Of a stretch of 64,000 bases of DNA, positions 1 through 64,000 are shown in pieces. This DNA is from Engelhardtia mirabilis (GTDB lineage Bacteria > Planctomycetota > UBA1135 > GCA-002686595), in NCBI GenBank assembly GCA_007751255.1, contig CP036296.1:6200001-6264000 (forward strand). The letters are read 5' to 3'. The notes under the pieces were generated by a model. That model was not told the origin of the DNA, did no database searches, and saw only the letters and a program-made list of their open reading frames with translations. The translations under genes and the position numbers were made by a program. Position 1 is the first letter of the stretch. Each line of letters opens with the position of its first letter.

Positions 1-669
1 GGCCGCCAAGCGGCGCGAAATCTCGTCCCAGGTGTACAGGCGCAGGCGCTCGACCCAGGCCGCCACCGGATCCCGGCCGCGCTCGATCCGCACCCGCTTG
101 ACCACGGTGGAGCCGCCCGCGAGTCGACGGCCTTCGCGCAGGGTCAGGCCGCCGACCCGCCGGACCGAGCGCGGCACCAGGCGCGCGGCCGTGTCATCGG
201 GGTCGGGCAGGTCGAGCACCAGGCTGCCCCCGGGCCTCAGCACGCGGGCGAGTTCGGCCAGCACGGCCAGGTCGCCGTCCTCGCCGTGGTAGCCGAAGCT
301 CGAGAAGAGCGACAGCACCAGATCCACGCGGCCGGGAGCCAGGGGCAGCCGACGCAGATCCGACCGCACCAGGGACGCTGTGGGCCTCCGCCGGCGGGCC
401 TGGGCCAGGCGCGCCGCCGAGAGGTCCACGCCGACGCTCCGGAACCCTGCGCCCAACAAGGCCCCGAGGTGTCGCCCGGCGCCACAACCGGCGTCGAGAG
501 CAAGTGGGGACTGCCCCTGCTCGGGCCCTCCCCCGGGGGGCCAACCGAGGACCCGAGTCAAGGATTGGAGTTGGACATTGGCCTCGAATGGCCCGCGGTG
601 GCCATAGGCGACCTCGACCAGTGGGCCGAACGCGGCTCGGTACCAATCGTCACGGCGAGGGGTGGGCAT
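1..669 (-). CDS. Class I SAM-dependent methyltransferase, C-terminus cut by window edge
   Basis: The reading frame starts at the ATG ending at 669 and stays open to the window edge, so 223 residues are visible and the C-terminus is missing. The glycine-rich SAM-binding motif LALDAGCGAGRHLG lies near residues 55-68. It is followed by an acidic strand end (SVGVDLS) and the post-motif VDLVLSLFSSFGYHGEDGD, then LRPGGSLVLDLP, the usual order of the Methyltransf_11/25 fold. These features support methyl transfer from S-adenosylmethionine, but nothing visible identifies the acceptor. Small-molecule acceptors such as quinones or sugars are as likely as proteins. It is transcribed away from the diheme peroxidase gene across a 352-base gap. 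Confidence 0.8.
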   Translation of the reverse strand, partial: MPTPRRDDWYRAAFGPLVEVAYGHRGPFEANVQLQSLTRVLGWPPGGGPEQGQSPLALDAGCGAGRHLGALLGAGFRSVGVDLSAARLAQARRRRPTASLVRSDLRRLPLAPGRVDLVLSLFSSFGYHGEDGDLAVLAELARVLRPGGSLVLDLPDPDDTAARLVPRSVRRVGGLTLREGRRLAGGSTVVKRVRIERGRDPVAAWVERLRLYTWDEISRRLAA

Positions 670-1021
670 GGCGGCAGTTGGCGCTTCGGGATGGCCCGGC
701 GAGCTGGACGAGCGTAGGCAATCCGCGACCCACTCGGACCTGCTGCCCCGCCCCCGACGCTTCGCGGCCTGACGGCTAAATGACGTCGGCGACAACGCCC
801 CCTTCCCCCCCCACCAAAGCGCGCTAGGCTCGCTGGAGACCCGCCCCCCCACGATCGGACCTCAGCTCGAGGCACCAACCTCGACCTGCCCCCCCGAATG
901 GGCGGGGTAGGCTTCCACCGGACTCCTCGCTACCCGGATAGACGTCTATCCAGCCAGTGCTCGGCACACTGGCGCTGTCAGCAAATCTGACGGCCGACGA
1001 ACCTGCCAGACCCGCCTGCCC
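670..1021. other. Divergent intergenic region
   Basis: This gap separates the leftward methyltransferase from the rightward peroxidase, so it should hold both promoters. I see no coding potential on either strand. It contains a 16-base perfect palindrome at 936-951 and a short inverted repeat, GTCAG-CAAAT-CTGAC, at 977-991. Both lie within 90 bases of the peroxidase start. I could not identify convincing -35/-10 boxes. Confidence 0.6.
936..951. promoter_or_regulatory. 16-base palindrome, possible operator
   Basis: The sequence GGATAGACGTCTATCC is a perfect palindrome 70 bases upstream of the diheme peroxidase start. It is moderately AT-rich in a GC-rich gap, which is unusual here. A dimeric regulator site is a reasonable inference, but no regulator gene is adjacent and there is no second copy nearby to support it. 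Confidence 0.35.
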
Positions 1022-2167
1022 ATGCAATTCATCAGCACAATCAACGCAGCCAACGCCGCGCGGAGTCTTCCGCTCGCGCTGATCGCCGCCGCCAGCCTCG
1101 CCGCCTGCTCCGGCGGAAACGGCGCCGTCGAAACTCCGCTCCAGCTCCAGATCGGATCAGTCGATCCTCAGTTGGCCCAGATCGACCTGGGGCGAAAATT
1201 CTTCTTCGACGAGCGCACCTCCGCACCGCAGGGAGTCTCTTGCGGCATGTGCCACAACCCCTCCAAGGGTTGGGGTGATGACCGCCCTCAGGGCAAGGGC
1301 GTGCAGGACCACACCCTCGCCGGTGACGTCGACGGTGACGGGATGCCTGACCACGAGGGCACCCTGGCCGTGGCCGGCAACTACTTCAAGACCATCCTGA
1401 CGCCGCGCAACACACCGACGATCTACAACGCGCACGTCTTCCCGAACATCTTCTGGGACGGGCGCGCCGGTGACCTGGTGCACCAGGCGCAGTTCCCCGT
1501 CGAAGCCGGGTTCGAGATGAACACGAGTTGGGACGCCCACGTGCTGCCGATGATCTCGGCCGACCCCGAGTACACCCAGCTCCTGACCGATGCCTACGGC
1601 GACGGGGCGGCGACGAAGCAGCGACTGATCGAGGCGATCGGCGCATACGAAGCCACCATCAGCGTCTTCGACACGCCCTTCGACGACTACGAGGCCGGCA
1701 AGCTCTACGCCCTGAACAAGCAGGAGAAGCGAGGCCACAAGGTCTTCTTCGGCAAGGGTGGCTGCTTCCAATGCCATCCGGCTCCGCTCCTGACCACCAC
1801 CGGCTACGCCAACACAGGCGTGCCGACTGCCGGCAGCTTCGCGCTGAACGGCGGCGTCGACCTGGGCCGCGGTGTGTACACGGACCTGACCCAAGATCCT
1901 CCGGTCGACATCGACAACCCCGCGGACTACGCCAAGTTCAAGATCCCGCAGCTCCGCATGGTTGGTGTCACGGGCCCCTACATGCATAACGGCGCCTTCT
2001 CGACCCTCGAGGAAGTGGTCGAGTTCTACGACCAAGGCGGAGGACCCGACCTCTCGGGCACTGGTACCAAGGATCCGCGCATCGTCCCGCTCGGCCTGTC
2101 TCCAGGCGAGAAGGCCGCGCTGGTCGCATTCCTCGAGTTCGCACTGACCGGCGACGAGATCAAGTGA
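1022..2167 (+). CDS. MauG/cytochrome-c-peroxidase-like diheme lipoprotein
   Basis: This 381-residue exported protein has a signal peptide ending in the lipobox LAAC (Cys29), so it is probably a lipoprotein on the periplasmic side. Two c-type heme motifs are present: CGMCH at residues 74-78 and CFQCH at 248-252, the layout of the diheme peroxidase/MauG family. Near the C-terminus, GPYMHNG is followed by EVVEFYDQGG. In classical peroxidases an axial Met lies in this region; here there is a Tyr (Y336), as in MauG-type enzymes. This alignment is from memory. The gene lies 20 bases upstream of a large exported protein that may be its partner. It could equally be a plain hydrogen peroxide reductase. 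Confidence 0.85.
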   Translation: MQFISTINAANAARSLPLALIAAASLAACSGGNGAVETPLQLQIGSVDPQLAQIDLGRKFFFDERTSAPQGVSCGMCHNPSKGWGDDRPQGKGVQDHTLAGDVDGDGMPDHEGTLAVAGNYFKTILTPRNTPTIYNAHVFPNIFWDGRAGDLVHQAQFPVEAGFEMNTSWDAHVLPMISADPEYTQLLTDAYGDGAATKQRLIEAIGAYEATISVFDTPFDDYEAGKLYALNKQEKRGHKVFFGKGGCFQCHPAPLLTTTGYANTGVPTAGSFALNGGVDLGRGVYTDLTQDPPVDIDNPADYAKFKIPQLRMVGVTGPYMHNGAFSTLEEVVEFYDQGGGPDLSGTGTKDPRIVPLGLSPGEKAALVAFLEFALTGDEIK

Positions 2168-2187
2168 GAGGGAAGGAACAAGCGACC

Positions 2188-4611
2188 ATGAAGACCACGA
2201 CCAACTGCCTTGCCGCCGCCTTCGCCGCGGCCGCGCTCGCGCCCGCTGCCCTGGCGCAACTGCCCCCCACCCAGACCGACGCCGGTGGACGCAACGTCCC
2301 CAACATCGGTGTGCACGACATGAAGAAGACCGCCGCCGAGAACGGCGGTCGGATCCCCTCCGGCGGCATCACGCTGCTGCCCGGCACGGTGCTGCCCAAC
2401 AACCCCAAGCCCCTGGGCTGGGTATTGACGGCGGCCAACCTGTACCTGCCCGACACGGCCGAGCCCGGGGTCGGTGATCAGGCGGCGCTCAACGCCACCT
2501 ACGCCCTCACCAGCGACGACCAGTACCCCCTCGACCTCGACTTCTCGAACTCGGACCCGAGCGGTTCGATCGACAACTCGGCCGTGGACGTGAACGGCGA
2601 CCCGATCCACTTCAACCTGCACTGGCCGCAGGGCGAGCCCGACAAGTTCTGGCTCACGGATGTGGGCCTCGAGCCCAATTCGCCGGTCGACGATCTCGAG
2701 GAGATCGTGAACGACATCTACAAGACCGGCAACCAGTCGCGCGTGCAGGAGGCCCTCGACATCCTGCTCGGCACCAACGTCTCGGGTGCGCTGACCAACC
2801 GCGCCTACCTGGGCTTCGAGCTCTTGCACTACAAGGGCCGCAAGGACAACCAGACCTTCGACCCGGTGACGCGCAACCTCGAGATCACCCAGCTGTGGTA
2901 CGGCAACGAGATCCGCTCGAGCCACAACATGGTCAAGGTCCCGGCCCACGGTGACTACACGATCACCTGGAAGATCCGCGGCCTCGGCGATCCGGGCCCG
3001 AACCACGAGTTCGCCTTCCCGATCGACGAGTTCACGGCGATCCCGATGAAGAAGACGGCGAACTCGCTCTTCTGGTTCAGGAACGCCTGGGTCTGGAAGT
3101 GGTTCGATGTGGTCGACCCGCTGCCCGGTGACGTGCGCAAGTACTCGCTCGAGCAGTTCTTCCAGATCCACACCGGGACGCCGTTCGACGAGTTCGGCCA
3201 ACCGGTCCCGAGCTACGCCGACGTGAACCCGGGCGACGCGCGCTACTGGCTGTACGTCAACCGCAAGATGGACATGGGTTCCTACGTCGGGGGCCAGGGT
3301 GACATCACCAGCCTGACGCGCTTCCAGCAGTACGACCTCGACCAGGACGGGCGCATCGGCGGCTACCTCGCCAACGGCACGGACACGGGCCTCGCCTACG
3401 ACGGCGCGACCAACTCCCAGGCCCAGTTCAACAGCTACGGGAACCAGGAGTACGCGGTCCCGCTGCTCGACTGGAGCCAGGGCCCGACGACGATCCCCTT
3501 CTTCGGCTACGACTCCAGCTTCACCACCGTGCGCAAGGGCCAGGGCTTCGACCTGACCGTGCGCTACGGCCAGGGCCTGTCCCAGGCGGGCATCTACGTC
3601 TGGGGTTGGCGCGAGCATCCGCCGCGCATCAACTGGCTCGAGTCCTACGCCGAGGGTGAGATCCTCGCCTCGGGTGCGCCCAAGGACTGGCGCTTCGGGC
3701 ACAAGTGGGACGAGGTCCAGGCCCTGGGCGTCGACGCGATCGGTGACCTGGTGCCCGAGAAGGCGCTGCACAACGCTCTGATCGAGTACGGCGCCAGCGC
3801 CGGAACCTCGGCCGACCGCCGCACCTTCCTGCGCAAGACCAAGAACCTCATGCCGCAGATCGCGGATCGGCGCGGCCTCCCGGCGACCCCGGGTGTGCTC
3901 GCGTTCCCGAACCCCGAGGCGGACCTGAACCTCTTCTACGGCAACCTCGACATCTGGGGCGACATCGAGCGCATCTCGGCCGCCGGCAAGAAGACCTGGA
4001 CCGAGGGCGACAAGATCAAGGTCACGATCTACAACGACGACGCGGTCACGCGCTACTTCCGCGTGGTCGACTTCGGCACCACCGACTACCAGTACAACGG
4101 CCTCGACATGGGTCTGCTCGACTGGAAGCCGGTCTTCGGGTTCCCGCAGATCGCGGCCATGGCCTGGAGCGGCCTGTTCGGCGCCCAGGGCTACGCCGTG
4201 GACCACTGGTCCACGACGGCGCTCAACGGCACCGGCAACCCCTTCTACGTCGACCCGATGTTCGCGGACCTGCCGAACTTCTGGCAGCCCGGTGTGCGCG
4301 ACCTGAAGCACGACTACGACGACCTGACCGGCTTCAGTGGCCCGGGCTTCCACGTGGTCCAGGACGGGGTCTTCTCGGTCTGGGGCAACAACCAGTTGGC
4401 CAGCAAGCCGACCGGCGACGCCAACATCTGGAACTACTCGTACGGCAAGCCGATCCCGCCCAAGTCGGTGCGGACCTTCGACGTCGAGATGCCCCGCGCC
4501 GCGGCCCTGAACAACGGCGCGATGTACATCTTCGACCCGCAGTTCCACTTCACCTCGATCTTCACCAACCACCCGGTGGCCGAGCTGGTCCCCGAGGGTC
4601 TGGGCGAGTGA
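2188..4611 (+). CDS. Large exported aromatic-rich protein, partner of the diheme peroxidase
   Basis: This 807-residue protein starts at ATG 2188, preceded by a purine-rich GAGAGGGAAGGAA stretch. A GTG at 2164 in the same frame overlaps the upstream gene and is less likely. It has a clear signal peptide (MKTTTNCLAAAFAAAALAPAALAQ, cleavage after ALA) and no later membrane segment. The mature protein is rich in Trp and Tyr, with clusters such as FWFRNAWVWKWFDVVDP and YVWGWREHPPRINWLESY. It also has a calcium-loop-like DLDQDGRIGGY. I do not recognise a named domain. Its position just downstream of the diheme gene suggests a functional pair, either as substrate of oxidative modification or as a redox partner. 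The operon ends in strong hairpins. Confidence 0.75.
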   Translation: MKTTTNCLAAAFAAAALAPAALAQLPPTQTDAGGRNVPNIGVHDMKKTAAENGGRIPSGGITLLPGTVLPNNPKPLGWVLTAANLYLPDTAEPGVGDQAALNATYALTSDDQYPLDLDFSNSDPSGSIDNSAVDVNGDPIHFNLHWPQGEPDKFWLTDVGLEPNSPVDDLEEIVNDIYKTGNQSRVQEALDILLGTNVSGALTNRAYLGFELLHYKGRKDNQTFDPVTRNLEITQLWYGNEIRSSHNMVKVPAHGDYTITWKIRGLGDPGPNHEFAFPIDEFTAIPMKKTANSLFWFRNAWVWKWFDVVDPLPGDVRKYSLEQFFQIHTGTPFDEFGQPVPSYADVNPGDARYWLYVNRKMDMGSYVGGQGDITSLTRFQQYDLDQDGRIGGYLANGTDTGLAYDGATNSQAQFNSYGNQEYAVPLLDWSQGPTTIPFFGYDSSFTTVRKGQGFDLTVRYGQGLSQAGIYVWGWREHPPRINWLESYAEGEILASGAPKDWRFGHKWDEVQALGVDAIGDLVPEKALHNALIEYGASAGTSADRRTFLRKTKNLMPQIADRRGLPATPGVLAFPNPEADLNLFYGNLDIWGDIERISAAGKKTWTEGDKIKVTIYNDDAVTRYFRVVDFGTTDYQYNGLDMGLLDWKPVFGFPQIAAMAWSGLFGAQGYAVDHWSTTALNGTGNPFYVDPMFADLPNFWQPGVRDLKHDYDDLTGFSGPGFHVVQDGVFSVWGNNQLASKPTGDANIWNYSYGKPIPPKSVRTFDVEMPRAAALNNGAMYIFDPQFHFTSIFTNHPVAELVPEGLGE

Positions 4612-4622
4612 TCCATCGCGGG

Positions 4623-4640
4623 GTGGATCCCGGGATCCAC
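4623..4640. repeat. 18-base perfect palindrome
   Basis: GTGGATCCCGGGATCCAC is self-complementary and lies 12 bases after the stop codon of the aromatic-rich protein gene. It sits just before the longer terminator-like hairpin and may be part of the same transcription end. Confidence 0.5.
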
Positions 4641-4647
4641 TCCTGAG

Positions 4648-4693
4648 CGACCACGCGGGCGGGCGGGCCGAAGGGCTCGCCCGCCCGCGGTCG
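4648..4693 (+). terminator. GC-rich hairpin after the peroxidase operon
   Basis: CGACC pairs with GGTCG, and GCGGGCGGGCG pairs with CGCCCGCCCGC around a short loop, giving a long GC stem downstream of the exported protein gene. There is no T-tract, so it may act as an mRNA 3' end stabiliser rather than a classical intrinsic terminator. Confidence 0.55.
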
Positions 4694-4787
4694 TTCGGCC
4701 GGAGTTTGCGAACAGTGCTGTAACCACGGGGGGTGCCGATCGTCCTGGTGGGGGCGCCACCGACTATGCTGCTGACCACCCCCGCCG

Positions 4788-5996
4788 ATGGACCCGACCG
4801 ATCACTTCACCGTCCCGCTCCTCGACCGCGCCGCCAAGGAGCGCCGCGAGTTGGCAGAGCTCGCGCCCTTCGCCCTGAAGTCGGCCCAGAGCGGTGGCCG
4901 TAGGGTGCCGGAGGGGCCGGACCTCTTGCGCACGGACTTCGAGCGCGACCGCGACCGGATCGTGCACACGACCGCCTTCCGGCGGCTGATGTACAAGACC
5001 CAGGTCTTCGTCAATCGAGAGGGGGACCACAACCGCACGCGCCTGTCCCACAGCCTCGAGGTGGCCCAGGTCGCGCGCTCCGTGGGCGGGGCCCTGCGGC
5101 TGAACGACCCCCTGTGCGAGGCCCTGGCCCTGGCCCACGACATTGGCCACCCGCCGTTCGGGCACCGCGGCGAGTGGGCCCTCGACCGCCAGATGAAGGA
5201 CCACGGCGGCTTCCGTCACAACGCCCAGGTGCTGCGCGTGATCGACATTCTCGAGCGCAGAAGCCCGGACTACGCGGGGCTGAACCTGACCCGCGAGACG
5301 CGCGAGTCCCTGCTCAAGCACGAGAAGGCGGAGGACTGGCCCGAAGAGTTCGGACCCAAGCCGCGCCACCCCTACCTCGAGGCCCAGGTCGTCGACCTGG
5401 CCGATTCCACCGCCTACAACGTGCACGACGTCGAGGACGGCCTGCGCGCGCAGATGTTCAGCGAGGCCGACCTGGAGGCCGGCTCTCGCCTGTGGCGCGA
5501 ATCGCGCGAGCGAGTCGAGGCACGGCATCCCGGTTTCTTGAGCAACACGGCGGACCGCCAGTTGCGCGTCAAGCGCATCTCGAACGAGCTGATCAAGCGC
5601 TGCATCGAGGACCTGATCGAGGCCTCCGCCCACGCCATCGCCGCAGCCGGTCTGCAGCAGCCGGACGACGCCCGCCGTCGCCACGAGATGACCATCGGGC
5701 ACTCCGCCGAGCTGGCGCCGGAGGTGGCCGAGCTACAGCAGTTCCTGTACCGCTCGTTCTATCGCCACCCCCACCTGCAGCGCCTGACCGAGTACGCCTC
5801 GGACGTGATCGACGTGCTCTTCCAGGCCTACCTCCGCGCGCCCCAGGACCTGCCCCCTTGGTACCGCTCCTGGATCGACCAGGTGGGTCTGGAACGAATG
5901 GTCTGCGACTACGTCGCCGGCATGACCGACCGCTTCGCCGAGTCCGAGTACGAGCGCATCACGGGGCGACGGCCGTTCGGCCCCTCAGGCACCTGA
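4788..5996 (+). CDS. dgt: dGTPase-like dNTP triphosphohydrolase
   Basis: This 402-residue HD-superfamily enzyme hydrolyses dNTPs to nucleosides and triphosphate in the cytoplasm. The N-terminal block RTDFERDRDRIVHTTAFRRL, the first metal histidine in SHSLEVAQVARS (H88) and the HD pair in AHDIGHPPFGH (H117, D118) are typical. VVDLADSTAYNVHDVED supplies the later aspartate. Its length matches the shorter Dgt-like class rather than the 505-residue E. coli enzyme, so it may accept several dNTPs. It starts at ATG 4788. It follows the peroxidase operon terminator and appears to be transcribed alone. Confidence 0.93.
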   Translation: MDPTDHFTVPLLDRAAKERRELAELAPFALKSAQSGGRRVPEGPDLLRTDFERDRDRIVHTTAFRRLMYKTQVFVNREGDHNRTRLSHSLEVAQVARSVGGALRLNDPLCEALALAHDIGHPPFGHRGEWALDRQMKDHGGFRHNAQVLRVIDILERRSPDYAGLNLTRETRESLLKHEKAEDWPEEFGPKPRHPYLEAQVVDLADSTAYNVHDVEDGLRAQMFSEADLEAGSRLWRESRERVEARHPGFLSNTADRQLRVKRISNELIKRCIEDLIEASAHAIAAAGLQQPDDARRRHEMTIGHSAELAPEVAELQQFLYRSFYRHPHLQRLTEYASDVIDVLFQAYLRAPQDLPPWYRSWIDQVGLERMVCDYVAGMTDRFAESEYERITGRRPFGPSGT

Positions 5997-6001
5997 CGCC
6001 G

Positions 6002-6692
6002 TCAAGGCGCGCGGTCGACCCGCGCCGTGTTGCTCACGGAGGTGACCGAGCCACCCTGGGACGGGTCGAGGGTCGCGAAGGCGAAATCGAGACTCATCCC
6101 CGCGAGGCCGGGAGCGCCCGCGGCGACGCCGATGGCGGCCATCGCGCGGCCCAACTCGTCGAGCTGGCCCAGAGTGTTCATGAAGGGCAGCGTGTTCGGA
6201 GAGCTGAGCAGGCAATCGAACACGAAGTCCTGCACCAGCGGAATCGTCAGCCCGCCGATCGCGGCTCCGGGTGACGTGCCACGGCCCAGGGCCGGGTTGA
6301 CGTCGCCAGCCGCGCCGAGCCCGCGTGGAGCGTGAAGTCCACCGTGCAGCCGATCGAGACGCCGACTACCGCAAGCTTGATCGCGAGGACCTCGACGGCG
6401 ACCCTCGCGACCGATCCCAGGGGGTACTGGCAGACGACGTTCAGGACCGACGAGCCCTCCGCGGCCAAGCGGACGCACGGGCCGAGCCGTTGCCCATGCC
6501 GTCCACGATGGTGAAGAGGGACCCAACCAGGTGGCCGGGCGTCAGGGTCGGATCGCAGCTGTCCGCCATGGACTCGAGGCGCAGGCCGTGGATCGGCTCG
6601 AATCGCCAGCGCGGCTCCACAGCGGGCCCAGGGTCGAGCCCGTCAGGTAGCTCGAGATGGAGACCGGGCGTGGAGTGCTGGACTTCGTTCAT
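6002..6692 (-). pseudogene. Frameshifted remnant of a secreted protein with the shared C-terminal module
   Basis: Three successive minus-strand frames give a coherent protein only if they are joined. The first runs from 6692 to about 6490 and ends near TIVDGMGNGSA. The second runs from about 6475 to 6310 and includes SSVLNVVCQYPLG. The third runs from about 6310 to 6002 and includes GAAIGGLTIPLVQDFVFDC and SVTSVSNTARVDRAP. The last part closely resembles the C-terminal module of the protein at 9153-11171, including ELGRAMAAIGV against DLGRAAATVTV and the SVSN/STVSN ending. No signal peptide is visible, so the N-terminus is also lost. Either the gene is decaying or the assembly has two indels here. 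Confidence 0.55.
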
Positions 6693-6803
6693 CGAAATCG
6701 CGATTCCCGTCGGCCTCGATCGATCGCTTCCCGCCGACGCCGTGTGGCGCGACGCGGTGCTCGCGCCGCGTGTTCCGTCCCGGCCTCACCCCGGCCCCGA
6801 GCC

Positions 6804-8930
6804 TCACTCGCGCGCGACGACCAGCTCGCAACTGCCGGGACCGACGCCCTCGCGTCGCATGCGCTCCACGAGTCCGCTGGGCTCGTCGGGGTCGGGCTGG
6901 AGCAGCACCAAGTCCACGAGCTCCTCGGCGGCGACGTCGAACTGGAAGCGGCCGTCCGCCCGCAGCCACCATTCAGCGAGGACCCGCTCGCCGCGGACGA
7001 GTCGCACCAGGTTGCCCTCGACCGGGGTCCCGTCGTCCAAGCGCACCGACCCGACCAGGGGCTGGGCCTCGCGTAGAGCGAGTTCGACTTCGCGCGAGCC
7101 GACCACGACGTCCAGGGGTCGCGAGGGCGCCCAGCGGCTTCGAAGTTCGCCTGGCAGCAACTCCACAGAGGTGGTCAGCTCAACCATCTCGGCGTCGAGA
7201 CCGGTCAGCTCGAAGCGTCCGCGATGGTCGCTCACGGTCCTGGCCCAAAGTCGGCGGGGCGCCGCGGGCGGGGCCACGGTCTCGGCGACGGGTGCCGCCC
7301 AGCTGGCCTCGACCAGCACCTGACCCAAGGCTCGACCCGCCGCATCGCGGGTCGCGCCGGCGATCGAATCACCGCGCCGCAGCTCGAACTCGAGGTGCTC
7401 GACGACCCGCGCCCGCGGGACGATCACCGAGCGCTCGAAGCCGCGGTTCGAGCCCGGCTCGCGGATCGACACACGGTAGGTCCCCGCGGCGAGGTCGCCG
7501 AAGTGGAAGCGGCCCTCGCCGTCGGTGTGGCCGCGTCGCTCGTAGGTGAGGTAGCTGCCCTGAGACTCGTCCAGGTCGCGCCGCAGCAGCCCGCGCCCTT
7601 GGTCGTAGCCGGCCAAGACAGCCTCGACTCCCGCTCGAGGCCGTCCCTCGCCATCGACGACGCGGCCGCGCAGGATCGATCCGCGCGTCAGGTCGATCAC
7701 CGACAGGTCGACCGATTCCAGCTCGAACTCGTCCTCGGGAAAGTCGACCACGCGCGTGCCGAACTCCTCGTGCCGCACCAGCAGTTGGTGGGCGAGGTCG
7801 GGGTCGAGCCGCTGGAACTCGAACACGCCGCGCAGATCGGTGGTCGCGTCGACCCAATCGGTTCGCACTCCGTCGATGTCCGACGCCGCCGCCACGGCCA
7901 CGACCAGCACGCCCTCCAGTGGCAGGCCTTCGTCGTCGACGACTCGCCCGAAGGCCCTGCGAGCGGGACGCAACTGGAAGTCGAGCTGTACGTCGCTATT
8001 CGGTGCCGCTGGCGGAATCACCCGCTGGGCACTGCCGTGCTCCGGCGCGCGCACGTGCAGCACCGACTGGGGCCGAGCGGCCACGCCCCTCAGCCGGTAC
8101 TCACCGCTCCGGTCGCTGGTGGTAGGCACGCGGAAACGCCAGTCATCGGCGATCTCGGCGCCGGCGATCGCCTCTCCGCTGATGGCATCGGTGATGCGCC
8201 CGAACACGTCGACCCCCGGAGCCAGGGCCTGGTCGACCCGCCGCGTCTCGTTCACCGCCAAGTCCACCAGCCGCTGGGAGACTCCGACGACGGCCGGGTG
8301 GGCGATCGACGCCACGGCCCAGCCCCCGGGGAGCTGGGACGCCGAGAAGCGCCCCTGGTCGTCGGTCTCGCCGCTCGCCAGGAGCCTGCCGTCCCGCACC
8401 CACAGATCGATCGTCGCACCGACGAGGGGCGCCCCGTCCTCGGCCCGAGTGAGCACGAACTCGACCGCGGCGCCCGGGCCCAGCCGTGTGCGCAGGGTCG
8501 AACCACCATAGGCCTCCTCGACGATCGCTGGCGCGAAGCCTGGCGCTCGGACGCAGACCTCGTAGATGCGCGCGGCGCGCACCGCCGCGCTCCATTGGCC
8601 GGCCTCATCGGTGCTCGCGGCCGTGATCTCGATCCGGCGGTCGAACAGTGCGGCGTCGAGCACCGCGAAACCTGCCAGGGGTGCGATGGCCAGGGTGATC
8701 TGCGCGCCGGCGACCGGATCGCCGGCGCCGTCGACCACGATGCCCTCGAGCAGCTCGAAGGGATCCTGGGCCTGTTCGGACTCGACTTCCTCCTCCACCG
8801 GCTCCGGCGCTTCCACGACCCCCGTCGACCCGATCGGCAGGTTGGGCTCGACGTACCGCTCCCCGGGCAGAACGGCCCAAAGCAGGCCGCCGGCGAGCAG
8901 CAACAGGATGAGGATCGGCAGGGAGCGCAA
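6804..8930 (-). CDS. Membrane-anchored protein with multiple carboxypeptidase-regulatory-like domains
   Basis: This 708-residue protein begins with MRSLPILILLLLAGGLLWAVLPG, an N-terminal membrane anchor or uncleaved signal. An acidic linker follows (EAPEPVEEEVESEQ). The rest consists of repeated Ig-like CarboxypepD_reg/CnaB-type modules. Typical marks are GIVVDGAGDPVAGAQITL, GRVVDDEGLPLEGVLVVAV, GRVVDGEGRPRAGVEAVL, and the alternating DxxGRFxFxxL and GTYRVSIREPG strands. Such modules are beta-sandwich spacers or adhesion domains, and no catalytic domain is visible. It is probably exposed outside the inner membrane. It lies between a pseudogene and another exported repeat protein, all on the same strand but too far apart to be a confident operon. 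Confidence 0.8.
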   Translation of the reverse strand: MRSLPILILLLLAGGLLWAVLPGERYVEPNLPIGSTGVVEAPEPVEEEVESEQAQDPFELLEGIVVDGAGDPVAGAQITLAIAPLAGFAVLDAALFDRRIEITAASTDEAGQWSAAVRAARIYEVCVRAPGFAPAIVEEAYGGSTLRTRLGPGAAVEFVLTRAEDGAPLVGATIDLWVRDGRLLASGETDDQGRFSASQLPGGWAVASIAHPAVVGVSQRLVDLAVNETRRVDQALAPGVDVFGRITDAISGEAIAGAEIADDWRFRVPTTSDRSGEYRLRGVAARPQSVLHVRAPEHGSAQRVIPPAAPNSDVQLDFQLRPARRAFGRVVDDEGLPLEGVLVVAVAAASDIDGVRTDWVDATTDLRGVFEFQRLDPDLAHQLLVRHEEFGTRVVDFPEDEFELESVDLSVIDLTRGSILRGRVVDGEGRPRAGVEAVLAGYDQGRGLLRRDLDESQGSYLTYERRGHTDGEGRFHFGDLAAGTYRVSIREPGSNRGFERSVIVPRARVVEHLEFELRRGDSIAGATRDAAGRALGQVLVEASWAAPVAETVAPPAAPRRLWARTVSDHRGRFELTGLDAEMVELTTSVELLPGELRSRWAPSRPLDVVVGSREVELALREAQPLVGSVRLDDGTPVEGNLVRLVRGERVLAEWWLRADGRFQFDVAAEELVDLVLLQPDPDEPSGLVERMRREGVGPGSCELVVARE

Positions 8931-9092
8931 GGTTGACCTGGGGGCGCTTCCGGCGCGGGCGGGCTGGAGGCGGGGATTCGCCCACCGCAGACATCGGGAC
9001 CGCGTCGGTGTTGTCAGCTTTACCCGACCGCGTCGCCGCGGTCACGCCTCCAGACACAGACGGCACTCTGTCGGCCCCGGCCCGAACGGCGA

Positions 9093-9137
9093 GCGGGCGC
9101 TCAGAGCGAGGTCCGAGGACCCGTTCCGAGCGCCCGC
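9093..9137 (-). terminator. Hairpin downstream of the NxxGxxAF repeat protein
   Basis: GCGGGCGCTC at 9093-9102 is complementary to GAGCGCCCGC at 9128-9137, across a 25-base loop. It lies 16 bases past the stop of the leftward gene at 9153 and ahead of the next leftward gene. There is no T-tract. This is a plausible transcription end. Confidence 0.4.
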
Positions 9138-9152
9138 AGCGCACCTGGCGCG

Positions 9153-11171
9153 TCAGGGGACGAGGTCGAGGTGCGTGGCGTTGCTGACCGTCGACACGAA
9201 GGGCAGCGGGCTGAGGCCGATCGTCAGGTAGGCGAAGTCGAGGCCGACACCCGCCAGGGAGGTGGCTCCGGCCGGCACGGTGACCGTCGCGGCCGCGCGG
9301 CCCAGGTCGTCGAGCGTCCCGAACGTGTTCGAGAAGGGCGCGACGTTGGCCGACGTGAGGGTGTAGTTCAGGAAGGCGTCGAAGTTGAGCGGCAGCACGA
9401 GGCCGTCGAGGGGCAGTCCGGGCGCCGTGCCCGAGGCGCTACCGAGCACGAAGTAGAGCTGGCCGGCGCGCTTGCTGCCCGCACTGAGCTGCAAGGTGTG
9501 CGTCCCGCCGGCGGCGACCGAAACCTCGGTCGGCGCGGCCGCGAGGCGCCGGGCGCGGACCTTCGAGATGCTGCCTTGGCCGTTCGTGTAGTTCATACGC
9601 AGGGTCACCGAGCCGTCGTCCTGCATGCTGAGCGGACGACCGCCACCATTGCCGAACTGGACGCCGCCGCCGCTAGTGGGGCTCTCTACCACACCGCCGC
9701 CGAGGTCGAGCAGGCTGCCGTCGGCCAGGTAGACGATCCGCAGACCGTCCGTCGGATCCCAGTGCCACTGGCCGCTGGTCACCGGCCCCAGCAGCGGATC
9801 GGCGGTCACCGACGGCGCGAAGGCGATCTGGCCGAAGTTGTTCATGTAGTGAGAAATGCCGTTCAGGCTGCGCCAGGTGAGGCCGCCGGTGCCGGGAGCG
9901 ACGTCGCCTTCGCGGGCGATCAGCTCGATCGCACCGGGCTGGCCGGTGAACATGCCGGTGTCGTTGAAGTCGTCGATGCCAGGACCCGAGAAGATGCCTT
10001 GGAAGGCGACCGTACCGTTCTGGCCCAGGGCCAGAGTGCTGTTGTTGAAGCCGGTGAAGACCGCGCCGGGCACACCGGGGACCGGATCGCCCACGCGCAT
10101 GATCCCGACGTCACCGAGCAGGGAGACCTTGACCAACGCCGAATCGCCGGGCCCTCCGTTGAGGCCGGCGTTGAGCAGCGCCTCGCCTTGCGCGTTGAAG
10201 GCGTTACCGCTGGTGCTGATGTTCCAGTTGAAGCCGAGGGGCTCGGTGTACTCGACGCTCGAATAGGGCGACGGATCGCCCTCCCGGATCAACTCGACGT
10301 TGCCGCCGCCGGGGATGTAGAGCAGCAGGGCGCGGTCGTTCGAGTCGGCCACGGGCACCGGGCCGGAACCGATCACGTAGCTCACGTCGAAGAGCATCAG
10401 GTCGGACACGTTGATCTGGGAGATGAAGGCCGGGCTGACCCGGTCGATCAGCTGACCCGCACCCACCGGATCGCCCTCGCGCGCCACGATCGAGACGTTG
10501 CCGGGGGTGCCGATGAACCAGGCGTTCTCGTTGACGCCCGTGACGACGTCGCCACCTTGCAAGCTGGCCTTGAAGAAGGCGATGCCGTTGTCGTTCAGGC
10601 CCGACGTCTGGTGGCTGAGGCTCGAGAAGCTCTGCTTGTAGGTCGCGCCGACGGTGCCGGGGGCCGGATCGCCCTCGCGGGCCAGGACCTGGAAGTTACC
10701 GGGGGTACCGAGGAACAGGGCGCTGTCGTTGGTCGTGTCGATCGTCACGCCACCGTCGTTCAGCGGGCTGGCGAAGAGGATCGTCCCGTTGCCGCTGATG
10801 CGCTGCGAGCTGCTCAATCCGGCGGAGGTGCTGTTCAAGGTCGCGCCGGGGATCGTGCCCGACGGCTCCGGATCACCGGAGCGCAGGATCAGCGTCAGGG
10901 ACTGGGGGCTGTCGCCGTAGAACAGCGCGCGATCGGTGGTCGAGGTCGCCGACCCACCGGCGAAGCGCCCGCGGAACAGGACCTTGCCGCTGTCGTCGAC
11001 GACGGCCGAGTCAAGGCTCGAGAAGGTCTCGCCGGCCGCGAGGCCGGGCACGGTCGCGGTCTCGACCGCCAGGTGAACGGCCTGGTCCTGGAGCAGGGTC
11101 TGGGACAAGGCGGCTGCCGGAGCACAGGCCACGAGAGCCGCGGCGAGCAGAGGTCGGGTGTAGCTGGACAT
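9153..11171 (-). CDS. Exported choice-of-anchor repeat protein (NxxGxxAF type)
   Basis: This 672-residue protein has a signal peptide (MSSYTRPLLAAALVACAPAAALSQ). It is followed by about eight repeats of roughly 60 residues, each with an N/D-x-x-G-x-(A/L)-F core such as LNDNGIAFFKASLQGG, QNGTVAFQGIFSG and MNNFGQIAFAP. Each repeat also carries an AREGDPAPGT/VGDPVPGVPGA element. This matches the family called choice-of-anchor tandem repeat NxxGxxAF-containing proteins. The last 120 residues form a separate beta-rich module ending LPFVSTVSNATHLDLVP, which also occurs in the pseudogene at 6002-6692. The protein is predicted to be extracytoplasmic, with no enzymatic motif and unknown function. Confidence 0.8.
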   Translation of the reverse strand: MSSYTRPLLAAALVACAPAAALSQTLLQDQAVHLAVETATVPGLAAGETFSSLDSAVVDDSGKVLFRGRFAGGSATSTTDRALFYGDSPQSLTLILRSGDPEPSGTIPGATLNSTSAGLSSSQRISGNGTILFASPLNDGGVTIDTTNDSALFLGTPGNFQVLAREGDPAPGTVGATYKQSFSSLSHQTSGLNDNGIAFFKASLQGGDVVTGVNENAWFIGTPGNVSIVAREGDPVGAGQLIDRVSPAFISQINVSDLMLFDVSYVIGSGPVPVADSNDRALLLYIPGGGNVELIREGDPSPYSSVEYTEPLGFNWNISTSGNAFNAQGEALLNAGLNGGPGDSALVKVSLLGDVGIMRVGDPVPGVPGAVFTGFNNSTLALGQNGTVAFQGIFSGPGIDDFNDTGMFTGQPGAIELIAREGDVAPGTGGLTWRSLNGISHYMNNFGQIAFAPSVTADPLLGPVTSGQWHWDPTDGLRIVYLADGSLLDLGGGVVESPTSGGGVQFGNGGGRPLSMQDDGSVTLRMNYTNGQGSISKVRARRLAAAPTEVSVAAGGTHTLQLSAGSKRAGQLYFVLGSASGTAPGLPLDGLVLPLNFDAFLNYTLTSANVAPFSNTFGTLDDLGRAAATVTVPAGATSLAGVGLDFAYLTIGLSPLPFVSTVSNATHLDLVP

Positions 11172-11502
11172 GGCGAGGTTGGACTGTGGCCGCGAGCCGG
11201 CGGCCGTCGGTGGTTGGGTGGGGACTCACTAGGGCGATCCCTCGCTCCCGATTCTGCCCGGAATCTGGCTTCGCGGGGATTCCCCCAGGGAAAACCCTGC
11301 GGACACATGAGTTCCGCCCGAATCAACCTGAAGCTGCCCCTCCCCAGGCCGTCCGAGCGCTGGGGAGGGGTGGAAGGCGCCCACCGAAAGACACCCCGGC
11401 CGGAGGCTCCCGATGGGCGAGGCGCCTGGGAGAGCCGGGCGCCGGTTCGGTGCGGACGGGGCTGGCGGGCATCGAGCCCACCCGGCGCCGTCCGTTGACG
11501 GA
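11172..11502. other. Intergenic region upstream of the repeat protein
   Basis: This 331-base region holds the presumed promoter of the leftward repeat protein and a strong hairpin at 11337-11370. I see no convincing coding frame in it. Confidence 0.5.
11337..11370 (-). terminator. Perfect 11-bp stem hairpin
   Basis: CCCCTCCCCAG (11337-11347) is perfectly complementary to CTGGGGAGGGG (11360-11370), with a 12-base loop. It lies downstream of the small leftward gene at 11503-11715 and upstream of the next leftward gene, which is the expected place for a terminator between them. It lacks a T-tract. Confidence 0.5.
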
Positions 11503-11715
11503 TCAGGGGCGCGGGCTGCGGAAGCCGAGGATCAGCCGCTTCCACCAGCTCTCAGGGGCTGATTGGGACCCGCTGGAGGCTGTCTGGGTGGAAGACTCCT
11601 CGATCGACCCGGCCCGGCCCTCGAGGGCCGTGAAGATCGGCTCCACCAAGTGGTCGTGGGGTCGCGCAGTGTAGTCGGAGCGGTCGTCGGGCACGGCGTT
11701 GCAAGGGTACCGCAC
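11503..11715 (-). CDS. Small hypothetical protein, 70 residues
   Basis: A GTG-started frame encodes a 70-residue polypeptide. It begins VRYPCNAVPDDRSDYTARPH and continues with an acidic, Ser/Thr/Gln-rich middle (EESSTQTASSGSQSAPES) and a basic amphipathic end (WWKRLILGFRSPRP). The balanced composition differs from the Arg/Pro/Ala-rich translations of non-coding frames in this GC-rich DNA, which is the main argument that it is real. It is transcribed divergently from rnc, and a perfect hairpin lies downstream. I recognise no family. The frame continues upstream of the chosen start, so the N-terminus is uncertain. Confidence 0.45.
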   Translation of the reverse strand: MRYPCNAVPDDRSDYTARPHDHLVEPIFTALEGRAGSIEESSTQTASSGSQSAPESWWKRLILGFRSPRP

Positions 11716-11820
11716 CCAGCACCGCGCGGGGGCCACGTGCGTCGACGGGACGACGACGCCCTGGGCCCGCCAGGGGCACTTCCTCCCCGCCGCCCGGCTG
11801 CCCATACTCCCGCTGCGCCC

Positions 11821-12477
11821 ATGGCTCGTACGCCCTATCGATTCCGCGACCCCCGACTGCTCGAGCTCGCCCTGACCCACGCGTCGTCCACGGGGGGCGA
11901 GGACAACGAGCGCCTGGAATTCCTCGGAGACGCAGTCCTGGACCTCCTGGTGGCGGAACACCTGTTCCAGGTGGACCCCCGGGCCAGCGAAGGCGAGCTG
12001 ACCGAGCGCAAGGCCATGGTCGTGTCGCGTCAGAGCCTGGCCCTTGCAGCCAAGAGCCTCGACCTGGACCGCGAGGCGCGGGTCGGCCGCGGCCTGCGCG
12101 ACAGCACCCTGCCGCGCTCGGTCTTGGCCAACCTTTACGAAGCCATCCTGGGGGCGATCTACCTCGACGGCGGGCTCGAAGCCTCGCGCGAGTTCGTCGA
12201 CGAGAGCCTCGGTGAGGCCCTGGGGGTGGCCGCGCGCCAACCCGGCGGCGCCGAACCCAAGCAACGCCTGCAGCACCTGGCCCAGACGCGCACCGGATCG
12301 CCGCCGACCTACGTCGTGGTGGCGGAGCGGGGTCAGGCCCACGCCCGCGCGTTCCTGGTCGCGGCCCAGATCGATGGCGACCGCTTCCCCAGCGCCTGGG
12401 GGCGCACCCGGAAGGAAGCCGAGCGCTGGGCCGCCCTCGAGGCGCTGCTGGTGCTCGACGACGGGAGCGGCGTGTGA
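11821..12477 (+). CDS. rnc: Ribonuclease III
   Basis: This 218-residue endonuclease processes double-stranded RNA, including rRNA precursors. The signature NERLEFLGDAVLDLL (residues 29-43) carries catalytic E33 and D37. The second acidic site is in LANLYEAILGAIYLDGG (about 102-118), where N104 takes the place of the usual Asp before the conserved E107; this is a tolerated variant in part of the family. The C-terminal third (EPKQRLQHLAQTRTGSPP, then SAWGRTRKEAERWAALEAL) is the double-stranded RNA-binding domain. ATG 11821 gives the expected family N-terminus; the open frame upstream is non-conserved. Its stop overlaps the mfd start by 4 bases, so the two genes are translationally coupled. Confidence 0.95.
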   Translation: MARTPYRFRDPRLLELALTHASSTGGEDNERLEFLGDAVLDLLVAEHLFQVDPRASEGELTERKAMVVSRQSLALAAKSLDLDREARVGRGLRDSTLPRSVLANLYEAILGAIYLDGGLEASREFVDESLGEALGVAARQPGGAEPKQRLQHLAQTRTGSPPTYVVVAERGQAHARAFLVAAQIDGDRFPSAWGRTRKEAERWAALEALLVLDDGSGV

Positions 12478-15400
12478 GCCCGGGGTCCACCGTCGCCGAT
12501 CGGGCGGCGATCGGCGCGGCGCTGGCGGCGACGGCGACGTTCGCGCGCCTGGTGGACGCCCTGCAACGCGATCAGGGGGTCTCGGCGGGCAACCTGTGGG
12601 GCTCGTCCCAGGCGTTGGTCCTGTCGCAGCTCCTCGGTCGCCACCAGGGGCCGTGGCTGGCGGTGACCTCCTCGGAGGCCGAGGCCGAAGCCTTCACGGC
12701 CGACCTCGTCACCTTTGGCTGCGAGCCGCTGCACCTGCCCGCCCGCGACAGCGAGCGGATGGGCGACGTGGACGCCAGCGCCGTGCGCGCGCGACTGCAG
12801 CTGGCCCAGGCCCTGGCCGGACCGCCGGAGCGCCGACCGCGGCTGATCGTCGCCTCCCAGCTCTCGATCCTGCAGCCCCTGCCCGACGCGACCCAGCTCG
12901 AAAGCCAGTTCCTGCACCTGCACGTGGGGCAAGAACTCGACGTGGAGGCGCAACTCGAGCGTTTGGTGGCCGCCGGCTACACCCGCGAGCCCCTGGCCGA
13001 GGCGCCGGGCGAGGTCAGCCTGCGCGGCGACGTGCTCGACGTCTTCGCCTTCGCGGCCGACGTGCCCCTGCGGATCGAGCTGTTCGACGACCAGGTCGAG
13101 TCCCTGCGGACCTTCGACCCCGAGACCCAACGCTCGATCGAGAACCAGAAGCGCGCGGCGATCTGCCTGGCCGCCGACGTCGGTGGCATCGAGGACGGCC
13201 ACGGCGCGGCGCCGGCGGCGCTGCTGGCCCCCACCGCCGTCTTCGTCGAGGTCGAACCCCTGCGGATCGAGGACTGCCGCGGCGGCCTGCGCGGACGCTC
13301 GACGTCACACTCCCACGCGCTGGCGCAGTTCCTCAAGGTCCTGGCGCGGCACCCGTTGCTGCAGTTGCAGAGCCTGCCCACCGGGCGCCTCGACTTCGAC
13401 GCGAAGACGGTTCAACGCCTGGCGGTGGGCCTGCCGGCCTCCCCCGGCGCCCTGCAGTCGGTGGCCCGCGCCGGCCGCGAGCTGCACGTGTTCTGCAAGA
13501 GCGAGGTCGAGCTCGAGCGCTTCGAGGCGCTGCTCGCGGAGCACGGTCACATCGACGGCCTGCAACTGCGCCTGGGCGAGATCGCCAAGGGCTTCGAGCT
13601 GCCCGACGCCGGCATCGTCTGCGTCAACCACCACGAGCTGGCCGGGGTCGGCTCCGCGCGACGGGTCAAGGCCGAGCACCGCCCCCACCGGGTGCGCGCC
13701 CTACGCTCGTTCTTCGAGCTGAAGATCGGCGACCTGGTGGTGCACGCGGTGCACGGCCTGGCCCGCTACCTGGGCCTCGAGCGCATGGCGCGCTCGGGCG
13801 GCGAAGAGGACCACCTGCACCTCGAGTTCGCCGAGGAGGTCTCGGTCTTCGTGCCGGCCTGCCGCATCGACCTGGTGCAGCGCTACATCGGCACGGGTGG
13901 CTCCGCGCCGAAGCTCGACAAGCTCGGCAGCGGCGCCTTCCGCAAGCGCAAGGACAAGGTCGAGAAGGCCCTGCAGGACCTGGCCGCCGACCTGCTCGAG
14001 CTGCAGGCCGTGCGCGAGACGCGCAAGCGCGAGCCCTGGGACTCCGACGACAAGCTCGTGGAGGACATGCTGCGCGCCTTCCCCTACACGGACACGATCG
14101 ACCAGGCCTCGGCCGACAAGGAGATCACCGCCGACCTGACCGGCACGCGACCGATGGATCGCCTGCTCTGCGGCGACGTGGGCTTCGGCAAGACCGAGGT
14201 GGCCGTGCGCGCGGCCTTCCGCGTGGTGGCGGCGGGCGGACAGGTGGCGGTGCTGGTGCCCACGACCGTGCTCGCGGGGCAGCACGAGCGCTCCTTCCGC
14301 CGGCGTCTGGCGGGCTTTCCCGTGCGCGTCGAGGCCCTCAGCCGCATCAACAGCGGCAAGACCGGCAAGACCATCGTCGCCGACGTGGAGTCCGGCCGCG
14401 TCGACATCCTGATCGGCACGCACAGGATCCTGTCCAAGGACGTGCGCTTCCAGCGCCTGGGGCTGGTGATCATCGACGAGGAGCAGCGCTTCGGCGTCAA
14501 GCACAAGGAGCACTTCAAGTCCCTGCGCGCGACTGTCGACGTGCTGGCCCTGTCGGCCACGCCGATCCCGCGCACGCTCCACATGTCCCTCTCGGGCGTG
14601 CGCGACATCAGCGCCCTGTCGGTGCCGCCCGAGGGGCGTCACGACGTGGAGACGAAGATCTGCAATCGCGATGACCTGGGCCTGATCCGCGACGCGATCC
14701 TGCGCGAGAAGGAGCGCGGCGGGCAGGTCTTCTTCCTCCACAACCGCGTGACGACGATCAACGGCTTCGCGGACGAGATGCGCCAGCTCGTGCCCGAGTG
14801 CACCTTCGCCATCGGCCACGGCCAGATGAGCGCGCGCGAGCTGGCGCGGGTCATGGGTCGCTTCGAGCTGGCCGAGGTCGACGTCTTGGTGGCCACCACG
14901 ATCATCGAGAACGGCATCGACATCCCCGCCGCGGGCACGATGTTGATCGACGACGCCGACCGCTTCGGCCTGGGCGAGCTGCACCAGTTGCGCGGCCGCG
15001 TGGGTCGCGGCGGGCAGAAACCCTACTGCTACCTCTTGGTGGATCGCACGCGCCCCATGCGCGCCATCGCCAAGGAGCGGCTCAAGGCCCTCGAAGAGCT
15101 GAGCCACCTGGGAGCGGGCTTCCAGATCTCGATGAAGGACCTCGAGATCCGCGGCGCCGGCAACCTCCTGGGCCCCGAGCAGTCCGGGCACATCGCGGCC
15201 ATCGGCTACGACATGTACTGCCGTTTGCTGAAGCAGACCGTCGACATGCTCAAGAGCGGCAGCCTGTCCACCGAGAGCATCGTCGCGGCGGACGTGGGCC
15301 TGGCCCCGGGCGAGAGCGTCGAGCTCGAGCTGGGCGTGCGCGCGTACATCCCCGAGGACTGGGTGCCTGCCTCGGACGACCGGCTCGAGCTGCTGCGGCG

Positions 15401-15728
15401 CCTGGACTCGATCCACGAGCCCGCCGAGGCCGTTGCGGTGCAGGAAGAGCTGCGCGACCGCTTCGGCCGCGTGCCCCCGGAGACCCGCATGCTGCTGCGC
15501 GTCTTCCGCCTGCGCGCCGCGTTGTTGCCGATCCAAGTCACACGCCTGGCCTGGCGCGAGGACTGCTACCTGCTCGAGTTCGCCGACCGCGTGCTGCTCG
15601 AGAGTGCCTTCGCGCGCGACGGGATCGAGATCCGCCCCCTGCGCCAGGGCGTGGCGCTCTTGGTGCTACCCCGTGATGTGAAGGGGCCGGAGGCCGGTTT
15701 GGCGTGGCTCGAGAAGCTGCTGCTGTGA
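12474..15728 (+). CDS. mfd: Transcription-repair coupling factor Mfd
   Basis: Mfd is an ATP-driven translocase that removes RNA polymerase stalled at DNA lesions and recruits UvrA. This 1084-residue protein has the expected order. First comes the UvrB-like N-terminal region (GEVSLRGDVLDVFAF). Next is the CarD-like RNA polymerase interaction domain (GDLVVHAVHGLARYLGLERM). Then come the translocase motifs: Walker A GDVGFGKTE at about residues 566-574, the DEEQ box in IDEEQRFGVKHKEHFK near 667, SATPIPRTLHMSL, TTIIENGIDIPAA and QLRGRVGRG. The C-terminal TRCF domain ends in LPRDVKGPEAGLAWLEKLLL. Translation starts at a GTG overlapping the rnc stop. The gene is slightly shorter than E. coli Mfd (1148). 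Confidence 0.96.
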   Translation: MSPGSTVADRAAIGAALAATATFARLVDALQRDQGVSAGNLWGSSQALVLSQLLGRHQGPWLAVTSSEAEAEAFTADLVTFGCEPLHLPARDSERMGDVDASAVRARLQLAQALAGPPERRPRLIVASQLSILQPLPDATQLESQFLHLHVGQELDVEAQLERLVAAGYTREPLAEAPGEVSLRGDVLDVFAFAADVPLRIELFDDQVESLRTFDPETQRSIENQKRAAICLAADVGGIEDGHGAAPAALLAPTAVFVEVEPLRIEDCRGGLRGRSTSHSHALAQFLKVLARHPLLQLQSLPTGRLDFDAKTVQRLAVGLPASPGALQSVARAGRELHVFCKSEVELERFEALLAEHGHIDGLQLRLGEIAKGFELPDAGIVCVNHHELAGVGSARRVKAEHRPHRVRALRSFFELKIGDLVVHAVHGLARYLGLERMARSGGEEDHLHLEFAEEVSVFVPACRIDLVQRYIGTGGSAPKLDKLGSGAFRKRKDKVEKALQDLAADLLELQAVRETRKREPWDSDDKLVEDMLRAFPYTDTIDQASADKEITADLTGTRPMDRLLCGDVGFGKTEVAVRAAFRVVAAGGQVAVLVPTTVLAGQHERSFRRRLAGFPVRVEALSRINSGKTGKTIVADVESGRVDILIGTHRILSKDVRFQRLGLVIIDEEQRFGVKHKEHFKSLRATVDVLALSATPIPRTLHMSLSGVRDISALSVPPEGRHDVETKICNRDDLGLIRDAILREKERGGQVFFLHNRVTTINGFADEMRQLVPECTFAIGHGQMSARELARVMGRFELAEVDVLVATTIIENGIDIPAAGTMLIDDADRFGLGELHQLRGRVGRGGQKPYCYLLVDRTRPMRAIAKERLKALEELSHLGAGFQISMKDLEIRGAGNLLGPEQSGHIAAIGYDMYCRLLKQTVDMLKSGSLSTESIVAADVGLAPGESVELELGVRAYIPEDWVPASDDRLELLRRLDSIHEPAEAVAVQEELRDRFGRVPPETRMLLRVFRLRAALLPIQVTRLAWREDCYLLEFADRVLLESAFARDGIEIRPLRQGVALLVLPRDVKGPEAGLAWLEKLLL

Positions 15729-15738
15729 ATCGCCGGCC

Positions 15739-18327
15739 TCAGCCCCCCGAGGATTCCTGGCGGACTCCGAGCTCTTCGATCAGGCCCGCCACGAGCTGCT
15801 CGGCCCAGCGCGCCGACTCCTCGTCCGAACGCTGGCGGTAGAAGACCGCTATGCGCCGCTGCTCCCACAGGAGGCGCTCGGCGTCGGTCGTCGCCTCGCG
15901 GGAGAACTGCACCAGCCCCTGCTCGAGCAGCCGGCGCGAGGACTCGCGGCCACCGGCCACGTGCTCGATCTGCGATTGCATTAGCAGGGCCTGGTAGGGC
16001 AGCTCGAGGGGCCCCTCGGTCCCACGCGCGGAGCTGACCTCTGTGAGCAGTGCCCCCAGCTCGGACTCGCGCCCCAGGCTCGCGAGCGCGGCCAGGTGGG
16101 TGTCCTGGGCGCGGGCGGGCCAGCGGCCCAGGCGCGCGCCGGCCAGGTCGAAGCGCTCGCGGATGCGCGCGATCTCGTCGAGGTGCGACTCGATGCGCCC
16201 CATCCGCAGTTGGTTCCTGATGCACCTCAAGCGATGGATGTCGGTCACCAGCGCTTCGGGGCCGCGCACCACCTCCGACAGGGCCACGGCGTCGGCGAGC
16301 AGCACCTCGGCCTCGTCGAGACGACCCATCTGGCTGAGCAGCTCCCCCACGTCCCCGAGACCCGCGACCGACTCCGGGTGCTCCCGGCCGTGAACGCCGA
16401 GGGCCGTGTCCAGGGACTCCCGGGCCAGCTCGAGCGCCGGCTCCAGCTGACCCTGGAACTGCAGCAGATCACCGAGGAGCCCGCACAGGTAGCCCACCCG
16501 GGTGCAGTTGTCGCCGCAGCGCGCACGGGCCCGCGCGAGGCCCTCCTCGTAGGCGGCGCGCGCCTCGTCGTAGCGACCCGACTGGGCCAGGGCCGCGCCG
16601 AGCCCGGTCAACGCCTGCACGAGGTCGAGCTCCAGATCGGCTGCGCGGGCGATCTGGAGCGCCTCACGGTGCAGGTCGATCGCCAGCTGCTTGTCCTGCG
16701 AGTAGACGTACACCTGCCCCAGGACGTTGAGCGCCTTGCACTGATCCGTCGTGGTCAGGATCTCGCGCTCCTGCAGGAGCGGCTCCAACAGCTCCCGCGC
16801 CTCGTCCAGTCGCCCCTGCTTGCCGAGGGTGATTGCCAGGCCTACCCCCAGGGAAGCCAGGGCCGCGCGAGTCTCGGCCGTATCGTCCCGCCCCCCCTGG
16901 GACTCGAGCAGCTCGATCGCCCGGCGCAGGTCCTGCTCGGCCAGGTCGAAGCGACCGATGGTGCGATTGGCCGTGGACAGCACGCCGCGCAGCTCGGCCT
17001 CCACCAGCGGGCGATCGCCGAAGCGCTGACCCGCGGCAGCCGCGGCGGCATCGATCAGCTCGGCGATGGTCAGGCCGCCTCCCGCATCACTGGCCAAGTG
17101 GCCCTCGAACAGCTCGACGAACAGGAACTGCATCACCTCCAGCCTGGCGGCAGCCGACTCCATGGCCCGGGTCTCCGCCTGCTCGGCGACAGCTCGGGCC
17201 CGGGCCTCGCGGGTGCGTTCGCGTTCGAGCTCCAGGTTCTGCAGCGCGACCAGCGTGCCGGAGACGACGACCGAGACGAGAGCCACCAGCGCCCAAGCAC
17301 AGGCCGCCCGGTGCAGGCTCGCGAACTTGCGGAGGTCGTAGAGGGCGCTCGGCGGGTGCGCCGAGACGGGCCGACCGTCGAGGACCCGGCGGATGTCGTC
17401 GGTCAGCGCAGCCACGCCCGCGTAGCGCTCCGCCGGCCGCGGGGCCAGGGCCTGGGCGACGATCGCGTCGAGCTCGCGGGTCAGAAGGCGCGGCAGGCCC
17501 AGGTCGCGGGACGCCAGTCGCCGGAAGTGCCCGCTGGCCTGACTCGCCAGGGCCGGGCCCACGCCCGCTCGGAAGTCGAAGGGCAGCTCACCGCCGACCA
17601 GCTCATGGAGCAGCACGCCCAGCGAATAGACGTCGCTGCGCGCGTCCAGCCCGGCGCGCACGCCGCGCAGTTGCTCCGGCGAGGCGTAGTCGACGGTGCC
17701 CAGGAACTGCCCGCCGCCGGTCTGACTGACCGCGCCCGTCGACTCGCCGCGGTCGACCAGGGCCAGGCCGAAGTCCAGCACGACCGGCTGGTCGTCCTGG
17801 TCCACGAGGATGTTCGAGGGCTTCAGGTCCAGGTGCAGCACACCCCCCCGGTGGGCGTGCTCCACGGCCTCGCAAACGCGCAGGAAGCAGCGCAGCACAC
17901 GGCGCAGGTCCGCGGGCCATTCGCGAGCCTGCCGCCAGCGATCGAGCCGCACCCCGTCGACCCAGGCCATCGCCAGCAGGGGCACCCCGTCCACGTGGTC
18001 GTAGCCCAGCACCGTGACGATGCCCGGGTGGCGCAACCGTGCTGCCGCCTCGATCTCGCGCTCGAAGCGACGCAGGGCCCCCGAGCCCGCGAAGCGCCCG
18101 TCGACCAGGCGCTTGATCGCGAGCTGGCGACCGGTACTCGACTGCAGCGCGCGGTAGACCACGCCCTGGCCGCCGCGGGCCACCTCCTCGACGATCTCGT
18201 ACTCGCCGAGAGGGCCCAGCTCGAGGGGCTCGAGGGCCAGGGCCAGCTGCGCCAGCCAGGCGTCGTCGCTCTCGTCGCTGCCGAGGCCGAAGCCCGCGAG
18301 ATCGCTCTCCCGATCACGACCGACCAT
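15739..18327 (-). CDS. Membrane Ser/Thr protein kinase with TPR sensor region
   Basis: This 862-residue protein has an N-terminal Hanks-type kinase: glycine loop ARGGQGVVYRA (about 50-60), the VAIK-type lysine K72 and DFG at 185-187. The catalytic loop reads HLDLKPSN (165-172) instead of HRDLKPSN, so it is a non-RD-type kinase that would not need activation-loop phosphorylation in the usual way. A single membrane segment near residue 350 (AWALVALVSVVVSGTLVAL) is followed by a coiled-coil-like stretch. Several TPR-like helical repeats come next (about 430-700), such as LGVGLAITLGKQGRLDEARELLE. Its start overlaps the end of the sigma factor gene by 14 bases, implying coupled translation and a shared signalling role. 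Confidence 0.9.
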   Translation of the reverse strand: MVGRDRESDLAGFGLGSDESDDAWLAQLALALEPLELGPLGEYEIVEEVARGGQGVVYRALQSSTGRQLAIKRLVDGRFAGSGALRRFEREIEAAARLRHPGIVTVLGYDHVDGVPLLAMAWVDGVRLDRWRQAREWPADLRRVLRCFLRVCEAVEHAHRGGVLHLDLKPSNILVDQDDQPVVLDFGLALVDRGESTGAVSQTGGGQFLGTVDYASPEQLRGVRAGLDARSDVYSLGVLLHELVGGELPFDFRAGVGPALASQASGHFRRLASRDLGLPRLLTRELDAIVAQALAPRPAERYAGVAALTDDIRRVLDGRPVSAHPPSALYDLRKFASLHRAACAWALVALVSVVVSGTLVALQNLELERERTREARARAVAEQAETRAMESAAARLEVMQFLFVELFEGHLASDAGGGLTIAELIDAAAAAAGQRFGDRPLVEAELRGVLSTANRTIGRFDLAEQDLRRAIELLESQGGRDDTAETRAALASLGVGLAITLGKQGRLDEARELLEPLLQEREILTTTDQCKALNVLGQVYVYSQDKQLAIDLHREALQIARAADLELDLVQALTGLGAALAQSGRYDEARAAYEEGLARARARCGDNCTRVGYLCGLLGDLLQFQGQLEPALELARESLDTALGVHGREHPESVAGLGDVGELLSQMGRLDEAEVLLADAVALSEVVRGPEALVTDIHRLRCIRNQLRMGRIESHLDEIARIRERFDLAGARLGRWPARAQDTHLAALASLGRESELGALLTEVSSARGTEGPLELPYQALLMQSQIEHVAGGRESSRRLLEQGLVQFSREATTDAERLLWEQRRIAVFYRQRSDEESARWAEQLVAGLIEELGVRQESSGG

Positions 18328-18901
18328 CGCCGTCCTCCTCCTCGCTCAACTGCTCCGCGATGCGTTCCCGCAGGAAGCTCCGCAGCCGCGTGCGGACCTT
18401 GTACACGGCGTCCACGGTGGTGGCTTGGCCCGTCGCAATGGCCTCTGGCGACTCCCCGGCGAGCAGCCGCTCGAAGGTAGCGATCGAGCTCTCCTCGAAC
18501 GCGGCTCGAGCCTTGGCCATGGCCAGGCGCAGGTGGTGAGCGCGCCACTCCGCCTCCCACAGGTCGTCGACGTCCTCCGCACCGGCCGCCAGCTCGTCGA
18601 TCGGCACCGCATCGGAGCCGGACCGGCGCCCGTACAAGCGAGCGACCTCGTTGCGCACGCAGCGCCTCAGGTAATCGCGGAAGCGCCCCTGGCCCGAGTC
18701 GTAGCGAAAGCTACGCAACCGCTCCGCCAGGCGCATCATCACCGCCTGGCGGACGTCCTCCGCGTCGCTGACCTGCAGACCGCGCCGGCGCGCGTAGCGC
18801 ACGATCAACTCCCGGTACGTGACATCGAACTCACTCCAGGCGAGGTCGTCTGCGCAGTCGCGTACCCGCGACAAGAGGCTCGCGCGGGTACGCTGCTCCA
18901 T
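18314..18901 (-). CDS. ECF-type RNA polymerase sigma factor
   Basis: The 195-residue product starts at MEQRTRASLLSRVRD. A GTG 48 bases further upstream in the same frame is possible but gives an atypical extension. Region 2 is seen in YRELIVRYARRRGL followed by DAEDVRQAVMMRLAERLRSFRYDSGQGRFRDYLRRCVRNEVARL. Region 4 is seen in AFEESSIATFERLLAGESPEAIATGQATTVDAVYKVRTRLRSFL, a helix-turn-helix for -35 recognition. Such sigma factors next to Hanks kinases are common in Planctomycetota, where the kinase is thought to control sigma activity. No anti-sigma gene is visible, which fits that model. The 14-base overlap with the kinase supports a two-gene operon. Confidence 0.9.
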   Translation of the reverse strand: MEQRTRASLLSRVRDCADDLAWSEFDVTYRELIVRYARRRGLQVSDAEDVRQAVMMRLAERLRSFRYDSGQGRFRDYLRRCVRNEVARLYGRRSGSDAVPIDELAAGAEDVDDLWEAEWRAHHLRLAMAKARAAFEESSIATFERLLAGESPEAIATGQATTVDAVYKVRTRLRSFLRERIAEQLSEEEDGDGRS

Positions 18902-18956
18902 GGGCCGCCAGTGTAGTCCGACCACGTGTGGCGCGGGCTCGACGGCCATCGCCGAC

Positions 18957-21482
18957 TCAGCGTTGGTTGGTCAGGACGCTGATGGAATCGGCGCCGAAGT
19001 CCGCGCTCACCAGGTCCGGGCGCCCGTCGCCGTCGACGTCCGCGAGGGCCAGGTCGCGGGGCAGCTCTCCCAGCGCGAACCGCATGGGGGCGTCGAACAG
19101 GGCGCCATCCCCCGAGCCGAGGAACACGAAGGCCGCGTCCTCGGCGTAGCTGCAAGCGGCGAGGTCCGGCAGACCGTCCCCGTCGATGTCCAGGGCGGGG
19201 GTCAAGTGCTCGAGCCCGCCGGGCATGTCGAAGGCGACGGGCGCGGAGAAGGCGCCGCCGCCCGTGCCCAGCATCACGGCCACTCCCCCGGCGGTGGACA
19301 CGGCGAGATCGCCGACACCATCCAGGTCCAGGTCGGCCACTTGCGCCGACCGGGCCGCCGAGCCCGGGTCGAGCCACACCGCCGGCGCGAAGTTGCCGTT
19401 GCCCAGTCCCCGAACCAGGGCCACGCCGGCGCCGCTCGGAACGCAGACCAGCGCGTCGGGCTTGCCGTCGCCGTCGTAGTCGCCCGCGGCGATCTTGGAG
19501 CTGTTCCCGCCACCCTGCTTGTACGCGGGCGACTGCAGCGTTCCGTCGCCGACGCCGCGCAGGTAGGCGAAGGTGCCGAGCGCGCAGCTCGAGGCCACCA
19601 CGTCCAGCGCCCCGTCCTGGTCGAAGTCGGCCAGGGCCAGGGAGCAGGGCGCAAGGCCGGCGGCATAGGCCACCGGCGATTGGAAGGTCCCGTCCCCCAG
19701 GCCCAGGAAGACCGACGCCTGGCTGGTGTTGGAGCTGGCCACGATCAGGTCGAGGTCCCCATCACCGTCGAGGTCGCCCGCGACCAGGTCGTCACCGCGT
19801 CCACCCGCGAAGTACTGCGACGGCGGGCCGAAGCTCCCGTCGCTCTGACGCAGGACCACGGTCAAGGTCCCCGAGAGCAGGTTGACGGCCGCCAGATCGA
19901 TGTCACCGTCGCCGTCCAGGTCCGCGGGGACCACGGCCCCGGGGTCGTAGCCAACAGCCACGTTGATCGTAGGCTCGAGGCCGCCCGAGCCGTCGCCGAG
20001 GTAGAGCGAGGTCGCGAGCGCTGCATCGATCGACGCGGCCACGTCCGGCACGCCGTCCTCGTTGAAGTCGCCGATCGAGACCGAGCTCGTGTTGCCGGTG
20101 CCGACGGCCACGGGCGCCGCGAAGCTCCCGCCGCCGAGGCCGGTCAGGTAGTTGACGCCGACGAAGTCGCTGGCCGAGGCGACCACGAGGTCGTCGATCC
20201 CGTCACCACCCAGGTCGACGGCGACGATGTCGCGGAGGAAGGGCCCGCCGTACACGTCGACGGGTGCCGAGAAGGTCCCGTCGCCGTTGCCCCGACGCAC
20301 CTGGATGTAGACGCTTCCCGTTACCGCCAGGTCCAGCACGCCGTCCTGGTCCACGTCGCTCAGCGCAACCGCGGCCCAGGCCTCGTAGCCGGTCGGCAAG
20401 TTGAAGGTCTCCGCCACCGTGAAGGCGCCGCCACCCTGGTTCACGATGGACGTGATCTCGGCCGATCCGCCGGTGACGAGGTCCGGCAGGCCGTCGCCGT
20501 TGAGGTCTCCCACCTGCATGGACCCGATCAGTCCGGGCACGGCCGGGCTCGACGGCGCCAGGAGCTGGCCGCCACCCAGGCCGATGTGGATCGTCAGACC
20601 TTGTCCGGATGCCAGAACCAGGTCGGTGATCCCGTCGCCGGAGAAGTCCGCGACGGCGCTGTCGTAGACAGTCCCCAGGCCACTGACGACCTGCTGGGCG
20701 GCGAAGCCACCGCCACCCGTGCCCGGCAGGATCCACGCGTGGTCGGTGAAGAAGAAGGTCAGGATCAGGTCGGGGATTGCGTCCCCGGTGAGCTCGCCGA
20801 CCTCGATCGACGACACGTCGGGGGCGTCGATCGCGGCTTGGGCCACGAAGCGGCCGTCGCCCACCCCGAGCAGGGGCACGACCCGCGCGAAGTCATCGAT
20901 CACGACCAGGTCGTCGATCCCGTCGGCGTTCAGGTCGCCGACCGCGGCGCGACTGCCCTCGCCGGCCTGGCGCCCCGGGAACAGGGGCAGGTCGCCCTCG
21001 CCGAAGACGAGTCGCACGGCCCGGGTGAAGGCGAAGCCGCCGGTGGCGGCGGGATCGAGGAGCACCGACTGTCCCACCACCTGCTGTCCACAGAAGCTCG
21101 CGGGGATCGCGGCGATCGGCGCGAGGGGCGCCGAGCTGCCGGCGCCGTCCAGGGTCACGGGCAGGACCGCGACGAAGGGTGTGGGGTAGGCCGTCGCGCC
21201 GAAGGCCGGCAAGGGCAAGGGCACCGCATCGAGTCCGATCACCAGGGCCCCCAGGGCACCGGCCGGTCCCTGCGACACCCGGAACGCGATCGGCTGCCCG
21301 ATCAGGGGCGCGCCGCTGCTCGAGAGGCGCGGCATCCCGGCGCTGCCGGTCGTTCCCTGGCCGAGGAACTCGTGGACCGCAGGACAGGCGGGGGTGGTCT
21401 GGGCGCCCGCTGCCGACGGCGCCAGCAGCAGGGCGGACGAGGCGAGGGCAGCTTGGGCGAGTCGTTGCGTTTGAAGGGTCAC
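18957..21482 (-). CDS. Secreted FG-GAP/VCBS repeat beta-propeller protein
   Basis: This 841-residue protein starts at a GTG preceded by a GAGGA element. It has a signal peptide (AQAALASSALLLAPSAAGAQ). An N-terminal module of about 150 residues (FLGQGTTGSAGMPRLSSSGAP...) resembles the C-terminal modules of other exported proteins here. It is followed by about a dozen FG-GAP/VCBS repeats with calcium-loop cores such as DLNADGIDDLVV, DFSGDGITDLVLA, DVDQDGVLDLAV and DIDGDGLPDLAA. The repeats would fold into one or two seven-bladed propellers outside the cytoplasm. There is no enzymatic motif. It may have its own promoter in the 338-base gap upstream; function is unknown. Confidence 0.88.
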   Translation of the reverse strand: MTLQTQRLAQAALASSALLLAPSAAGAQTTPACPAVHEFLGQGTTGSAGMPRLSSSGAPLIGQPIAFRVSQGPAGALGALVIGLDAVPLPLPAFGATAYPTPFVAVLPVTLDGAGSSAPLAPIAAIPASFCGQQVVGQSVLLDPAATGGFAFTRAVRLVFGEGDLPLFPGRQAGEGSRAAVGDLNADGIDDLVVIDDFARVVPLLGVGDGRFVAQAAIDAPDVSSIEVGELTGDAIPDLILTFFFTDHAWILPGTGGGGFAAQQVVSGLGTVYDSAVADFSGDGITDLVLASGQGLTIHIGLGGGQLLAPSSPAVPGLIGSMQVGDLNGDGLPDLVTGGSAEITSIVNQGGGAFTVAETFNLPTGYEAWAAVALSDVDQDGVLDLAVTGSVYIQVRRGNGDGTFSAPVDVYGGPFLRDIVAVDLGGDGIDDLVVASASDFVGVNYLTGLGGGSFAAPVAVGTGNTSSVSIGDFNEDGVPDVAASIDAALATSLYLGDGSGGLEPTINVAVGYDPGAVVPADLDGDGDIDLAAVNLLSGTLTVVLRQSDGSFGPPSQYFAGGRGDDLVAGDLDGDGDLDLIVASSNTSQASVFLGLGDGTFQSPVAYAAGLAPCSLALADFDQDGALDVVASSCALGTFAYLRGVGDGTLQSPAYKQGGGNSSKIAAGDYDGDGKPDALVCVPSGAGVALVRGLGNGNFAPAVWLDPGSAARSAQVADLDLDGVGDLAVSTAGGVAVMLGTGGGAFSAPVAFDMPGGLEHLTPALDIDGDGLPDLAACSYAEDAAFVFLGSGDGALFDAPMRFALGELPRDLALADVDGDGRPDLVSADFGADSISVLTNQR

Positions 21483-21820
21483 GTTGGGTCCTCGTGCAGA
21501 TGGCGAGCAAGGTCGTCCGGGCGCGGACCCGGCCCCGGGGGCCGGTGCACCGAGGGGACTATCGAGGCTGGACTGCGGAACGGACAGGGAAACGAGGAAC
21601 AGCGGCCACGCGCTCGCAAGGTCCAGTCGACGCGGAGCTTGCGCGCGCGTCGCCGGCGCCCCGGCCGCGCGCGCGGGGTCGCCCGGACGCTCGCGACGCG
21701 GGCCGGCGATCTGCGGGCCGGTCCCTCAACGATCGAGACACGGCGCTAGCCTCTATCCCGCGGGCGCCCCTGGCGCGGCGACGCCCGCGGACGCCTCCTT
21801 CCCCCACTTCCCGACCGACC
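21483..21820. other. Divergent intergenic region
   Basis: This 338-base gap lies between the leftward FG-GAP gene and the rightward metalloprotease and must hold both promoters. Frames cross it on the plus strand, but they are Arg/Pro/Ala-rich and show no protein-like composition. No strong hairpin or repeat was noticed. Confidence 0.5.
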
Positions 21821-24298
21821 ATGCTCTCTTCCGTCTTCCTGGCTTCGATCTCCAGCGCGGCCCAGCTCGCCGAGTGGGCCGTTCCCCTCGCCCCCTCGCC
21901 GCAACCCGCGACCGCCGAGATCGAAGCGTACCGACCGGTCCTCGACGCGCTCGGCGGGCTCGTCGGTCGCGACCGCGTGCGCCTGTCCGGCGTGCCCCTG
22001 GCGGACGGCGGCACCGTTCGAGTGAACCTGCGGTCGATCCGGCTCGATCGACTCGAGCTCGGTCTGCGCGTCGATGGTCAGCCGGCGCCCGACGTGCTCG
22101 CCGGGCTGGACCTGAGCCTGTGGCGCGGAACGGTCGACGGGGATCCCGGCTCCGACGTGGCCCTGAGCTTCTCGAACCACGGCGTGCGCGGCTGGGTGCG
22201 CGCTGGCGGCACGCTGACGCACCTCCTGCCCGTGCCCGCGGAGGGCGGCGATTGGTCTCGCTCGACCACCTGGATCCTGTCCGAGGAGGAGCTGGCCGAG
22301 TTCGGCTTCGAGAGCGACTTCGCCTGCCACGCGGACGACGCGACGCAGGCCGCAGGACGTACGCCGCGAAATGCCACCGAACCCGCACGCCACGGTTCCC
22401 CGCCCTTGGTGCCCAAGGACGTCTCCACCAGCGCGGACAGCCCCTGCCTGCTGCGCACCTGCTCGATCGCGCTCGAGACCGATTTCGAACACAACCAGCT
22501 CTTCGGCGGCAGCGTCCCCGCCCAGGTGGCCTACACGACGTCGCTGCTGGGGGCCATCTCGGACCTGTACGAGAGCGAGCTCGGCGTGCTGCTGACCTTC
22601 CCGTACCTGCAGCTCTACACGACCCCGGCCGATCCGTGGAGCACCCCCGAGACCGGCTTCGCGGTCCTCGACTACCTGTTCGAGGTCAAGGCCGCCTGGG
22701 AGGGCGCGATCCCCGGCGGCGCGCGGCTCGGGCACCTGCTCTCCGGTGCTTTCCTGGACGGCGGCGTGGCCTTCATCGACGTGCTCTGCGAGGAGTCCGG
22801 CGCCTACCCATTCGGCGTGACCGCCAACCACGACGGCTCCACGAGCTTCCCGGTGGCGGTCGGCCCCTTCAACTGGGACTTCACCGCGACCTCCCACGAG
22901 ATCGGACACAGCTTCGGCGCGCACCACACCTTCGCCTGGCAACCGATCATCGACGACTGCCCGTCGGTGTGCAGCTCGAGCGGCACGCTGATGAGCTACT
23001 GCCACCTCTGCCCCGGGGGTATCTCGAACATCCAACTGGCCTTCCACCCGCTGGTGCGCGAGTACCTGCTGGACGAGATCGTCCACTGCCTGCCCCTGGC
23101 GTCGGGCGTCGTGGTCGAGCCGCCCCTGGCCTGGGATCCGAGCGCGTCGACGCCGATCGTGGCCCGGGTCGGCGGCACCCCCGTGGGCCCCGTGGAGCTC
23201 TCCTGGCGCTTCGCACCCGCCGATCCGTTCCAGCAGCTCGCGATGACCGACCTCGGCGGCGGCCTGTGGAGCGCGGACCTGCCGCCCGCGCCCTGCGGCA
23301 CGGCGCCGGAGTTCTTCGTCGGCTACACCGACACGGGTTGTGGTGCAGCGAGCAGCCCGGTCTTCACCCCGCCCGTCGCGCACGTGGAGGTCGTCTTCGA
23401 AGACGACTTCGAGACCGACAAGGGCTGGACCGGTGGCCTCGCAACCGACACCGCGAGCGCCGGTCTGTGGGTGCGCGCCGCGCCGGTGGGTAGCTACGCC
23501 GAGGCCTACGAGGACCACTCGAAGGCGGGCACCCTCGCTTGGATCACCGAACCCCACGCCGGGGGCGAGGCCTTCGCGAGCGACGTGGACGGCGGGGTGA
23601 CGACCCTGGTCTCGCCGCTCATCGACCTGTCCGCCGGCGACGCGATCGTTCGCTACGAGCGCTGGTACCACAACATCGCGGCCATCGCCCCGGGCCTCGA
23701 TTCGTTCCAGGTGGACATCACCGACGACGGCGGCCAGAGCTGGGTTGCGGTCGAGACCGTGGGTCCCTTCGGCGAGCAGGCCACGGGCGGCTGGCATCCG
23801 CACCAGTTCCTGGTCTCCGACTTCGTCGCACCCACGGCCCAGGTGCAGGTGCGCTTCGTGGCCAAGGACTCCTTCGACACGACCGTCGAAGCCGGGCTGG
23901 ACGACTTCCTCGTCTACCGCGCGAACTGCACTGTGTGCCAACAGGACCTGGGCTTTCAGGGGCCCGGCGACCTCAGCCTGAACCTGTGCGGCGATCCGCT
24001 CGCGCCGGGCGGGAGCGCCGACCTGGTGCTCGCGGGCGCCGACCCGGGCGCGCCGGTCTGGCTCGTCGGCTCCCTGGTCACCAATCCGATCCCGATCTTC
24101 GGGGGCACGCTCGTGACGGTCCCCAACGTGCTCTTGATCGTGGGCAACGCCGATGCAGCGGGGAACTTCGAGTTGCCCGGCCTGACCAGCACGGTCGCGG
24201 TCCCGTTGACCCTCTACCTGCAGGGCCTAGCGGTGGACCTGGCCCTGCCCGAGCTGATCGAGATCTCGAACGCCCTCGCGGCCCAGTACCTGCCGTAG
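21821..24298 (+). CDS. Secreted zinc metalloprotease (HExxHxxGxxH, M12-like)
   Basis: Starting from ATG 21821 the protein has 825 residues and a short signal-like N-terminus (MLSSVFLASISSAAQLA). The zinc site is HEIGHSFGAHH (H359, H363, H369, with catalytic E360), followed by a Met-turn LMSYCH near residue 391, as in metzincins of the reprolysin/M12B type. A propeptide-like region precedes it, with conserved-looking LSLWRGTVDGDPGSDVALSFSNHGVRGWV. After the protease are an Ig-like segment, a jelly-roll-like domain (DDFETDKGWTGG... VRYERWYHN) and a final beta-rich module ending LIEISNALAAQYLP. That last module resembles the C-termini of other exported proteins in the window. It is presumably an extracellular protein-degrading enzyme. 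Confidence 0.85.
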   Translation: MLSSVFLASISSAAQLAEWAVPLAPSPQPATAEIEAYRPVLDALGGLVGRDRVRLSGVPLADGGTVRVNLRSIRLDRLELGLRVDGQPAPDVLAGLDLSLWRGTVDGDPGSDVALSFSNHGVRGWVRAGGTLTHLLPVPAEGGDWSRSTTWILSEEELAEFGFESDFACHADDATQAAGRTPRNATEPARHGSPPLVPKDVSTSADSPCLLRTCSIALETDFEHNQLFGGSVPAQVAYTTSLLGAISDLYESELGVLLTFPYLQLYTTPADPWSTPETGFAVLDYLFEVKAAWEGAIPGGARLGHLLSGAFLDGGVAFIDVLCEESGAYPFGVTANHDGSTSFPVAVGPFNWDFTATSHEIGHSFGAHHTFAWQPIIDDCPSVCSSSGTLMSYCHLCPGGISNIQLAFHPLVREYLLDEIVHCLPLASGVVVEPPLAWDPSASTPIVARVGGTPVGPVELSWRFAPADPFQQLAMTDLGGGLWSADLPPAPCGTAPEFFVGYTDTGCGAASSPVFTPPVAHVEVVFEDDFETDKGWTGGLATDTASAGLWVRAAPVGSYAEAYEDHSKAGTLAWITEPHAGGEAFASDVDGGVTTLVSPLIDLSAGDAIVRYERWYHNIAAIAPGLDSFQVDITDDGGQSWVAVETVGPFGEQATGGWHPHQFLVSDFVAPTAQVQVRFVAKDSFDTTVEAGLDDFLVYRANCTVCQQDLGFQGPGDLSLNLCGDPLAPGGSADLVLAGADPGAPVWLVGSLVTNPIPIFGGTLVTVPNVLLIVGNADAAGNFELPGLTSTVAVPLTLYLQGLAVDLALPELIEISNALAAQYLP

Positions 24299-24405
24299 CG
24301 CACGGGCTTCGGTCGGCGTCGCGGTCCCGGACGGGACCCGGTGGCCGACCGCGCGGGCGGCGAGCCTGTTGCGGCACGCCCGGTGGACGGGCGAAGATGG
24401 CGCCC

Positions 24406-25452
24406 ATGATCGCCGCCAGCCTGCTGCTCGTGCTCCAGACCGCCGGACCGCCGGTGGCACCCGGTGCCGCCGCCCAGGGCGCAGAGTGGATCGCCGTCGA
24501 CGGTGTCCTGGCCGTGGCCGGGGACCGCGTCATCACCCGCCAGCAGTGGGACCGCTCGGTCCAGATGGCCAAGGCCCAGAACCCGGTGGCCACCCTCGAG
24601 CAGGAGCAGGAGCTGCGCTTCGAGGTCATGCGCTCGGAGGTCATGGCCCTGCTCACGGCCCAGGCCGGCGAGGAGCTGGAGGTCCCGGCCGAGATGGTCG
24701 AGGCCCAGGTGCGCTACCGGCGCGAGATGGAAGAGGACGCCCGCGGGGTCGTCGGCTACCGCGACGCCCTCGAGGCCTCCGGCATCGACCCCCTGGACAT
24801 GGAGCGCGCCACCCGCGACCAGCTCTACCGCGGCCAGTGGGAGGCCTACGTGGTGGGCGACGAGAACTACGCCGGGGGGCGGCCGGAGGTGGACAGGTTC
24901 ATCCGACCTGGGGAGCTACGGACGGTCTACCGACTGGCCAAGGACACCCTGTCGCGGCCCGAGACGGTGACCCTGCAGGTGCTCGAGCTGAACAACAGCG
25001 CCACCGGCGGCCAGGAGAACTCGGAGGCCATGGCGGCCCAGATCTTCGACGAGCTCGAGGCCGGCGCCAGCTTCCGCGAGATGGTCGACCTGTACAGCGC
25101 CGCCCACCGGGAGACCGACGGGGTGGTCGAGAACGTGCCCGTGCCCGCCTTGATCCCGGCCCTCAAGACCTTCATCGAGGGCGCGACGCCGGGCGCGATC
25201 TCCGAGGCCCTGCCCCTGGTGGACCGCACCGGTGGGATCAACGGCGTGCAGATCGTGCGCCTGTTGGAGCGCCAGGAGGGCGAACCGCCGCCCGAGTTCC
25301 GCACGCCGACCCTGCAGCGCAAGCTGCGGGACCAGGTCACCGAGCAACGCGAGCAGCGCCTGCTCGAGATTCGGCGCCTGGAGCTGGCCCGCAACTCCTA
25401 CTCCTGGATCCACCCGATGATCCAGCCGCCGGCCCGTCCGCAGGGCCGGTGA
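24406..25452 (+). CDS. SurA-like periplasmic peptidyl-prolyl isomerase/chaperone
   Basis: This 348-residue exported protein has a signal peptide (MIAASLLLVLQTAGPPVAPGAAAQG). An in-frame ATG at 24397 is an alternative start. The region after the signal, VLAVAGDRVITRQQWDRSV, is the typical SurA/PpiC N-terminal helical motif with a helix-rich chaperone domain. The second half (about 185-305) looks like a divergent parvulin domain: PETVTLQVLELN, AAQIFDELEAGASFREMVDLYS and GVQIVRLLERQEG. Several usual parvulin active-site residues are hard to place, so it may be chiefly a chaperone for outer-membrane or exported proteins. It lies 107 bases after the metalloprotease gene. Confidence 0.75.
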   Translation: MIAASLLLVLQTAGPPVAPGAAAQGAEWIAVDGVLAVAGDRVITRQQWDRSVQMAKAQNPVATLEQEQELRFEVMRSEVMALLTAQAGEELEVPAEMVEAQVRYRREMEEDARGVVGYRDALEASGIDPLDMERATRDQLYRGQWEAYVVGDENYAGGRPEVDRFIRPGELRTVYRLAKDTLSRPETVTLQVLELNNSATGGQENSEAMAAQIFDELEAGASFREMVDLYSAAHRETDGVVENVPVPALIPALKTFIEGATPGAISEALPLVDRTGGINGVQIVRLLERQEGEPPPEFRTPTLQRKLRDQVTEQREQRLLEIRRLELARNSYSWIHPMIQPPARPQGR

Positions 25453-25713
25453 ACCCCATTCCCGGGTCCCTCCGAGGGGGTCAGGGGGAGGCAGGCGAAA
25501 TTCTCGCCGCTATACTCTGAACCCCTCGAACCGCCGACCGTTGGGTCCGAACGTCGAGGGGGGATCCGTCCGGATCACTCCGAGTCGGGCCAGCTCCGAG
25601 GGTGGCCGGAACCGGAGGAGCGGCGAAAGGGCGCCCAAGGATGCGGGTCGAAAGGGCTGGACCAGACGGTTCAGCCAGCCGGCTCGGTCCTAACGTCCGA
25701 TTAGGCCCCCCCC

Positions 25714-25768
25714 CGTCCAGACCTCCCCGTCCAGACCTCCTCGTCCAGACCTCCTCGTCCAGACCCCC
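25714..25768. repeat. Four tandem copies of a 14-mer
   Basis: The unit CGTCCAGACCTCCT recurs with exact 14-base spacing, beginning at 25714, 25728, 25742 and 25756, with changes only in the last base or two. A unit of 14 is not a multiple of three, and no gene covers it, so this is a non-coding minisatellite. Confidence 0.8.
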
Positions 25769-25811
25769 CATCGCCGGGCCGTCCCCACTGACTCGGTCAG
25801 CGTCGCGGCCT

Positions 25812-25880
25812 GAGACCCGACCCGCCCGAGACCCGACCCGCCCGAGACCAGCCCGCCCGAGACCAGCCCGTCCGAGACCC
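25812..25880. repeat. Tandem array of a 15-16-mer
   Basis: Units start at 25812, 25828, 25844, 25859 and 25874. The first two are GAGACCCGACCCGCCC, the next two are GAGACCAGCCCG(C/T)CC, and the last is partial. The array ends about 50 bases before the toroid gene start, within its probable leader. Confidence 0.75.
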
Positions 25881-25932
25881 AGCCCTCCCCGTTACCGGCC
25901 TCGCCCCAGCAATCGGCCCCCACCCACCGGTC

Positions 25933-27504
25933 ATGAGCCAACAGGACTACAGCCACATCCACGTCGAGACGACCCTTCCCAAGCCCTGGGAGGAGGAGCA
26001 GACGTTCAACGACGTTCTGTACGACTGGATGGGGCGCGCTCCGTGGCTGGCGATCTCGTTCGCGGCCCACATCGTCTTCTACTTCATCCTCGCCGCGATC
26101 CCGTGGGACGAGATGAGCAAGAAGGAAGAGGTCATCCTCCAGGCCGACATCATCACCCCGCCGGAGGAGATCTTCGAGGAGCCCGAGGAGGAGGAGATCG
26201 AGGAGATCGAAGAGGAGATCATCGAGGAGCCGATCATCCAGGACTCCGAGGTGGTCGAGGAGACCGACGACGTCTCGGAAGACCTCGATTCGGACCTCCC
26301 CGAGAGCCCCTTCGACTCGAACCAGTTCAACGACGTGATCGGTATCGGCGGTGGCGCCGGTGGCGGTGGCGGCAAGACGGGCGGGCGTCGCTCGGGTCGC
26401 AAGAAGGTCGGCAAGGGCGTCGAGAAGGCCCTCCTGGCCGGGCTCGAGTGGCTCAAGGACCACCAGAGCGAGGACGGCCACTGGGACGCCGACGACTTCC
26501 CGGTCGAGTGCGACAAGGAACCGCCCTACTCGGACGGTGAGGGCTCGGCTCTGCACGACGTCGGCCTGACCGGCCTGGCCCTGCTCGCGTTCCTCGGCTT
26601 CGGGGACACGATGAACGACGGTCAGTACCACGAGACGATCCGCTCCGGGATCTCCTGGCTGCAGAAGCAGCAGGATCGCTCGACCGGCCTGATCGGCGAG
26701 CAGACCGCCAGCAACTTCATCTACAACCACGCCATCGCCGCCCTGGCCCTGTGCGAGGCCCAGTACGGCGCGCCGAACCCGATCCTGAAGAAGTCGGCGC
26801 AGAACGCGGTCAACTACATCCACCGCGCGCGCAACCCCTACTCGGCCTGGCGCTACCAGGTCCCGCCGGACAACACCAACGACACGTCGGTGACCGGCTG
26901 GATGGTGTTCGCCCTGTCGGCCGCCCAGGACGCCAAGTTGAACGTGGAGACGGACGCTTACCGCGGCTCGCTCTCGTGGTTCGACGAGGTCACCGACCCC
27001 ACCACCGGCCGCACCGGCTACACCCAGATCGGTGAGGGCAGCGCGCGTCCGCGCCACCTGCAGGAGTTCTACAAGGCCGAGTACACCGAAGCCCTGACCG
27101 CCGTGTCGGTGCTGTGCCGCGTGTTCATCGCCAACATCCTCAATGAGCCGATCAAGGACGACGACCGCCAGAAGGAGCTCGTCGAGCGCGGCATCGAGTT
27201 GATGATGGAGCACCTGCCGGAGTGGAGCGAGGACGGCTCCCTCAACGACATGTACTACTGGTACTACGCTAGCTACGCCCTGTACCAACTGTCGGAGCAG
27301 TACAGCAGCGCCTGGACCAAGTGGGAGAAGGCCCTGTCCGATGCCCTGCTGCCCAGCCAGCGCACCTCGCCGCCCTGCTTCGAGGGTAGCTGGGACCCGA
27401 TCGGCCCCTGGGGTCACGAGGGTGGACGCGTGTACTCCACCGCCATCGGCGTGCTGTGCCTCGAGGTGTACTTCCGCTACGGCAAGGTGCTCGGCTCGCG
27501 CTGA
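25933..27504 (+). CDS. Membrane-anchored squalene-cyclase/prenyltransferase-like toroid protein A
   Basis: This 523-residue protein has a cytosolic N-terminus, one membrane segment at about 37-58 (PWLAISFAAHIVFYFILAAIPW) and a very acidic stalk (78-112, EEP/EEEIEEI). A glycine-rich linker (IGIGGGAGGGGGKTGG) precedes an alpha/alpha-toroid domain with repeats of the squalene-hopene-cyclase/prenyltransferase type: GLEWLKDHQSEDGHWDADDF, SGISWLQKQQDRSTGLIG, DTSVTGWMVFALSAAQ. The anchor plus Pro/Glu stalk resembles TonB/GltJ-type energy transducers. The DxDD motif of squalene-hopene cyclases is not evident, so cyclase activity is doubtful; peptide or ligand binding is possible. It is a close paralogue of the protein at 28984-30558. 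Confidence 0.82.
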   Translation: MSQQDYSHIHVETTLPKPWEEEQTFNDVLYDWMGRAPWLAISFAAHIVFYFILAAIPWDEMSKKEEVILQADIITPPEEIFEEPEEEEIEEIEEEIIEEPIIQDSEVVEETDDVSEDLDSDLPESPFDSNQFNDVIGIGGGAGGGGGKTGGRRSGRKKVGKGVEKALLAGLEWLKDHQSEDGHWDADDFPVECDKEPPYSDGEGSALHDVGLTGLALLAFLGFGDTMNDGQYHETIRSGISWLQKQQDRSTGLIGEQTASNFIYNHAIAALALCEAQYGAPNPILKKSAQNAVNYIHRARNPYSAWRYQVPPDNTNDTSVTGWMVFALSAAQDAKLNVETDAYRGSLSWFDEVTDPTTGRTGYTQIGEGSARPRHLQEFYKAEYTEALTAVSVLCRVFIANILNEPIKDDDRQKELVERGIELMMEHLPEWSEDGSLNDMYYWYYASYALYQLSEQYSSAWTKWEKALSDALLPSQRTSPPCFEGSWDPIGPWGHEGGRVYSTAIGVLCLEVYFRYGKVLGSR

Positions 27505-27541
27505 TCCGCGCGATCATCCACGCGCTGAGCGAGTGCCCAGG

Positions 27542-27575
27542 CGAGGCCCGCCGGTCCCCGGACCGGCGGGCCTCG
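27542..27575 (+). terminator. 16-bp stem hairpin after toroid protein A
   Basis: CGAGGCCCGCCGGTCC (27542-27557) is perfectly complementary to GGACCGGCGGGCCTCG (27560-27575). It begins 37 bases after the stop codon. There is no T-run, but the stem is very stable and sits where transcription should end or be attenuated before the next gene. Confidence 0.6.
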
Positions 27576-27624
27576 TCCGTTCGGCGCGCCTGCGCGGATC
27601 GGCAGCCGGCCTTAGACTCGCGCC

Positions 27625-28848
27625 ATGGTCACGATCCGCTCGCACTTCGTCGCCGCCACGCTGCTGTTGCTCGTCCCCGGCTCCGCACTCGCCGCGGGCC
27701 CGCCCCAGGAGCCAGACACCGGAGGTGGGCAGACCGGAGTCCTGGGGCTCGGAACCAGCGGCGAGTTGAAGCGCCGGACCGGCGCCCTGGACCGGCTGCC
27801 ACGCAAGACGTGCGCGGCGGTGGACCGCGGCCTGGACTGGTTGGCCCGTCACCAGCGCCCCGACGGGGCCTGGGACGCCGACGGCTTCGGCAGCCTGTGT
27901 GCGGACGAGCCCTGCGGTGGCCCCGGCCCGAAAGATGGCGATGTGCGGGCCACGGCCCTGGCCCTCTTGGCCCTGACCGGCGGCGCCCAGTCCCTGCGCG
28001 ACGGCGAGCACGCGGACGCGGTGCGCGCCGGCGTCGCCTTCTTGCGACGGCAGCAGGACGCCGAGAGCGGAGCCATCGGCCGCGCGGAGACCGCCCCGGG
28101 TCTCGAGATCGCGCCCGTCCCGCCGGCCCTCGCCCTCGAGACCCACGCCCTCGCCACCGCGGCCCTGTGCGACGCCTGCGCCCTGACCCGCGATCCGATC
28201 CTGGCCCCCTCCTGTCGGGCTGCGGTCGAGCATCTGGTCACCGCGGTCGAGGGCTCGCGCGCCGACGGCGACCGAGCAGCCGGCGAGGGAGGCTCGGCGC
28301 AGGGCCGCCCGGTCGCAGCCACCGATAGGGCTCGCACCGAGCGCGATCTGCCGGCCGGCGCGATCCGTTGGCTGCCGCCGGTCGTGGCGATCCTGCGCGA
28401 CGCCGAATTCACCGTCCCGGCCGACGCCGTCGGAGCGATGGTCGCCAGCCTCCGCGCCGAGGGCGCCGAGGGCGCCGAGGGCGCCGAACTGCGACCGATG
28501 GCTGTCGCCCTGGGCCTGCGCCTGTTGCCCGCCGGCGCCGAGATCGATGGCCGGCGCGCCGCGATCGCGGCCGGACTGACGCCCGAAGGCCTGCAACCCC
28601 TGGTCGCCGATCCGGCCGAGCGCTGGTGTGCGGCGTGGCTTCTGCGCGAGCTCGACGACGCGGCGCGGCAGCCCTTGGAGCGCGCCCTCGACGCCGCGAT
28701 CCTCGAGACGCGCGGCTCGCTCTCCGGTTGCATCGGCGGATCCTTTCCACCCGTGGCCGGGCTCGACGGCGGCCGCGTCGAGGCCACCGCCCTGGCGCTG
28801 CTCGCGATCGAAGCGCGCGCCGGGAACGAGCCGCTCGATCGAGATTGA
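27625..28848 (+). CDS. Exported toroid-repeat protein B (divergent paralogue)
   Basis: This 407-residue protein has a cleavable-looking signal peptide (VAATLLLLVPGSALAAG) instead of the membrane anchor of its neighbours. It keeps the toroid repeats: RGLDWLARHQRPDGAWDADGFGSLC closely matches the first repeat of the flanking paralogues, followed by AGVAFLRRQQDAESGAIG and ATAALCDACALTRDPIL. The second half is shorter and more divergent, lacking the conserved YYWYYASYAL and CFEGSWDPIGPWG segments. It also contains an in-frame 9-base tandem repeat (GAEGAEGAE). Its position between two full paralogues suggests an ancient duplication followed by divergence. Function unknown. Confidence 0.72.
   Translation: MVTIRSHFVAATLLLLVPGSALAAGPPQEPDTGGGQTGVLGLGTSGELKRRTGALDRLPRKTCAAVDRGLDWLARHQRPDGAWDADGFGSLCADEPCGGPGPKDGDVRATALALLALTGGAQSLRDGEHADAVRAGVAFLRRQQDAESGAIGRAETAPGLEIAPVPPALALETHALATAALCDACALTRDPILAPSCRAAVEHLVTAVEGSRADGDRAAGEGGSAQGRPVAATDRARTERDLPAGAIRWLPPVVAILRDAEFTVPADAVGAMVASLRAEGAEGAEGAELRPMAVALGLRLLPAGAEIDGRRAAIAAGLTPEGLQPLVADPAERWCAAWLLRELDDAARQPLERALDAAILETRGSLSGCIGGSFPPVAGLDGGRVEATALALLAIEARAGNEPLDRD
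28456..28487 (+). repeat. 9-base coding microsatellite
   Basis: GCCGAGGGC repeats three and a half times in frame inside toroid protein B, encoding AEGAEGAEGAE. Copy number could vary between strains without disturbing the frame. Confidence 0.7.
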
Positions 28849-28983
28849 ACCTGTCGGGCGATCGCCCGTTCCGTACTGCACGAGACAGGAACCGCGGCTT
28901 TCTCCTCGATTCGAGGCGCACCGGCGCCGCGCGCACAAGGCGCGCGGTGCGGACGCCAGGAATCCGAATCACGGAGGGCTGCG

Positions 28984-30558
28984 ATGGTGCAGCGTTCGAC
29001 ACGTGGCGTCGATGCAATGGGCGCGAGCTCGATCCGGGCCTACGAGCCCGAAGACTCGTTCCACGACGTGCTCTACGACTGGATGGAGCGGGCCCCGTGG
29101 CTCGCGATCTCCTTCGCGATGCACCTGGTGTTGTACTTCATGCTCGCGGCGATCCCCTGGAGCGCGATGCAGAGCCAAGAGGTTCCGATCCTCAACGCGC
29201 GCATCGATCCGCCCGACGAAGTCTTCGTCGAACCGGAGGTCGAGGAGATCATCGAGAAGATCCCCGTGCCGATCGAAGATCCGGTGCAGGTCGTCGAGAA
29301 CGTCAGCGACGTCGACGCGATCTCCGAGGACCCGGCGGAATCCGACGACCCGTTCGAAGCGCCCTTCGCGCCGTCGAACAACAACAACGCCGTGATCGGG
29401 ATCGGCCCCGGCGGGGGGTTGGGCGGCGGCGGAGCTGTCGGCCGCCCCGGTCGCAGGCCGCAGACCCCAGGACCCGTGCTGACGTCGATCGCACTCGGCC
29501 TCGAGTGGCTGGCCGAGCACCAGTCCCCCGACGGCCACTGGGACGGCGACGACTTCGCCTACCAGTGCGACCGCGGTGGACCCCCGGCCGACGGTGAAGG
29601 ATCGCCCCTGCACGACGTGGGCCTGACCGGCCTCGCCGTGCTGGCCTTCATGGGCTGGGGCGACACTCCGGAGAGCGGCGACTACGCCGACAACATTCGC
29701 CGCGGCCTGGCCTGGCTGCGGCGCAGTCAGGACACCGACTCCGGTCGGATCGGTGTCGCCGTCAGCTCGAATTCGATCTACGACCACGCGATCGCGACCC
29801 TCGCCCTGTGCGAGGCGCAGGCCATGGCGCCGGCGCCCATGCGCGGGCGCGCGGCGCAGAGCGCGATCGACTTCGCCCAGCGCGCGCGCTCGGCCTACAC
29901 CGGCTGGCGCTACCAGTACCCGCCCGACGGCACGGCCGACACGTCGGTCACCGGTTGGATGGTCCTGGCCCTGTCGGCCGCGCGCAAGGCGGGGCTCGCC
30001 ACCGATCCGGCCGCGTTCCGCGACGCCCTGGGGTGGATCGACGAGGTCACCGACCCGGCCACCGGCCGCACCGGCTACATGCAACCGGGCGAGGGTGTGG
30101 CGCGACCGAAGCACTTGATCGACGTCTACCCGGCGGAGCTCAGCGAAGCGATGACCGCGGCGGGCCTGCTCACGCGCGCCTTCGCCTCCGACGCCCTCGA
30201 CCAGCCCTTGGCCGCGACAGACCATTCGCGCGAAGCGATCGATCGAGGCGTCGAGTTGCTGCTCGCCCTGCCGCCCCATTGGACCGAGGACGGCGCCGGC
30301 GTCGACCTCTACTACTGGTACTACGCCAGCTACGCCCTGTTCCAACTGGGCGGGAGCCACCCGTCGGCTTGGAAGCGCTGGGAGAAGGCCCTGGTCGACA
30401 CCCTGCTGCCGGCCCAGCGCCAGTCACCCGCTTGCTTCGAAGGGTCCTTCGATCCGATCGGACCCTGGGGCGAGGACGGCGGGCGGGTCTACGCCACAGC
30501 GATCAGCGTGCTGTCGCTGGAGGTGTTCTTCCGCTACGAGCGCTTGGACGAGCACTGA
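28984..30558 (+). CDS. Membrane-anchored squalene-cyclase/prenyltransferase-like toroid protein C
   Basis: This 524-residue paralogue of toroid protein A has the same architecture. It has the N-terminal motif SFHDVLYDWMERAPWLAI, one membrane segment (about 48-69) and an acidic Pro/Glu/Val stalk. A glycine-rich linker (IGIGPGGGLGGGG) leads to the toroid domain with GLEWLAEHQSPDGHWDGDDF, RGLAWLRRSQDTDSGRIG, YYWYYASYALFQLGG and CFEGSFDPIGPWGEDGGRVYATAISVLSLEVFFRY. The start at ATG 28984 is supported by GGAGG six bases upstream; ATG 29017 is a weaker alternative. The conserved C-terminal segments shared with protein A suggest a ligand or partner site. No redox or metal motif is seen. Confidence 0.82.
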   Translation: MVQRSTRGVDAMGASSIRAYEPEDSFHDVLYDWMERAPWLAISFAMHLVLYFMLAAIPWSAMQSQEVPILNARIDPPDEVFVEPEVEEIIEKIPVPIEDPVQVVENVSDVDAISEDPAESDDPFEAPFAPSNNNNAVIGIGPGGGLGGGGAVGRPGRRPQTPGPVLTSIALGLEWLAEHQSPDGHWDGDDFAYQCDRGGPPADGEGSPLHDVGLTGLAVLAFMGWGDTPESGDYADNIRRGLAWLRRSQDTDSGRIGVAVSSNSIYDHAIATLALCEAQAMAPAPMRGRAAQSAIDFAQRARSAYTGWRYQYPPDGTADTSVTGWMVLALSAARKAGLATDPAAFRDALGWIDEVTDPATGRTGYMQPGEGVARPKHLIDVYPAELSEAMTAAGLLTRAFASDALDQPLAATDHSREAIDRGVELLLALPPHWTEDGAGVDLYYWYYASYALFQLGGSHPSAWKRWEKALVDTLLPAQRQSPACFEGSFDPIGPWGEDGGRVYATAISVLSLEVFFRYERLDEH

Positions 30559-30572
30559 GCCGTCCGGTGGCT

Positions 30573-30741
30573 GGGCGTCCGGTTGGGCGTACGGTGGCGT
30601 GGGCGTACGGTGGCGGGACCATTTGGCCCACGCCGCGAACGCGAACAGGGGCGCCCATGGCGCCCCTGTTCGCGTTCGCGGCGTGGGCCAAATGGTCCCG
30701 CCACCGTACGCCCACGCCACCGTACGCCCAACCGGACGCCC
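30573..30741. repeat. 169-base near-perfect inverted repeat
   Basis: Two arms of 83 bases are perfectly complementary around a 3-base centre at 30656-30658. Each arm contains two direct copies of GGGCGTACGGTGGCG. It lies between the ends of two convergent genes, the toroid protein C and the small leftward protein at 30749-31093. A transcript would form one very long hairpin, so it could end transcription from both sides. It could also be a mobile palindromic element or a foldback artefact. No open gene occupies it. Confidence 0.85.
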
Positions 30742-30748
30742 GGATCGT

Positions 30749-31093
30749 TCAGACCACGCGTCGGTGCAGCAGCTTCATGAACTCGACGATGTTGGCCTTG
30801 TCGCACTTGCGCAGGCCCCCGTCGGACTCAGAGCGCAGGGTCACCGTCGTCGAAGGCACGCCCTCCGGCCCCTCGACCTTGATGGTCACCCGCGAGTTGC
30901 CGCTCAAGGGGCGGGCCTTGCGCTCGCAGTTGAGCACCCCATTGGCCTCGTCCTCCGACATCAGGCTCCACCCGGGGAGATCCTCCACCAGCTCCTTCGC
31001 CGTGGCGTAGATCCCGTCCTTGAGGCTCGGGACGCGCAGGGGCTTCAGGTGCTGGTGCGATTGGTTGTCGCTGGACTCGAACGAGCTGGCCAT
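30749..31093 (-). CDS. Small DUF1499-like protein
   Basis: This 114-residue cytoplasmic protein has no signal peptide. Its second half (GWSLMSEDEANGVLNCERKA..., then TVTLRSESDGGLRKCDKANIVEFMKLL) resembles the DUF1499 pattern of a beta-strand pair followed by RSxSxxGxxDxGxNxxRI. This match is weak and from memory. The first part, KDGIYATAKELVEDLP, fits the helix that precedes it in that family. Function is unknown. It is 32 bases downstream of rpsT on the same strand, so they may be co-transcribed. Its 3' end borders the large inverted repeat. Confidence 0.65.
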   Translation of the reverse strand: MASSFESSDNQSHQHLKPLRVPSLKDGIYATAKELVEDLPGWSLMSEDEANGVLNCERKARPLSGNSRVTIKVEGPEGVPSTTVTLRSESDGGLRKCDKANIVEFMKLLHRRVV

Positions 31094-31125
31094 GGAACTG
31101 GAGGGTCTCGGGGCTCCCGATCCGC

Positions 31126-31383
31126 TCAGGCTTCGATCGTCGCGACGCGCTTGGCGAGGCGGCTCTTGTAGCGCGCCGCCGAGTTGGCGTGGATGATGTG
31201 CTGCTTGGCGGCCTTGTCGATCTGCTTGGCCGCAGCGCGCATGGCTTCGTTGCCGGCTTCCTGCGACTCGGCGACCAGCACCTTCTTCATCGCCGTGCGC
31301 ATGCGGGTGCGCAGGGTCTTGTTGCGAAGGCGACGCTCCTCGTCCTGACGGTGGCGCTTCTTGGCTTGTGCGGTGTTCGGCAT
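31126..31383 (-). CDS. rpsT: 30S ribosomal protein S20
   Basis: This 85-residue basic protein binds 16S rRNA early in small-subunit assembly. The N-terminus MPNTAQAKKRHRQDEERRLRNK and the central TRMRTAMKKVL are characteristic, as is the C-terminal stretch with IIHANSAARYKSRLAKRV. Length and start fit the family well. It lies between the TPR protein and the DUF1499-like gene, all leftward. Confidence 0.95.
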   Translation of the reverse strand: MPNTAQAKKRHRQDEERRLRNKTLRTRMRTAMKKVLVAESQEAGNEAMRAAAKQIDKAAKQHIIHANSAARYKSRLAKRVATIEA

Positions 31384-31487
31384 GGGGTGTGGGTCGGGGC
31401 GCCGTCGAGGCGGGCCCTCAGGTTGCTGTCTTGGCTACGCCTCCCGATGCGCGGGAAGCGGAAGTGGATCTGTCGCGGCCGGAGCCC

Positions 31488-32819
31488 CTAGCGCAGGGAC
31501 TCCATCTTCTGGCCGACCTCGCGGAAGCCGATGTCGACCTCGAAGACCCTCGCGAACCAGACGCGGGCGGTCTCGCGGTCACCTTGGCGCTCGGCGAGGA
31601 GCCCCAGAGTGTACAGGATGTCCTTGGCTCGCTCCTCGCTGTCCTTGAGCCCTTCGAGCGCCTTCTGGAACTCCTTGGCGGCCAGGTCGGGGAAGTCCTT
31701 GGCCAGGAAGCAGCGCGCCTTGACCTCGGGCACCTCGCGCCGCAGACGGGGGTCGTCCTGGGCCTTCTGGAGCTCGGCCAGGGCCCCGTCGGGATCCCCC
31801 GACCGCAGCAGCCGCCGGGCCAGGCCCAGGCGCAGGGTCGCGTCGCCGGGGCGCAAGGCCGTGCGGGCCCGCAGGTCCTCGAGTTCGTGGGCCTCCAACT
31901 CGGCCTCCAGCTCGGCCGCCCGGGTGGCGTCGCCGTCCTTGTCCGCCGCGCTCATCTGGCGCTTGAGCACCTTCGAGCGCAGGTCGCCGGCCCGACTGAC
32001 CAGGTCGAAGTCGTCGCGGCGGTAGTCCTTGGCCCGATCGATCAGGTCCCAGGCCGCCTCCGGATCCCCGAGCTTCTCGTGCATCTCGGCCATCTGCACC
32101 ATCAGCGCCGGGTCCGAGGGGTTGTCCGCGAAGCGGTCCTCGAGGCGCCGCAGCTCGTCGCGCAGCTCGTCGTCCGACAGGTGCAGGCGCTTCTGGCGCT
32201 CCAGCACCCGGGTCTGGTCGGCGTCGGCCAGGCGCTCCCGGCTGTGGCTGGCCGTGTCCAGGTTGCCCTGGGTCAGGGAGATCTCCGCCGCCAGGTTCTT
32301 GCGCGCCTTGAGGGCGTCCTGGTCGCGCGGATCGGCCTGCAGCGCCCGCTCGTAGAACTCCAGGGCCCGGGTGTGGTCCCCGGTGGCCGACATCATCGCC
32401 CCGGCGCGCTTGAGCCCCTCGGCGTTCTTGGGGCTGATCTCGGCCACGAACTCGTAGACCGCCTTGGCCGAGTGCTTGTGGCCGGCCAGCTCCAGCGACT
32501 CCCCCAGGAGCAGGTTCGCCTCCTCGTCGAGGGGCGCCGCCTTCAGGTAGTCCTCGAGCGCCCGCGCGGCGGCCATGTATTTCTTGGCCTTGAACAGGGC
32601 GTGGGCCTTGGACAGGGGCAGGGCCCCTCGCAGGGCCTTGCTGAAGCGGCCCGGCGGCTTGGCGTCGTGGCGCTTCTTCAGGGCCGAGCGCAGGCCGGCC
32701 CGGGCCTCGCCCTGATCGGGATCGACGTCCAGGAGCTGACGGTAGAGCTCGACCGCGAAGTCGAAGTTCTTGCGCCGGATGGCCTCGTCGGCCTTTTGCA
32801 GGTGCTTGGAGAAGTCCAC
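31488..32819 (-). CDS. TPR-repeat protein
   Basis: This 443-residue soluble protein has no signal peptide and is built largely of tetratricopeptide-like helix pairs. Examples are AIRRKNFDFAVELYRQLLDVDPDQGEARAGL (about 14-44), AHALFKAKKYMAAARALEDYLKAAPLDEEA, TGDHTRALEFYERALQADPRDQDAL and SGDPDGALAELQKAQDD. A charged segment in the middle (about 180-300) may be coiled coil. Such proteins scaffold multi-protein complexes, but nothing identifies the partner. It is divergent from def across about 200 bases and upstream of rpsT on the same strand. Confidence 0.85.
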   Translation of the reverse strand: MDFSKHLQKADEAIRRKNFDFAVELYRQLLDVDPDQGEARAGLRSALKKRHDAKPPGRFSKALRGALPLSKAHALFKAKKYMAAARALEDYLKAAPLDEEANLLLGESLELAGHKHSAKAVYEFVAEISPKNAEGLKRAGAMMSATGDHTRALEFYERALQADPRDQDALKARKNLAAEISLTQGNLDTASHSRERLADADQTRVLERQKRLHLSDDELRDELRRLEDRFADNPSDPALMVQMAEMHEKLGDPEAAWDLIDRAKDYRRDDFDLVSRAGDLRSKVLKRQMSAADKDGDATRAAELEAELEAHELEDLRARTALRPGDATLRLGLARRLLRSGDPDGALAELQKAQDDPRLRREVPEVKARCFLAKDFPDLAAKEFQKALEGLKDSEERAKDILYTLGLLAERQGDRETARVWFARVFEVDIGFREVGQKMESLR

Positions 32820-33023
32820 GGATGGGGCTAGGTGGGCCCTGAAAAGGGCGCGGGAAGGTATCCCGGGGGGTCCCGGGGGTCAACGCAGGCGCGCCGCTGC
32901 CCCTTCCTACCCGCGCGGCGGCGGCCTACTATCGTTCGCTTCGCCCGGGGCCGACCGAATCTCCGACCGCCCCCCGCGCGGCGCCCCTTCGCCCTCCAGT
33001 CAGCCTCCCGACCAGCGCCAACG

Positions 33024-33611
33024 ATGGCCGACGAGCTCGAATTCGACCTGACCCTGTATCCCGAACCGGTCCTGCGCAAGCGGGCCGAGGCGGTGACCGA
33101 CTTCGACGCCGGGTTGAAGGCGATCGTGGAGGCCATGTTCCGCTGCATGGCCACGGCCGGGGGCGTAGGCCTGGCCGCGCCCCAGGTGGGCCTCAAGCGG
33201 CGCATCCTGGTGGCCAACGCCACCGGCGAGCCGGGCGACGACCTGATCCTGGTCAACCCCACGATCTTGGAGCGCACCGGGTCGACGACGGTCTACGAGG
33301 AGGGCTGCCTCTCGTTCCCCGGCATCTACGCCGAGGTCGAGCGCCCCGACCGTTGCAAGGTCCGCGCCCAGGATCTCGAGGGCAACGAGTTCGAGGCCGA
33401 GTTCGAAGGCTTCCCCAGCCGGATCGTCCAGCACGAGTACGACCACCTCGAGGGAGTGCTGCTGGTGGATCGCATGTCGCCGGCGGACAAGACGCGCCAC
33501 CGGGCGGCGCTCGAGGAGTTGGTCTGCGAGTTCAAGCACCGCCGGGCCCAAGCGACCGCGGCCAAGTCCGGCGTCGCGCCGCGCCGCGGACTGCCCGGCG
33601 CGCGCCGCTGA
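33024..33611 (+). CDS. def: Peptide deformylase
   Basis: This enzyme removes the formyl group from the initiator methionine of new proteins. The 195-residue protein has all three motifs: GGVGLAAPQVG (46-56), EEGCLSFPG with metal ligand C95, and QHEYDHLEGVL with H137, catalytic E138 and H141. ATG 33024 gives the standard N-terminus ELEFDLTLYPEPVLRK. The frame is open further upstream but without conserved residues. A basic tail of about 30 residues (KHRRAQATAAKSG...) extends past the core. ribF starts 23 bases later, so the two are probably co-transcribed. Confidence 0.95.
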   Translation: MADELEFDLTLYPEPVLRKRAEAVTDFDAGLKAIVEAMFRCMATAGGVGLAAPQVGLKRRILVANATGEPGDDLILVNPTILERTGSTTVYEEGCLSFPGIYAEVERPDRCKVRAQDLEGNEFEAEFEGFPSRIVQHEYDHLEGVLLVDRMSPADKTRHRAALEELVCEFKHRRAQATAAKSGVAPRRGLPGARR

Positions 33612-33634
33612 TCCGGCGCTCCCCCGGACGAGCG

Positions 33635-34579
33635 GTGCAGACGACCTTCGAAGCCAAGCGACTGAGCCCCCCGCCCGGCGGCTCGGTCGTCTCGATCGGC
33701 GTCTTCGACGGGGTCCACCTGGGGCACCAGGCGATCCTGGCCCGCAACGTCGAGGTGGCCCGCGAGGAGAGCGCGGTGCCCACGGTGGTGACCTTCCGGC
33801 GGCACCCGAAGAAGGTGCTCCTGGGGCGCTCGCCGAAGCAGATCACGACCCTCGAGTACCGCATCGAGCTGTTCCGCCGCCTGGGGATCGAGCACGTGGT
33901 CGCGCTCAATTTCGACCAGCGTCTGCGCGACCTCTCGGCCGCGGACTTCACCCGCGAGCTCCTGGTGGAGGGTCTGGCCGCCAAGCGCTTCGTGCTGGGC
34001 TTCGACAGCAAGTTCGGGCGCGGCCGCGAGGGCTCGCCCGCCTTCCTCGAGAGCCTGGGCCACCGGGTCGAGGTGGCGCCCAAGGTCGTGGTCGACCAGC
34101 GGCCGGTCTCCAGCACGGCGATCCGCGAGGCGGTCGAGCTGGGGGACCTCTCCGGCGCGGCCGCGATGCTCGGCCGGCCGGTCTCGGTCCTCGGCCGCGT
34201 GGTCCACGGCGACGCCCTCGGCCGCCGCTTGGGCTTCCCCACGGCCAACCTCAACCTGATGCAGGGCCTGCACCCACCCACCGGGGTCTACGCCTGCTGG
34301 GCCCGGGTGCTGGCCGACGACGAGACCCGGCCCCGGGGCCCGGCCCTGCGGGCGGTCACCAACATCGGCTTCCGCCCCACGGTCACCGACGGGTCGATGG
34401 ACTCCGATCCGCGGGTCGAGGTGCACCTGCTCGACGACTCCATGGACCTCTACGGCCGGCGCATCGAGGTGGAGTTCGCGGCCGCCCTGCGGGGCGAGAT
34501 GCGCTTCGACAGCGTCGACGACCTGGTGGCCCAGATCGCCCTCGACGTGCGCGCCGCCCGCGAGCGGCTGTCGGCCTGA
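33635..34579 (+). CDS. ribF: Bifunctional riboflavin kinase/FAD synthetase
   Basis: RibF converts riboflavin to FMN and FMN to FAD. The N-terminal nucleotidyltransferase part shows SIGVFDGVHLGHQAIL, TFRRHPKKVLLG and the ISSTxIR-type motif SSTAIREAVELGD. The C-terminal kinase part shows GRVVHGDALGRRLGFPTANL, PPTGVYACW, AVTNIGFRPTV and the glutamate-containing RVEVHLLDDSMDLYGRRIEVEF. The 314-residue length fits the family. The start is a GTG at 33635, soon after the def stop; no better ATG precedes the conserved region. Confidence 0.94.
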   Translation: MQTTFEAKRLSPPPGGSVVSIGVFDGVHLGHQAILARNVEVAREESAVPTVVTFRRHPKKVLLGRSPKQITTLEYRIELFRRLGIEHVVALNFDQRLRDLSAADFTRELLVEGLAAKRFVLGFDSKFGRGREGSPAFLESLGHRVEVAPKVVVDQRPVSSTAIREAVELGDLSGAAAMLGRPVSVLGRVVHGDALGRRLGFPTANLNLMQGLHPPTGVYACWARVLADDETRPRGPALRAVTNIGFRPTVTDGSMDSDPRVEVHLLDDSMDLYGRRIEVEFAAALRGEMRFDSVDDLVAQIALDVRAARERLSA

Positions 34580-34712
34580 GGAAGACTCGCGGACCCGCAT
34601 CGACGGGCCGAGTGGTGCCCCCGAAAGTGCCCTGCGAAGTTATTCGTCCACTCAGGTCGAGGAGCCTGGTTGACGGCGCCCCCGGCCATCGGGACAATCC
34701 CCGGCCGCGAAC

Positions 34713-34788
34713 GGCCAGATAGCTCAGTTGGTAGAGCACTTGACTGAAAATCAAGGGGTCGCCGGTTCAAATCCGGCTCTGGCCACCA
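34713..34788 (+). tRNA. tRNA-Phe (GAA)
   Basis: A complete 76-base cloverleaf is seen. The acceptor stem GGCCAGA pairs with TCTGGCC. The D arm contains AGCTCAGTTGGTAGAGC. The anticodon stem CTTGA/TCAAG encloses the loop CTGAAAA with anticodon GAA. The T arm is GCCGG-TTCAAAT-CCGGC. The 3' CCA is encoded. Confidence 0.95.
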
Positions 34789-34831
34789 CTCGCGCTCCCC
34801 GTCGGTTGCACGCCAGTTGCGGCGCTCTCTC

Positions 34832-34873
34832 GCGCGAACGCGCCGCGGGGGTGCGCGAACGCGCCGCGGGGGT
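34832..34873. repeat. Two tandem 21-base copies downstream of tRNA-Phe
   Basis: GCGCGAACGCGCCGCGGGGGT occurs twice without spacing, 44 bases after the tRNA gene. Each copy can fold on its GCGCG/CGCGGG parts. It may help end the tRNA transcript, but no integrase or attachment-site duplication was seen. Confidence 0.6.
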
Positions 34874-34937
34874 GCGGGGGCCGAGACCGAGTGACGAGCC
34901 GTAGTCACGAACGACCGAGTCACGAGCAGGTGTCGAC

Positions 34938-35246
34938 ATGACTGCCACGGATCGCCACCGACCGCGGGTCATCACCAAGAGCGACCCGACCAAGCTCGCC
35001 ATCGAATGGGCCGACGGCGGCTCGACCACATTCACGGCGGTCGAGCTTCGCAACCTCTGCCCCTGCGCCCACTGCGTCGACGAGCACAGTGGCATCCGTC
35101 GCCATGACGCCGCTACCACGCCCGCGGACCTGACCACACGCGACGTAGCGCTGGTCGGGCACTACGCCCTCTCGATCGACTTCAGCGACGGGCACTCCAC
35201 GGGGATCTTCCCCTACCGAATGCTGCGCGCAGCGGGCGACGCGTGA
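34938..35246 (+). CDS. DUF971 (GBBH-like N-terminal domain) protein
   Basis: This 102-residue protein matches the DUF971/gamma-butyrobetaine-hydroxylase-like N-terminal fold. It shows LAIEWADGGSTTFTAVELRNLCPCAHCVDE, with the CxxC pair typical of a zinc or Fe-S site, and YALSIDFSDGHSTGIFPYRMLR. Stand-alone members occur widely and some are linked to Fe-S cluster metabolism (the ApbC/Mrp neighbourhood), but no such neighbour is present here. Its stop overlaps the next gene's GTG start by 4 bases. Confidence 0.88.
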   Translation: MTATDRHRPRVITKSDPTKLAIEWADGGSTTFTAVELRNLCPCAHCVDEHSGIRRHDAATTPADLTTRDVALVGHYALSIDFSDGHSTGIFPYRMLRAAGDA

Positions 35247-35662
35247 GCGGCGAAGCAGCACCGGCCGCCGCGCTCGAAGCGGCGATGGGCGCGCTGCAGC
35301 GCAGCCTCAGCGCTGGGGTCGAGCCGAACCCGGCCCTGGCCGTGGCGGTGCTTGTGCCCCTCGGACGGCTCTTGCTCGAGGGCTCCCTCGACGGCGTCGA
35401 CCAGACCATCTCGGTGCTGGTCGACCTGGTGGACCCCAGCGGCGCCAACTGGCGCGAGGCGGTGGCAGTCGGCGTCATCGCCCGCGAGCGGGACTTCGCG
35501 GCGCTGCTGGACGACCCCACCAGCGACCCGGCCGACCTATCCGACGCACGGACCGACCTCGAGGCGCTGTTCTGCGCCAGCGACGCCCTCGGCGAGCCGG
35601 TCCCGGAGGCGCTGCGCGAGCGGGTCTCCGCCCGCGACGGCGAACTGGAAGCGCGTCTGTAG
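35243..35662 (+). CDS. Hypothetical soluble protein coupled to the DUF971 gene
   Basis: This 139-residue acidic, mostly helical protein is rich in Ala, Leu and Asp, with no signal peptide, membrane segment or cysteine cluster. Segments such as LEAAMGALQRSLSAGVEPNPALAVAVLVPLGRLL and VDQTISVLVDLVDPSGANWREAVAVGVI suggest an all-alpha fold. I do not recognise a family. The GTG start inside the stop of the DUF971 gene (GTGA overlap) makes translational coupling likely, so the two products probably act together. Confidence 0.65.
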   Translation: MSGEAAPAAALEAAMGALQRSLSAGVEPNPALAVAVLVPLGRLLLEGSLDGVDQTISVLVDLVDPSGANWREAVAVGVIARERDFAALLDDPTSDPADLSDARTDLEALFCASDALGEPVPEALRERVSARDGELEARL

Positions 35663-35902
35663 CCGGAAGGGCGAGGAGGACGCTCTCCCGCAGGCGGGCG
35701 CCCCATGCGCCGTGCCCCTGACCGCGGTCGGCGCCACGAAACGCCCGCGAGGACCCTTCGCAAGACCGCCCCCGCTGTGTCACGCTTGCACGCAATGCGT
35801 CGACGCCCCGCGTGGGCGACGCCGCGCTCCGAGGGATCTGCGCGTCAGGTTCTCTCGATGGAATCCCCATCCCGCGATCGTTCCAACTCGGAGCTTCATC
35901 TC

Positions 35903-37039
35903 ATGAGATCTCTCTTTTTAGGAGCCACCCTCGCTGTGGCCTGGGTCCCCACCGCCATGGCGGGGAACGAGGCCGACAACGACTGGCTCGAACTCGACTC
36001 CCAGCTCGGAGGGCTGGGGGGTCCAGCGGCCTATCAGGGGTCAGGAGTCGACGTCGGCGTGCTCATTCGCCCGGCCTACGTCGATTCGTCCGACTTCCCG
36101 AACGTCGATGGCGAGAAGTTCGGCGGCTTCGTCCTGGACGACGCGCGCCTGTTCGCCTCCGGAAACTACGGCCAGTTCGACTGGCGACTCTCGATGGACT
36201 TCGCCGAGGGGGCAGGTGGCCTCCCGGTCGAGGCCGGTCCGCCCCCCGACGGGCAGACGTTCCAAGCGGAGCTGCTCGACGCCTACGCGCGCTGGCAGTT
36301 CTCCGACGCCTTCGGCGTGCAGATCGGTCAGTTCAACTCGCGCGACGCCTTCTCGGGTGACGTGTACCAGGGCCGACTCCTGTTCGCCGACCGCAGCATC
36401 GTTGGACGCCAGTTCAACGAGTTCGACCTGGGTCTGCAGATCGACGGCTCCTACGGCAACCAGGAGTATCCCGAGCTGGAGTGGGCGCTCAGCGTCCTCA
36501 ACGGCAACGACGGCCCGGAGGACGATCTCGACCTCCGCGCGCGCATCGACATCAACGCCCTCGGCAACGGCGGCAGCGTCACCGAGGGTGCTTACGGCGT
36601 CGAGAACGAAGCCAACGGGACCTTCGGCCTGTTCTGGGGCAGCGACGGTGACGTCGACGGCGCCGGCAGCAGCGGCACGATCTGGGGCGCCGACTACCGC
36701 GGGAACTACGGTCCCTTCGGTCTGGGCGTCGAGTACTTCGACTTCGACGACGACGCGGCCCTCGCGGCCGACTTCGGCATGGACTCCGCCCAGGTGCTCG
36801 GCGCCTACGCCAGCTACCTGTTCGGAGCCGAACAGAACTGGGAAGCCGGCGTGCGCTGGGAAGACGTCGATTCGGCCATGGGTCCGACCCGCTGGACCGT
36901 GGGCCTGAACTACTACGTCTCCGGCCACGACATCAAGTGGCAGCTGAACTGGGTCGACACGGACTCCGACGTGGCCGCCGCCAAGGGCAGCTACCTCAAG
37001 CTCGGCTTGACCATCGGCATGTCCGCCGAGGCCAACTAG
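35903..37039 (+). CDS. Outer-membrane porin (phosphate-selective porin O/P-like)
   Basis: From ATG 35903 the product has 378 residues and a signal peptide (MRSLFLGATLAVAWVPTAMAG). An in-frame ATG at 35859 would add a non-signal-like extension. The mature part alternates polar and aromatic residues in beta-strand style. Segments such as FGGFVLDDARLFASGNYGQFDWRLSMDFA, LLDAYARWQFSDAFGVQIGQFNSRDAFSG and LFGAEQNWEAGVRWEDVD are typical of 16-18-stranded porins of the OprO/OprP group. The end (KLGLTIGMSAEAN) lacks the classic terminal Phe. It likely allows passage of anions or small solutes across the outer membrane. A terminator hairpin follows. Confidence 0.78.
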   Translation: MRSLFLGATLAVAWVPTAMAGNEADNDWLELDSQLGGLGGPAAYQGSGVDVGVLIRPAYVDSSDFPNVDGEKFGGFVLDDARLFASGNYGQFDWRLSMDFAEGAGGLPVEAGPPPDGQTFQAELLDAYARWQFSDAFGVQIGQFNSRDAFSGDVYQGRLLFADRSIVGRQFNEFDLGLQIDGSYGNQEYPELEWALSVLNGNDGPEDDLDLRARIDINALGNGGSVTEGAYGVENEANGTFGLFWGSDGDVDGAGSSGTIWGADYRGNYGPFGLGVEYFDFDDDAALAADFGMDSAQVLGAYASYLFGAEQNWEAGVRWEDVDSAMGPTRWTVGLNYYVSGHDIKWQLNWVDTDSDVAAAKGSYLKLGLTIGMSAEAN

Positions 37040-37060
37040 ACACGCCGCCTGCGGGCGGAG

Positions 37061-37108
37061 CGTGAACGACGAGGGGGGCCCCGCGCGCGTCGCGGGGCCC
37101 CTTTCACG
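37061..37108 (+). terminator. Rho-independent-like terminator after the porin gene
   Basis: GGGGCCCCGCG (37075-37085) pairs with CGCGGGGCCCC (37091-37101) around a 5-base loop and is followed by TTT. An outer stem, CGTGAA/TTCACG, extends it. It begins 22 bases after the stop and is one of the clearest terminators in the window. It may also serve the leftward gene ending at 37139. Confidence 0.8.
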
Positions 37109-37138
37109 TTCGGGTGCGCGCCCGGACCGGGCAGTCCG

Positions 37139-38128
37139 TCAGTCGCTCGCCGTCGGGATCACCGGGGCCAGGTCCCAGTCGAACAGGGCCGGGACGCCCG
37201 TCTCGCCGCGGAAGAACTCCAGGTACTCGGCCAGGGGCTGCAAGCCGACCTCGGCGCGGCGAGCGTCGACCCCCACCGGATCGATCAGGGGTGCGACGAC
37301 CTGGGGTTGCTCGCCCATGGAGAAGATCTGCGAGCCGTAGAGCTGGGGTCGACCGAGCCCCAACTCGAGCCGGTCGTACATCAGGGCGAAGTGGCCACCA
37401 GGCACTCGCCCGGCCTGCCACTCGGCGCGCACGAAGGGCAGGGCGGCGGCCATCAACGCCTTGTCGCCCGAGTGCTGCACGATCAGGAAGGCCGCCCGCG
37501 CCGCCTCGTCGCCGAAGCGCTCGGGGTCGATCCAGCCGACCTCACCGAGCAACTCGACCATCCGCGCGGTGTTCTCGCGGTCGATGGCGACCATGCGCGA
37601 GACGACGTCCGACGACGAACCGGACTGCAGCTCCTCGCGCACCGCCTGGTCGCGCTCGCCGCGCTCGATCAGCTCGGCGGCGATGGCTTTGCGCCGATCC
37701 GCGGGCAGCTGCGGCGCCTCGACCACGACCAGGGGCTCGAGCTCGAGCGCCGCCGGCTTCAAGTTCGAGGGGCGATAGAGCACTCCCGGCTCCGTCCCGA
37801 CGAGCAGGCCTTGCGAGGTCCGCCGCACGGGCACGCGATCGATGCTCCCGTAGAGGAAGAGGTCCAGTCCGTGCTCCGTCAGCCGGGCCAGGTGGTACTG
37901 GGTCTGTCCGTCGCGCCGCCAGACCACGCGCCCCGGCGCGATCGAGAGGACGTTCGCAGCATCGGCCTCGGCCGACTCCCACACCCCGACCAATGCCCGC
38001 TCCCCGCCGACCGGGCTGGCGCAACCCGCGAGCAGGAGTCCCCCGGCGGCTGCGAGGGCCAGGGCACGGAACAGGGGCGAGGCGAGCTGGCGGGGGCGCA
38101 CGCGGGCGGGCCGGGGCTGAGCAGTCAT
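37139..38128 (-). CDS. DUF6624 lipoprotein
   Basis: Starting at [13 protein letters not shown], the product has 329 residues and a lipoprotein signal ([17 protein letters not shown]). The middle holds a short beta-rich segment ([28 protein letters not shown]). The C-terminal half matches the DUF6624 pattern: [63 protein letters not shown] and [20 protein letters not shown]. Function of the family is not known. The predicted location is the periplasmic face of a membrane. It is divergent from the DUF255 gene, with about 85 bases between them for both promoters. Confidence 0.82.
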
Positions 38129-38213
38129 GGGATCGCCTACGCGGGCTGACCCTGGATGTTGTGAACTGGTCCGCAACCCGCGCCCCGAGCACGCCCCACC
38201 GCCCACCGCGCCC

Positions 38214-40274
38214 ATGACCGACTCCGACCGCCCCGCCAATCGCCTCGCTAGGGAGACCAGCCCCTACCTGCTCCAGCACGCCCACAACCCCGTGGACTGG
38301 TACCCGTGGGGCGCAGAAGCCCTCGAGCGCGCGCGGAGCGAGAACCGGCCGATCTTCCTGTCGGTCGGCTACTCCGCCTGCCACTGGTGCCACGTGATGG
38401 AGCACGAGTCCTTCGAGAACGCGGAGCTCGCGCGGCTCATGAACGAGCACTTCGTGAACATCAAGGTCGACCGCGAGGAGCGACCGGACGTGGACGAGCT
38501 CTACATGAAGGCGGTCCAGGCCATGACCGGCCAGGGCGGCTGGCCCATGAGCGTGTTCCTGACGCCACAGCTCGAGCCCTTCTTCGGCGGTACTTACTTC
38601 CCGCCGGTCGGACGCCAGGGGATGCCCGGCTTCGGGCAGATCCTGACGGCGATCGGAGAGCGTTGGGCGAAGGACCCCGAGCTGCTGCGGGGGCAAGGTC
38701 GAAAGATGGCGCAGATGTTGAGCCAGGAGGCCCGAGCCGCCACGGCCACGAGCCTCGACGAGGGCCTGCTCGACAAGTCGCTGGAGCAGCTCACCGAGAA
38801 CTTCGACGCCACCTGGGGCGGCTTCGGCGACGCGCCCAAGTTCCCCCACGCGATGGACATTCGCCTGCTGCTGCGCCACTGGAAGCGCAGCGGTTCGAAG
38901 CCGGCGCTCGACATGGCGCGGCTGACCCTCGATCGCATGGCGGAGGGCGGGGTCTACGACCAGCTCGGCGGCGGCTTCCACCGCTACAGCACGGACGAGC
39001 GCTGGTTGATCCCGCACTTCGAGAAGATGCTGTACGACAACGCCCTGTTGATCCCGGCCTACCTCGAGGCGCACCTGATCTGCGGCGAGGGGCGCTACGC
39101 GCGGGTGGCGAGGGAGTGTTGCGAATGGGTCCTGCGCGAGATGGTCACGCCCGAGGGCGGCTTCGCCAGCACCCAGGACGCCGACAGCGAGGGCGTCGAG
39201 GGCAAGTTCTTCGCCTGGACGCAGGAGCAGTTGAACGAGGTGCTCGGACCGCAGCGGGGTGGCTGGGCCGCGGCCTGGTTCGGAGTCACGCCGGACGGCA
39301 ACTTCGAGCACGGCTCCTCGGCCCTGTGGCGCCACGGCGCGCCCGATGAAGTGGCCCGAGAGCTCGGCGTCGACGTGGATCGCCTGACCGGCGCCATGGA
39401 GGGCGCGCGGGCCGAGCTGTTCGCCGCGCGCGAGCAGCGCGTGCGCCCGGCCACCGACGACAAGGTCCTGGCCGCTTGGAACGGGCTGATGATCGGCGCC
39501 TTGGCCCGGGCCCACCAGGTGCTCGGCGACGGGCGCTACCTCACCGCGGCTCGGAACGCGGCGCGCTACCTGCTCGAGGGCATGCGCCAGGACGACGGGC
39601 GCCTGTTCGCCACCGCGCGCCACGGGAGGGCCCACTTGGATGCCTATCTCGACGACTACGCCTTCACGATCAGCGGCCTGCTCGACCTCTACGAGTCGGA
39701 CTTCGACCCGCGCTGGATCCGCGAGAGCCTGGCCCTCGAGCGCGTCCTCGCAGAGCGCTTCCGCGACGACGAGCGGGGCGGCTACTTCACCGTCGGCGCC
39801 GATTCCGAGCAGCTCCTGGTGCGGCTCAAGAACCCCCACGACGGAGCCCTGCCCGCCGGCATCGCGGTCCATGCCGGCAACCTCACGCGTCTGGCGGCGC
39901 TGACGGGTCGCGCCGATCTGGACCAGGAGGCCAGCCGGGTGATCGAGTCCGTGGGCGAGCTGGCCAACCGCTACCCGATGGCCTTCGGCCAGCTCCTGCA
40001 GGTGGTGGCGTGCCGCGAGGCCGGCCTGCGCGAGGTCGTCGTCGCCGGAGCCGCGGACGATCCCCGTGCGGCGGAGATGCTGGCTGCCCTGCGCGCGCGC
40101 TTCGACCCCGATCGCGTGGTGGCCCTGGCCACGGCTGAGGGCGACGCCGAACTGCTGCCCCTCCTGGCGGGACGCGCGCCGAAGCGGGGCGAAGTCCGCG
40201 GCTACGTGTGCCGCCGGGGCGCTTGCGACCTGCCGGTGGACTCGGCGGCAGCCCTGGTGGCCCAACTCAGCTGA
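38214..40274 (+). CDS. DUF255 thioredoxin-domain protein (YyaL/SSP411 family)
   Basis: This 686-residue cytoplasmic protein starts with the highly conserved [25 protein letters not shown]. Its thioredoxin-like domain carries [10 protein letters not shown] (C56, C59), and [15 protein letters not shown] and [14 protein letters not shown] follow. The rest is an (alpha/alpha)6-type domain related to N-acylglucosamine 2-epimerases: [33 protein letters not shown] and [19 protein letters not shown]. The family is widely conserved, and its precise biochemical role is unsettled. Length and start agree with the family. Confidence 0.92.
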
Positions 40275-40356
40275 GGGCCCCTGGTCCGCGAGCGAGCCGC
40301 GCGGGTCGTGTAGACTCCGCGACCCGCGCCGTTCCGGCCCCCCCCGAAAGACCACC

Positions 40357-41055
40357 ATGGCAGCCCCCCGAGTCCTCATCACCGGCGGCGGCCGCGGCAT
40401 CGGCCGCGCCATCGCCCTGCGCTTCGCCCGCGAGGGCGCCCGCGTCGTCGTCGCCGCCCGCTCCTCCGACCAGCTCGACGCGGTCGCCAAGGAGATCGAC
40501 GCCGCCGGCGGTCAGGGCCTGGCCGCCAACATGAACGTGGCCGACCACGGCTCGGTCGAGGCCGCCGTGTGGCGCGCGATCGAGTTCATGGACCAGGGCA
40601 TCGACGTCCTGATCAACAACGCCGGCGTGTTCGACGTGAAGCCCTTCGACAAGGTCCGGCCGGGCGACTGGGAGTTCATGATCGGCACCAACCTGACCGG
40701 CGCCTTCCTGGTCACCTCGGAGTCCCTCGAGTACCTCGAGGACGCCGAGCGGCCGCACATCATCAACATCGCCTCGGTCGCCGCGCGCCAGGGCTTCGCC
40801 GGCAACACCGCCTACTGCGCCAGCAAGGCCGGCCTGGTGGGCTTCTCGAACGCCCTGCGCGAGGACCTCAAGGCCCAGGGCATCGACGTCACCACCGTCT
40901 ACCCGCCGGCCACGGACACCACGATCTTCGACGGCGTCGACGGCGACTGGGATCGCTCGAAGATGCTCTCGCCCGAGGACGTGGCCGAAGCCGTGTACCA
41001 GGCCTGGGCGGCAGCCGAACGGCCGACGGACGTCGAGATCCCGGCCAAGGGCTGA
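40357..41055 (+). CDS. Short-chain dehydrogenase/reductase
   Basis: This 232-residue classical SDR has the NAD(P)-binding TGGGRGIG (residues 9-16), followed by ARSSDQLD, which favours NADP by position. It also has the NNAG structural motif, a catalytic Ser in NIASVAA, and YCASK with the Tyr-Lys pair. The substrate cannot be told from sequence; the RxSSD-like loop and FabG-like overall length would fit a ketoacyl reductase or a general oxidoreductase. It starts at ATG 40357, 82 bases after the DUF255 gene. A strong hairpin with a T-tract follows the stop. Confidence 0.9.
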   Translation: MAAPRVLITGGGRGIGRAIALRFAREGARVVVAARSSDQLDAVAKEIDAAGGQGLAANMNVADHGSVEAAVWRAIEFMDQGIDVLINNAGVFDVKPFDKVRPGDWEFMIGTNLTGAFLVTSESLEYLEDAERPHIINIASVAARQGFAGNTAYCASKAGLVGFSNALREDLKAQGIDVTTVYPPATDTTIFDGVDGDWDRSKMLSPEDVAEAVYQAWAAAERPTDVEIPAKG

Positions 41056-41096
41056 CGCATCTCCGCGGGGCTGGACGGCCGCAAGTAGGCGGAACG

Positions 41097-41131
41097 AACG
41101 GTGGGTGGGCGCAGGGCGCCCACCCACCGTT
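41097..41131 (+). terminator. Rho-independent terminator after the SDR gene
   Basis: AACGGTGGGTGGGCGC (41097-41112) is perfectly complementary to GCGCCCACCCACCGTT (41116-41131), with a 3-base loop. It is followed by CCATTTTC. It lies between convergent genes and may act in both directions. Confidence 0.82.
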
Positions 41132-41171
41132 CCATTTTCGCTGGCCCGTGAAGATCGGAGCCGGCCGCGTG

Positions 41172-43874
41172 TCAGCCGCCGAGCGTGGCCGCGAGGGCGT
41201 CCGTCAGCTCGATCGGCGCGGGCAGTCCCAGGTCGATCGCGACCGCCTGGAGCCACACGGTCGCGCCGGCGAGTTGGGGGTCGTCAGGAATCGCCACGGC
41301 GAAGTTCGCGCCGCCCGACGCCAGGTCGCCGCTCGCCAGCAGCAGCGGCGGCAGGCTGAGCAGCCACTCGCCCAGCCCCGGGAGCGCGAGCCCGCAACCG
41401 CCCAGGTCGAGGCCAGAAGCGCCGGCGAAGAGCAGCGCGGCGCCGCCGATCGCCTGTCCACCTTCGACCGACAGGTTCAGGCTCCCGCCCAGGGGCGCGA
41501 CCGGTGAGCTGGACGCGAGAGTTGCGGGGTTGCCGGCACAGCCCGTGACCGCGAGCACCGAGGCCGGTCCATAGCGGGCCAAGGCGGCGTCCCCGGCGGT
41601 GCTGTTCCTGAAGGTGCCGCCGACGTAGAGCTCAGCCTCGCCCGCGACCGACGAGACGTGGAGCGCGAGGCCCTGGTGGTCGAGGCCCGCGCCTTGGTCG
41701 ACCCATTGCCCGCCGGTGAGGCGCGCGACTCGCCCCTGGCTCGGACCGAGGGGCGGACCCGGACCCACGGCGGCAAACAGCGCCGGCCCCGCCCTATCGT
41801 CGAAGCTCGTCAGGGCAAAGACCGTGTCGCCGTCGTCGAAGTCGTCGTCCTCGCCGACGGGCGCCCACGTGCTCCCGTCCCAGCGCCGGACGAAGCCCAA
41901 CCCGGGGCTGTTGCCGCCCCGCCCGACATAGAGCGCCGGGCCCGAACCGTCGTCGAAGACCGCCAAGGACCGCGCCGTGTTGCCCACGCCGGACCCCACG
42001 GCCGACCAGGTCGAACCGTTCCAGCGCCCGATCCCGTTGACCACGACGCCACCCGCCATCGTGATCCCCCCGGCCGCGTAGAGTTGCGGACCGGTCCCGT
42101 CGTCATGCACGACCATCGCGTAGGCCGGGCCGCTGAGCCCGGTGCCCACCGGCGTCCAGCTCACGCCGTCCCAGCGGGCGATGTACTTGGCCGGACCGCC
42201 GCCCGCTTCGACGAAGGCGCCGCCGGCGTAGAGGGCCGGACCCGAGCCGTCGTCGAACACGCACAGGGAGTGGATCTGGCCCGTGGGGCCGTCCGTCCCC
42301 ACGCCTGAGAAGCTCGCCCCGTCCCAACGCAACAGGTGCCCGGGCCCTTGGAAGAGTGAGGAACGGAAACCGCCGGCGTAGAGGGCCTCGCCGCTGCCGT
42401 CGTCCCATGCCAGGAGGGCGTTCACGAGCACGTCGCTGAACGGGTTGCCCAGGGGGCTCCAGCCACTGCCGTCCCAGGCTGCGATGGCGTTGACGGTCGA
42501 GCCCCCCGCGCTGACGAAGGTGCCGCCGGCCACCAGCAGGGGTGTGCCGCCGACCGTGAAGTCGGCCAGGGCTCGAACCTCCCCGCCGGAGACCGCCGTG
42601 GTCGACTCAGGCACGGCGGACCAGGCGCTACCGTCCCAGCGGGCGATGTCGTTGACCGCCTTCGGCATGAACGGCCCGGTGTTTTCGAAGTCGCCGCCGG
42701 TGTAGAGCTGCTGACCGGCGCCCTGGTCCCAGGCCGCCAGGGCGCGACTGGTTCCGACGGGGCCGTTCCCGAGCTTCGCCCACGTACTGCCGTTCCACTG
42801 CCTGGGCACCCCGTCGAAGACCGGCCCCTGCATTGCGAAGACCCCGGCAGCGACCAGGTGCGGCCCGCTGCCGTCGTCCCACACCTCGAGGTCCCGCACG
42901 CCGAGGTTGAGATCTTGCCCCACCGCTAACGTGCCGACGGCGCTCCAGGCGCTGCCGTCCCAACGGGCCACGTCCGATGCCGGAGCTCCTCCAGCCTCGC
43001 TGAAGTCGCCGCCGACGAAGAGCGCGGGGCCCGTCCCGTCGTCGAACGTCCGCAGGGTCTGGACGTAGGTGCCCGTCGACGAGCCGATCCCATCGGGCCC
43101 ACTCGGCAGTGGCGTCCAAGTCGCCCCGTCCCAAGCGACCACGTGGTGAGGGACCGGATCGAATCCAGTTCCGTTGAACTGCCCACCCGCGAACAGGCGT
43201 GGACCACTGCCGTCGTCGAAGACCTCCAGGTCGCGCACGCCGCTCGAGGGGTAACCCACCCCGGAGCCCACCGGGAACCACTGGGTGCCGTCCCACTTGG
43301 CGATGTTCAAGACCGGGGTCGAGCCCGCAAGGGTGAAGGTGCCGCCGACGAAGAGCGCGGGTCCGGAGCCGTCGTCGTGGACGATCAGCGCCGAGACCAA
43401 GGGCTGCACGCCGGTGAAGACGGAGGACAGACCGCCACTGAGGGCGGTCCAGGTACTGCCGTCGAAGCGTGCGATGGAGTCCGCCGCGACACCGCCCGCG
43501 GTCGCGAACCTGCCGCCGACGTAGAGCGCGGGACCCGTGCCGTCGTCGAAGCTGCAGATGGCGTTGACGTAGTTCACCGGACCGCCGCCGACGCCGCCGC
43601 CCACATCGCTCCAGGCGGAGCCGTCCCAACGGGCGACGTTCGAGGCGGGGACGCCTCCGGCCATGGTGAAGTCGCCGCCCGCGTAGAGGGCGGGACCCGT
43701 GCCCACGTCGAGCAGGGCCAGCTCGGCGACGTAGCCGTCGGTGCCCGGCTCCGCACCGAAGGTCGGCAGCCAGGCCAAGCCGTCACCGGGCGCTTGACGG
43801 GCCCCGGCGTGGGGCGAATGAACGAAGAGGGCGCAGGCCAGGGCCAGGCCGGTCGCGTTGGAAAGGTTGAGCAT
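41172..43874 (-). CDS. Exported beta-propeller repeat protein (ALYAGGxF repeats)
   Basis: This 900-residue protein has a signal peptide (NATGLALACALFVHSPHAGARQ). About twelve repeats of 55-65 residues follow, built on the pattern ARWDGSAWSxVG..., then V-F-DDGSGPALYVGGxF. Examples are CSFDDGTGPALYVGGRFATAGG and VFDDGSGPALYAGGAFVEAGG. This is a kelch/delta-60-like propeller seen in Planctomycetota. The last 120 residues form a separate Ala/Leu/Gly-rich module (GGSLNLSVEGGQAIGGAALLF ... PIELTDALAATLGG) similar to the metalloprotease C-terminus. It is predicted to be extracytoplasmic, with no catalytic residues visible. Confidence 0.83.
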   Translation of the reverse strand: MLNLSNATGLALACALFVHSPHAGARQAPGDGLAWLPTFGAEPGTDGYVAELALLDVGTGPALYAGGDFTMAGGVPASNVARWDGSAWSDVGGGVGGGPVNYVNAICSFDDGTGPALYVGGRFATAGGVAADSIARFDGSTWTALSGGLSSVFTGVQPLVSALIVHDDGSGPALFVGGTFTLAGSTPVLNIAKWDGTQWFPVGSGVGYPSSGVRDLEVFDDGSGPRLFAGGQFNGTGFDPVPHHVVAWDGATWTPLPSGPDGIGSSTGTYVQTLRTFDDGTGPALFVGGDFSEAGGAPASDVARWDGSAWSAVGTLAVGQDLNLGVRDLEVWDDGSGPHLVAAGVFAMQGPVFDGVPRQWNGSTWAKLGNGPVGTSRALAAWDQGAGQQLYTGGDFENTGPFMPKAVNDIARWDGSAWSAVPESTTAVSGGEVRALADFTVGGTPLLVAGGTFVSAGGSTVNAIAAWDGSGWSPLGNPFSDVLVNALLAWDDGSGEALYAGGFRSSLFQGPGHLLRWDGASFSGVGTDGPTGQIHSLCVFDDGSGPALYAGGAFVEAGGGPAKYIARWDGVSWTPVGTGLSGPAYAMVVHDDGTGPQLYAAGGITMAGGVVVNGIGRWNGSTWSAVGSGVGNTARSLAVFDDGSGPALYVGRGGNSPGLGFVRRWDGSTWAPVGEDDDFDDGDTVFALTSFDDRAGPALFAAVGPGPPLGPSQGRVARLTGGQWVDQGAGLDHQGLALHVSSVAGEAELYVGGTFRNSTAGDAALARYGPASVLAVTGCAGNPATLASSSPVAPLGGSLNLSVEGGQAIGGAALLFAGASGLDLGGCGLALPGLGEWLLSLPPLLLASGDLASGGANFAVAIPDDPQLAGATVWLQAVAIDLGLPAPIELTDALAATLGG

Positions 43875-43980
43875 CGTCGACTTCTCGAGGGAAGGTCGGA
43901 GCCCAGTAGCGGCTCCGAAGGCCCTTCGACGTTAGTCGAGGTGGCGCGCTGCCGATAGCCACGCCCGCCGGGTTCGACGC

Positions 43981-44418
43981 TCAGGGCGCGGTGCCGCGCT
44001 CGGCGTCGAGTTCGACCGCGCAGTCGGGCCCCTCCCACAGGCGCAGGCGTGTCAGTCGCGCGCTCCCCAGACCCGCCAAGCCCTCGGCGAGTTCGGCCCA
44101 CAGGGCCAGGGCCACGTTCTCGACCGTCGTGATCGTGCCCTCGAGGAAGGGCACGTCGCGGTTCAGGTGCTTGTGATCGCACGGCTCGTAGACCCGCTCG
44201 CGCACCACCCGCATCAGGTCCACCAGGTCGACGACCATGCCCGAGCGCGGATCGACGGACCCGCGCACGCAGACTTCGAGGTGGAAGTCGTGGCCGTGGT
44301 CGCCGTAGCAGGGCCCGTAGAGGGAGCGGTTCTCGGCCTCGGAGAGGGAGCGGTTCTCCAGCCGGTGGGCGGCGCTGAAGCGGGTGCGGTGGATCAGTTC
44401 GACTTCGGGGTTCGTCAC
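43981..44418 (-). CDS. queD: 6-carboxytetrahydropterin synthase-like (QueD/PTPS family)
   Basis: The GTG at 44418 gives a 145-residue protein starting VTNPEVELIHRTRFSAAHRL. Zinc ligands are seen as H18 in FSAAHRL and H41/H43 in CYGDHGHDFHLEV. C37 lies in the CxxxHGH arrangement typical of QueD rather than eukaryotic PTPS. MVVDLVDL, CDHKHLNRDVPF, the TVENVALALW segment and LWEGPDCAVEL complete the family pattern. The probable role is an early step of queuosine or related deazapurine synthesis; no other que gene is nearby. An upstream start would lie inside the palindrome at 44441-44575 and is unlikely. Confidence 0.85.
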   Translation of the reverse strand: MTNPEVELIHRTRFSAAHRLENRSLSEAENRSLYGPCYGDHGHDFHLEVCVRGSVDPRSGMVVDLVDLMRVVRERVYEPCDHKHLNRDVPFLEGTITTVENVALALWAELAEGLAGLGSARLTRLRLWEGPDCAVELDAERGTAP

Positions 44419-44440
44419 GGGGGGAATGTAGACGCTTCGC

Positions 44441-44575
44441 GGCGTGTGTAGGCGTTCGTACGGTGCCAGGCACAAAGCCGCCGCCTAACGGGGTCCGGCT
44501 GCCGCCGACGGCGGCAGCCGGACCCCGTTAGGCGGCGGCTTTGTGCCTGGCACCGTACGAACGCCTACACACGCC
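44441..44575. repeat. 135-base perfect palindrome
   Basis: Two 67-base arms are exactly complementary around a single central base at 44508. The arms include GTGCCAGGCAC, GCCGCCGCCTAACGGGG and GTTCGTACGG. It sits between divergent genes, the QueD-type gene and the ferredoxin, so it is not in a terminator position. Frames entering it from either side begin with the same MCLAPYERLHTP sequence, an artefact of the symmetry. It may be a mobile palindromic unit related in style to the inverted repeat at 30573-30741, with which it shares CGTACGGTG. Confidence 0.88.
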
Positions 44576-44687
44576 CAAACCTCCCGCGCACGGTAGATTC
44601 TTGAGTCGGCGGTCCCTCGGGTCGATGAGATCGCTAACCTGCCCGGCTCGGCGTCCCCGGACCGACTCCCCGGCGCCACCTCTCCCG

Positions 44688-44903
44688 ATGAGCATCAAAC
44701 GTGTCTGGATCGTCGAGGGCTGCATCTCCTGCAACCTCTGCGAAGACCTCTGCCCCGAGGTCTTCGAGGTGCCCGCGGGCGACACTTCGCGCGTGGTCAA
44801 GGGCCACGAGAAGCTCCTGACCGGGGATGCGGACATGGACGACAAGATCCGCGAGGCGGTCGAGTCCTGCCCGGTCGAGGTGATCGAGATGGACGAGGAC
44901 TGA
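44688..44903 (+). CDS. 4Fe-4S ferredoxin
   Basis: This small 71-residue acidic electron carrier starts MSIKRVWIVEGCISCNLCEDLCPEVFEV. The cysteines C-x2-C-x2-C-x3-C-P at the N-terminus and a distant Cys in ESCPVEVIEMDED are those of monocluster [4Fe-4S] ferredoxins. Three cysteines of the first group plus the distal one would bind the cluster; the extra Cys could allow a disulfide. ATG 44688 is chosen because earlier in-frame codons come from the palindrome. A hairpin terminator follows. Confidence 0.9.
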   Translation: MSIKRVWIVEGCISCNLCEDLCPEVFEVPAGDTSRVVKGHEKLLTGDADMDDKIREAVESCPVEVIEMDED

Positions 44904-44940
44904 GCCGCACGCGGGGGCCCGAGCCTCCCCGCGAACACCA

Positions 44941-44978
44941 CAGCGGGCCCGCCGAGGACTTCCCCGGCGGGCCCGCTG
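44941..44978 (+). terminator. 14-bp stem hairpin after ferredoxin
   Basis: CAGCGGGCCCGCCG (44941-44954) is complementary to CGGCGGGCCCGCTG (44965-44978), with a 10-base loop. It begins 37 bases after the ferredoxin stop and precedes the convergent EF-hand gene. There is no T-run. Confidence 0.65.
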
Positions 44979-45024
44979 CCGTTCGACCCGCGCGGGTCGC
45001 TCCGTCCGCCCCTGGTTGGTGGGT

Positions 45025-45921
45025 CTAGCGCGGCCCGCCCCGTCCCCGTTCGGTCGCGGGTTGGGGCGTCGGTCGGGGGCGCTCGCCGCTCGGGCGCTCG
45101 GTGCCGCCGCTGGGGCGGCTGGCCGGCTGCTCGGACGGCGCGGAGCGACCGACCGGGCTCGCGCCGCGACTGGTGGCGGGCGTCGGTCGCACGACGGGCG
45201 CCGGCTGGCCGCCGGGCGCAGGGCTCGCTCCGCCGCCCGGTCGAGCGGTGGGGACGGCGCCGCGCTCGGACTCGGCGCCAGGCGCGCCCTGGGACGCGGC
45301 GCGGCGCCGGGCCGCGGGTCCCGCCGGCGGCTCGCTGGCCTCGAGGGCCCGGATCTGCTCCTCGGAGGGCAGCGCGTCGCTGCGCGCGTCCTGGACGCGC
45401 CGAGCCCCGGGCCCGCTCGGCTGGTTGTCGCCCGCCACGCTCGCGCGGTGCTGGGCTTGGGCTTGGAAGGCCCGCCTGAAGGCCTCGATGCGGGTCGTCT
45501 CGGCGTCCAGGTCGGGTGCCGTGCGCTGGCCCGCGGCGTTCACCAGGCGGCGGTAGCCGACGATGAACTCGTCCCGCGACACGGAGCCGTCGGTGTCGGC
45601 GTCGAAGGCGCGGAACTCGCGGCTGGAGAGCCCCGTGCGCACTGCCTCGAGCCAACCGATCGAGCCGTCGCGGTCGGAGTCGGCGCGACCGAAGGTGGCG
45701 CTGGCCCGGCGCAGGTCGTGGCTGGCGGCATTGGCGGCGCTAGCGGCCCGGCGATGGCCGGCGGGGCCAGGCAAGGGATCGGCGACGGGCTCCTGCTCGG
45801 TCAGCCGCACTCCGGGCCCGTCGGTCGCAAGCTCCTGACCGGCGCCTGCACCGGGAGCCCCGGCGGCGAGCAGCGCCAGCGTGAGGCCGCCGAGGGCGAT
45901 CTGGCCGAGGAGGTGGTGCAT
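45025..45921 (-). CDS. Exported EF-hand protein with disordered tail
   Basis: This 298-residue protein has a signal peptide (GQIALGGLTLALLAAGAPGAGAGQ). Two calcium-binding loops follow: DSDRDGSIGWLE (about residues 80-91) and DADTDGSVSRDE (about 105-116), spaced as an EF-hand pair. From about residue 160 onward it is low-complexity, rich in Pro, Ala, Arg, Gly, Ser, and probably disordered. Such proteins are abundant and mostly uncharacterised in Planctomycetota. Extracytoplasmic calcium binding is the only supported property. Confidence 0.78.
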   Translation of the reverse strand: MHHLLGQIALGGLTLALLAAGAPGAGAGQELATDGPGVRLTEQEPVADPLPGPAGHRRAASAANAASHDLRRASATFGRADSDRDGSIGWLEAVRTGLSSREFRAFDADTDGSVSRDEFIVGYRRLVNAAGQRTAPDLDAETTRIEAFRRAFQAQAQHRASVAGDNQPSGPGARRVQDARSDALPSEEQIRALEASEPPAGPAARRRAASQGAPGAESERGAVPTARPGGGASPAPGGQPAPVVRPTPATSRGASPVGRSAPSEQPASRPSGGTERPSGERPRPTPQPATERGRGGPR

Positions 45922-46194
45922 GGACAGAAGTCCTGTCGGAAGGCGCGCGGGCTGACTGACCAGCGGCGGCGCGGCGTTCCGAGGGCTGGAACCGACCCCA
46001 GGGGGAGCGGTTGGCCCTGAGAGACGAGCGAAGCCTGTGCCAGCGCGCGGCCAGGTGCCCGGATCTCACCGAACCCCCTGGCGGCCATGGCCTTGCGCCT
46101 GCGTGCCACCACGGGGTCGGGTGCGGCAAGCGGCCCCCAACGTCCTCTCGAGGGGACAACGGCTGCCATCCCCGCACTGCTATCCTCCGCCCTC

Positions 46195-47553
46195 GTGCGC
46201 TCTACCCAACCGTTCACCCTCCGTCGAGCCCCCCGCGCCGGCTTCGCCCAGGCCGCGACCCTGGTCCTGGTCGGCATCCTGGCCGGCCTGGTCCTGCAGG
46301 CCGTCTTCGATCGCTACGCCACGGACACCACCGCGCGCCAGGTGGCCGAGGTGGACCAGGTCCGCGGCCTGATCGAGCGCACCTTCGTGCAGCCCCGCGA
46401 TTCGGAGCAGCTGCTCGACGGCGCCCTGCGCGGGATGCTGGGCGAGCTCGACCCCTACTCGAAGTACTACGACAACACCGAGACCGGCGACCTCGAGCGC
46501 CAGACCTCGGGCCTCTACGACGGCATCGGCGTGCTGTTCGCGCCCATCCCCGAGCGCTGGCGGATCCTGCACCCGCTGCCCGAGTCGCCGGCCCTGGCCG
46601 CGGGCTTTCGCGTCGGCGACCTGCTCGTGACGATCAACGGCGAGCCCGCCGCCGAGCTCGAGCTCGAAGCCGTCCGCGCCCACTTCGCCGATGGTTCCAA
46701 GGGACCGGTGGCGGTCGAGGTCGAGGGCCTCGACGGCGAGCGGCGCGAGCTCGAGGTCCAACCGGCCCGCACCACCGACCCCACCGTGCGCCGCGTGCGC
46801 ATGATCGATAACGGCGGCGACGCCTTCGACCGCGTGGGCTACGCCTCGATCGGTTCCTTCAGCCGCCGCACCCCGGGCGAGTTCGACGAGGCCGTCGACG
46901 GCCTGCGCGACCGCGGCGCCCGGCGCCTGGTGATCGACCTGCGCGGCAACCGCGGCGGCGTGCTCGGCGCGGCCCTCGCGATCGCGAACCGCTTCGTGGA
47001 AGAAGGGGCCCTGCTGCAGACCGAGTCGCGCGCTGGCCTCGAGGTGACCTACGCACAGTCCGGTTACGCCAAGTACGCCGACATGTCGGTGGCGGTGTTG
47101 ATGGACGGGATCTCGGCCAGCGCGTCGGAGGTGCTGGCGGGAGCGCTGCAGGATCACCGGGCGGCGGTGCTCGTGGGCGAGCGGAGCTACGGCAAGGGGA
47201 CGGTGCAGAGCCTGACGCCCCTGCACGAGTTGGATGGGGTCGTGCGGATCACGACGGCCGTGTACCGCACGCCGTCCGGACGGCTGATCGAGCGCAGCTT
47301 GGGTGGAGCGTGGAAGGCCGGGCTCGAGCCGGACCTGGCCGTGACGCCGGCCAGCGACGAGCAGGCCCAGCTGATCGCCCTGTACCTGTCGCGCTACGGC
47401 CCGCCCCTGGAGCACTTGAGCGCGGTGCTCGCCTGGCAGGAGAGTTCTGGGTTGGCGCTCGTGGCGCCGCCCCCGCCGGATCCGGTGCTCGACGCGGCGC
47501 TGGAGCTGCTCGCCGGGCGTCGACCGGTGCACGTCGCGGAGTCCGGCCAGTGA
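46195..47553 (+). CDS. C-terminal processing protease (S41 family)
   Basis: This protease acts outside the inner membrane and trims or degrades exported proteins. An N-terminal membrane anchor (AATLVLVGILAGLVLQAVF) is followed by a helical region with LDPYSKYYDN. A PDZ domain comes next (GIGVLFAPIPERWRILHPLPESPALAAGFRVGDLLVTINGEP), then the S41 core with LVIDLRGNRGGVLGAA. The catalytic serine is in DGISASASEVLAGAL and the lysine in GERSYGKGTVQ. The start is uncertain: GTG 46195 leads straight into the anchor, while an in-frame ATG at 46087 would add 36 residues without conserved features. The stop overlaps the tsaD start by 4 bases. Confidence 0.92.
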   Translation: MRSTQPFTLRRAPRAGFAQAATLVLVGILAGLVLQAVFDRYATDTTARQVAEVDQVRGLIERTFVQPRDSEQLLDGALRGMLGELDPYSKYYDNTETGDLERQTSGLYDGIGVLFAPIPERWRILHPLPESPALAAGFRVGDLLVTINGEPAAELELEAVRAHFADGSKGPVAVEVEGLDGERRELEVQPARTTDPTVRRVRMIDNGGDAFDRVGYASIGSFSRRTPGEFDEAVDGLRDRGARRLVIDLRGNRGGVLGAALAIANRFVEEGALLQTESRAGLEVTYAQSGYAKYADMSVAVLMDGISASASEVLAGALQDHRAAVLVGERSYGKGTVQSLTPLHELDGVVRITTAVYRTPSGRLIERSLGGAWKAGLEPDLAVTPASDEQAQLIALYLSRYGPPLEHLSAVLAWQESSGLALVAPPPPDPVLDAALELLAGRRPVHVAESGQ

Positions 47554-48572
47554 GGCCCGACGGCCCGATCCTCGGGATCGAATCGTCCTGCGACGACACG
47601 GCCGCGGCGGTGGTGCGCGATGGGCGCGAGGTGCTGTCGTCGATCGTGCGTAGCCAGATAGAGGAGCACTCGGCGTTTGGCGGGGTGGTGCCGGAGGTGG
47701 CGGGGCGCAGCCACCTGGACCACATCATCGCGGTCGTGGATCGGGCGTTGGACGACGCGGGGGTCGGCCTCGATGACTTGCGCGCGATCGCGGTGACGAC
47801 GCGGCCGGGGTTGATCGGCTCGCTGCTCGTGGGCCTTTCGGCTGCGAAGGGGCTCGCCTTTGGGCGCGGCCTGCCGATCGTGCCGGTACACCACATCGAA
47901 GCCCACGCGTACGCGGGGACGATGGAGTTGGACGAGGACCCGTACCCCTGCGTGGCGTTGGTGGTTTCGGGCGGGCACACGGCGCTGTACCGCATGGAGG
48001 GCCACGCGCGGATGGAATGCCTGGCTCGTACGCTCGACGACGCCGCGGGTGAGGCGTTCGACAAGGTGGCGAGCTTGCTCGGGCTGCCGTATCCCGGCGG
48101 ACCGTCGATTGCCGCGTTGGCTCCCGAGGGGAACCCCAAGGCGATCCAGTTCCCCCGCTATCGAGCCAAGCCGGAGCGCCCGAGCTTCTCGTTCAGCGGA
48201 TTGAAGACCGCGGTGCTCTACCACCTGAGGGGCCAGAACGCGCTGAACCCCACGCCCGCCCCCGAAGACATCGCCGACCGCGCCGACGTGGCGGCCAGTT
48301 TCCAAGAAGCGGCCGTCGACGCCCTGGTCAAGCCGACGATCCAAGCCGCCCGCGACCAAGGCGTGCAGACGATCCTCGTCGTCGGCGGCGTCGCGCGGAA
48401 CGAGCGCCTGCGCGCCAAGCTCAGCGAAGCCGCCGAGGCGGCGGGCCTGCGCGCGGTGTATCCCGCGCCGACCTACTGCACCGACAACGCGGCGATGATC
48501 GCCGGGCTCGGGCATCACCTGCTCGAGGCCCATGGGCCGGCGGATCTCGAGCTGGACGCCAGCGCGCGTTGA
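47550..48572 (+). CDS. tsaD: tRNA threonylcarbamoyladenosine transferase TsaD
   Basis: TsaD transfers the threonylcarbamoyl group to A37 of ANN-decoding tRNAs, together with TsaB and TsaE, which are not in this window. The 340-residue protein shows LGIESSCDDTAAA at its start and GVVPEVAGRSHLD. The metal-binding histidines are in HHIEAHAYAG (H115, H119). VSGGHTALY, GEAFDKVASLLGLPYPGGP, FSFSGLKTAVLY and CTDNAAMIAG follow. Translation starts at a GTG overlapping the protease stop (GTGA), so the two are coupled. Confidence 0.96.
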   Translation: MRPDGPILGIESSCDDTAAAVVRDGREVLSSIVRSQIEEHSAFGGVVPEVAGRSHLDHIIAVVDRALDDAGVGLDDLRAIAVTTRPGLIGSLLVGLSAAKGLAFGRGLPIVPVHHIEAHAYAGTMELDEDPYPCVALVVSGGHTALYRMEGHARMECLARTLDDAAGEAFDKVASLLGLPYPGGPSIAALAPEGNPKAIQFPRYRAKPERPSFSFSGLKTAVLYHLRGQNALNPTPAPEDIADRADVAASFQEAAVDALVKPTIQAARDQGVQTILVVGGVARNERLRAKLSEAAEAAGLRAVYPAPTYCTDNAAMIAGLGHHLLEAHGPADLELDASAR

Positions 48573-48616
48573 TCGGACCTCGCACTCAGGGACCGAGCGA
48601 CTAGGCTGCAACGCCC

Positions 48617-49573
48617 ATGGCCCTCTCGATCCTCTTCGTCCTCGCAGGACTCGCCGTGCTGATCTTCGGCGGCGAGCTGCTGATCCGCTGCGCGACCCGC
48701 ATCGCGAGCCTGGCCGGTGTCAGCCCAGCCGTGGTCGGCCTGACGATCGTCGCGGCGGGGACGTCGATGCCCGAGCTCGTCGTCTCGGTGCGCAGCGCCC
48801 TGGCCGGCAGCGATTCCCTGGCCGTGGGCAACGTGATCGGTTCGAACAGCTTCAACATCGGCGTGATCCTGGGCCTCGCCGCGCTGATCGCGCCCATCTC
48901 GATCGCCGGCCGAACGGTCCGGCTGGAGTGGCCGGTGATGCTCCTGGCCGCGGTCCAGCTCTACCTGCTCGCGCGGGACGGCCAGGTGGACCGGATCGAG
49001 GGCGCGGCCTTCCTGGTGGCCTTCGTGGCCTTCGTCGCCTACACCCTGAAGATCGCGCGCAGCGAGATGGTGCCCGCCGAGATCGAGCAGTTCGCCGCCA
49101 CCGCCGGGCCGCCGGCCGAGCCGCGGCCCTGGACCCGGAGCATCCTGGGCGTGATCGCCGGCTGCGCCCTCCTGGCCGGCGGCGCCGAGCTGCTGGTCAT
49201 CGGCGCCACCGACCTGGCCCGCTCCCTCGGTGCCTCCGAGGCCGTCATCAGCCTGACCATCGTCGCCGCCGGCACCAGCCTGCCCGAGCTCTCCGCCTCG
49301 GTGATCGCCGCCCTCCGCGGCCGCGGCGACGTCGCCGTCACCAACGTGATCGGCTCCAACATCTTCAACGTCCTGGGCATCGCCGGCACGACGGCGACGA
49401 TCTCGCCTCTGAGCGTCTCCACCGAGCTGATCGAGCGCGACCTCCCGTGGATGCTGGGCTTCTCGCTGCTCCTGTTCCCGCTAATGCGCAGCGGCTACCG
49501 CATCAGCCGGGTCGAGGGCGCGCTGCTGTTGGTGGGGTACGGGGTTTACCTGGCCCTGCTGCTCGGGACGTAG
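48617..49573 (+). CDS. CaCA-family Na+/Ca2+ antiporter-like protein
   Basis: This 318-residue membrane protein has about ten hydrophobic segments in two inverted halves. Each half carries the alpha-repeat: VAAGTSMPELVVSV with GNVIGSNSFNIGVILG in the first, and VAAGTSLPELSASV with TNVIGSNIFNVLGIAG in the second. These E/N-containing motifs bind calcium and sodium in the YrbG/CaxA type. A central loop (PAEIEQFAATAGPPAEPRPW) separates the halves. It starts at ATG 48617, 44 bases after tsaD. It is the last ordinary gene before the accessory region. Confidence 0.93.
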   Translation: MALSILFVLAGLAVLIFGGELLIRCATRIASLAGVSPAVVGLTIVAAGTSMPELVVSVRSALAGSDSLAVGNVIGSNSFNIGVILGLAALIAPISIAGRTVRLEWPVMLLAAVQLYLLARDGQVDRIEGAAFLVAFVAFVAYTLKIARSEMVPAEIEQFAATAGPPAEPRPWTRSILGVIAGCALLAGGAELLVIGATDLARSLGASEAVISLTIVAAGTSLPELSASVIAALRGRGDVAVTNVIGSNIFNVLGIAGTTATISPLSVSTELIERDLPWMLGFSLLLFPLMRSGYRISRVEGALLLVGYGVYLALLLGT

Positions 49574-49749
49574 TCCGGGGCGCTCCGTCCACGGCCACTC
49601 GGCCCGCGAGCGGACCGCGCCGCCGCCCGGGAGCCGGCCAGAGCTCGATCCACGAGTTCGATCCCGGAGCGACTACCGTTGCGGTCCCGGCGTCCTCCTC
49701 CCCACAGCCAGCGCGCGGCGTCGCGTCGTAGGATTGCCCGTTCCTGCCC

Positions 49750-52650
49750 GTGCCCCCCCCTCCCACCATCTCAGCGCCCCCCGCTCCCGGATCCCGCGTC
49801 CTCGCGCGGGACGAGGAGTGGATCGTGCGTACCACCAGGCGCGCCTCGACCGGGGGTCACGCCGTGTACGTCACCGGGACCTCGGACCTTGTCCGAGGGC
49901 GCGACGCGGTCTTCCTGACGGCCCTGGACGCGATCGAGGAGCTGCGGCCGGAGGAGACCAGGCTGGTGGCCGACGGTTCGCCGCGCTTTCGCACCAGCCG
50001 GCTGTATCTGGAGAGCCTCCTGCGCCGCACCCCGCCGGCGGGCACGGCCCTGTCCCTGGGGCACCGAGCGGCCCTCGACCCAGCGGACTACCAGCTCCAG
50101 CCGGCCGTGAAGGCCCTGGCCCAGCCTCGACCGCGGATCCTGATGGCCGACGGCGTGGGCCTGGGCAAGACGGTCGAGGTCGGGATCCTGCTCGCCGAGC
50201 TGATCGCCCGCGGCCGCGGCGACCGGATCCTGGTCGTGTGCCTGAAGTCGATCCTGGCCCAGTTCCAGAAGGAGCTGTGGTCGCGCTTCACGATCCCGCT
50301 GGTACGCCTCGACTCGGTCGGCATCCAGCGCGTGCGCTCGAAGATCCCGTCCACCGAGAACCCCTTCTACTTCTTCGACCGCGCGATCATCTCGATCGAC
50401 ACGCTCAAGAAGGACCGCAAGTACCGGCGCTTCCTCGAGGAGAGCCGCTGGGACGCGATCGTGATCGACGAGTGTCAGAACGTCGCCGATCGCTCGGGCG
50501 CGCGCACGACCAGCGCAGGCGCGTCGCAGCGCTATCGCCTGGCGAGGCTGCTGGCGCGCACGACGGACGCGTTGATCCTGACCTCGGCGACGCCGCACGA
50601 TGGCAAGCCCGAGTCCTTCGCGAGCCTGATGAACCTGCTCGAGCCGACGGCGGTCGCCGACCCGTCGAACTTCACCAAGGACGAGGTCGAGGGCTACTTC
50701 CTGCGGCGCTTCAAGAAGGACGTCGCGGGCGAGGTCGGCGAGGCCTTCCGCGAGCGCGAGCTGCGGCCGCTGCACATCGACGCGGGGCGTGAGGAGTGCG
50801 CGGCCCTCGCCGCGATCCAGGCCGCGACGTTCAAGACGGTCGAGCGGGTCAAGCACGGCAAGGGCAAGGGGATCCTGTTCCGGACGCTGCTCCTGAAGGG
50901 CTTCCTGTCGTCGCCGGCGGCGTGCCTGGAAACGATCGGTGAGCGCCTGAAGAAGCTCGACGCCCTGGATGCCGCCGGCCAGGACGCGGAGAACGTCGCG
51001 CACGACCGCGCCGCGCTCGAAGCCATCGCCGAGAAGGCCGGCGCCGTCGAGCCCGCGGTGTTCTCCAAGCTCGCGCGTTTCCTCGACGAGATGCGGCCGC
51101 TGCTCGACGACGGCGAGCGCGTGGTCGTGTTCTCCGAGCGCATCGCGACCCTCAAGCTCCTGCAGGAGCGCCTGTGCGCCAAGAAGGGCGCCGGCGGCCT
51201 CGCGCTGAAGGCCGACGCCGCGCCGATCTTCCACGGCGCCCTCGACGACCAGCGCCAGCGCGAGCTGCTCGAGTCCTTCCAGGCCGCCGACTCCAAGATC
51301 CGCGTCCTGCTCGCCTCCGACGCGGCGTCCGAGGGCCTGAACCTCCACTTCCACTGCCGCCACCTGGTGCACTTCGACCTGCCCTGGTCGCTGATCACCC
51401 TCGAGCAACGCAACGGCCGCATCGACCGCTTCGGCCAGCCGCGGACGCCGATCATCACCTACCTGATCACGCGCACGGACGACGAGGCGCTGAAGGCGGA
51501 CCTGCGCGTGCTCGACGTCTTGTGGGCCAAGGAGCAGGTCGCGCACGAGCAGCTCGGCGACGCCGCGATGCTGATGAACCTGCACGACGCGGAGGCCGAG
51601 GAAGAGCACCTGGCGCAGACGATCGAGGAGGAGGCGGATCCCGAGGGCGCCTTCCTGTCGCCGGCGCAGGCCGATGCGCTGCTGGCGCTGTTTGGAACGG
51701 GCTCGGAGCCGACGCCGGAGCGGCGCGAGCCGCTGCGGCTGTTCCCCGACGACCTCGACTACGCGCGCGAGGCGTTCGAGCAGGCCCTCGGGCCCGACAC
51801 CGACCTGATCGAGTGGCACGAGAACCTCGCGGGCTTCACCCTGCGCCCGCCCGACGACCTGTTGCGCCGCTTCGACTACCTGCCGCCCGAGCTGATCCGC
51901 GCCGAGGGCAAGAAGCAGAACGCCGAGCTCAAACTCACCACCGATCGCCGCCGAGTCGCCGACGCCCTCGACGCAGCGCGGGCGAAGAGCGACGCCTGGC
52001 CCGAGTGGCAGCTGTTCTGGGAGCTGAACCCGGTCAGCCAGTGGCTCGACGACAAGGTCCTCGAGGGATTGGCGCGGCACGAGGCGCCGGTGATCCCGGT
52101 GAGTGAAGGTTTGGCCGAGCGCGAGGTCTGCTTCGTGTTCCAGGGAATCCTCTCGAACGAGCGCGGCCGCGCCGTCGTCGTCGAGTGGTTTGGCGTGAGC
52201 TACGCCGGCGGGAGGAAGACGGGGATCCGTTCGCTCGAGGCGCTGCTCGAGGCCACTGGCCTCCGCGCGGGGCCGCCGAACCGTGGCGGACTCGATCAGG
52301 AATTCCTCGACGCTCTGGGAGAACTCCGCCGCTTCGCCGTCGGCTCAGCACGAACTCACCTCGAGAGCGTCGCCAAACGGCGCGAGTCAGAACTCGCCGA
52401 CCTCCTGGACGAGGGCCTGCACCGCCTCGAGGCCTGGCGCGCCAAGCGCGTCGCCCAGCGCGAAGCGCGCCGCCGCAAGATCGCCGAGAAGGGCCGCCAG
52501 GCGACGACCTTCGAGCGCAAGCGCTTCGAGGCGGAGAAGCAGAACGAAGACGAGATCCACGCCGAACGGAAGGCGTGGATCAAAGAAGAGATGACAACCG
52601 TCGACAAGCCGTTCGTGCGGTTGGCGGCGGTCTTGATCAAGGAGAAATGA
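49750..52650 (+). CDS. SNF2-type DNA helicase/translocase of a defence operon
   Basis: This 966-residue superfamily 2 ATPase starts at a GTG with no clear ribosome site. After a 120-residue N-terminal region it has LMADGVGLGKTVEVGILLAE (Walker A near 131-140) and VIDECQNVADR (D240, E241). LILTSATPHDGKPESF follows. The second lobe has VVFSERIATLKLLQERL, LLASDAASEGLNLHF and LITLEQRNGRIDRFGQ. This pattern is that of RapA/HepA-like SNF2 proteins such as DISARM DrmD and the helicase of helicase-methylase-ATPase systems. The last 150 residues are charged and helical. It would move on DNA or remodel it in concert with the methylase. The DUF6602 gene starts 2 bases after its stop. Confidence 0.88.
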   Translation: MPPPPTISAPPAPGSRVLARDEEWIVRTTRRASTGGHAVYVTGTSDLVRGRDAVFLTALDAIEELRPEETRLVADGSPRFRTSRLYLESLLRRTPPAGTALSLGHRAALDPADYQLQPAVKALAQPRPRILMADGVGLGKTVEVGILLAELIARGRGDRILVVCLKSILAQFQKELWSRFTIPLVRLDSVGIQRVRSKIPSTENPFYFFDRAIISIDTLKKDRKYRRFLEESRWDAIVIDECQNVADRSGARTTSAGASQRYRLARLLARTTDALILTSATPHDGKPESFASLMNLLEPTAVADPSNFTKDEVEGYFLRRFKKDVAGEVGEAFRERELRPLHIDAGREECAALAAIQAATFKTVERVKHGKGKGILFRTLLLKGFLSSPAACLETIGERLKKLDALDAAGQDAENVAHDRAALEAIAEKAGAVEPAVFSKLARFLDEMRPLLDDGERVVVFSERIATLKLLQERLCAKKGAGGLALKADAAPIFHGALDDQRQRELLESFQAADSKIRVLLASDAASEGLNLHFHCRHLVHFDLPWSLITLEQRNGRIDRFGQPRTPIITYLITRTDDEALKADLRVLDVLWAKEQVAHEQLGDAAMLMNLHDAEAEEEHLAQTIEEEADPEGAFLSPAQADALLALFGTGSEPTPERREPLRLFPDDLDYAREAFEQALGPDTDLIEWHENLAGFTLRPPDDLLRRFDYLPPELIRAEGKKQNAELKLTTDRRRVADALDAARAKSDAWPEWQLFWELNPVSQWLDDKVLEGLARHEAPVIPVSEGLAEREVCFVFQGILSNERGRAVVVEWFGVSYAGGRKTGIRSLEALLEATGLRAGPPNRGGLDQEFLDALGELRRFAVGSARTHLESVAKRRESELADLLDEGLHRLEAWRAKRVAQREARRRKIAEKGRQATTFERKRFEAEKQNEDEIHAERKAWIKEEMTTVDKPFVRLAAVLIKEK

Positions 52651-52651
52651 A

Positions 52652-53452
52652 ATGCCTAGGAAGCGAAAGGAGAAGGAACCTATCGACTATGGCCCGAAGC
52701 AAGCGCTGAAGGACCTGACAGACGAGATCAGGGCGGTCGAGTGCAAGATCCGGAACCTGATCGGCGATGCTCACTGGGGCACTGACGGCGCTCACAAAGA
52801 AGCCGTTCTTCGAGCACTGCTTCGCGAGCGGCTACCAAAATCGCTCGACGTCGCAACGGGGTTCGTCCTTCACCGCGATCAACGCTCAAGACAAGTTGAC
52901 ATCCTAGTGATCGAAGGCTCGAAGCCCGTCTTCATGCGCGACGGCGACTTTGTGATCTGTGGAGCCGACGCGGTCGTCGGGATGATCGAGGTCAAGTCCG
53001 ACACGACAAGATGGGCCCCCGGGGACTGGAGCGACGCCATCTCTCACCTGCAGGATTCCGCGACGCCGTGCCGCCAACGCGCGAATGAGCATCGTACTCG
53101 TCCGCCGTTTGTCGGCCTGTTCGCCCTCCACGGAAACGAGAACGCGGCGAATAACGCCATGAAGGCGGCGGCGTCACTTGGGGACCCCACCACCTCGTCA
53201 GTCAACCATCTCTGCGTAGGGTCCGAGTACTTTTGCCGGATCGAAGAATCATCGGATGGCCCGACCACACAGGGCGGCGACACGACCTACGTCTGGCAAG
53301 GCTACGAGCTGACAAGCCTGGCTTTCGGCTACTTCATCGGGAACCTGATGGCTTGGATCGACATCGCCCACGGCGACGAGCACGTCTACCGCTATTTCCC
53401 GGTCGATAAGCAGGACGGACCGAAGCTCGACGCGGTGCGCGTGTTGGATTGA
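52652..53452 (+). CDS. DUF6602 protein, predicted PD-(D/E)XK nuclease
   Basis: This 266-residue soluble protein matches the DUF6602 pattern: HWGTDGAHKEAVLRALLRERLPK, then ATGFVLHRDQRSRQVDILVIEG and VVGMIEVKSD. The residues D83, E113 and K115, with E50 upstream, form a standard PD-(D/E)XK catalytic set, so DNA cleavage is predicted. GGAGAA inside the helicase end serves as its ribosome site, and the methylase starts 4 bases after its stop. Codon use is clearly less GC-biased than in the helicase before and most of the methylase after, suggesting a separately acquired cassette. It may be the nuclease of the system or an embedded independent defence gene. Confidence 0.8.
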   Translation: MPRKRKEKEPIDYGPKQALKDLTDEIRAVECKIRNLIGDAHWGTDGAHKEAVLRALLRERLPKSLDVATGFVLHRDQRSRQVDILVIEGSKPVFMRDGDFVICGADAVVGMIEVKSDTTRWAPGDWSDAISHLQDSATPCRQRANEHRTRPPFVGLFALHGNENAANNAMKAAASLGDPTTSSVNHLCVGSEYFCRIEESSDGPTTQGGDTTYVWQGYELTSLAFGYFIGNLMAWIDIAHGDEHVYRYFPVDKQDGPKLDAVRVLD

Positions 53453-53455
53453 ACC

Positions 53456-56400
53456 ATGCCCCTCTCCCTCCCCGGCATCCACAACGACGGTGAGTTCTTC
53501 TCCGAGCACTACCTGCAGGCGGTGCTCGAAGGCGACCTCGCCCCGTTGTTCAAGCGTTGGGCGGAGGAGCACCAGGCCGGCGCGCGCGCGCGCCTCCCCC
53601 AGGACGCCCTGCTCGGCCTCGCCGAGAAGTGGTTCGCGGCGCGCGCGCGGGCCGACGAGGCGGACGGCGCGTCCGAGACCGACACGCTCGCGCGCCTCGA
53701 CGCCGCGCGCGACTTCCACGCGCACCTCCTGGAGGCGCTCGGCTACGACCGGGCCCCCGACGCCCACGTGCTCGAGGACGGCAGCGCCCTCCCTGTCGCC
53801 CTGACCCTCGAGCGCGACTCGCGGCCCTTCCTCCTGGTCTGCGAGACCGCCTTCGCGCGCGGCGACGACGACGACCCGCTCGACACGGCCCCCTTGCGCG
53901 CGCAGCTCCCGCCGGGCACGCCCGAGACCACGCCCCTGCCGAAGCTCGGCCGCGGCGCCGCCACCTGGCGCGAGGTCCTCGACGAGCTGGTCTTCCGCGA
54001 GGAGCGCGCGCCGCGCTTCGTCCTGCTCCTCACCGGCGGCGAGGCCGTCCTCGCCGAGCGCCACAAGTGGGGCCAGGGCCGCGCCCTGCGCTTCGACTGG
54101 TCCGAGCTGTTCGGACGCAAGGACAAGGCCGCCGCCCGCGCCGCCGCGGGCCTGTTGCACGCCGAGGCCCTGGCCCCCGACTCCGGCCCGCCCCTGCACG
54201 ACGAGCTGGACGAGAACAGCCACCGCCACGCCTACGCCGTCTCCGCCGACCTCAAGTACGGCGTCCGCCGCGCGGTCGAGCTGATCGGCAACGAGGCCGT
54301 GCACTTCAAGCGCGAGCGCGACCGCGCCGCCAAGCAGCGCCAGGAGGTCTTCCACGAGGGGCCCGAGTTCGAGGCGGAGCTGACCCGCGACTGCCTCACC
54401 TACCTCTACCGGCTGCTGTTTCTGTTCTACGTCGAGGCGCGCGGCGCCGAGCTGGGCGTCGTGCCGATGCAGAGCCGCATCTACCGCGACGGCTACAGCC
54501 TCGAGAGCCTGCGGGCCCTCGAGCTCGTGCCCCTGCACACCGACGCCGCGCGCAACGGATTCTTCCTGCACGAGAGCCTCCAGCGCCTGTTCGGCGTCGT
54601 GCAGGGCGGCTTCCCGCCTGGTGCGACGGACGACCCCGCCGACCTGTACGCGACGGCCCACGACGACGAGAAGCCCCTGCACGACTCGTTCCTGATGGAC
54701 GGGGTCGCGAGCCCGCTGTTCGACGACGCGCGCCTGGGGCCCCTTGGCGGCGTGCGCCTTCGCAACTGGGTCGTGCAGGAGGTCCTGCAGCTGTTGTCCC
54801 TGTCCGCCGAGCGCCGGGGCAAGAGCCGCGGGCGCATCTCCTACGCCCAGCTCGGCGTGAACCAGCTCGGCGCGGTGTACGAGGGGCTGCTCTCCTACAC
54901 CGGCTTCTTCGCCCAAGACGACCTGTACGAGGTCGCGGCCAAGGCGGACGTGCCCAAGCTCGAGAAGCCGGAAGAGCGCGAGAAGGTCCGCACCTACTTC
55001 GTCGGCGCCTCGCGCGCGGGCGACTACCGCGAGGACGAGTTCGTGCGCGACACAGGCGGCTCGCGCGTGGTGCACGAGCGCGGCACGTTCCTGTTCCGCC
55101 TGGCGGGGCGCGACCGCGAGAAGTCGGCGAGCTACTACACGCCCGAGGTCCTGACGCGGTGCCTGGTGAAGTACTCCCTGCGCGAGCTGTTGTACGAGCC
55201 GCAGAGCGAGGAGGAGCTCGGCCGCGCACCGCTCGTGTTCAAGCTGTCGGCGCGGGAGATCCTCGACCTGACCGTGTGCGAGCCGGCCATGGGCTCGGGC
55301 GCGTTCCTGGCCGAGGCGGTGGACCAGCTCGCCGATGCGTACCTGGCGCGGCGGCAGGAGGAGCTGGGCGAGACCCTGCCGTCGGACCGCTACGCGCGCG
55401 AGAAGCGGCGGGTGAAGGCGCGGCTGGCGACGAACAACTGCTACGGCGTCGACCTGAACCCGGTGGCCGTGGACCTCGCGAAGACGAGTCTGTGGCTGGC
55501 GACGTTGTACGAGGGCGGCAAGTGCCCTTGGTTCGGGCTGCGGCTCGCCTACGGCAACAGCCTGGTCGGGGCGCGGCGCGAGGTGTTCAGGGTCGGCGAC
55601 CTGACGACCAAGGGCTCCAAGGCCGAGCCGAACTGGTTGGGGCAGGCGCCTGAGGCCGTGCCGTTCGTGAAGGAGGGCGGCGAGCTGCCGCGCGAGGCCG
55701 ACTTCGCCGCGGGCGGGGCCGATTGGTCCCTGCCGCCGCGGCCGAAGCACAGCGTGTACCACTTCCTCGTGCCGTCGGACGGCATGGCGCCGTTCGGCAA
55801 GGACAAGGTGGTCAAGGAGCTGGCGCCAGAGGACGCCGAGCGGCTGCGGAAGTGGCAGAAGAAGTTCACCGTGCCGTTCACGAAGGACGAGGCGCGGCGC
55901 CTCGAGCGCTTGTCGGACGCGGTGGATCGGCTGTGGGCGGAGGTCTGTCGCGAGCGGGTGTTGGCGACGGCGGCGACGGACGACCGCATTCCGGTGTGGG
56001 AGGAGCCGGAGGCCGAGGGCGAGCTGTGGCGGGAGGATCTGGCGGCGACGGCGAGTGGCGGGGACGCGACGGCGAGCCTGGCGGCGGAGGGGTCGTGGTC
56101 GGGTGGGGACGACGGCGGGCTGGCGGATCCGGCGGGCTCGAGCGACGAGGAGCTGTCGGGGGAGCAGTCCGAGGCCCGGGCCGAGCGGCGGCGGGACGCG
56201 CGGCTGAACCCGCGCGTGCAGGATCAAGAGGCGGTCGCGGCGCGGCTCGAGGAGGCGTCGAGCGCGAGTCGGCGATTGCGGCTGATCATGGACGCGTGGT
56301 GCGCGCTGTGGTTCTGGCCGGTGAAGGAGTCAGCGCAGCTGCCGAGCCGAGCGCAGTGGTTGGCGACGCTCGAGTTGGTGTTGACGGGCAAGTTGGATGC

Positions 56401-58852
56401 GTCGGTCACCGATCCGCTGATGACCCAACAGCTCACGTTCGGGGACGAGGCTGTGGCGCCGAGCGAGGGCGCGGTCGCCCCCGCGAGTCTGGCCGACCCC
56501 GCGAGCGGCGCCATGGCCGCCGCATCGACGGCGACGTTGACCCTGCCCGAGGTCGATGGCCGGAGCCTCCCCGCCCCCCTCGCGCGTCTGAGCGAGCTCG
56601 AAGACGAGCTGGCCCAACTCCGCGCCGCGCACGGCGAAGCCCTCGGCACCGCCGACGTGGACGCGATCACCAAGGCGACGCCGTGGCTTCAAGTCGTCGC
56701 CCGCCTCGCGACGCGATACCGATTCCATCACTGGCACCTGCGCTTCGCCGAGGTCCACGCGCTCCGCGGCGGATTCGACCTGATCCTCGGGAACCCGCCG
56801 TGGATCCTCGTCTCCTTCAACGAGCAGGCCGTCCTGGCCGACTTCGAACCCGCCGTTGACCTCCGGAAGCTCAGCGCCTCAAAGGTCGCGAAGCAGCGAA
56901 CACGCATCCTCGATACGTTCGATGCGGCGAACCTCTACATCGGCGAACTCGAGGCTCAGACCGCCACGCAGGACTACCTCGGTTCGATCCACAACCAGCC
57001 CCTCCTCCAGGGGATGAAGGCGAACTCGTACAAGGCCTTTGTCACCGTGGCCTGGCAAGTCACCAGCGCTCCAGGCACCGTCGGAATGATTCACCCTCCA
57101 GGAGTGTTCGACGACCCGAAAGGTGGGGCTCTCCGACTCGAGGTCTACCGCCGACTTCGGCTCCACGCGCGGTTCGTCAACATCCTTGCACTCTTCGAGA
57201 TCGGAGTACTTCGCCCGTACGCATTGAACGTCTACGGCCCACGACAGGAAGATCAGCCCTTCCTCATGATCTCGAACTTGATCCATCCAAGAACAATCGA
57301 CTCGGCTGTCTCTCACGACGGTCTCGGGGTCACCCCCGGCATAAAGAGCGCCGACGGGGCCTTTGAGACTCGCGGCCACCGCCGAAGGCTCGTCTACGTC
57401 GGCCTATCCGAACTCGCACTCTTTGCAAGGCTCTATGACAAACCCGGAACTCCAGCCTCAAGCGCCCGACTGCCGACGGTTCACAGCATCGAGATCTTGT
57501 CGGCACTGGGCCGTCTGTCTCAAGGCTCAACTCGACTTGGCGACGTGGCCCATTACTCGACGCAGCTCTGGAACGAGACGAATGCACAGGACGACGAGAC
57601 GATCGCTCGGCAGACGACCACACCAAAGGAGGAGGCTGGCCTAATCATCCAGGGCCCTCACTTCTACGTTGGATCGCCGCTCTACCAGACCCCCCGTGAG
57701 AGCTGCAAGAGCAAGGGCGACTACAACAGCATCGACCTCACCGCGATCCCCGACGACTACCTCCCCCGCACCAACTACGTCCCCGCCTGCCGCCCGACCG
57801 TCTACGCCGAGCGCACCCCCAAGGTCCCCTGGAACGGCCGCCCGGTCACGGACTTCTACCGCTACGTCAATCGTCGAGCGATCAGCCCGACCGGCGAGCG
57901 AACGCTGATCCCGTCGATCATGCCTCCGGGAGCTGCGCACATCGACGGCGTGCTTTCGGTCACCGCGGAGCTGGAAGTCATCGCGACTCTTGCAGCGTTC
58001 GCCGTTTCCCTTCCAGCGGACCTGTTCATCAAGACCACAGGCAAGTCGGACTGCCGCAACGACTTGCTTTCCCGACTCCCGCTACCAGAGGCCTGCGGCG
58101 CGCCTCCGGCTCGACTGCGACTTCTTCGACTTGTCTGCGTCACCTCTCACTACGCGGACCTGTGGAGCGAGCTTCAGCCCGACGCGAGCAAGAGTCAGGT
58201 CTTCGCGTCGAACGACCCTCGGCTGGAACACTTGGGTCTCGAGCGATGTGGGTGGTCGCGGTCAGTTCCACTCCGCACCGACCTCTCCCGCCGCCAAGCC
58301 CTCGTCGAGCTCGACGTCCTCGCCTCTAACGCCCTCGGCCTCACCCTCGACGAGCTGCTGACGATCTACCGCGCGCAGTTCCCGGTGCTCCAGCAGTACG
58401 AGCGCCAGAACCGCTACGACCAACACGGCCGCCTCGTCCCGACGTCCGAGACCATCGGCGACGAGAAGGGCGTGAGCCTCCTCAAGCTCGCCGACCGCCT
58501 GGCAGAGCAGGTCGGCTTCGACTCGACCCGCCCCTACCCCGACGGCGCCCCCGAGACCGAGGAGCTCCTGGCCGGGCGCGCCCACCTGGCCAAACGCGAC
58601 GCCGAGATCCTCGCCGTCCCCGAGCGCCCCACCCTCCGCGACCTCATGACCCCCACCGAGGTCACCTACCACGACCACCCGACGCCCCCGAGCGCCGGCG
58701 CCACGCGCACCCGAACCGAAACCCTCTGGGCCCTCCGCTACACCGACCCCGGCCTCGAGCCCCGCCTCGAACGCACCTACCCAACCCCGTGGACCCGCCA
58801 CGACCGCGAGACGGACTACACACGTTCGTGGCGTTCGCCGCTGATCCCATAA
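53456..58852 (+). CDS. Large Eco57I/PglX-like adenine-specific DNA methylase
   Basis: This 1798-residue protein has the N-terminal helical region typical of BREX PglX and Eco57I-type enzymes (DCLTYLYRLLFLFYVEARG). The SAM motif CEPAMGSGAFLAEAVDQL lies near residues 606-623. NCYGVDLNPVAVDLAKTSLWL follows, and the catalytic ILGNPPW is at 1110-1116. About 490 residues separate these motifs, including a low-complexity acidic stretch near 860-925. The C-terminal part (1120-1600) should hold the target-recognition domain, followed by a conserved-looking tail (ALGLTLDELLTIYRAQFPVLQQYERQNRYDQHGR). It likely methylates adenine to mark self DNA. No clear nuclease site was recognised. Base composition switches within the C-terminal third. 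Confidence 0.88.
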   Translation: MPLSLPGIHNDGEFFSEHYLQAVLEGDLAPLFKRWAEEHQAGARARLPQDALLGLAEKWFAARARADEADGASETDTLARLDAARDFHAHLLEALGYDRAPDAHVLEDGSALPVALTLERDSRPFLLVCETAFARGDDDDPLDTAPLRAQLPPGTPETTPLPKLGRGAATWREVLDELVFREERAPRFVLLLTGGEAVLAERHKWGQGRALRFDWSELFGRKDKAAARAAAGLLHAEALAPDSGPPLHDELDENSHRHAYAVSADLKYGVRRAVELIGNEAVHFKRERDRAAKQRQEVFHEGPEFEAELTRDCLTYLYRLLFLFYVEARGAELGVVPMQSRIYRDGYSLESLRALELVPLHTDAARNGFFLHESLQRLFGVVQGGFPPGATDDPADLYATAHDDEKPLHDSFLMDGVASPLFDDARLGPLGGVRLRNWVVQEVLQLLSLSAERRGKSRGRISYAQLGVNQLGAVYEGLLSYTGFFAQDDLYEVAAKADVPKLEKPEEREKVRTYFVGASRAGDYREDEFVRDTGGSRVVHERGTFLFRLAGRDREKSASYYTPEVLTRCLVKYSLRELLYEPQSEEELGRAPLVFKLSAREILDLTVCEPAMGSGAFLAEAVDQLADAYLARRQEELGETLPSDRYAREKRRVKARLATNNCYGVDLNPVAVDLAKTSLWLATLYEGGKCPWFGLRLAYGNSLVGARREVFRVGDLTTKGSKAEPNWLGQAPEAVPFVKEGGELPREADFAAGGADWSLPPRPKHSVYHFLVPSDGMAPFGKDKVVKELAPEDAERLRKWQKKFTVPFTKDEARRLERLSDAVDRLWAEVCRERVLATAATDDRIPVWEEPEAEGELWREDLAATASGGDATASLAAEGSWSGGDDGGLADPAGSSDEELSGEQSEARAERRRDARLNPRVQDQEAVAARLEEASSASRRLRLIMDAWCALWFWPVKESAQLPSRAQWLATLELVLTGKLDASVTDPLMTQQLTFGDEAVAPSEGAVAPASLADPASGAMAAASTATLTLPEVDGRSLPAPLARLSELEDELAQLRAAHGEALGTADVDAITKATPWLQVVARLATRYRFHHWHLRFAEVHALRGGFDLILGNPPWILVSFNEQAVLADFEPAVDLRKLSASKVAKQRTRILDTFDAANLYIGELEAQTATQDYLGSIHNQPLLQGMKANSYKAFVTVAWQVTSAPGTVGMIHPPGVFDDPKGGALRLEVYRRLRLHARFVNILALFEIGVLRPYALNVYGPRQEDQPFLMISNLIHPRTIDSAVSHDGLGVTPGIKSADGAFETRGHRRRLVYVGLSELALFARLYDKPGTPASSARLPTVHSIEILSALGRLSQGSTRLGDVAHYSTQLWNETNAQDDETIARQTTTPKEEAGLIIQGPHFYVGSPLYQTPRESCKSKGDYNSIDLTAIPDDYLPRTNYVPACRPTVYAERTPKVPWNGRPVTDFYRYVNRRAISPTGERTLIPSIMPPGAAHIDGVLSVTAELEVIATLAAFAVSLPADLFIKTTGKSDCRNDLLSRLPLPEACGAPPARLRLLRLVCVTSHYADLWSELQPDASKSQVFASNDPRLEHLGLERCGWSRSVPLRTDLSRRQALVELDVLASNALGLTLDELLTIYRAQFPVLQQYERQNRYDQHGRLVPTSETIGDEKGVSLLKLADRLAEQVGFDSTRPYPDGAPETEELLAGRAHLAKRDAEILAVPERPTLRDLMTPTEVTYHDHPTPPSAGATRTRTETLWALRYTDPGLEPRLERTYPTPWTRHDRETDYTRSWRSPLIP

Positions 58853-58881
58853 CTCAACGTCCATAGAATCGAGGAGAGACA

Positions 58882-60690
58882 ATGCCGGAGCACGACGCTG
58901 CCCCTGAGATTGAAGAACTAGCGGCAACCGCCGTAGACACCGAGCCTGACCGCCCTGGACGACTCAGAAGTATCCTCGTCCGCAACTTCCGAGCAATCGG
59001 CGCCACAGGGGTCGAGATTGAGCTGGATGACATCGTGGTCCTCGTTGGACCGAACAATGCAGGTAAGTCATCGATTCTTAGGGCCTATGAGCTCGTGATG
59101 GCGGAAGGAACGGGAGATGAAGCGCTCGACCTCGACGACTTCCCCAATCGACAGGTCATTGAGAACGCCCTCCCAACGATCGAGACGACAACCGCTCTTG
59201 GGGGTGGCCGTCCACCCGCCGCAAAGTACATCTATGCCGACACGGAAACAGGAGAGAGGCTCGTCAAAGAACGCTGGGTTTGGCATATCCCGGGGGCCAA
59301 GCCGGTCCGGCAGGGCTTCGATGTCGAACTCGGTCAATTTGTCGATGAGAAGCCCTGGGGGTTCGCTGGAGTAGCGAAGCCGAATCGTCCGCGGCCTCAC
59401 GTAGTTGGCCCCTTCATGACCCCAGCGGACATCTCGGATCGCGTATCAGGGATCCTGTCTTCCGCGCTGAAGAAGCGACAGAAGAACCTCCGCGAAGACG
59501 AGGGACCTAATGGCCAGGCATACCGTGAGCTCACGGCCCAGCTCGCTTCACTCCAGAGCAGCCTCGCGGAAGCCGAACGCGGCGCTGTCGCTGGCATCGA
59601 GGCTCGAATATCCGAGCACCTCGGCAGCGTCTTCGGCGGCTTCAATGTCCGAGTGGACGCCCGAGCAGAAGATCAGCTCGAGAAGTCGCTTTCGCTTTTC
59701 AAGTCAGCGCCCATTCTCCGCATGGGGCGAACAGCTGAACAGGCAACCGATCTTTCGCGTCAAGGAAGCGGAACATGCAGGGCCCTCTTCTGGGCGACTC
59801 TGATGGCCCTAGCAGAGTCGAGCGCGGACGGTGAGACAAACATGCCGACAGACCTCCTCATCGTTGATGAACCTGAGCTGTCGCTCCACCCTGACAGGAT
59901 TCGGTCGGCCGCCGACGCACTCTACACTCTCGCCGAGCGAGATGGCTGGCAGGTCATGATCGCCACACACTCGCCAGTCTTCGTCGATTTTCGCCGCGAC
60001 CACACATCGATCGTCAGGGTCGAGATCGACGACGACCACACCGCCACGGGCTGCACGATCTTTCGACCCTCGAAAGCTCATTTTGATGACGACGACCGAC
60101 AGAACCTAAAGCTGCTCAACATCTGCGATCCGCACGTGGCCGAATTCTTCTTTGGCGGCCGCGTCGTCGTAGTCGAGGGCGACACCGAGTATGCAGCCCT
60201 CCAACTTGCAGCAAATTCGATCGAAGACGATACGAGCGACGTCCACGTCGTTCGGGCTCGCGGCAAGTGGACAATCGCGTCCGTAGCGAAGATCTTGAAT
60301 CAATTCAACGTAGGATACTCAGTCCTTCACGACTCAGATGCGATTAGCGACGCCCCGCAGTCGCCATGGGCGGCCAATCAACGAATACTGGATGCCACTG
60401 CGCCCGGGCGCGAAACTGAGCGGGTTCGGCTTGTTGCGTCGGTTCCCAACTTCGAGGAAGCGTACCTTCAGTCAACAGCGACCGCCGACAAACCCTACCG
60501 AGCCGTCAAGAGGCTTACCGAATCGCCAGAAGCCATGGCGCGTGTTCAGCAGCTGCTCAGGTCACTTCTCTCTCCGGACCAAGCGATCCCCGAAGGCGCC
60601 GTTGAGTGGAGCAGCATGGACGACCTTCGCCATGCGGTAGCCGAGGCTGCAGCAGCCGTGCAGCCCACGGTGGGAGCACGAGTGGAGTAG
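58882..60690 (+). CDS. OLD-family ATPase with TOPRIM nuclease domain
   Basis: This 602-residue protein follows the methylase by 29 bases and has a good ribosome site (GAGGAGAG at 58871-58878). The SMC/RecF-type ATPase shows SILVRNFRAIG, Walker A GPNNAGKS (56-63), a signature-like DLSRQGSGTCRALFWATLMAL, Walker B LLIVDEPELSLHPD and the ATHSP switch. The TOPRIM domain shows VVVVEGDTEYAAL (E432) and HDSDAISD (D484, D486). Together these indicate an ATP-regulated DNA nuclease like OLD/GajA. No UvrD-like GajB partner follows. Codon use is less GC-biased than in the surrounding region. It is probably the ATPase of the operon or an associated defence nuclease. Confidence 0.9.
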   Translation: MPEHDAAPEIEELAATAVDTEPDRPGRLRSILVRNFRAIGATGVEIELDDIVVLVGPNNAGKSSILRAYELVMAEGTGDEALDLDDFPNRQVIENALPTIETTTALGGGRPPAAKYIYADTETGERLVKERWVWHIPGAKPVRQGFDVELGQFVDEKPWGFAGVAKPNRPRPHVVGPFMTPADISDRVSGILSSALKKRQKNLREDEGPNGQAYRELTAQLASLQSSLAEAERGAVAGIEARISEHLGSVFGGFNVRVDARAEDQLEKSLSLFKSAPILRMGRTAEQATDLSRQGSGTCRALFWATLMALAESSADGETNMPTDLLIVDEPELSLHPDRIRSAADALYTLAERDGWQVMIATHSPVFVDFRRDHTSIVRVEIDDDHTATGCTIFRPSKAHFDDDDRQNLKLLNICDPHVAEFFFGGRVVVVEGDTEYAALQLAANSIEDDTSDVHVVRARGKWTIASVAKILNQFNVGYSVLHDSDAISDAPQSPWAANQRILDATAPGRETERVRLVASVPNFEEAYLQSTATADKPYRAVKRLTESPEAMARVQQLLRSLLSPDQAIPEGAVEWSSMDDLRHAVAEAAAAVQPTVGARVE

Positions 60691-60900
60691 CTGCCCTCCA
60701 CAACCGCGTCCGCGCCAGGGCCGCCGCGGCGAGGGCGGCTAGCGCGCGGTTGGCGGCGCTGTCCAGGCTCTCGGTGACGCGGGGGACGTCGAAGCGAGGC
60801 TCGGTTCCGAGCGGCGCGTCGAGGCCCGGGCGCAGGAGCGCCGCAAACGTCACTTGAAGCCCACCCTCTCCGAGACACGGTCGGGTCCGAATATGGGTGG
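60691..60900. other. Gap after the OLD nuclease gene
   Basis: This 210-base stretch has open frames of Ala/Arg-rich composition only and no recognisable gene. It may hold the promoter of the two small genes that follow. Confidence 0.4.
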
Positions 60901-60915
60901 GTGGCGCACCTCGCC

Positions 60916-61116
60916 ATGCCACTCCAGGACGCGATCGACCTCGCCGAGTTCCTCGTTGATCTCACGTGTCGGTGGTATCGTTCCAGGCTCGGTGCGCCGA
61001 CCGTCGGAGGCCCGATCGAGATCGCCGCGATCGAAGAGCACCAGGACGTTCGCTGGGTCGAGCGCAAGTACGACGACCACGCGGACCTGATCGCCACGGA
61101 GCGCGATGACCAATGA
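60916..61116 (+). CDS. Small unrecognised protein 1 of a coupled pair
   Basis: From ATG 60916 the product has 66 residues, beginning MPLQDAIDLAEFLVDLTCRW; a GTG at 60901 would add five residues. It has an amphipathic helix, then a beta-like stretch with PTVGGPIEIAAIEEHQDVRWVERKY and an acidic end. The composition is protein-like and unlike the shadows around it. I do not recognise the family, though small proteins of this style occur beside defence and peptidase genes. It ends in an ATGA overlap with the next gene. Confidence 0.6.
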   Translation: MPLQDAIDLAEFLVDLTCRWYRSRLGAPTVGGPIEIAAIEEHQDVRWVERKYDDHADLIATERDDQ

Positions 61117-61373
61117 CCGACCGATCGAGAGGAGAGTTCGAGGACGGCTACTTGGCGGCTGACGCGGAGCTCGCTCCCGGTGGGTTCGCGGCCACGGTCG
61201 TGCTCAGCGGCATCAGCCTTGGCGCGATCCAGGGCCCTGCGCCCGCGCCGATGACGATTCGATTCAACTTCAGCGAGGACGCCGCAGCGATCGCTGACGA
61301 CCGGCCGACCTTTGCGGAGGTCGCCGCCTACGTTCTGGACAAGAACGCCGAGCTGCACCGTCGCCTGAGCTAG
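61113..61373 (+). CDS. Small unrecognised protein 2 of a coupled pair
   Basis: This 86-residue protein starts at the ATGA overlap with the preceding small gene. The N-terminal half is acidic and glycine-rich (EFEDGYLAADAELAPGGFAATVVLSG). The C-terminal half looks like a compact alpha/beta unit (TIRFNFSEDAAAIADDRPTFAEVAAYVLDKNAELHRRLS). It has no signal peptide or membrane segment. The overlap with a similarly sized partner indicates that both are real genes expressed together. Their place inside the defence-like region suggests a toxin-antitoxin or sensor-adaptor role, which is inference only. Confidence 0.6.
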   Translation: MTDRSRGEFEDGYLAADAELAPGGFAATVVLSGISLGAIQGPAPAPMTIRFNFSEDAAAIADDRPTFAEVAAYVLDKNAELHRRLS

Positions 61374-61602
61374 TGCGGATCTTCTGGGAGGAAGAAGTGC
61401 TGGGCTGCGCGGCCTGGTCGCGAGCACCTCGACGGCACCGCTCTGGCGCGGGTTCGCTACCGGTCTCGGCGTGCCGCGGATCGCGGCCGTCCGCTGAGCC
61501 ACTGCACGCCCGCTCGAAATCTCGGGTCTCAGCGGTAACCTTCTGGGCCGCGGGCCGGTCTAGCTGGGCGGCAGGGCGCCTCGCCCTCTGCCCTCCCCCA
61601 GC
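61374..61602. other. Gap before the AAA ATPase gene
   Basis: No convincing gene, repeat or terminator was seen in these 229 bases. The promoter of the ATPase-nuclease pair is expected here. Confidence 0.4.
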
Positions 61603-62802
61603 ATGGCCAAGCCCGTCGACAGCTCGGATTCCGAGGACCGCGAGGACGGTATGAGCCGGCTCCAGATCGAGAACTTCGCCCACCTGCGCTCGGTGGACAT
61701 CGCGTTCGGGGACCTGACGGTCCTCGTCGGGCCGCAGGCGTCGGGCAAGAGCCTGACCCTGCAATGGCTCAAGGCGGCGCTCGACGGCCGGAACATCGTC
61801 AAGGCGCTGACCGACGCCGGGCACCCGGCGGACGAGCCGGCGCACCTCGTCGATCTGATCTTCGGCGTCGGCATGGGCAGCGGCTGGAGCGCCGACAGCT
61901 CGGTCCGGTGGGAGAACCGCGCCGTCGATCCGGGCTCCCTCTCGAGGCGGGGCGACAAGCAAGGCAAGGCGCGGCTGCTCTACATCCCCGCCCACCGCGC
62001 GCTCCTGATCAACGACGGCTGGGCCCAACCCTTCCAGAAGCTCGGCCCCGACACGCCGGTGGTGGCACGCCTGTTCAGCCAGTGGCTGTTCGAGCTGTTC
62101 CGCCCAGCCCTGGACGGCGGCGCCCTGTTCCCACGCGAGCGCGTCCTGAAGAGCGAGTACCGCGACCGGATCGACGCCGCCGTCTTCCACGGCGGTGAGG
62201 TCTCGCTACGGGAGGACGAGGGGCGGGTGCGTCGGCTGCATCTCACTCACGGGGACGTCCAGCTCCCGTTCATGACCTGGACCTCGGGACAGCGTGAGTT
62301 CACGCCGCTGCTCTTCGGTCTCTACAGCGCGCTCCCTCCGCGCAAGCAGACCAAGGACGAGCACCTCGAATGGGTCGTGATCGAGGAGCCCGAGATGGGC
62401 CTGCATCCCGAAGCGATCACGGTGGTCCTCCTGCTGTGCCTCGAACTGCTGTCCCGCGGCTATCGAGTGGTCGTCTCGACGCACTCGCCGCTGGTCCTCT
62501 CGGCGGTCTGGATGCTCCGCCGCCTGCGTGAGATCGGAGCGGGCCCCGAGTTCGTCTGCGACGCCTTCGACGTCCCGGCACGAGGGAAGACGAAGGACGT
62601 CGCGAACGCGGCCCTGGACAGGGGTCGCTCCCTGCGGACGTTCCTGCTCAAGCACGGGCCTGACGGTGTGGTGTCGAAAGACATCTCCAGCCTGGATCCG
62701 GGGTCCGAGGACGACGACGTGTCCGGCTGGGGTGGCCTGGCGGGGTTCGGCTCGCACTTCGGCGAGACGGTCCGGCGCGCGGTCGAGGCGTCGCGGCGAT
62801 GA
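61603..62802 (+). CDS. AAA (ABC-type) ATPase of a two-gene pair
   Basis: This 399-residue protein starts at ATG 61603; ATG 61651 gives the conserved start MSRLQIENFAHLRSVDI and is a good alternative. It is a RecF/SMC-like AAA_21-type ATPase: Walker A VGPQASGKS (42-50), a signature-like TSGQREFTPLLFGLYSAL, Walker B VVIEEPEMGLHPEA near 260-273 and the switch VSTHSPLVL. It has no TOPRIM or other nuclease domain, so an effector is expected in trans. The next gene overlaps its stop (ATGA). Codon use is normal for the genome, unlike the OLD gene. It probably senses phage or damaged DNA and controls its partner. Confidence 0.85.
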   Translation: MAKPVDSSDSEDREDGMSRLQIENFAHLRSVDIAFGDLTVLVGPQASGKSLTLQWLKAALDGRNIVKALTDAGHPADEPAHLVDLIFGVGMGSGWSADSSVRWENRAVDPGSLSRRGDKQGKARLLYIPAHRALLINDGWAQPFQKLGPDTPVVARLFSQWLFELFRPALDGGALFPRERVLKSEYRDRIDAAVFHGGEVSLREDEGRVRRLHLTHGDVQLPFMTWTSGQREFTPLLFGLYSALPPRKQTKDEHLEWVVIEEPEMGLHPEAITVVLLLCLELLSRGYRVVVSTHSPLVLSAVWMLRRLREIGAGPEFVCDAFDVPARGKTKDVANAALDRGRSLRTFLLKHGPDGVVSKDISSLDPGSEDDDVSGWGGLAGFGSHFGETVRRAVEASRR

Positions 62803-63290
62803 CGGGGCCGGTCGAAGGCGCGCTGAAGGCGAAGAGCCCGCTCCGGGCGCAGGTGAAGGCCGGCGTGCGAGCCATGCGACGGCGCGATCGCGGATCGATC
62901 GAGAAACCGGCTCGACCGATGATCGAAGACAGCCTCGACCTCGACTCGGCGACGGCGGCGTCGCGCGGGACCGCGCGGTCGTGGGACTACCTGCTCGGCG
63001 CTCGAGAGACCGGACGCCTGGTCGCGGTGGAGATCCACCCGGTCAAAGCCGGCAACGTCACGGAGATCCTCGAGAAGCGCCGCGCGAGCGAACGGCTCCT
63101 CGCGCGGGAGCTGCGTGCGAGCGAACGCGTCCATGCCTGGGTGTGGATCCCCTCCGGCCGCAGCGACTTCGGGCCGTTCGAGAGAGACCGCCTGCGGCTC
63201 GACCAAGAGGGCGTGCGCCTGGTGTCGAGGCCGGCCTCGGCCGCCCGGCTCGGGCTGAACGGCGTCGCCCCTCGACCCCGCCGTCGCTGA
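62799..63290 (+). CDS. Small nuclease-like partner of the AAA ATPase
   Basis: This 163-residue basic protein overlaps the ATPase gene by ATGA. The N-terminal 60 residues are basic and probably flexible. The core reads RSWDYLLGARETGRLVAVEIHPVK, then EILEKRRASERLLARELR and VHAWVWIPSGRSDF. D63, E78, H80 and K83/K93 are spaced like a divergent PD-(D/E)XK site, with a strand-loop-strand carrying D and ExH. This assignment is tentative. Such a protein could be the effector nuclease of the ATPase, or an adaptor. The last part (RLDQEGVRLVSRPASAARLGL) ends the fold, followed by a basic tail. Confidence 0.75.
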   Translation: MTGPVEGALKAKSPLRAQVKAGVRAMRRRDRGSIEKPARPMIEDSLDLDSATAASRGTARSWDYLLGARETGRLVAVEIHPVKAGNVTEILEKRRASERLLARELRASERVHAWVWIPSGRSDFGPFERDRLRLDQEGVRLVSRPASAARLGLNGVAPRPRRR

Positions 63291-63337
63291 TCGCCCGGCG
63301 CGGTTCGGCGCCCGTCGATCGCGCCGGCGACTCTCCG

Positions 63338-64000
63338 TCAGGGCCCCACCGCGAGCGCCAGCCCCTGACTCAGCGCGAACCCGAGCGCTGCCCCCGGATC
63401 CAGCACGGCCGCCTGCAGGGTCAGGTCGAATCCCCCGGGCACCACCGGAAAGCTGGTCGTGAGGGTCACCTCGCCCGAACCGGCGCCCGCGCCCCCCATC
63501 GGGAGCGCCCACGGCCCCGGCAGGATCGGGTCGAGGAGGATCGTGCAGCCGCCGGCAAGAGGCAGATCTCCGGCCCCGCCGCCGAAGACGACGAACGCGA
63601 CGCTCGGCGCCACGGCGTTCGACACCCCGAGCGTGAAGCGCGCACCGGAGGCGAGGCAGCCGTCCAACGTCAACGTCGGCACGAAGCCGCCCGTTCCGGC
63701 GCAGCCCGTGCCATAGCTCGCGACCGACCCGGGACAGGGGTCGAGCAGGTCGAAGACGTAGGCGGCGCCGGTGCCGGTCACCTGGACGGCCCGGTAGGCG
63801 CCCACGAGGAGTCGCTCGCCCGCAAGGGCGACGCGGTAGCCGAACTGGTCCCCGCCATTCGCGTCGGACGCCGTCAGCTTCTGGACCTCGTTCCACCCGG
63901 CGGCATCACGCTCGAACAGGTAGGTCGATCCGGCGTCGACGCCGCCGGCGTGGTCCTCGAGGCGCGCGCCGGCCGCCAGACGGTCGCCCTCGACCGCGAC
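63338..64000 (-). CDS. Exported FG-GAP repeat protein, N-terminus cut by window edge
   Basis: The frame is open to the window edge and ends in a stop at 63338-63340, so 220 C-terminal residues are visible. The first part has integrin-type FG-GAP repeats: VAVEGDRLAAGARLEDHAGG, then GGDQFGYRVALAGERLLVGAY and TGAAYVFDLLDPC. A module of about 120 residues follows (CAGTGGFVPTLTLDGCLASGARFTLGVSNA ... QAAVLDPGAALGFALSQGLALAVGP). It is similar in length and rhythm to the C-termini of other exported proteins here. It marks the return to ordinary chromosomal content after the accessory region. Confidence 0.8.
   Translation of the reverse strand, partial: VAVEGDRLAAGARLEDHAGGVDAGSTYLFERDAAGWNEVQKLTASDANGGDQFGYRVALAGERLLVGAYRAVQVTGTGAAYVFDLLDPCPGSVASYGTGCAGTGGFVPTLTLDGCLASGARFTLGVSNAVAPSVAFVVFGGGAGDLPLAGGCTILLDPILPGPWALPMGGAGAGSGEVTLTTSFPVVPGGFDLTLQAAVLDPGAALGFALSQGLALAVGP

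Follow-up and report, generated by a model that had tools for sequence, protein, structure and literature searches.

A probable ARMADA type II-lineage locus of Engelhardtia mirabilis with acquired genes at two junctions of its core

The four genes at positions 49,750 to 60,690 of the window (the whole stretch of 64,000 nucleotides of Engelhardtia mirabilis contig CP036296.1 that was analysed) probably belong to a locus of the ARMADA type II lineage, in which genes of separate origin interrupt the core of armA, armB and armC at two junctions and armD has been lost; this explanation is held with good confidence. The filled junctions are armA/armB, which contains a gene for a DUF6602 protein, and armB/armC, which contains genes for OLD, PDC-M56, SoFic and PDC-M21-like proteins and others. 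The sequence-only reading had described a composite defence locus, and this description holds, as separately acquired defence genes within a helicase-methylase system; its proposal of either an Hma-type system or a new combination has to be revised, as ARMADA is the better host and the four-gene operon is not stand-alone, the third core gene being located outside the window.

Layout of the locus and identity of the core genes

All four genes are present in the list of open reading frames, on the + strand with gaps of 1, 3 and 29 bases. They are armA (49750..52650, 966 aa), encoding a SNF2/RapA/BrxHII-like helicase with SNF2-rel_dom and Helicase_C domains; the gene of the DUF6602 protein (52652..53452, 266 aa; PF20247, 2.6e-15), between armA and armB; armB (53456..58852, 1798 aa), encoding an Eco57I/PglX-type DNA methyltransferase with an Eco57I domain; and the first cargo gene behind armB (58882..60690, 602 aa), encoding an OLD-family ATPase-TOPRIM nuclease with AAA_15 and OLD-like_TOPRIM domains. 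The strand, gaps and families read from the sequence at the outset agree with the open reading frames, Pfam and PADLOC. Farther downstream are a small open reading frame of uncertain reality (61113..61373, + strand, 86 aa) with no family match, the cargo genes of a PDC-M56A-like ATPase (61603..62802, + strand; PADLOC, 391 bits) and its PDC-M56B-like partner (62799..63290, + strand; PADLOC, 61 bits), and a 543-aa open reading frame (63338-64969, - strand) that crosses the window end and lay outside the family scan. Past the window end, the armB/armC interval continues with a DUF2357/PDDEXK_7 protein, proteins of 811 aa and 308 aa, SoFic, and PDC-M21A-like, NTP_transf_8 and HTH proteins, and ends at 74584 on the window scale. 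There follows armC, a 2002-aa frame for a YprA helicase-nuclease (74585-80593 on the window scale, which is contig 6274585-6280593, + strand), which shares the strand of armB and begins 15.7 kb after it, 10.6 kb past the window end. The interval includes several genes on the strand opposite to the arm genes, so that armC is unlikely to share a transcript with armA and armB. The pair of island flanks was found as neighbours in 0 of 40 family genomes, and therefore no empty site is established. One flank of the island is a Na/Ca exchanger, and a 72-73% paralogue of it is encoded across the island.

The helicase and methylase are identified by sequence as predicted ArmA and ArmB of ARMADA. The PADLOC check proposed in the sequence-only reading was run with version 2.0.0, and the best models of the four genes carry four different labels rather than that of one system; the helicase matches best to DrmD (321 bits) and the methylase to REase_MTase_IIG (757.6 bits). 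A tblastn search of plasmids with the methylase returned 271 records, 27 of them with a single place covering at least 80% at 33-41% identity. In the annotated neighbourhoods of 11 of these plasmid records or near them, a SNF2-type or DEAD/DEAH helicase of ~950 aa is encoded directly 5' of the methylase and, in most, a DEAD/DEAH helicase of ~2100 aa plus a UvrD helicase directly 3'; the exceptions are Cylindrospermopsis, with the large helicase/UvrD pair upstream of the methylase, and Tsukamurella, with the large helicase annotated as two genes. By its gene families, this order reads as that of ARMADA type II, which sections of the Bell et al. preprint (PMC12458937) give as ArmA-ArmB-ArmC-ArmD in strict gene order. 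The same sections describe type I ARMADA as a three-gene core, ArmD as RelE-GajB-like and the C-terminal nuclease of ArmC as Vsr-like, and state that ARMADA II of E. coli protects against phages, that the NPPW motif of ArmB and the helicase motifs are required, and that all four genes are essential in E. coli.

A search of the source genome with E. coli ArmC located the armC homologue, which is 37% identical to residues 1-1804 of the query; its best PADLOC model is DruE3 (365 bits), with DrmA at 53 bits. The locus pairs with that of a Planctomycetota metagenome-assembled genome (G076, JAJDCO010000057.1), which is 54% identical in ArmA over 965 aa and 52% identical in ArmB over 1807 aligned columns. 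The two are sisters with support of 1.0 in each of the trees of ArmA (83 rows), ArmB (88 rows) and ArmC (55 rows), all of which are single FastTree runs, and the G076 locus is split likewise, with ArmA and ArmB followed by 16.6 kb of other genes and then by ArmC and ArmD. Because of the sister pairing in three trees and the same split in G076, the distant armC is most likely the cognate partner of armA and armB. In ArmA, GLGKT, the DE of motif II, the ATP of motif III and QRNGR are invariant in 83 rows; motif II is DECQ in the window, and its last place is H in 84% of the rows. The CEPAMGSGAF and NPPW motifs of ArmB are kept. In the alignment of the C-terminal region of ArmC, the D of PDLVF and the D, G and H of DGxx(W/Y)H, putative residues of a Vsr-like nuclease, are present in 100% of 55 rows. 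The ARMADA features at the locus are a BrxHII/RapA-like helicase plus a PglX-like methylase, with DUF6602 separating them, and a YprA-family helicase of the ARMADA/Druantia clade 15.7 kb from armB.

Probable inserted genes, missing armD and rival readings

Relative to 34 genes outside the island (mean GC3 of 0.915, standard deviation 0.033), the core genes are host-like (ArmA 0.931, z +0.5; ArmB 0.898, z -0.5; ArmC 0.926, z +0.3), and DUF6602 (0.749, z -5.1) and OLD (0.660, z -7.8) are outliers. In the remaining cargo, the deviation is strong for the proteins of 811 aa and 308 aa (0.764 and 0.744) and mild for the M21A, NTP_transf_8 and HTH proteins (z about -2.8); composition does not mark all cargo, because M56A (0.907), SoFic (0.893) and DUF2357 (0.926) are host-like. 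The co-occurrence of the four genes in other genomes, which had been named as a further check, was examined by tblastn (E<=1e-4, ~10 kb flanks), a search that distant relatives may escape: no homologue of DUF6602 or OLD was found in the other ARMADA loci examined, and a DUF6602 match was absent from 6 of 6 genomes of the phylum that have an ArmB relative. The same set was not seen elsewhere, in agreement with the earlier remark that it is not a named one. On composition and distribution, DUF6602 and OLD are most likely inserted effectors that arrived later than the core, but the 1- and 3-base gaps around DUF6602 could mean a long-standing unit.

The DUF6602 protein is predicted from weak profiles to be a NucC-like PD-(D/E)XK nuclease. 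Its best PADLOC model is PD_DExK (55.5 bits), followed by NucC (38.5 bits), and E50, D83 and E113-V-K115, presumably a PD-(D/E)XK-like signature, are invariant in three diverse sequences. NucC was matched weakly in the PDB (E of 0.06 and 0.23); it resembles DUF6602 in its PD-(D/E)XK-like motif, but the sequence match is weak and no CD-NTase was found among the annotated neighbours of the locus. The best PDB matches were two dioxygenase beta subunits (5e-4 and 0.018), which were taken as chance. A single-sequence fold (pLDDT of 41) was too poor to use. Viral contigs gave no match to the single protein and one (L162) to a three-row alignment, too little to improve the model, and no publication on DUF6602 was found in the literature. 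The last gene of the four matches the PADLOC model Old best (266.5 bits), the GajA models at 93.6 bits and PDB entry 6p74 with E of 3e-20; it has in common with OLD-family nucleases both of their hallmarks, an ABC-type ATPase and a TOPRIM domain.

No ArmD was found in the locus, and matches elsewhere in the genome were short and of UvrD type only. The absence is unusual, since all relatives whose sequence reaches at least 1.2 kb beyond a complete ArmC have ArmD (47 of 47), and the locus is accordingly assigned to the type II lineage as a form lacking ArmD rather than to complete type II. With ArmD gone, though it is essential in E. coli according to the sections cited above (PMC12458937), restriction by the core may differ from what is published or may not occur. 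In the proposed working, ArmB would methylate host DNA, ArmA and the ArmC helicase-nuclease would attack unmodified incoming DNA, and DUF6602 and OLD, encoded tightly behind armA and armB, may serve as extra, independent or back-up nucleases once the core has been evaded or inhibited. Methylation, restriction, nuclease activity, co-transcription and cooperation are predicted for the window locus, which would defend against phage. According to parts of a BREX survey (PMC12839542), nucleases of the OLD/TOPRIM and PD-(D/E)XK kinds serve BREX and related systems as back-up or auxiliary effectors.

The four genes could instead be one integrated system, in which unmodified DNA is found by ArmA and ArmB and then cut by DUF6602 and OLD, dedicated nucleases that replace ArmC and ArmD. 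Their common strand, the gaps of 1, 3 and 29 bases and the absence of armD fit such a system, and OLD could have assumed the effector role because ArmD is GajB-like (in the sections of PMC12458937 cited above) and OLD matches the GajA models. However, DUF6602 and OLD are outliers in composition and ArmA, ArmB and ArmC are not, neither gene has a homologue in the other ARMADA loci examined at E<=1e-4, DUF6602 is missing from all six genomes of the phylum with an ArmB relative, and armC is still there with its motifs kept, which together leave integration improbable. Somewhat less improbable, though still unlikely, is a decaying ARMADA, in which the core no longer restricts (armD having been lost and 15.7 kb intervening before armC) and only the inserted modules are active. 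The gene missing here is essential in E. coli, according to the same sections of PMC12458937, and present in all 47 relatives; against decay, the reading frames of armA, armB and armC are long and uninterrupted and retain their conserved motifs, the core of type I ARMADA is described in those sections as three genes, and long armB/armC intervals are common among relatives that have ArmD.

An Hma or DISARM class 1 system, to which the sequence-only reading had likened the helicase and methylase, is hardly credible. The helicase does match DrmD (321 bits), a model labelled DrmA (235 bits) and HmaA (156 bits), and the methylase matches DrmMI (192 bits), but the resemblance to DISARM class 1 does not extend to identity, the NCBIfam DrmD equivalog scoring 336 bits against a cut-off of 610, and REase_MTase_IIG is by far the better model for the methylase (757.6 bits). 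An Hma-type host is not upheld by Pfam, which detected neither DUF499 (HmaC) nor phospholipase-D (DrmC) in the full match lists of 15 locus proteins, the 543-aa protein being left out, and DrmB, DrmC and HmaC are absent among the PADLOC matches listed, at most 25 for several proteins. The earlier statement that drmA, drmB and drmC are not visible stands for drmB and drmC; a YprA (drmA-family) helicase is present outside the window, but it is DruE-like (365 bits) rather than DrmA (53 bits). The partners encoded in relatives are ArmC and ArmD, not DISARM or Hma genes. The label m5C that HmaB bears in parts of PMC8565338 is unusable against Hma because parts of PMC12839542 call the methylase of the same systems N6-type. 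The preferred explanation remains the opened ARMADA locus with separately acquired genes.

Cargo between armB and armC in relatives

The junctions were compared in the best 80 of 584 relatives from a genome scan with an ArmB alignment led by the window ArmB, which is not a random sample. Split core genes (L088 armA, L134 armC) were not scored as cargo, L088 (rearranged) and L148 were left out of all three junction counts, and the armB/armC distances of L069, L079, L090, L099 and L136 were obtained by arithmetic on match positions. Among these best 80 of 584, the armA/armB junction is at least 300 bp long in 7 of 69 measurable loci (median 24 bp), armB/armC in 44 of 64 (median 1533 bp; at least 1 kb in 38 and at least 5 kb in 18 of the 64), and armC/armD in 0 of 35. 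Where both of the first two junctions are measurable (n=59), armB/armC alone is filled in 33 loci and armA/armB alone in 0 (sign test, 2e-10). Nine loci with no armC found downstream were followed up, and armC was located in 9 of 9 genomes: in four on an equally long contig, in the same direction, 9.8 to 17.3 kb downstream; in one rearranged on its contig; and in four on another contig. With unresolved intervals of at least 1 kb scored as filled, parsimony requires at least 18 changes of filling on the 82-tip ArmB tree (shuffles average 24, lowest 17). Cargo open reading frames of at least 180 aa number 75 on the arm strand and 10 on the opposite strand, and of 170 open reading frames from gaps at all junctions, a set that includes some spurious frames and fragments of split core genes, 132 are unrelated to any of the rest. 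The armB/armC junction is a recurring cargo site across species. In E. coli it looks closed: of 5426 genomes 519 have any match, and in 430 of these a single place accounts for at least 80% of a 3-kb armB-armC query, with a span equal to the query within tens of bases among the matches listed (30 of 519), and the remaining genomes may be diverged rather than open.

Cargo content was sampled with 30 hand-picked proteins from 27 loci, mostly the largest per locus. PADLOC at 1e-12 matched 17 of the 30, some generically (kinase, UvrD-type helicase), and also 2 of 10 control proteins from the window far from the island (dGTPase, kinase), so that single generic matches mean little and the argument rests on full-length, high-scoring matches. 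The other 13 of the 30 have no match at this threshold and are candidates for undescribed functions. A further 10 cargo proteins, chosen partly for their likeness to Zorya, all match. The full gene set of a system is shown only for Zorya I in Marinobacterium (L080), with ZorA at 848, ZorB at 359, ZorC at 772 and ZorD at 1502 bits. Cargo elsewhere includes ZorA (847 bits) and ZorC (741 bits) in L079, ZorA2 (703 bits) and ZorB2 (335 bits) of Zorya II in L100, ZorA2 of Zorya II (595 bits) in L104, MkoA of Mokosh (1732 bits) in L098, PsyrT (995 bits) in L140, DrmD (854 bits) in L094, PDC-M49A (941 bits) in L130, SduA of Shedu (415 bits) in L048 of genome G184, Ppl (475 bits) in G076, and an ABC ATPase of a type other than OLD, PDC-M38A/AbiLi (196 bits), in L074.

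Partial copies of the flanking core genes are present in 6 of 54 armB/armC stretches scanned. The locus of G076 (L069) has a relic of the armB 3' end of 135 aa that is 81% identical (90% in DNA over 358 bp) and a second of 28 aa; other relics of the armB 3' end are of 25 aa in L079, 46 and 39 aa in L085 and 96 aa in L130, and relics of armC cover residues 1-159 in L121, 195-262 in L130 and, weakly (E of 3e-4), 15 aa in L118. Matches in L080, L094, L100, L104, L133 and L140 were not counted, being to domains that cargo shares with ArmA or ArmC, and a match in L074 to 23 aa from the middle of its own ArmA was left out. No armB or armC relic is present in the window. The relics suggest that cargo may enter or be exchanged by recombination at the armB end. 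A more far-reaching model, advanced tentatively and judged unlikely, is that armB/armC is a dedicated accretion site, where incoming defence modules would use the 3' end of armB as their point of entry and duplicated armB ends would be left behind, ARMADA being an operonic platform on which whole defence systems are gathered and exchanged under the control of ARMADA itself, and that OLD and DUF6602 here replace the lost ArmD.

Known systems and meaning of the loaded junction

The locus resembles ARMADA type II in having ArmA, ArmB and ArmC in order and a sister locus (G076) that also has ArmD; it differs in the absence of armD, in DUF6602 at armA/armB, and in OLD and further genes over 15.7 kb at armB/armC. 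A core without ArmD is shared with ARMADA type I, but the sequences pair with those of an ArmD-bearing locus, in trees that contain no labelled type I reference and whose outgroup (G096) is untyped. With DISARM class 1 it shares a related SNF2 helicase and methylase, whereas drmB and drmC are unseen and the YprA helicase is DruE-like. Like Hma with embedded genes (HEC), it is a helicase-methylase host that carries defence genes at internal junctions; unlike HEC, which is known here through parts of the citing papers PMC12111858 and PMC12629846, its host is ARMADA, and the junction and the cargo are others. Citing Payne et al., the consulted parts of the former describe defence genes embedded in Hma, and those of the latter defence genes embedded in type I restriction-modification loci. 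The principle of embedding is already known; no report of ARMADA as host was found in the literature searched (few subscription papers; bioRxiv through PubMed Central), including the consulted parts of PMC12458937, PMC13192584 and PMC12904381.

The edge of a window can cut a locus and make its first half resemble a new system. The broader result is the loaded armB/armC junction: core order is kept and this one junction is loaded in 44 of 64 measurable relatives (among the best 80 of 584), where in one case or more the load includes an entire second defence system, and therefore ARMADA is a further host for embedded defences. The relics of armB point to a testable route for the swapping of such genes. 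ARMADA looks like a shelf on which defences collect, and its armB/armC junction, with 13 of 30 cargo proteins lacking a PADLOC match, is a simple place to seek undescribed ones.

Flanks of the island and other genes of the source genome

The island with the ARMADA locus is bracketed by two Na/Ca exchanger paralogues with 72-73% identity to each other, one at window positions 48617-49573 and the other at 84134-85096 on the window scale (L055:4134-5096, beyond the window end); an adjacent pair of such exchangers was seen in 0 of the 40 family genomes searched. About 159 kb upstream of armB, the same genome has a second methylase-like frame of 983 aa that is locally similar to ArmB (G000:C1:6094841-6095257; 41% identity, query residues 537-682). 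The dGTPase homologue at window 4788-5996, which matches the PADLOC dGTPase model with 320 bits, is probably a housekeeping enzyme.

Core genes in related loci

The ARMADA locus L088 is rearranged, with armC and armD upstream on the opposite strand, and its armA is broken into two frames. Two frames also make up armC in L034 (14701-20960), where it is annotated as two genes, and in L102, L109 and L134. In the sister locus from a Planctomycetota MAG (L069/G076), the 3' end of armB is present as two partial copies amid cargo genes (G076:C113, about 65080-66470), adjoined by a Ppl homologue (475 bits).

Cargo between core genes

Among 69 measurable loci from the best 80 of 584 relatives, only L104 has an armA-armB insertion longer than 1 kb: 6.7 kb of genes (L104:3222-9971), including one for a 1097-aa protein that clusters with cargo helicases of the ZorD and DrmD type. 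Between armB and armC of the window's own locus, the minus strand encodes, in coordinate order, a DUF2357/PDDEXK_7 protein (L049:1101-2645), an 811-aa protein (L049:2832-5267) and a 308-aa protein (L049:5278-6204), the latter two having no family match and atypical third-position GC. These three genes possibly constitute an undescribed module.
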